Shown piece after piece: positions 1 through 17,519 of a DNA stretch of 17,519 bases (position 1 is the first letter of the stretch; every line of letters begins with the position of its first letter). The position numbers and the translations under genes are program-made. The notes beneath the pieces are model-generated. The model made no database searches and had not been told where the DNA came from. It was given only the letters and a program-made list of their open reading frames with translations. The DNA is from Spirochaetaceae bacterium (GTDB taxonomy: Bacteria; Spirochaetota; Spirochaetia; SZUA-6; Bin103). The stretch lies in assembly GCA_028818385.1 (NCBI GenBank), contig JAPPNY010000126.1, positions 1 to 17,519 of the forward strand. Direction: 5' to 3'.

Positions 1-37
1 GACTGCGCGTCCGCCGCCGGCTTCATAGGGGCTGGTT

Positions 38-445
38 TCACCGGTCGCTTACATTGAGATAGCTGCCCTTAGTCGATGTTACAGCGCAACTAGAGCTCGA
101 TGTATACGCACTACTCCCGTACCCACTTCCGTCATAACACGATACGGTCGTTTGCTGCGGCGAAGGCTGTGCGGGCGCCGTAGGGGTGGTAGGGGACGCA
201 GGTGCGGTGGGCTTTAGCATGTCCGGCGGTGTTAGAGAGTCGCCGTTATCGAGGCATCTCGCTTCCGCTTTCGCCCGTGCCTGCGCTTCCGTCGGTGCCG
301 ATCGTTCGATAGTGTAAGGACGGCCCGACGATTGATAGCAAGTGATCGTCACTCGCTTTATATGGCGCGCCGCTACTGGCAGGACAACGCCGACCAGCAG
401 CACAACCACTGTCAGGGCACATACCAAGATCTTGAATCGTTTCAT
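38..445 (-). CDS. Small exported cysteine-containing hypothetical protein
   Basis: 135 residues of unknown function. I recognise no family. Residues 1-26 form a clear signal peptide (MKRFK, then a long Val/Leu core, likely cleavage after PVAA). The mature part has two similar cysteine-containing halves, ITCY (Cys36) to Cys64 and VSCY (Cys103) to Cys120. They are joined by a Pro/Thr/Ala-rich linker at about 72-99. Four mature cysteines, an even number, suggest two disulfide bonds outside the cytoplasm. The start is supported by an AAGGGAG ribosome-binding site (454-460, read on the minus strand) 8 nt before the ATG. It lies 195 bp downstream of a DsbA-like gene on the same strand, so that enzyme could oxidise it; this is inference. 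The C-terminal third is Ser/Tyr/Gly-rich and low in complexity. Confidence 0.7.
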   Translation of the reverse strand: MKRFKILVCALTVVVLLVGVVLPVAARHIKRVTITCYQSSGRPYTIERSAPTEAQARAKAEARCLDNGDSLTPPDMLKPTAPASPTTPTAPAQPSPQQTTVSCYDGSGYGSSAYTSSSSCAVTSTKGSYLNVSDR

Positions 446-584
446 CGTTCGTTCTCCCTTTTTGTTTTCGTATGTGTGGGCTTGTCGTATGCGACCGAAA
501 AGGCTATTTCATGGGCACACCCTCCCTGCCGGCCCGCTCGTCCTTGGCTTGACATGCGTAGGCGCGCGGGTCGGCGGTAGGGAT

Positions 585-636
585 CACGGCCCACGGGGGC
601 GCCGGTATCTGCTCAGGTAGATCGGGGTGGGCCGTG
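585..636 (-). terminator. Long inverted repeat just after the dsbA-like gene, possible terminator
   Basis: A perfect 10-bp inverted repeat, CACGGCCCAC at 585-594 and GTGGGCCGTG at 627-636, flanks a 32-nt loop. It begins 4 bp beyond the stop of the DsbA-like gene. The position suits a transcription end, but the loop is long and no T-run follows, so it may instead be an mRNA-stabilising structure or a binding site. The rest of 446-640 holds the ribosome-binding site of the small gene and no convincing promoter. Confidence 0.4.
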
Positions 637-640
637 TGGC

Positions 641-1594
641 TCACATCCCCAGGCGGCGCAATTCGTCATCGACGATCGCGGCCAGCGTCGAGAACGGCAC
701 CGCACCACCAATGAACCGACCGTTGACGAACATGGCCGGGGTTCCCGATACGCCGAGAGCATCGCCGGCGCGCACGTCGGCCAACACCGCGTCGTAGTGT
801 CGGCCCGAATCCAGGCACCGGCCGAACGCGACCGTGTCCAGGTCCAGCCGCTCCGCTTTCGCTCTCAGAGCATCGACCGCCAGGTCGCCTTGCTCGGCAA
901 ACATCACGTCGTGTAGCTGCCAGAATCGGCCTTGCTCGCCGGCACATAGCGATGCTTCGGCGGCCGTCCAAGCGTTCGGGTGAATGCCGGTCAGCGGATA
1001 GTGCCGGTACACCACGCGCAGCTTGTCTCCGTACTGGCGCTGGGCCTGTTCCAATATCGGTAGCAGCCGGGCACAGTAGGGGCACTCGAAGTCTGAAAAC
1101 TCCACGATGGTCACCGGCGCATCCGGTGGGCCGGCGGCCGGGAACCCGTCGGCAGCCACGTCGTAGCGCAGCGGTTCCAGCAAGTACGCCACCGAGTAGC
1201 GACGTTCCAGGGCGCCATATCCCGCTGCGCGGCGCTCGATGCGCTCCGCTACTGCGTCGGCCGTGATGCCGAGCCGGTCAGCTTCCAGGGCTCGCAGCCG
1301 CACGTGCACCAAGTCCCGCAGAATCGCTTGCAGCACCTCGTCCCAGCCGCGCTCGGCGTCAATCTGACAGCGCCGCAGGTCGGCCTCGTAGCCTTCAATC
1401 GCAGGCGCCGCAGCCGCGTACAGGTCGGCCAAGCTCAGGGCTTCGGCACCGTCGATCGTCGCCGCGGGCTCCGACCACGCGTTGAGCGCCGACGCCAGCA
1501 GCGCGAGCGTCAGCGCCGCGCCACGCGCTCCCTGCAGCGCTCGGACCGCCGGGTGATCCGGCGCGGATGCCGGGACCCTGAGAAAGCGTGGCAA
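641..1594 (-). CDS. DsbA-family thiol:disulfide oxidoreductase
   Basis: 317 residues. The C-terminal half (about 157-315) is a DsbA/Thioredoxin_4-type fold. It has the active-site motif CPYC at 171-174 in FSDFECPYC, and the cis-proline motif SGTPAMFVNG (Pro286) that packs against it. Enzymes of this family make or shuffle disulfide bonds in exported proteins. The first half (about 45-145) is a charged helical region resembling the SurA/dimerisation-like N-terminus of several bacterial DSBA proteins. A hydrophobic stretch at 24-38 (GARGAALTLALLASALNAW) looks like a signal or anchor, but the N-region is unusually long. The start is a TTG without a visible ribosome-binding site, and the frame stays open upstream, so the true start is uncertain. 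The start lies 42 bp from the left recombination-like site (1636-1658), whose inversion could change its transcription. Confidence 0.85.
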   Translation of the reverse strand: MPRFLRVPASAPDHPAVRALQGARGAALTLALLASALNAWSEPAATIDGAEALSLADLYAAAAPAIEGYEADLRRCQIDAERGWDEVLQAILRDLVHVRLRALEADRLGITADAVAERIERRAAGYGALERRYSVAYLLEPLRYDVAADGFPAAGPPDAPVTIVEFSDFECPYCARLLPILEQAQRQYGDKLRVVYRHYPLTGIHPNAWTAAEASLCAGEQGRFWQLHDVMFAEQGDLAVDALRAKAERLDLDTVAFGRCLDSGRHYDAVLADVRAGDALGVSGTPAMFVNGRFIGGAVPFSTLAAIVDDELRRLGM

Positions 1595-2040
1595 TCTACG
1601 GCGGGTCGTGGGTGGTAGGCGGGGCGTCGTCAGCAGCCGACAACTGCGATTGTCGGCAGTTATGCGGCCGATCGGTCTTGGCGGTCTGCTTGCCTAAAGC
1701 ACGACAGGTAAGAGAAATGTCGGCGGGAGACCTACAAACGAGTGGGCGGCAGGTCGCAGCGTCTCGGAGCCCACGTCGATGCCGGTGATCGGCCCACTGG
1801 GCGAGTGGTTATATGGTGGCCGTCGGAAGTTTAGACAGCTAATTGACGCTCAGGGATATGAAAAAGATTCTCGACATCCCATGGAGATTATGAATAAAAG
1901 ATGACACTGGCCGTTCTTACAAGTGTACGGTGGACCCCGTCATGCCAGCGAATACCATCTCGCCACCCCTGCCGGTGTCACACGATGACACTCTCCCACC
2001 CGGACTCCTGACGAGCCCCCTGGTGTTGAGGAGTATCGTC
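1595..2040. other. Intergenic region upstream of the recombinase
   Basis: 446 bp without a convincing gene. It holds the left recombination-like site (1636-1658). A clearly more AT-rich patch at about 1808-1925 is likely to carry the recombinase promoter. Candidate -10 boxes are AT-rich segments near 1894-1900 (plus strand) and TATAAC at 1813-1808 (minus strand, towards the DsbA-like gene). Neither has a good -35, so no promoter is called. An in-frame upstream extension of the recombinase from GTG 1930 exists but has no ribosome-binding site. Confidence 0.5.
1636..1658 (+). repeat. Left dif-like inverted site
   Basis: The site is arm GCCGACAA (1636-1643), centre CTGCGA (1644-1649), arm TTGTCGGC (1650-1657) and an A at 1658. 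The arms are perfect reverse complements around an asymmetric 6-bp centre. The whole 23-bp unit recurs in reverse complement at 3352-3374, and the match stops abruptly on both sides. Arms of 8-11 bp around a 6-8 bp spacer are the usual layout of a tyrosine-recombinase crossover site (Xer/dif has 6 bp). The recombinase gene lies between the two copies. Confidence 0.75.
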
Positions 2041-3075
2041 ATGGCACTCGATCTCCTTGCCTTCATCGGCGTCGCGGTCGCCGGCGCCATAGCCACCCTG
2101 TCGGCGGTGTACGACCACGCGAATCAGCGGCGGGGCGAACCTCGTGGCCTCTCCGACGAGGACACGGAGCGCATCGAGGCTGCCCTCAAGACCGCCTACC
2201 GCGCGAAGAACACGCGCCGTGCCTACCTCGCTGGGTGGAAGCGGTGGCAGGCATGGGCTTGCGATCACGGCGTGCGGGCCCTGTCGGCCGATCCGGCGTC
2301 GGTGGCCGCCTATCTCGCCGAGCGGGCCGCGTCCGGCAAGACGCGGGCTACGGTGCGCTCGGACCGCGCAGCGATCGGCGCAGCGCACCGCGCCGTAGAG
2401 GCTGGCGATCCCACCGCCGACGAAGGCGTGCGGCGCGTGATCCGCTTGATGGGCACGGCGAACCACGGCAAGGGCCGGGGGCAGGTCCAGGGCCTGGATT
2501 GGGGCGGCGTCGATCGAACCGCTGTGCTGGCCGAGAAGAGGGGCTCACTCGCCGGCCTCCGCGACGCCGCGCTGATCCGTCTAGGCAGCGATGCGCTCTT
2601 GCGCGTGTCCGAGCTTGCGTCGCTCTTGGTGTCCGATCTGCGTGTACAACCGGACGGCAGCGGCACGATCACCATCCGGCACTCCAAGACGGATCAGGCC
2701 GGGCGTGGACACGTGTGCTATCTCGGCAAGCCGACCGTGGCGGCCATTCGGCGCTACCTGCAGGCAGCCGGGGTCAAGTCCGGCGCGCTGTTCCGCGGCG
2801 TGAACAAGGGCGGCGCCGTGCGCGAGCGCCTCGGCGTGCGGTCCATCCGCCAGATCATAAAACGGCGGGCGGCCGATGCCGGGATCGTGGGCGGGATATC
2901 GGGTCACTCGCTGCGCGTGGGGGCGGTGCAGTCCCTGGTCACCGCCGGGGCGAGCCTTGTCGACCTACAGCGTGCCGGCGACTGGACGTCGCCGCAGATG
3001 CCGGCGCACTACGCACGGAATCAACTGGCGGCGCGCGGCGCCGTGGCACGGCTCAGGTACGGGGTGGCAGCGTAG
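2041..3075 (+). CDS. Tyrosine recombinase/integrase
   Basis: 344 residues from ATG 2041. This start has a GAGGAG ribosome-binding site (2028-2033) 7 nt upstream. The frame is open back to GTG 1930, which would give 381 residues, but no comparable site precedes that start. The order is typical: a SAM-like core-binding domain at about 38-135, a linker, and a catalytic domain at about 160-340. The catalytic set is complete: Arg188 (DALLRVSEL), Lys216 (RHSKTD), His289 and Arg292 (GHSLR), Trp315 in the second His/Trp position (GDWTSP), and the nucleophile Tyr324 (PAHYAR). Such enzymes cut and rejoin DNA at short palindromic core sites. The flanking inverted sites are the obvious substrate candidates. 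Unusual is a hydrophobic, nearly uncharged segment at residues 5-23 before the DNA-binding domain. A GTG at 2107 would remove it but has no good ribosome-binding site. Confidence 0.88.
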   Translation: MALDLLAFIGVAVAGAIATLSAVYDHANQRRGEPRGLSDEDTERIEAALKTAYRAKNTRRAYLAGWKRWQAWACDHGVRALSADPASVAAYLAERAASGKTRATVRSDRAAIGAAHRAVEAGDPTADEGVRRVIRLMGTANHGKGRGQVQGLDWGGVDRTAVLAEKRGSLAGLRDAALIRLGSDALLRVSELASLLVSDLRVQPDGSGTITIRHSKTDQAGRGHVCYLGKPTVAAIRRYLQAAGVKSGALFRGVNKGGAVRERLGVRSIRQIIKRRAADAGIVGGISGHSLRVGAVQSLVTAGASLVDLQRAGDWTSPQMPAHYARNQLAARGAVARLRYGVAA

Positions 3076-3350
3076 CGAAGGGCGACCGCCCAACCTCCCG
3101 GAAGGTGAGACCGCTGGACCGACGGCTTGCGAAAAAGTCGACGGAGTCCCGGTCGGGAGCCACGACGGCCTAACCGGCAAGGCGGTCACGCTCGCCTCCA
3201 GCTCGTCCGAAACTCGCCCAGGGGACGTCGAAGTGCCGCGTGCCGGTCATCGTGCCGAAGGGGAGTTGACAGCCACGCTGCGCTATGCTTGAATAGGGCT
3301 TGTGACTGACGAACGTGCTCTCATTGATTCGGGCCGAAGTCGTTCGTTGC
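3076..3350. other. Gene-free stretch between the recombinase and the right site
   Basis: About 275 bp without a convincing gene. Short open frames on both strands lack ribosome-binding sites and plausible protein composition. It holds the outward-facing promoter candidate at 3266-3294. No terminator hairpin is evident directly after the recombinase stop. Confidence 0.5.
3266..3294 (+). promoter_or_regulatory. Sigma70-like promoter facing out of the recombinase cassette
   Basis: A perfect -35 box TTGACA (3266-3271) is followed after 17 bp by TTGAAT (3289-3294), which matches four of six positions of TATAAT. It points right, crosses the right inverted site 57 bp further on, and could drive the transporter operon starting at 3808 through a long leader. 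If the cassette inverted, it would point across the left site into the DsbA-like gene. This is called from sequence alone; spirochaete promoters of this type are sigma70-like. Confidence 0.45.
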
Positions 3351-3376
3351 GTGCCGACAATCGCAGTTGTCGGCAC
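3351..3376 (-). repeat. Right dif-like inverted site
   Basis: A perfect dyad with 10-bp arms, GTGCCGACAA (3351-3360) and TTGTCGGCAC (3367-3376), flanks the 6-bp centre TCGCAG (3361-3366). Bases 3352-3374 are the exact reverse complement of the left site at 1636-1658. The arms are longer here than on the left (10 against 8 bp), so this may be the better binding site. The 26-bp size is close to the 28-bp Xer/dif core. Confidence 0.75.
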
Positions 3377-3807
3377 TAACTTGGCAGTGTCGAACACATG
3401 CGCTGTCGCTTGCCGACGGCGCTCCGAGGAGTGCAGCACGGAGGCATACACAGTGCCTTGGGGATGTGGTCCGATAAACGTCCTCACCGTGTCGGTGGAC
3501 AGTTGGCGGCCGAACTCAGCCGGACCACCGGTACGATAGTAAACCCTGTGAGCCAGTTCGTTCGTCAGCCACCCGGTGACTGTGCAGTGGCGACGGGAAC
3601 GCTGGGAGCCGCACTCGCGAGCATCCGCTCCCGACCATGGCAGCAGGCTACACGTTCAGCGGACGGATGGTGCGCCGTCGGGGCGGCCGCTCAGATACAG
3701 GTCGTGTGTCAGTGTCGTCGGCGCATCTGCGGTCTGTCAACCCTGCCGCCGGGCTGGTAGCGATGGCACTTCTGCGAGGCGGCCCTGACACGGCACTTGG
3801 GACTAAT
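3377..3807. other. Leader/intergenic region before transporter cassette A
   Basis: About 430 bp between the right inverted site and the first permease. The permease frame is open back to ATG 3637, with another ATG at 3763. However, the extra N-terminal residues (Arg/Gly/Ser-rich, no membrane segment) do not resemble an LplB-type permease. No ribosome-binding site supports those starts, so I treat this as leader DNA. No clear promoter other than the distant one at 3266-3294 was found; TACGAT at 3532-3537 is an isolated -10-like word without a -35. Confidence 0.45.
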
Positions 3808-4737
3808 GTGGTTTCGTATCCGCTCAAGCGGCCGTCGATCCTCAAGCAGTACTACCGCCACCGCTATCTGTTCGTCCTGCTGGCAGCCGGGCTCGTCTGG
3901 ACCATCATCTTCAAGTACGGTCCCATGTACGGGATCATCATCGCGTTCCAGAAGTACCGTTTCTGGGACGGCATCTGGGGCAGCGAGTGGGTGGGATTCC
4001 ATCACTTCGTGCGGATGTTCAATGGCACCACCGACTTCGGCCGGGTCTTCCGCAACACCCTCCTCATCAGCCTGTATCGGTTGTTCTGGGGCTTTCCGGC
4101 GCCGATCATCCTGGCGCTGCTCCTGAACGAGGTGCGTCAACGCCACTTCAAGCGCACCGTGCAGACGATCAGCTACCTGCCGCACTTCCTGTCATGGGTC
4201 GTCCTGGGCGGCGTGATCCGGGCCATCCTGTCCCCTTCCGCCGGGGCGATCAACCTGATCATCACCGGCCTGGGCGGCGACCGGATCCACTTTCTGGCCG
4301 ACGTCAACTGGTTCGTGACCGTCCTGATCACCACCGGCGTCTGGCAGCAGGTCGGATGGGGATCGATCATCTTCCTGGCGGCCATCGCCGGAGTGGATCC
4401 GCAGCTTCACGAGTCGGCGATCGTCGACGGCGCCGGCAGGATGAGGCAGGCGTGGAGCATCACGATACCGTCGATCATCCCGGTGATCATCATCGTGTTC
4501 ATCCTGCGGGTGGGCGACATCCTGGAAGCAGGCTTCGACCAGATCTTCATGCTCTACAACCCGGCGGTCTACGAGGTGGCAGACATCATCGATACGTACG
4601 TCTATCGCGTCGGGCTGGCAGAGTTGCAATACAGCTTTGCCGCCGCCGTGGGGCTGTTCAAGAACGTGATCGGCCTGATCCTGGTAATCATCGTCAATCG
4701 CGCCGTCAAGAGCTTCGGCGATTACGGGATCTGGTAG
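3808..4737 (+). CDS. ABC sugar importer permease, LplB/YteP type (cassette A)
   Basis: 309 residues from GTG 3808, chosen because GGGA lies 5 nt upstream and the protein then begins like other LplB-family proteins (basic residues, then the first membrane helix at about 21-42 with FKYGPMYGIIIAF). About six membrane segments are visible. The cytoplasmic EAA loop that docks on the ATPase is at about 202-221 (ESAIVDGAGRMRQAWSITIP). The family (COG4209) imports complex or acidic oligosaccharides: examples are B. subtilis YteP (rhamnogalacturonan products) and AlgM1 (alginate). It is the first gene of a three-gene set with the next permease (10 bp downstream) and a binding protein. It is clearly paralogous to the permease at 12140-13117; both contain WGFPAPIILALLL. 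Longer starts at 3763 or 3637 cannot be excluded. Confidence 0.88.
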   Translation: MVSYPLKRPSILKQYYRHRYLFVLLAAGLVWTIIFKYGPMYGIIIAFQKYRFWDGIWGSEWVGFHHFVRMFNGTTDFGRVFRNTLLISLYRLFWGFPAPIILALLLNEVRQRHFKRTVQTISYLPHFLSWVVLGGVIRAILSPSAGAINLIITGLGGDRIHFLADVNWFVTVLITTGVWQQVGWGSIIFLAAIAGVDPQLHESAIVDGAGRMRQAWSITIPSIIPVIIIVFILRVGDILEAGFDQIFMLYNPAVYEVADIIDTYVYRVGLAELQYSFAAAVGLFKNVIGLILVIIVNRAVKSFGDYGIW

Positions 4738-4747
4738 GGGCGCTGGT

Positions 4748-5638
4748 GTGGCGGTCCGGACTACCGGAGAGAGGGCCTTCGGGCTGTTCAACAGCCTGTT
4801 CCTGATCCTGTTCTCCGTCACCATCCTGTTTCCGTTCGTCAACCTGCTGTCGGTCTCCCTGACGCATGGATCGAGCGAGTATCTCAGCAACGTGATGCTG
4901 TGGCCGCGTCCGTTCTCCACCAAGTCGTACGAGGCGATTCTCGGTGACAACGAACTCTACATGGGCTATCTCGTCACCATCATGCGCACCGTGGCGGGCA
5001 CCTTCGCGACGGTCATGGTGCTACTGTGCGCCGCCTATCCGCTGTCGAAGAAATACCTGCCGCACCGCAACTTCTACACGTCGATCTTCGTCTTCACGCT
5101 GTTCTTTTCCGGCGGCCTGATTCCCACCTACATTCTGGTCCGCAGCCTGGGCCTCATCAACAACGTGCCGCTCGTGTTCATCCTGTTCCAACTGGTGCCG
5201 GCGTTCTCGCTGCTCGTCATGCGCAATTTCCTGATGACCATTCCGACGGAGATCGAGGACTCGGCCCGCATCGACGGCGCCAATGAGATCGTCACGCTGT
5301 TTCGCATCGTCGCTCCCATGTCCATGCCGGTCATCGCCACCGTCGGGCTCTGGAGTGCGGTGTGGCACTGGAACGACTGGTTCACTTCGCTCCTTTTTGT
5401 CACCGACCGGCACAAGCACGTGCTGCAGATCTGGCTGCAGCGCATCGTGATCACGGCCAACGACACGCTCACCATCGAGGCGGAGCAGGCATTCGACGAA
5501 GCGGCGTTGCGGCCGGTGCGGCCGGAGACCCTCAACTCGGCGGCGATCTTCGTCGCCATGGCGCCGATACTGGCGGTGTATCCGTTCATCCAGAAATACT
5601 TCGTGAAGGGGGTGATAATCGGGTCTCTCAAGGGGTAG
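4748..5638 (+). CDS. ABC sugar importer permease, YtcP/AraQ type (cassette A)
   Basis: 296 residues, the second half of the heterodimeric membrane channel. It starts at GTG 4748, with AGGGG 7 nt upstream overlapping the stop of the first permease. This indicates co-transcription and probably coupled translation. Six membrane segments are visible. The EAA loop is at about 168-190 (EIEDSARIDGANEIVTLFRIVAP), and it ends with a conserved FVKGVIIGSLKG tail typical of the YtcP branch of COG0395. Its equivalent at 13111-14001 has the same length and shares the motif LFFSGGLIPTYILVR almost residue for residue. The partner ATPase is not in the window. Confidence 0.9.
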   Translation: MAVRTTGERAFGLFNSLFLILFSVTILFPFVNLLSVSLTHGSSEYLSNVMLWPRPFSTKSYEAILGDNELYMGYLVTIMRTVAGTFATVMVLLCAAYPLSKKYLPHRNFYTSIFVFTLFFSGGLIPTYILVRSLGLINNVPLVFILFQLVPAFSLLVMRNFLMTIPTEIEDSARIDGANEIVTLFRIVAPMSMPVIATVGLWSAVWHWNDWFTSLLFVTDRHKHVLQIWLQRIVITANDTLTIEAEQAFDEAALRPVRPETLNSAAIFVAMAPILAVYPFIQKYFVKGVIIGSLKG

Positions 5639-5649
5639 CATCGCCCCGC

Positions 5650-5665
5650 CGGCCCCTTCGGGCCG
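5650..5665 (+). other. Small GC-rich hairpin between permease and binding-protein genes (cassette A)
   Basis: CGGCCC (5650-5655), loop CTTC, GGGCCG (5660-5665): a perfect 6-bp stem 12 bp after the permease stop and 81 bp before the binding-protein start. There is no T-run, so termination would be weak. It may protect or delimit the binding-protein mRNA, which must usually be made in excess of the permeases. A comparable hairpin pair occupies the same place in cassette B. Confidence 0.4.
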
Positions 5666-5746
5666 AACATGGACCGCGCGGCTTGAACGCGAGTGATTCG
5701 CCAGCCGCGCGAAGCAAACACCAAACACAAGGAAGGATCGAAGAAC

Positions 5747-7465
5747 ATGCGCAAAATCGCACTATTGCTGGTCCTGGTGCTGCTCGGCGGGTTCGCCCTC
5801 GAGCTGGCGGCCCAGGAGTACACGTATACCAGCGCGGCGACCAACATGCATCGCCGGAACCCGGAACTGAACATGACCAAGCGCTGGCTGGACGAGTACT
5901 TCGACGTCCAGTTCGACTGGGTGACCACGGAGAACCAGTTCGAGAAGCTCAACGTGCTGCTGGCCGCTGGCGAGATTCCGGACATGATCGCCATGCGGAT
6001 GAACCCCGTGCAGTTGGCGACCTACGCCGATCAGGGCGTCTTGGCCGAGCTGTCGGTGGACACCATCCGCGAGGTGATGCCGGAGTACTACGCTCACGTC
6101 GCATCGTTCGGCGACGAGCGGGTGTGGAAGTACGGCGAGATCGACGGCAAGCACATGGGGCTGCCGATCATCAGCCCGTGGAACATTTACCGGCGCGGCA
6201 TCGCCTGGAACGCGCAGTGGCTGCACAACGTCGGCATCGACAAGGTTCCGGAGACGCTGGACGAGTTCGAAGCGGCGTACCTCAAGTTCCGCAATGACGA
6301 CCCGAACCAGAGCGGCGCGAAGGACACCTACGCGTTCACCGCGCCGGGTGACCAGGAGACCGCCCCTGCCGGCTTCTTCCAGGAGATCTTTGGCGCCCAC
6401 GGAACGTTCGCGTTCCAGTGGATCGAGAAGGACGGCAAGCTGCAGTACGGCTTCACCGATCCCGGCACCAAGGAGGCGCTGGCGCTGCTGGCCGACTGGT
6501 ATGCCAACGAGATCATCGATCCGGAGTGGGTCACCGAGATCGGGCGCAAGGACGGCGCCAACGACGTCTCGTGGAAGTTCGCCAACGAGAAGATCGGCTA
6601 CGTCTCCTCGCTCGGCTCCGACGACTCAGAGTGGGACGGCGGCGGTCACCTCAACCGCAAGTGGCACATGGCCCATCCCGAGCACCGCGCCTACATCTAC
6701 GACGATCCCGACTGCTGGCCGGACAACTGCTCCGGCCAGGGGCACTACAGCATCATCGCCTTCACGGAGATCGATCCTGCCGCCCACGCGTCGGTGACCG
6801 ACTACCATCCGTACGTGGCCGGCGAGCCGCCGATCGGACCACGCGGAGACGCCGGCATGTCCGTACGCGGCCTGCAGCCGCTGTACGTCACCTTCGGACG
6901 GCAGCTCGAGCGCGATGAGGACAAGCTCCATCGCCTGCTGCAGGTGTTGAACACCATCGCCACCGACCGCGCGCTGTACTATGCGGCGGCGCTCGGCTGT
7001 TTCGCCGGCGACACGACGAAGGTGTGCGAGGAAGCGACGCCCTGGGAGTGGGTGCCGTTTGACGGCTCCGAGTACGGCGACAAGTTCGCGCAGACCGAGG
7101 AGTGGCTGGCCGACCCGCGCCGCCAGGGCGAGCTGGGCGAGAACCTGGCCGGCGGTTTCTCGACCAACCCGTTCTGGGTCTACGCGCCGTGGTACAACGT
7201 GAGCCGCGGGGAAAGCGGCGTGCAGCGGCAGACGCTGTACGACACCATCGCCAGCCAGAACACCGTGGAGCAGCCGCTGAAGGTGGCGCTGCCCTCGCAG
7301 GCCGAGTACGCGGACGTCGACAAGGTGCTCAAGGAGTTCTTCTACAAGGTGGTCCTGGGCACACAGAGCGTCGACGACTACGACGACGTGGTCGCACAGT
7401 GGCGCCGCAACGGCGGCGACGTGTTGACGGAGGAAGCCAACGCGTGGTTCGACACCGTCAAGTAG
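5747..7465 (+). CDS. Extracellular sugar-binding protein of an ABC importer (cassette A)
   Basis: 572 residues from ATG 5747, preceded by the strong ribosome-binding site AAGGAAGG (5729-5736). A longer frame from 5693 would add residues before an obvious signal peptide and is rejected. Residues 1-22 (MRKIALLLVLVLLGGFALELAA) are the signal. There is no lipobox cysteine, so it is probably periplasmic. The mature part follows the large LipO/YtcQ-like solute-binding pattern: RWLDEYFDVQFDWVTTE, then LLAAGEIPDMIAM early in lobe 1, and LADWYANEIIDPEWV in the middle. These large binding proteins serve LplB/YtcP-type permeases and bind oligosaccharides; which one cannot be read from the sequence. It is the last gene of cassette A, followed by a terminator hairpin. 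It belongs to the same broad family as the protein at 14098-15675 but is well diverged. Confidence 0.88.
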   Translation: MRKIALLLVLVLLGGFALELAAQEYTYTSAATNMHRRNPELNMTKRWLDEYFDVQFDWVTTENQFEKLNVLLAAGEIPDMIAMRMNPVQLATYADQGVLAELSVDTIREVMPEYYAHVASFGDERVWKYGEIDGKHMGLPIISPWNIYRRGIAWNAQWLHNVGIDKVPETLDEFEAAYLKFRNDDPNQSGAKDTYAFTAPGDQETAPAGFFQEIFGAHGTFAFQWIEKDGKLQYGFTDPGTKEALALLADWYANEIIDPEWVTEIGRKDGANDVSWKFANEKIGYVSSLGSDDSEWDGGGHLNRKWHMAHPEHRAYIYDDPDCWPDNCSGQGHYSIIAFTEIDPAAHASVTDYHPYVAGEPPIGPRGDAGMSVRGLQPLYVTFGRQLERDEDKLHRLLQVLNTIATDRALYYAAALGCFAGDTTKVCEEATPWEWVPFDGSEYGDKFAQTEEWLADPRRQGELGENLAGGFSTNPFWVYAPWYNVSRGESGVQRQTLYDTIASQNTVEQPLKVALPSQAEYADVDKVLKEFFYKVVLGTQSVDDYDDVVAQWRRNGGDVLTEEANAWFDTVK

Positions 7466-7508
7466 ACCGATCAGGCGTGTAGCCTGAAGACCTCGCACGA
7501 GGTCGACC

Positions 7509-7543
7509 GAGAGCCGGGCCGGCGATCTGCAGGCCCGGCTCTC
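7509..7543 (+). terminator. Transcription terminator hairpin after cassette A
   Basis: A perfect 12-bp stem, GAGAGCCGGGCC (7509-7520) and GGCCCGGCTCTC (7532-7543), with an 11-nt loop, 44 bp after the binding-protein stop. The downstream T-run is weak (TTCATGTATG), but the stem is very stable and the position separates cassette A from cassette B. Confidence 0.75.
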
Positions 7544-7581
7544 TTCATGTATGCGCCCCGGCAGGGAATGGGCATTCGCGA

Positions 7582-7587
7582 TAGACT
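7582..7587 (+). promoter_or_regulatory. Possible -10 box giving a leaderless start
   Basis: TAGACT ends 6 bp before the ATG at 7594, so a transcript from it would begin at or near the start codon. No ribosome-binding site precedes that ATG, and no good -35 is visible. This is compatible with leaderless expression of cassette B but is weak evidence alone. Confidence 0.25.
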
Positions 7588-7593
7588 GACTCC

Positions 7594-8859
7594 ATGAGCA
7601 ATGACAAACCCCTGCGCGTGGCACTGATCGGCGCCGGCAACCGGGCCAGCACCGTCTACGCGCCGATTCTCCCCCACCTCGGCGAGTGGCTGGACCTGGT
7701 CGCGGTGTGCGACCCCGTGGCCGAGCACTCCAACGCGCTGGCCGCGCAGCTTGGCGCCCGGCCGTTCCACTCCATCTTCGAGCTGGTGGACTCGCAGGTG
7801 GCGGAGGCGGCGCTGGTGGTCACACCGGTGCCCTCGCATCACTCCATCTCGTCCTTTCTCTCCGCGAACGGCATCCACCACGACGTGGAGACCTCCATGG
7901 CGGTGACTCTCAAGCAGGGCCGGGAGATGTCCGAACGCGCCAGGGACGGCAACGTCGTCCTGCGCATTGGTGAGAACTTCTGGCGCTTTCCGATCGACCG
8001 GATCAGCAAGACGGTGGCGGCCTCAGGGGCGATCGGCGAGGTACGGCGCGTGCTGTGCATGTACGACCACACCGGCTACCACAACAACTCGCGCTGGATC
8101 GTCTTCTACGAGTCGCACCCGCTGACCGCGCGTACGATCAGCCACACGATGCCGGTGGCCCCGTACAACTCGATGCCGCACCGCCACCACGTCGAGGAGG
8201 GGTTCCACTGCAACTTCTTCACGTTCCCTCAGGACCGCCTCGTCGTCGACCTTGCGGGCAACGTCAAGGGCAACCTGGGCCGGCATCCGCGGCCCGGGTA
8301 TACGGAGATCGCAGGTGCCCGCGGCACGGTCGTGCAGACGCCGGCCGAGAACTGGACCGGAGTCGCCGAGGTGCGCGTCTGCAGCGACGAGTCGCTCGCC
8401 GCGGGCGGCAAGGCGGACATCATCAGCCCGGTCGTCCATGAGCAGGCCGACGACGTCTGGACCCGCTCCACGGTCGAGGTCCCGGGCAGGACCATCGAGT
8501 ACGTCAACCCGTATCGCGTTCCCACCCGCACCGGCCGCCCCTACTACGGCGCCGCGGTGGCCGGCCACATCGTCGACTTCGTGCTGGCCGTGCACCGGCA
8601 CAACGGTTCGCAGGCGGCGGCGGCGGAGTTGGCGAGCCGGGGCTGGGAGTACACCGACCGCGATGCGCTGGCGGCGATGGAGATGAGCCAGGCCTGCGAC
8701 GAGTCCGAACTGCGCGGCGGCGTGGAGCTGGCGCTGCCGCTGGCGGCCGACCTGGAGCTCCGCTCCGAGGAGGAGCAGCTCGCCGTGCTGCGCAAGCAGC
8801 TCGGGCGCGATCCGATGGACGTCGACGCCATGCTTGCGGTGAGCTACGCGCGTCCATGA
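7594..8859 (+). CDS. Gfo/Idh/MocA-family oxidoreductase with an altered EKP motif
   Basis: 421 residues. The N-terminal Rossmann fold has the nucleotide-binding GAGNRA loop (13-18, after VALIGAG) and an acidic end of beta-2 (VCDP, Asp40) that favours NAD(H). The C-terminal alpha/beta domain carries the family's substrate-site pattern ESHPL (His175). The usual E-K-P triplet that supplies the catalytic lysine is here E99-T100-S101 (HDVETSMAVTLKQG). The enzyme may therefore use another residue, have a different chemistry, or act on a ligand without redox turnover. Family members oxidise, reduce or epimerise sugars and inositols. It heads cassette B and overlaps the lyase gene by 4 bp (ATGA), so the two are probably translated together and act on the same sugar. 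It lies just after the cassette A terminator. Confidence 0.88.
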   Translation: MSNDKPLRVALIGAGNRASTVYAPILPHLGEWLDLVAVCDPVAEHSNALAAQLGARPFHSIFELVDSQVAEAALVVTPVPSHHSISSFLSANGIHHDVETSMAVTLKQGREMSERARDGNVVLRIGENFWRFPIDRISKTVAASGAIGEVRRVLCMYDHTGYHNNSRWIVFYESHPLTARTISHTMPVAPYNSMPHRHHVEEGFHCNFFTFPQDRLVVDLAGNVKGNLGRHPRPGYTEIAGARGTVVQTPAENWTGVAEVRVCSDESLAAGGKADIISPVVHEQADDVWTRSTVEVPGRTIEYVNPYRVPTRTGRPYYGAAVAGHIVDFVLAVHRHNGSQAAAAELASRGWEYTDRDALAAMEMSQACDESELRGGVELALPLAADLELRSEEEQLAVLRKQLGRDPMDVDAMLAVSYARP

Positions 8860-11800
8860 GCGAGCGGCCCGTCGGCGACGGCGACGTCGGCCGTGTCGAT
8901 ATCGGGCATGTCGACGTGGCCGGCGACGACCGGATCGACGCGATCGCCGCCCGTGACGACATCGTCGTCGTGAACGCCGTCGAAGCGGAGACGCTCGACG
9001 GCTGGCAGATCAACGTCGGCCAGCAGAACATGCCGTTCCGGGTCGGCTACGGGGTCTATCGGACGCCGTCGGTGGCCGCGTCGGGCATGCCGGCGGTGCT
9101 GCGGCATCGATTCTGGCTGCCACCGGAGAAGGAGCAGGTGTGCGGCCGCAAGTACATCGGGATGCTGCTGTACGCGTCGGAACGCGACGACTACCGCTAC
9201 ACCCTGCAGGCCGGCGCGGAGCTCCTGGGCACGGTACGTCCGCAGCGCCTGGACAACCGCAGGCACCTGATCGTGGCCGAGCGCCCGGCCGAGATCCTGG
9301 GCGCCGGCGTGCCGTTCACGGTCCGCGCGGAAGGCACCGGCCCCTGCTACCTGGAGAAGCTGCTGTTTCTCACCGAGCTGCCCGAGGCGTCGTCGTTCGC
9401 GCCGCGCCTGGGCCGCCTGAGCACTCGCGTGACCGGCCCCGGCACGGTCGAGCTGCACGGTATCGCCTCCGAGCCGGTGGCGGTGACCGCGACGGCGACA
9501 CCGCTGGAGGGGGTCGGCGCCACGGTGAGCGCGGCCAGCGGCGAGCCGTATCCGCTGCTGGCGCTGCCGTTGCGGGGGTTGACCCCCGGCCTGCCCTATC
9601 GGATCGACGTGGAGGCTCGCGAGCCCGGCGGCGAGGTCACCCGCGCAACCGTCGACGTGCCGGCGGACGCTCAGTCGCTCGAACCGGAGGCTGCCGACCT
9701 GCGGATCCCGATCGAGGTGGTCGACTGCGGGCGTGAGGACAGCACCGGAGCGGCGCGGTGCGGAGGCGCGGCGACGGGAATGCCGCTGACCTTCGCCGTG
9801 CCGTTGCCGCGGGGCGCGCTACGGCAGCCGGCGGCGCGGGTGAGCTTTGCCGCGTCCGCCGCGGACCCGGACGGTGAGGAGGCACAGGTGCGCGTGCACG
9901 CGCGCTGGCCCGACGGCAGTGCGCGCTGGGCGCTGCTGGACACGGGCTGCCCTGGCGGCGCCCTCCCGGCCAGCGGCATGGTCACGCTCACCGGCTCGGA
10001 CGCTACGGCTCCCGCGGACGCCAGCGACCTGACCTGGAGCCAGGAGGGCTGCGCGGTAACCGCGGACAACGGCCACGTGCGGGTGACGGTGCGGCAGGGG
10101 GGCGACCTCTTCGAGCGGATCGAGGTGCTCCGGGACGGGGAGTGGACGACCATCTGCCGCGGCGGCGGCCTGCACGGCGCGATGGGCAGCGGCGTGCCGC
10201 TGAACTCGGGACGGGTCGAGGAGGCGCGCATCGAGGAAGCGGGGCCGCGCCGGGTCGCGATCCGCGCCGAGTTGCCGGTCGCCGACCCGAACGGCGTCGA
10301 GCACCTGCGCGCTTCCGTGCTGGTGCAGCTCCATGCCGGCCAGCCGTTGCTGACGCTCACGCAGCGGCTGGTCGTGGTCAGTCCGCTGGCCGGCGCGGCC
10401 ATGCACGGCGACCTGAGCCACCTGGCCGACTCCGGCGAGGCAGACGCCGACATCGACGGTGCCGAGCACGAGAAGGCGTCGCTGCTGCGCGTGCGCTCGC
10501 TCGAGCTGCGGCTGCCGTGGCAGCCGATCCGGGTGGCGGGCATGCCCGGCGGTTCGACGGCGGCGCCGGCTCCCGGCGCGCCCGTACGCCTGGCGCACGA
10601 GCACGACCGTGCCTACCGCGTAGAGGGTGAGGGCCGGTCGCACACCGTCGAAGGCCACGCATCCGGCCGCCTCGTCATCGAAAGCAAGGCCGGCCCGTGC
10701 CTGCTGGCGGTCCGCGACTTCTGGGAGCTCTACCCGAAGGCCGTGCGCTGCGACGCCGACACGCTCGCCGTCGAGCTGCTGCCGGCCCTGGGCGAGGAGG
10801 TCGAGCTGCCCGACTACGAGCGCGAGTGGCACCGCCTCTACTTCTGGCTGGACCGGCCGTCCGGCTGCTACCGGCTCAAGGTGGGAAGCGCCCTCACCAC
10901 CGAGCTGATGCTGTGCTTCGCCGCCGGCCACGAGCGGCAGAACGCGGCGGCCGACTGGTTTCAGGGCCGACTGGCCGTCCGCCCCGACTTCGGCTACCTG
11001 GGGAGCACCGGCGTCCTGGAGCCGTTGGCCGCCAAGCACGACTCGCCCCATCCGCCCTACGAACGCATGGTCGACCGGGCGCTCGCCGAGTGGCTGGAGC
11101 ACCGCTCCAGCCGGCACGAGGTCGGCTTCATGAACTACGGCGACACCTTCAAGGGCGATGCCGAGGCCGGCGGCTTCTGGGAGAACAACGAGTACGATGC
11201 CCCGTGGTGCCACCTGGTCGAGTTCCTGCGCGGCGGCGACCCGCGCTGGCTGCCCCTGGGGTACGAGGCGGCGCGTCACATGCTCGACATCGACACCTGC
11301 AACCACTCCCGCGACCCGGCGCAGGTCGGCGCCCAGATCATGCACATGGCCGGTCACGTGGGCGGCTACCTGCCGCCGTACTTCCGCAACAAGATGGCCG
11401 GCTCCACGGCCGTCCCGTCGCATATGTGGGTGCAGGGGCCGGCGCTCCATTTCCTGCTCACCGGCGACCCCTTCGCCCGCGAGGTGCTGGAGCACACGGC
11501 GCGCTGGATGACCGCCAACCTGCGCTGGTTCTCGCTCGACAACGCCCGCGAGTGCGGCTGGCAGCTCACCCACCTGTGCGCCCTGGACCGGCTGGGCGAC
11601 GATCCCCGCTACCTCAACGCGGCGGCCATCATCGTCGAGCACGTCCTGGCCGCGCAGAGCCCCGGCGGCGGCTGGCAGCGGGTCCTCACCGCCAGCCACG
11701 GCGGCCGGGGGCTGCCGCGCCCGCTCGGCGAGGCCGGCTTCATGGTAGGGGTACTGCTGTCGGCGCTGCGCCGCTATCATGACCTGACAGGCGATCAGAG

Positions 11801-12137
11801 GGTGGCGGAGGCGATCACGGGAGGCGTGCGCTGGCTGGTCGAGCACACCTACGACCGCGGCGCCGGGCACTTCCGCTACACGTCGTGCCCGGAGGCCGGC
11901 GGCGACCCTTCGCCCGAGTGGTCGATACAGGTGCTGGAAGGGCTGGCCGACGGCAACCGCATCGCCCCCAGCGCCGAGGTGGCGGCCATCCTGCGCCGCA
12001 ACCTGACCGACATCGGGCTGACCGGTGAGGAGTTGATCGGCCGCCCGCGGGTCGGCAAGGCGCTGACCCAGGAGGCGCGCTACATCCCGACGCTGCTGCA
12101 GGCGCTGAACGACGGCGCGGCGGAAGGACCGGGCTGA
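8856..12137 (+). CDS. Large PL26/PcRGLX-like polysaccharide lyase with N-terminal beta-sandwich domains
   Basis: 1093 residues. Residues about 283-380 match the PcRGLX-like N-terminal RIFT barrel (MPLTFAVPLPRGAL, then VRVHARWPDGSARWALLD). About 395-700 match the central catalytic beta-domain, including AVRDFWELYPKAV at 618-630. About 730-1080 form the alpha/alpha-toroid with FMNYGDTF (758-765) and ENNEYDAPWCHLVEF (776-790). PcRGLX is an exo-rhamnogalacturonan lyase (PL26), so cleavage of an acidic rhamnose/uronate polymer or related glycan is likely but the substrate is unproven. Before this core come a jelly-roll-like region (about 50-178) and an Fn3-like region (about 185-270), making it longer than a plain PL26 protein. 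There is no signal peptide, suggesting action in the cytoplasm on imported oligosaccharides. The first 40 residues are Asp/Val-rich and low in complexity, so the true start may be later; the ATGA overlap supports 8856. The next permease starts 3 bp after its stop. Confidence 0.8.
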   Translation: MSERPVGDGDVGRVDIGHVDVAGDDRIDAIAARDDIVVVNAVEAETLDGWQINVGQQNMPFRVGYGVYRTPSVAASGMPAVLRHRFWLPPEKEQVCGRKYIGMLLYASERDDYRYTLQAGAELLGTVRPQRLDNRRHLIVAERPAEILGAGVPFTVRAEGTGPCYLEKLLFLTELPEASSFAPRLGRLSTRVTGPGTVELHGIASEPVAVTATATPLEGVGATVSAASGEPYPLLALPLRGLTPGLPYRIDVEAREPGGEVTRATVDVPADAQSLEPEAADLRIPIEVVDCGREDSTGAARCGGAATGMPLTFAVPLPRGALRQPAARVSFAASAADPDGEEAQVRVHARWPDGSARWALLDTGCPGGALPASGMVTLTGSDATAPADASDLTWSQEGCAVTADNGHVRVTVRQGGDLFERIEVLRDGEWTTICRGGGLHGAMGSGVPLNSGRVEEARIEEAGPRRVAIRAELPVADPNGVEHLRASVLVQLHAGQPLLTLTQRLVVVSPLAGAAMHGDLSHLADSGEADADIDGAEHEKASLLRVRSLELRLPWQPIRVAGMPGGSTAAPAPGAPVRLAHEHDRAYRVEGEGRSHTVEGHASGRLVIESKAGPCLLAVRDFWELYPKAVRCDADTLAVELLPALGEEVELPDYEREWHRLYFWLDRPSGCYRLKVGSALTTELMLCFAAGHERQNAAADWFQGRLAVRPDFGYLGSTGVLEPLAAKHDSPHPPYERMVDRALAEWLEHRSSRHEVGFMNYGDTFKGDAEAGGFWENNEYDAPWCHLVEFLRGGDPRWLPLGYEAARHMLDIDTCNHSRDPAQVGAQIMHMAGHVGGYLPPYFRNKMAGSTAVPSHMWVQGPALHFLLTGDPFAREVLEHTARWMTANLRWFSLDNARECGWQLTHLCALDRLGDDPRYLNAAAIIVEHVLAAQSPGGGWQRVLTASHGGRGLPRPLGEAGFMVGVLLSALRRYHDLTGDQRVAEAITGGVRWLVEHTYDRGAGHFRYTSCPEAGGDPSPEWSIQVLEGLADGNRIAPSAEVAAILRRNLTDIGLTGEELIGRPRVGKALTQEARYIPTLLQALNDGAAEGPG

Positions 12138-12139
12138 GC

Positions 12140-13117
12140 ATGGCCAGCCAGCCGACCGGCGACATCCAGGCGGCTCGGGCGTCCACCGGGTTGCGTGCCC
12201 GGCTTCCTGTGCTGATCAGGCGCGTGCGCAAGGACCCGGCGCTGTACGTGATGCTTGCGGTGCCGGTCGCGTACTTCCTGATCTTCCACTACCAGCCGAT
12301 GTACGGGGTGTTGATCGCGTTCAAGGACTACAAGATTAACGCAGGCATCCTGGGCAGCCGATGGACGGACGACTTCGGTTTCTACCACTTCATACGCTTC
12401 TTCTCCTCCAACGCCGCCTTCCGCCTCATCAACAACACGTTCCAGCTCTCCTTCTGGTCGATCGTGTGGGGCTTCCCGGCGCCGATCATCCTGGCCCTGC
12501 TGCTGCACGAATGCCGCCTGCCGCGCTTCAAGAAGACGGTGCAGACGGTCACCTACCTCCCGCACTTCATCTCCATCGTCGCCATCGTCGGCATCCTCCA
12601 CCTGCTGCTGTCGCCGCGCGACGGATCGATCAATCACATCCTCGCCCTGATCGGCCTGGAGCGGGTCTACTTCATGGCGGACTCGGGCTGGTTCCGCCCG
12701 GTCTACGTCATCTCCGGCATCTGGCAGGACGTGGGCTTCGGGGCCATCATCTACTTGGCCGCGCTCAGCCGCGCCAGCACCGAGCTCTACGAGGCGGCCA
12801 CCGTTGACGGCGCCAGCCGCCTGCAGCGCATATGGCACGTGTCGGTGCCCAGCCTGGCGGCGGTGGCGATCATCCTGCTGATCCTGCGAACCGGGAGCAT
12901 CCTGTCGGTGGGATTCGAGAAGGTGTTCCTGATGCAGAACGACCTGAACATCCGGGTCTCCGACGTGATCCAGACCTACGTGTACCGGGTCGGGCTGCGC
13001 GGACGGGAGTACTCCTACGCGACGGCGGTGGGGCTGTTCCAGGCGGTGGTCGGCCTGATCCTGTTGGTGGCCGTCAACAAGGTCAGCTCCAAGGTATCGG
13101 AGACGTCTCTGTGGTAG
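12140..13117 (+). CDS. ABC sugar importer permease, LplB/YteP type (cassette B)
   Basis: 325 residues. It begins 3 bp after the lyase stop, with GGAAGGA (12122-12128) upstream inside the lyase gene, so it is tightly coupled to it. A basic N-terminal tail of about 34 residues precedes the first membrane helix (YVMLAVPVAYFLIF). FHYQPMYGVLIAFKDYK and WGFPAPIILALLL are LplB/YteP hallmarks. The EAA loop is at about 217-238 (ELYEAATVDGASRLQRIWHVSVP). It is a paralogue of the permease at 3808-4737 and forms the channel with the following protein. The direct coupling to a lyase gene links this importer to the lyase's substrate. Confidence 0.9.
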   Translation: MASQPTGDIQAARASTGLRARLPVLIRRVRKDPALYVMLAVPVAYFLIFHYQPMYGVLIAFKDYKINAGILGSRWTDDFGFYHFIRFFSSNAAFRLINNTFQLSFWSIVWGFPAPIILALLLHECRLPRFKKTVQTVTYLPHFISIVAIVGILHLLLSPRDGSINHILALIGLERVYFMADSGWFRPVYVISGIWQDVGFGAIIYLAALSRASTELYEAATVDGASRLQRIWHVSVPSLAAVAIILLILRTGSILSVGFEKVFLMQNDLNIRVSDVIQTYVYRVGLRGREYSYATAVGLFQAVVGLILLVAVNKVSSKVSETSLW

Positions 13118-14001
13118 GCGTACGCCGGATCGAGGGGTTCGACCTGATGGTCGTCGTGGTGCTGCTCCTGGTGGGCGCCGCGACCCTGTACCCGGTCGTC
13201 AACGTATTCTCCATTTCCCTGAGCCACCCGAACGAGGTGGCGCGGGGCATCACCTGGCTTCCGCGCCACCTCGACCTGAGCGCCTACGAGTTCATCCTCG
13301 AACACCCGATGATCGGTGTCGGCTACCGCAACTCCCTGATCTACGTGACGATTGGGACGGCCATCAACCTGACCATGACCTGCCTGTGCGCCTACCCGCT
13401 GTCCAAGAAGGGCTTGGTCGGGCGCAAGTTCGTGATGCTCCTTATCGTGTTCACGATGTTCTTCTCCGGTGGCCTGATCCCCACCTACCTGCTGGTGCGG
13501 GCGCTGGGGATGGTCAACACCATGTGGGCGCTGCTCATCCCGGGCGCGATCGCGGCCTACAACATGATCATCCTGCGCACCTTCTTCCAGTCGATCCCTG
13601 AGGACCTGGAGGAGTCGGCATTCCTGGACGGAGCCGGGCGGTGGCGGATCCTGGCCAGCATCATCCTGCCCCTCTCCAAGGCGGGCCTGGCAGCGATCGG
13701 CCTGTTCTACGCCCTAGGCCACTGGAACAGCTACTTCAACGCGCTGATCTACCTCAACGACGCGGAGAAGTATCCGCTGACGATGATCGTGCGCGAGATC
13801 GTGCTGCAGGAGGTGGTGCTCAAGCGCCAGGAGCTGTCAGGCGACGTGTTCGACGCGGAGCGGGAGATGAAGTTCGCCGCCTACACGCAGAATTTCCGGT
13901 ACGCGACGGTGTTCGTGTCGATAATACCCATGTTGATCATCTATCCGTTCCTGCAACGGTACTTCGTACAGGGACTGATGATCGGATCACTCAAGGAATG
14001 A
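13111..14001 (+). CDS. ABC sugar importer permease, YtcP type (cassette B)
   Basis: 296 residues from GTG 13111, overlapping the previous gene's end by 7 bp. GGAG at 13099-13102 lies 8 nt upstream. This start gives exactly the length of its cassette A counterpart and begins just before the first membrane helix (DLMVVVVLLLVGAATLYPVV). The frame is open further upstream inside the previous gene, but that extension is a shadow. The EAA loop is at about 164-187 (DLEESAFLDGAGRWRILASIILP). The C-terminus FVQGLMIGSLKE matches the family. It forms the transmembrane channel together with the 12140 permease. Confidence 0.9.
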   Translation: MVGVRRIEGFDLMVVVVLLLVGAATLYPVVNVFSISLSHPNEVARGITWLPRHLDLSAYEFILEHPMIGVGYRNSLIYVTIGTAINLTMTCLCAYPLSKKGLVGRKFVMLLIVFTMFFSGGLIPTYLLVRALGMVNTMWALLIPGAIAAYNMIILRTFFQSIPEDLEESAFLDGAGRWRILASIILPLSKAGLAAIGLFYALGHWNSYFNALIYLNDAEKYPLTMIVREIVLQEVVLKRQELSGDVFDAEREMKFAAYTQNFRYATVFVSIIPMLIIYPFLQRYFVQGLMIGSLKE

Positions 14002-14009
14002 CGGCGCCG

Positions 14010-14044
14010 CGGCCGCCAGACGCGGCCGGCCCTTTGTCAAAGGG
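14010..14044 (+). other. Two adjacent hairpins between permease and binding-protein genes (cassette B)
   Basis: The first stem is CGGCCGC (14010-14016) with GCGGCCG (14022-14028) and a 5-nt loop. The second is CCCTTT (14030-14035), loop GTC, AAAGGG (14039-14044). They lie in the 96-bp gap between the YtcP-type permease and the binding protein, as the hairpin at 5650-5665 does in cassette A. Without a T-run they are more likely to set relative mRNA levels than to end transcription. Confidence 0.4.
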
Positions 14045-14097
14045 AGGCGCAAACACCACGCTTCACCCCAAGGGAGGGTGAGGCAGAGGAAGGCAGG

Positions 14098-15675
14098 ATG
14101 AAGAAACTGATTCTCATCCCCACGATACTCGCGCTGGTCGCAGCGGGAGCCTTTGCGACCGGCGAGGAGGAGGGTGCCGCGGCAGCGCCGACGCTGGTCT
14201 ACTGGACGGACAACCCGAACCTGACCTCGGATGCGGCGATTTACGCCATCGTCCTGGAGGAGGCGCAGGTGCAGCTCGACGTCACCGGGATTCCGGAGGA
14301 GTCCTACGGCGACAAGCTGCAGCTCGCGGCCGCCGCGGACGACATGCCCGACGTCATGGGCCGGATCATCGACTCCACCGTGCGCCCGCTCGGCTACGAC
14401 GGGTTCCTGATGCCGCTGCGCGACATCACCATGGAGAAGGTCCCCAACCTGTGGCAGGCCATCGAGAGCCGCGGCCTGAACACCGCCGCGCACTCCGGTC
14501 TGTTCGGCGACGGCACGGGCGAGTTCTGGATGGCGCCGCGTTTCGGCTACAACGGCATCTGCAATGCCGCCAGCTATCGCGTGGACCTGCTGGAGGCCGT
14601 CGGCATGGAGCCGCCGACCACCACGGCCGAGTTGCGGGACGTGACCATGGCGATAAAGGCGGAGTTCCCGGAGATGATCACGATCATGACCCGCGCACAA
14701 TGGGCCACCCTGATGTGGTTCCGGGAGATGTTCGGCGTCAAGTTCGCGCCCATGGGCACGGTCGAGGAGGCCACCGATGCCTACCGCGACATGCTCCGCT
14801 TTCTGGCCGATCTCTACGTGAACGGGCTGATCGACCAGGAGTGGATCACCGGCACCGAGGAGCAGCTCAAGCAGGCCTACAACGCGGGCCGGGTGGCGTT
14901 CGAGTACGGCTTCGGCGCGTTCTCGATGCCGGGACGGATCGGCGCGTTCATGGCCGAGAACGGCATCACCGCTGAGGACCACGCCGCCTCCAACGAGTCG
15001 GAAGCAGCCGCCAAGGCGTATGCGGCGCGCTACCACGAGGTCATCGGCTTCCTGGATCCGATCACGGTCCAGCCCGGCGACAAGGTGGTCCCCGCGTGCA
15101 TCACCAACACCCGCGGTGGCTTCGAGGACTCAGGCCTGTCGGTGAGCACCACCGTGGCGGACGTCGACGCCGCCATGCGGCTGCTCAACTGGGTGTACCA
15201 GACGGACGCCAGCGGCCACCACACCGGCGGCTGGGGCAAGCAGGGAGTCGGCTGGGATTTCGACGCCGACGGCATCGGCCGCGCGCTGCCGACCAAGGAC
15301 CCCGACTTCATCGGCGAGGCCGCATTCCGGATGATGCCGGACGTCGGCCGCGTATCGTCCAACGCCCTCTACCACACGCTGGCGGCCATGGATCGCCGCG
15401 TGGGGGACCGCGCCTTCCTGGAAACCCGCGACGTGATCGCGTTCGCGGACGACCGCGACCGCCAGCGCCACAATGATCTGCGCGCTCAGGTCGGGCCGGT
15501 CATCAGCGAATGGCTGGGCAAGTTCGCGACCGGGCAGGCCGACGTGGACTCCCAGTGGGATGAGTACCTCGCCGACCTGAAGAAGGCCGGGCTCGACGAG
15601 TACCAGCAACTCAAGATGGACAACCTGGTCGAGGGTGTCCCGCACCTGCAGCCGCTTTCGCAGTTCCTGAACTGA
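14098..15675 (+). CDS. Extracellular sugar-binding protein of an ABC importer (cassette B)
   Basis: 525 residues from ATG 14098, with a strong ribosome-binding site (AGAGGAAGG, 14085-14093). The signal peptide is about residues 1-21 (MKKLILIPTILALVAAGAFAT), followed by the acidic linker GEEEGAAAAP. This start resembles spirochaetal binding proteins and has no lipobox cysteine. The mature protein has the solute-binding pattern VYWTDNPN, LAAAADDMPDVMG in the first lobe, and LADLYVNGLIDQEWITG in the middle. The last motif corresponds to LADWYANEIIDPEWV in the cassette A protein. Overall similarity outside such motifs looks low, so the two importers probably bind different sugars or chain lengths. 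It closes cassette B and is followed by a terminator hairpin. Confidence 0.88.
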   Translation: MKKLILIPTILALVAAGAFATGEEEGAAAAPTLVYWTDNPNLTSDAAIYAIVLEEAQVQLDVTGIPEESYGDKLQLAAAADDMPDVMGRIIDSTVRPLGYDGFLMPLRDITMEKVPNLWQAIESRGLNTAAHSGLFGDGTGEFWMAPRFGYNGICNAASYRVDLLEAVGMEPPTTTAELRDVTMAIKAEFPEMITIMTRAQWATLMWFREMFGVKFAPMGTVEEATDAYRDMLRFLADLYVNGLIDQEWITGTEEQLKQAYNAGRVAFEYGFGAFSMPGRIGAFMAENGITAEDHAASNESEAAAKAYAARYHEVIGFLDPITVQPGDKVVPACITNTRGGFEDSGLSVSTTVADVDAAMRLLNWVYQTDASGHHTGGWGKQGVGWDFDADGIGRALPTKDPDFIGEAAFRMMPDVGRVSSNALYHTLAAMDRRVGDRAFLETRDVIAFADDRDRQRHNDLRAQVGPVISEWLGKFATGQADVDSQWDEYLADLKKAGLDEYQQLKMDNLVEGVPHLQPLSQFLN

Positions 15676-15694
15676 CGAGAACGATTGCAGTTCC

Positions 15695-15729
15695 AGCGGC
15701 TCCGGATCCCGTGAGGGTCCGGAGCCGCT
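15695..15729 (+). terminator. Transcription terminator hairpin after cassette B
   Basis: The left arm AGCGGCTCCGGATCCC (15695-15710) pairs with GGGTCCGGAGCCGCT (15715-15729) with a single bulged T and a GTGA tetraloop. This stem of about 15 bp starts 20 bp after the binding-protein stop. There is no strong T-run, as in the other terminator of this window. Confidence 0.7.
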
Positions 15730-15795
15730 CATCATTGGGCAAGCAGGACCGTTTCGTGTCCGCCGCGATTGCCCGCGCGTTCATGACGTGCCAGC

Positions 15796-16767
15796 ATGCC
15801 CATCATGGCGGAACCGATCGTAGCGGCTGTCGCGCCTCCGCCCGCAGATCATCGCGAGCTGGAAGCGCTTGACTTCCCCGGCTGCCACCCGGTGCGCACC
15901 CCCCGCGACCAGATCGACGATGACGAGATCCGCATCGAGTACTGGGACGCCGACACCGAGATCGCCATGATCTGCGACCCGCCGGTCAGCTACTTCCACG
16001 AACGGCCCGCATCGCGCCTCGTCAGTCTGGTCGGATTGATCGCGGCGGCGCGCGGTGCGCCGATCGAGGCGGGCGGCCACACCGACCTGCTGGTACGCAA
16101 CGCCCGCGGCGAGCGGCAGCGCATCATGCAGGCCGACCAGATCCTGTTCCTGCGCCCCGCGCAGACCGCACCGGTCGGCAACGCGGTCGAGGTGGGCACA
16201 GACGCGCTGCCGGACGTGGTGCTGGAGGTGGACAACACCACGGACGTCCGGCGTAACAAGCTCAAGCTGTACGAGTCGTGGGGTTTTCCCGAGGTATGGG
16301 TGGAGGTGCCGGAAGAGCCGCAGCCGAGCCGCCCGGCGTCGTTGAGTCCGGGGCTGACGATCCATGTCCGCGAAGGCCACCTGCGAGAGGGCGGCGGCTT
16401 TCGTACCGCGGAAGCGAGCCTGGCGTTTCCGGGCTGGACGGCGGCCGAGATTCATTGGGCGCTGAACGAGCCGGAGCTGTCGGCGGAGACGGCCGAAGTC
16501 CTGAATCGCGTGGGCCGCGAGCTGGGATCAGCGGAAGGGACGTCGCCGGATGACGACCCGTTCCTCAATCGCCAGCGCGCAGAAGGCCGGGCGGAGGCAC
16601 AACGCGCCAACGCGCTCAAGGTGCTCCAGGCGCGCGGCATTGCCGTATCCGCTTCGCGGCTCGAACGGCTGGCAGCGATGCCGGGCGTCCCAGAACGCCT
16701 GATGGATGCGGCACTGGCGTGCCGGAACGAGGCGGAGTTCCTGCGACTGGCGTCGGCTGGGGAGTAA
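15796..16767 (+). CDS. Uma2-family (DUF820) PD-(D/E)xK nuclease-like protein
   Basis: 323 residues. The core (about 40-172) follows the Uma2 pattern: TDALPDVVLEVDNTTD, then NKLKLYESWGFPEVWVEVPE. The putative metal and catalytic residues are Asp140, Glu144 and a lysine at 155 or 157. Uma2 proteins are expanded in cyanobacteria, planctomycetes, chloroflexi and some spirochaetes; their role is unsettled, and a nuclease or mobile-element origin is usually assumed. The tail (about 240-323) is Arg/Ala/Glu-rich helical sequence (NRQRAEGRAEAQRANALKVL) ending in AMPGVPERLMDAALACRNEAEFLRLA. That resembles the C-terminal tails of Rpn/transposase-like PD-(D/E)xK proteins. No clear ribosome-binding site is seen; an alternative start is ATG 15805. 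It is not linked functionally to the sugar genes, being separated by a terminator. Confidence 0.8.
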   Translation: MPIMAEPIVAAVAPPPADHRELEALDFPGCHPVRTPRDQIDDDEIRIEYWDADTEIAMICDPPVSYFHERPASRLVSLVGLIAAARGAPIEAGGHTDLLVRNARGERQRIMQADQILFLRPAQTAPVGNAVEVGTDALPDVVLEVDNTTDVRRNKLKLYESWGFPEVWVEVPEEPQPSRPASLSPGLTIHVREGHLREGGGFRTAEASLAFPGWTAAEIHWALNEPELSAETAEVLNRVGRELGSAEGTSPDDDPFLNRQRAEGRAEAQRANALKVLQARGIAVSASRLERLAAMPGVPERLMDAALACRNEAEFLRLASAGE

Positions 16768-16836
16768 GCGCCGGCGGGACCGCGTCGGGTGGATTGCGCT
16801 GGAGCGCACACACCGACGCCGTGACTCGGGCACGCT

Positions 16837-17451
16837 TCAGCGAATCCCCAACGCGATCGTCCCCTGAAATCCAGCGTCGGTCACAATCGTGTCTCGCCTG
16901 CCCGAACCGTCGAGATTCGCCCGTCGGATCGCATCACCGTCGCGCCAGTACATCTTGCCGCCGGCGACGTCCAAGGCGATCGCGTTCAGGTGCGAGGTTG
17001 CCGTCAGCAGGTCGTGAGGATCGGATCCGTCGAGACTCGCTCGCCGGATCACGTTGCCATCGCTCCAGTACATCTTGCCGTTGACGACATCCAAGGCGAT
17101 CGCGTCCAGGTACGAGGCTGCCGTCAGCAGGTCGTGAGGATCGGATCCGTTGAGACTCGCCCGCCGGATTACGTTGCCGTCGCTCCAGTACATCTTGCCG
17201 TTGACGACGTCCAAGGCCATCGCATCCGGGTACGTATCTGTCACTGTCAGCAGGTCCTGAGGATTGGATCCGTCGAGATTCGCCCGCCGGATCACGTCGC
17301 CATCGCGCCAGTACATCTTGTGGTTGACGACGTCCAGGGCGATCGCACGTACGGACGCCGTAAGCAGATCCTGAGAACCGGAGCCGTCGAGATTCGAGCG
17401 CCGGATCACGCGACCGTTGCTCCAGTACATCTTCCTGCCGGCTGCGTCCAA
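16837..17451 (-). CDS. YWTD-type beta-propeller repeat protein, 5'-disrupted or partial
   Basis: 204 residues made entirely of five copies of a repeat of about 40 residues (KMYWSDGNVIRRASLDGSDP, then LLT and IALDV). This is the YWTD/LDL-receptor class B (DUF5050-like) propeller blade. Such propellers normally have six blades, so at least one is missing. The start used is a TTG inside the IALD motif of an upstream blade, so it is unlikely to be a true start. The frame meets a TGA at 17481-17479 after only nine more upstream codons. The C-terminus is a natural stop shortly after the last blade (TIALGIR). No signal peptide or ribosome-binding site is visible. It is either the 3' part of a gene broken near 17457-17481 or a repeat remnant. 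Function unknown; these propellers usually mediate protein binding. Confidence 0.6.
   Translation of the reverse strand: MDAAGRKMYWSNGRVIRRSNLDGSGSQDLLTASVRAIALDVVNHKMYWRDGDVIRRANLDGSNPQDLLTVTDTYPDAMALDVVNGKMYWSDGNVIRRASLNGSDPHDLLTAASYLDAIALDVVNGKMYWSDGNVIRRASLDGSDPHDLLTATSHLNAIALDVAGGKMYWRDGDAIRRANLDGSGRRDTIVTDAGFQGTIALGIR
16890..17451 (-). repeat. Five tandem repeats of about 120 bp encoding propeller blades
   Basis: The word TACATCTT recurs at 16949, 17069, 17189, 17312 and 17426, spacings of 120, 120, 123 and 114 bp. The central units are nearly identical in DNA (for example 16981-17040 against 17101-17160, differing at only a few bases), which indicates recent duplication or gene conversion. 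The outer units have diverged more, and the length differences are whole codons. Confidence 0.8.
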
Positions 17452-17490
17452 GGCGAAGTCCTGCCTAGCCCGCTTCGCTCACCAAGGCGA
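17448..17490. repeat. 9-bp direct repeat bracketing the break in the propeller gene
   Basis: CCAAGGCGA occurs at 17448-17456 and again at 17482-17490, 34 bp apart. On the minus strand both copies encode the IALD part of a blade. Deleting one copy plus the 25 bp between would rejoin an open frame (…SQPIALD…) that runs to the window edge. The extra 34 bp puts the upstream part out of frame. Confidence 0.5.
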
Positions 17491-17519
17491 TCGGCTGGCT
17501 TGATCTTGGGCCCGAGTCG

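Follow-up and report, generated by a model that had tools for sequence, protein, structure and literature searches.

The stretch of DNA analysed here, referred to as the window, is 17,519 nt long. Its central feature is a module at 1635–3375 (+) that consists of a left crossover site, a recombinase gene, an outward promoter-like sequence and a right crossover site, and whose gammaproteobacterial homologues have sequence in common from one site to the other. Inverted-repeat and palindrome scans placed the left site, AGCCGACAA-CTGCGA-TTGTCGGCA, at 1635–1658 (+) with its centre at 1644–1649. The right site, TGCCGACAA-TCGCAG-TTGTCGGCA, lies inverted relative to it at 3352–3375 (+), with its centre at 3361–3366. 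A preliminary description of this DNA had reported an exact 23-bp inverted pair (1636–1658 and 3352–3374), a palindrome with a 6-bp centre in each copy and oppositely oriented centres, all of which we found as described. Of the 25 longest inverted repeats listed for the window, only this pair is complementary throughout, and base composition predicts 2.4e-5 perfect 23-bp inverted pairs in the window. With up to three mismatches allowed, the palindrome TGCCGACAA-N6-TTGTCGGCA occurs twice in the window (one mismatch at 1635–1658, zero at 3352–3375) and in 0 of 200 dinucleotide shuffles of it. The arms are perfect over 8–9 bp around the 6-bp centre, and the centres CTGCGA and TCGCAG are exact reverse complements. 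The exact 22-bp site of the window had no match in the genome collection searched, and thus this precise site is not widespread there. Among viral contigs the palindrome with a free centre was found in 11 stretches, and none of the 49 viral stretches matching a protein pattern encodes a relative of the window recombinase.

The gene between the sites (2041–3075, +) encodes a 344-aa tyrosine recombinase with a hydrophobic N-terminal extension and Pfam matches to PF00589 (7.1e-17) and PF02899 (3.5e-6). The catalytic set R-K-H-R-W-Y noted earlier for this gene is present and conserved: across the window protein and 29 relatives R188, R292 and W315 are invariant, while K216, H289 and Y324 are conserved at 90% or more. 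We take the catalytic roles of these six residues to be those usual in the family. In a search with a profile of 30 sequences the closest solved structure was Cre (E 2e-36), followed at a distance by XerD (6e-7). Given the catalytic residues and this best similarity, we class the enzyme as a Cre-type tyrosine recombinase, with an identity to Cre of 25%. Membership in the Xer/dif system was rejected, as the scores with the NCBIfam models for XerD, XerC and XerA (41, 36 and 46 bits) are far under the curated cut-offs of 330, 335 and 220. The preliminary description had also listed Mpi alongside Xer and Cre, which was an error, since Mpi is a serine recombinase according to an excerpt of PMC5903667. 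Scoring of 7999 candidates gave 1185 relatives of the window recombinase at E 1e-3, the closest being 88% and 87% identical to it. Of the 120 relatives listed, four sit on equally long 4.6-Mb contigs and two are named Spirochaetaceae; three DsbA relatives are likewise so named, and the host is probably a spirochaete. The N-terminus of the window protein (2041–2145) is hydrophobic, with the stretch MALDLLAFIGVAVAGAIATLSAVYD, which is common to the ten closest aligned relatives, is not found in that form in the other aligned relatives and is odd for a DNA enzyme.

To the left of the module, a divergent gene at 641–1594 (-) encodes an exported DsbA-like thioredoxin-fold protein (PF13462/PF01323), which we propose as the switched gene. 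Its start is uncertain and lies about 40–98 bp from the left site, the alternative start being judged by comparison with P0122. By eye, some 50 residues preceding the thioredoxin fold are missing relative to P0122 and P0145. A possible second gene in the same direction (38–445, -) was seen as an open reading frame for a small exported cysteine-containing protein; its N-terminus looks signal-like by eye and it has no Pfam match. Seven further contigs, matched on exact length, are common to relatives of the DsbA-like protein and relatives of the recombinase (the shift null has a mean of 0.4 and a maximum of 2), with close adjacency forced only on a 2665-bp contig and one of the seven measuring 3.4 Mb.

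The right flank holds an ABC transporter permease gene at 3808–4737 (+), matching PF00528 when the longer frame 3637–4734 was tested. With GTG at 3808 as the start, which is our own reading, it begins 432 bp from the right site. It is co-directional with the recombinase, whereas the right neighbours in relatives are convergent, and it could be the gene that is on. Near the right end of the module a matrix scan detected an outward sigma70-like sequence, TTGACA-17-TTGAAT, at 3266–3294 (+) with a z of 3.3, lying 66 bp from the centre as against 7–8 bp in relatives. We regard it as a candidate only, because a stricter consensus scan called no promoter between 1500 and 4000. Elsewhere in the window, five tandem copies of ∼120 bp (16904–17500) lie inside a gene at 16837–17451 (-), whose product is a repeat protein with similarity to LDL-receptor class B.

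Recurrence and mobility of the unit in relatives

A scan of representative genomes yielded 147 relatives of the recombinase, and we retained the best 80 loci. They come mostly from MAGs labelled Poribacteria, Dadabacteria, Nitrospinota and Gammaproteobacteria, many of which are presumably derived from sponges. The expectation that the site accompanies homologous recombinases was borne out in part. An inverted pair was recognised at 20 of the 80 loci, and a strong site within 500 bp upstream, its partner not recognised, at another 14. The remaining 46 have neither; a few of these have sites elsewhere and some of the contigs end nearby. Fourteen of the paired loci, among them L069 and L072 from a single genome, belong to one gammaproteobacterial type, and the others are L038, L048, L051, L058, L078 and L085.

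When up to two mismatches were allowed, the arm motif CCGAYAA-N6-TTRTCGG, derived from part of the same loci that were counted, had 21 matches in 173 kb close to the gene, including the two sites of the window, and 8 in 622 kb away from it. The sequence TTAACNCGCGTTA was found 27 times in 7 genomes (0 for the backward control), and 25 of these occurrences are beside a recombinase of this Cre-like family. The other two are G002:C7, at a contig end where the module is cut off, and G098:C179, which stands alone. Within one gammaproteobacterial genus, 11 of 16 genomes contain matches, up to seven per genome. Of 19 loci fetched from this genus 12 were examined, giving four real pairs, three pairs judged to be chance and five loci with none. 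The outer-arm pattern matched five times in 100 genomes, four times at known elements and once elsewhere (L171). The latter was taken as chance; it lies in a coding-looking stretch, presumably lysA, and matched 0 of 15 oriented element loci. Downstream of the recombinase, a Poribacteria locus (L028, 7725–11160) has four perfect CCGATAA-N6-TTATCGG sites that all differ in their centres, a possible array. Two related recombinase genes stand in tandem in L037 and L049, and likewise in L045 and L023 via shorter direct repeats. We found no description of this kind of unit in the literature searched, which excludes subscription papers and preprints.

Non-orthologous copies in one genome (L153/L161, 94.6%, and L157/L159, 88.8%) align from the left to the right site, to within about ten bases. 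As these copies at unrelated places match only from site to site, the gammaproteobacterial unit is mobile. The sequence common to L153 and L154 extends ∼110 bp further left and 67 bp further right. At loci with a common right flank the left flank switches at the left site (L153/L166, L157/L163, L161/L165 and L168/L170), and with it the exported gene differs; L162 and L166 have the left flank in common and not the right. The rsmI-rnpB interval, in which RsmI was assigned by Pfam and rnpB is our reading of the sequence, lacks the insert in two relatives (L200, L202) and is ∼2.6 and 2.0 kb longer in two others. The empty loci showed neither a crossover-like palindrome nor crisp borders, and no crisp target duplication was seen at this one insertion with empty relatives. 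An insertion sequence with a DDE/HUH transposase was rejected, as the unit has a tyrosine recombinase instead. At the lone site in G098:C179 (L160) the gene-start (5′) inner arm is joined to a right-type outer arm, and the outer flank scores z values of 5.4 and 5.7 at best against right flanks and 3.8 at best against left flanks. L160 is a single remnant with an inversion-type junction. A left-site remnant with leader and no adjoining module was also seen in the reverse complement of L183, at ∼905–935.

Site centres, promoter-like sequence and exported-protein neighbours

Over 22 elements the left centre equals the reverse complement of the right centre at 131 of 132 positions, a count that is biased toward matched centres since most elements were found via exact inverted repeats, and that overstates independence since many are orthologs or close kin. 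The left and right sites differ at 42 of 220 positions in the inner arms and 83 of 220 in the outer arms (Fisher 1.3e-8 for centre against inner arms). The sole mismatch among correctly read centres is in L051, and L183, a locus identical to L078, has none. Eight forms of the centre occur over all elements read, and among related gammaproteobacterial copies it changes at both ends together (CTCGCG, CCCGCG and, in L159, CCCGCT). L159 was found by homology and missed by the repeat pattern, and is the cleanest unbiased case of matched centres. Strand exchange between the sites in inverted alignment would be expected to leave arms that vary around a centre that matches. We discarded excision between direct repeats and a Tn916-like reading, as the centres match in the inverted sense; read in the direct sense they mismatch at 2–6 of 6 positions.

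The right end of the relatives carries a conserved promoter-like sequence. Read directly from the sequences, all 23 gammaproteobacterial elements (the window, L048, L051 and the duplicates L072 and L078 not being counted) have an outward TTGC-18-TANNNT that ends 7–8 bp before the right centre, and the three middle bases of the −10 element vary among them. A scan of 26 elements with our own promoter matrices, from which L072 and L078 were again dropped, gave z>2 for 11 right ends and for none of the left ends, with mean z values of 1.6 and −0.4. The scan gave no promoter signal at the loci L051 and L048 (z −0.9 and −0.3). These loci, from one alphaproteobacterial Rhodobacteraceae MAG, are flanked on both sides by homologous porin genes that start 62–78 bp from the sites, the porins being recognised by PF13609 in L051 and by similarity in L048.

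The left end is biased toward exported proteins, as called by an ad hoc signal rule. In 19 of 24 elements a divergent exported-protein gene starts no more than 250 bp from the left site (L072 and L078 were left out as duplicates of L069 and L183, and the left flanks of L166 and L189 are too short). For the right side the count is 3 of 26, against a background of 143 in 1521 random stretches of the same loci. When sites were ignored, 21 of 79 relatives had a divergent exported gene compared with 56 of 340 random stretches, a mild enrichment, and exported genes were found downstream in 18 of 77 and upstream on the other strand in 7 of 71. In L161, L162 and L086 the exported gene starts ∼28–42 bp from the centre, a distance that leaves no room for a separate promoter in between, which would make a flipping promoter the simplest mechanism.

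The exported proteins themselves are diverse. Eleven were compared and showed likeness only between L086 and L087 and, weakly, between L065 and L164; Pfam scans of ten gave two weak matches below the cut-off and eight without any. By eye, HExxH-like motifs are present in the exported proteins of L155, L158, L164 and L087, which suggest exported metallopeptidases, and some other exported neighbours have a hydrophobic Gly/Ala-rich tail. The left flanks of L153, L154 and L183 have in common a ∼105-bp leader and a MGLKHLQ-type signal start, and their mature proteins differ. Two Nitrospinota-type loci with a single site, L033 and L075, have a divergent lipoprotein-like exported gene on the far side of the site; the two genes are alike at the start and have no Pfam match. 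Where Pfam identified the right neighbour, it was convergent with the recombinase at 10 of 11 loci tested, the minus-strand frame alone being tested for most loci; the right neighbour of L154 had no Pfam match.

A putative invertible promoter module and its counterparts

The mobility, the outward promoter-like end and the exported neighbours of the relatives point to an invertible promoter as the likely role of the unit. We consider it moderately likely that 1635–3375 of the window is a self-contained module of this kind, with a build like that of Hin and a Cre-like enzyme. The Cre-like recombinase would bind both inverted palindromes and exchange strands within the 6-bp centres, and the DNA between the sites would be inverted, recombinase gene included. 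A promoter at one end of the module would fire outward through the site. In the assembled orientation of the window and its gammaproteobacterial relatives this promoter would face away from the divergent gene for the exported protein and so leave it mostly off, and inversion would bring the promoter to that gene, in the window the DsbA-like one. The module would also spread, leaving several copies at unrelated places in related genomes. For the window this working is predicted by analogy with the relatives. Besides the matched centres, the site-bounded copies, the promoter-like right ends and the exported-gene bias, the module reading is favoured by the homologous porin genes on both sides of L051 and L048, the L160 junction and the seven contigs common to DsbA-like and recombinase relatives. 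Against it weigh the 60 of 80 loci with no recognised pair, the mild enrichment of divergent exported genes when sites are ignored, the missing promoter signal at the porin loci and, in the window, the uncalled promoter candidate 66 bp from the centre and the co-directional right neighbour. The preliminary description had proposed a self-inverting switch. Self-inversion is well supported by anatomy, as inverted, centre-matched sites around their own recombinase recur and their centres co-vary, but flank matches between elements indicate no flipped ortholog (35 same-side, 2 opposite-side). Both opposite-side matches link the two porin loci, where the porins on either side are similar to one another. 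Inversion may thus be rare or blocked. The earlier picture was also incomplete, in that the unit of the relatives is in addition mobile, carries an outward promoter-like sequence and stands beside exported-protein genes.

One alternative, which we regard as rather unlikely, views the unit as a small mobile element whose ends are the inverted sites, comparable to the Acinetobacter dif modules but autonomous. The sites would then serve movement or exchange of adjoining DNA, with gene switching incidental or absent. The multi-copy homology bounded by the sites, the change of left flank at the left site in loci with a common right flank, the rsmI-rnpB interval that is empty in two genomes and filled in two relatives, and the lack of flips among the flank comparisons all fit such an element. 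It leaves unexplained why the promoter-like sequence is at one end and the exported-gene bias at the other, and why the porin loci are symmetric. Moreover, in the tyrosine-recombinase family centre-matched inverted sites predict inversion and not excision, and the empty loci are without a crossover-like palindrome or crisp borders.

A recombinase for multimer resolution or housekeeping, having one site of its own and a functionless duplication as the second, would account for the 14 of 80 relatives with a strong upstream site and no recognised partner, and the best plasmid matches are indeed Cre-like enzymes of Methylobacterium plasmids. Resolution needs direct repeats, however, and both the window and 20 relatives have an inverted pair, whose centres match wherever correctly read save for the one mismatch in L051; several copies per genome also argue against this role, and we judge it highly improbable. 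The least probable account is that of a fixed relic, once moved or inverted and now locked, whose palindromes persist as terminators or by chance. The constant orientation among the flank comparisons and the decayed remnants L160 and L183 are in accordance with it. Against it, the open reading frame and catalytic residues are kept, as are sites and centres in relatives, and a consensus scan called no terminator-like site in the window between 1500 and 4000.

Returning to the invertible promoter module, a broader reading of it as a transposable switch is tentative. Taken jointly, the Cre-like enzyme, the two inverted sites and the outward promoter might make up a mobile cassette, inserting downstream of housekeeping genes along with a gene for an exported protein; this gene would be silent in most cells, be turned on by flipping and be exchangeable at the left crossover site, and sponge-dwelling bacteria of several phyla would share diversifying, phase-variable exported proteins. 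If the module works as proposed, phase variation would spread as a ready-made mobile part, beyond locus-by-locus invention, and would do so across phyla, notably among sponge symbionts, whose surface and secreted-protein variation is little known. Such switches would also be findable by sequence alone, through inverted palindromes that lie next to the enzyme and match in their 6-bp centres, and the module would be a tyrosine-enzyme counterpart of the Hin switch.

The invertible segment of Hin is ∼1 kb. Excerpts of two papers on Salmonella place the hin recombinase gene within the inverted segment (PMC5903667) and describe inverted hixL and hixR sites and a promoter that reaches the surface-protein operon fljBA in one orientation (PMC9368917). 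The module resembles Hin in architecture and not by homology, its recombinase gene lying inside inverted, centre-matched sites, and from this anatomy we infer a Hin-like working. Hin is a serine recombinase and the enzyme here a tyrosine, Cre-like one, so that the likeness implies no family membership. Unlike Hin, the unit of the relatives occurs in several copies per genome at unrelated places and next to many unrelated exported-protein genes. With Cre/loxP, whose enzyme is the closest solved relative, it shares palindromic arms around a short asymmetric centre. loxP has 13-bp arms and an 8-bp spacer, dimensions that differ from those found here: an inverted pair with arms of ∼9–11 bp (8–9 perfect bp in the window) and a matched 6-bp centre that co-varies in relatives.

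Every active Xer site pair found on Acinetobacter plasmids shared an identical 6-bp centre, oppositely oriented pairs inverted reversibly, and dif (pdif) modules bounded by inversely oriented sites are reported to undergo inversion and fusion (PMC9947245). The gammaproteobacterial relatives are similar to dif modules in their inversely oriented sites, identical centres and mobility. Unlike dif modules, which depend on host XerC/XerD, they have their own Cre-like enzyme and near-symmetrical arms. Excerpts of PMC6083910 and PMC5903667 describe fim, the UpaE element of E. coli and C. difficile RecV as a tyrosine recombinase acting on inverted promoter or leader DNA. The proposed module is like these switches in its tyrosine recombinase and putative invertible promoter. 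In the fim, UpaE and RecV switches the enzyme gene is outside the inverted segment, and we know of none that is a multi-copy mobile unit, whereas here the enzyme gene lies inside the segment and the unit is mobile and present in multiple copies in relatives.
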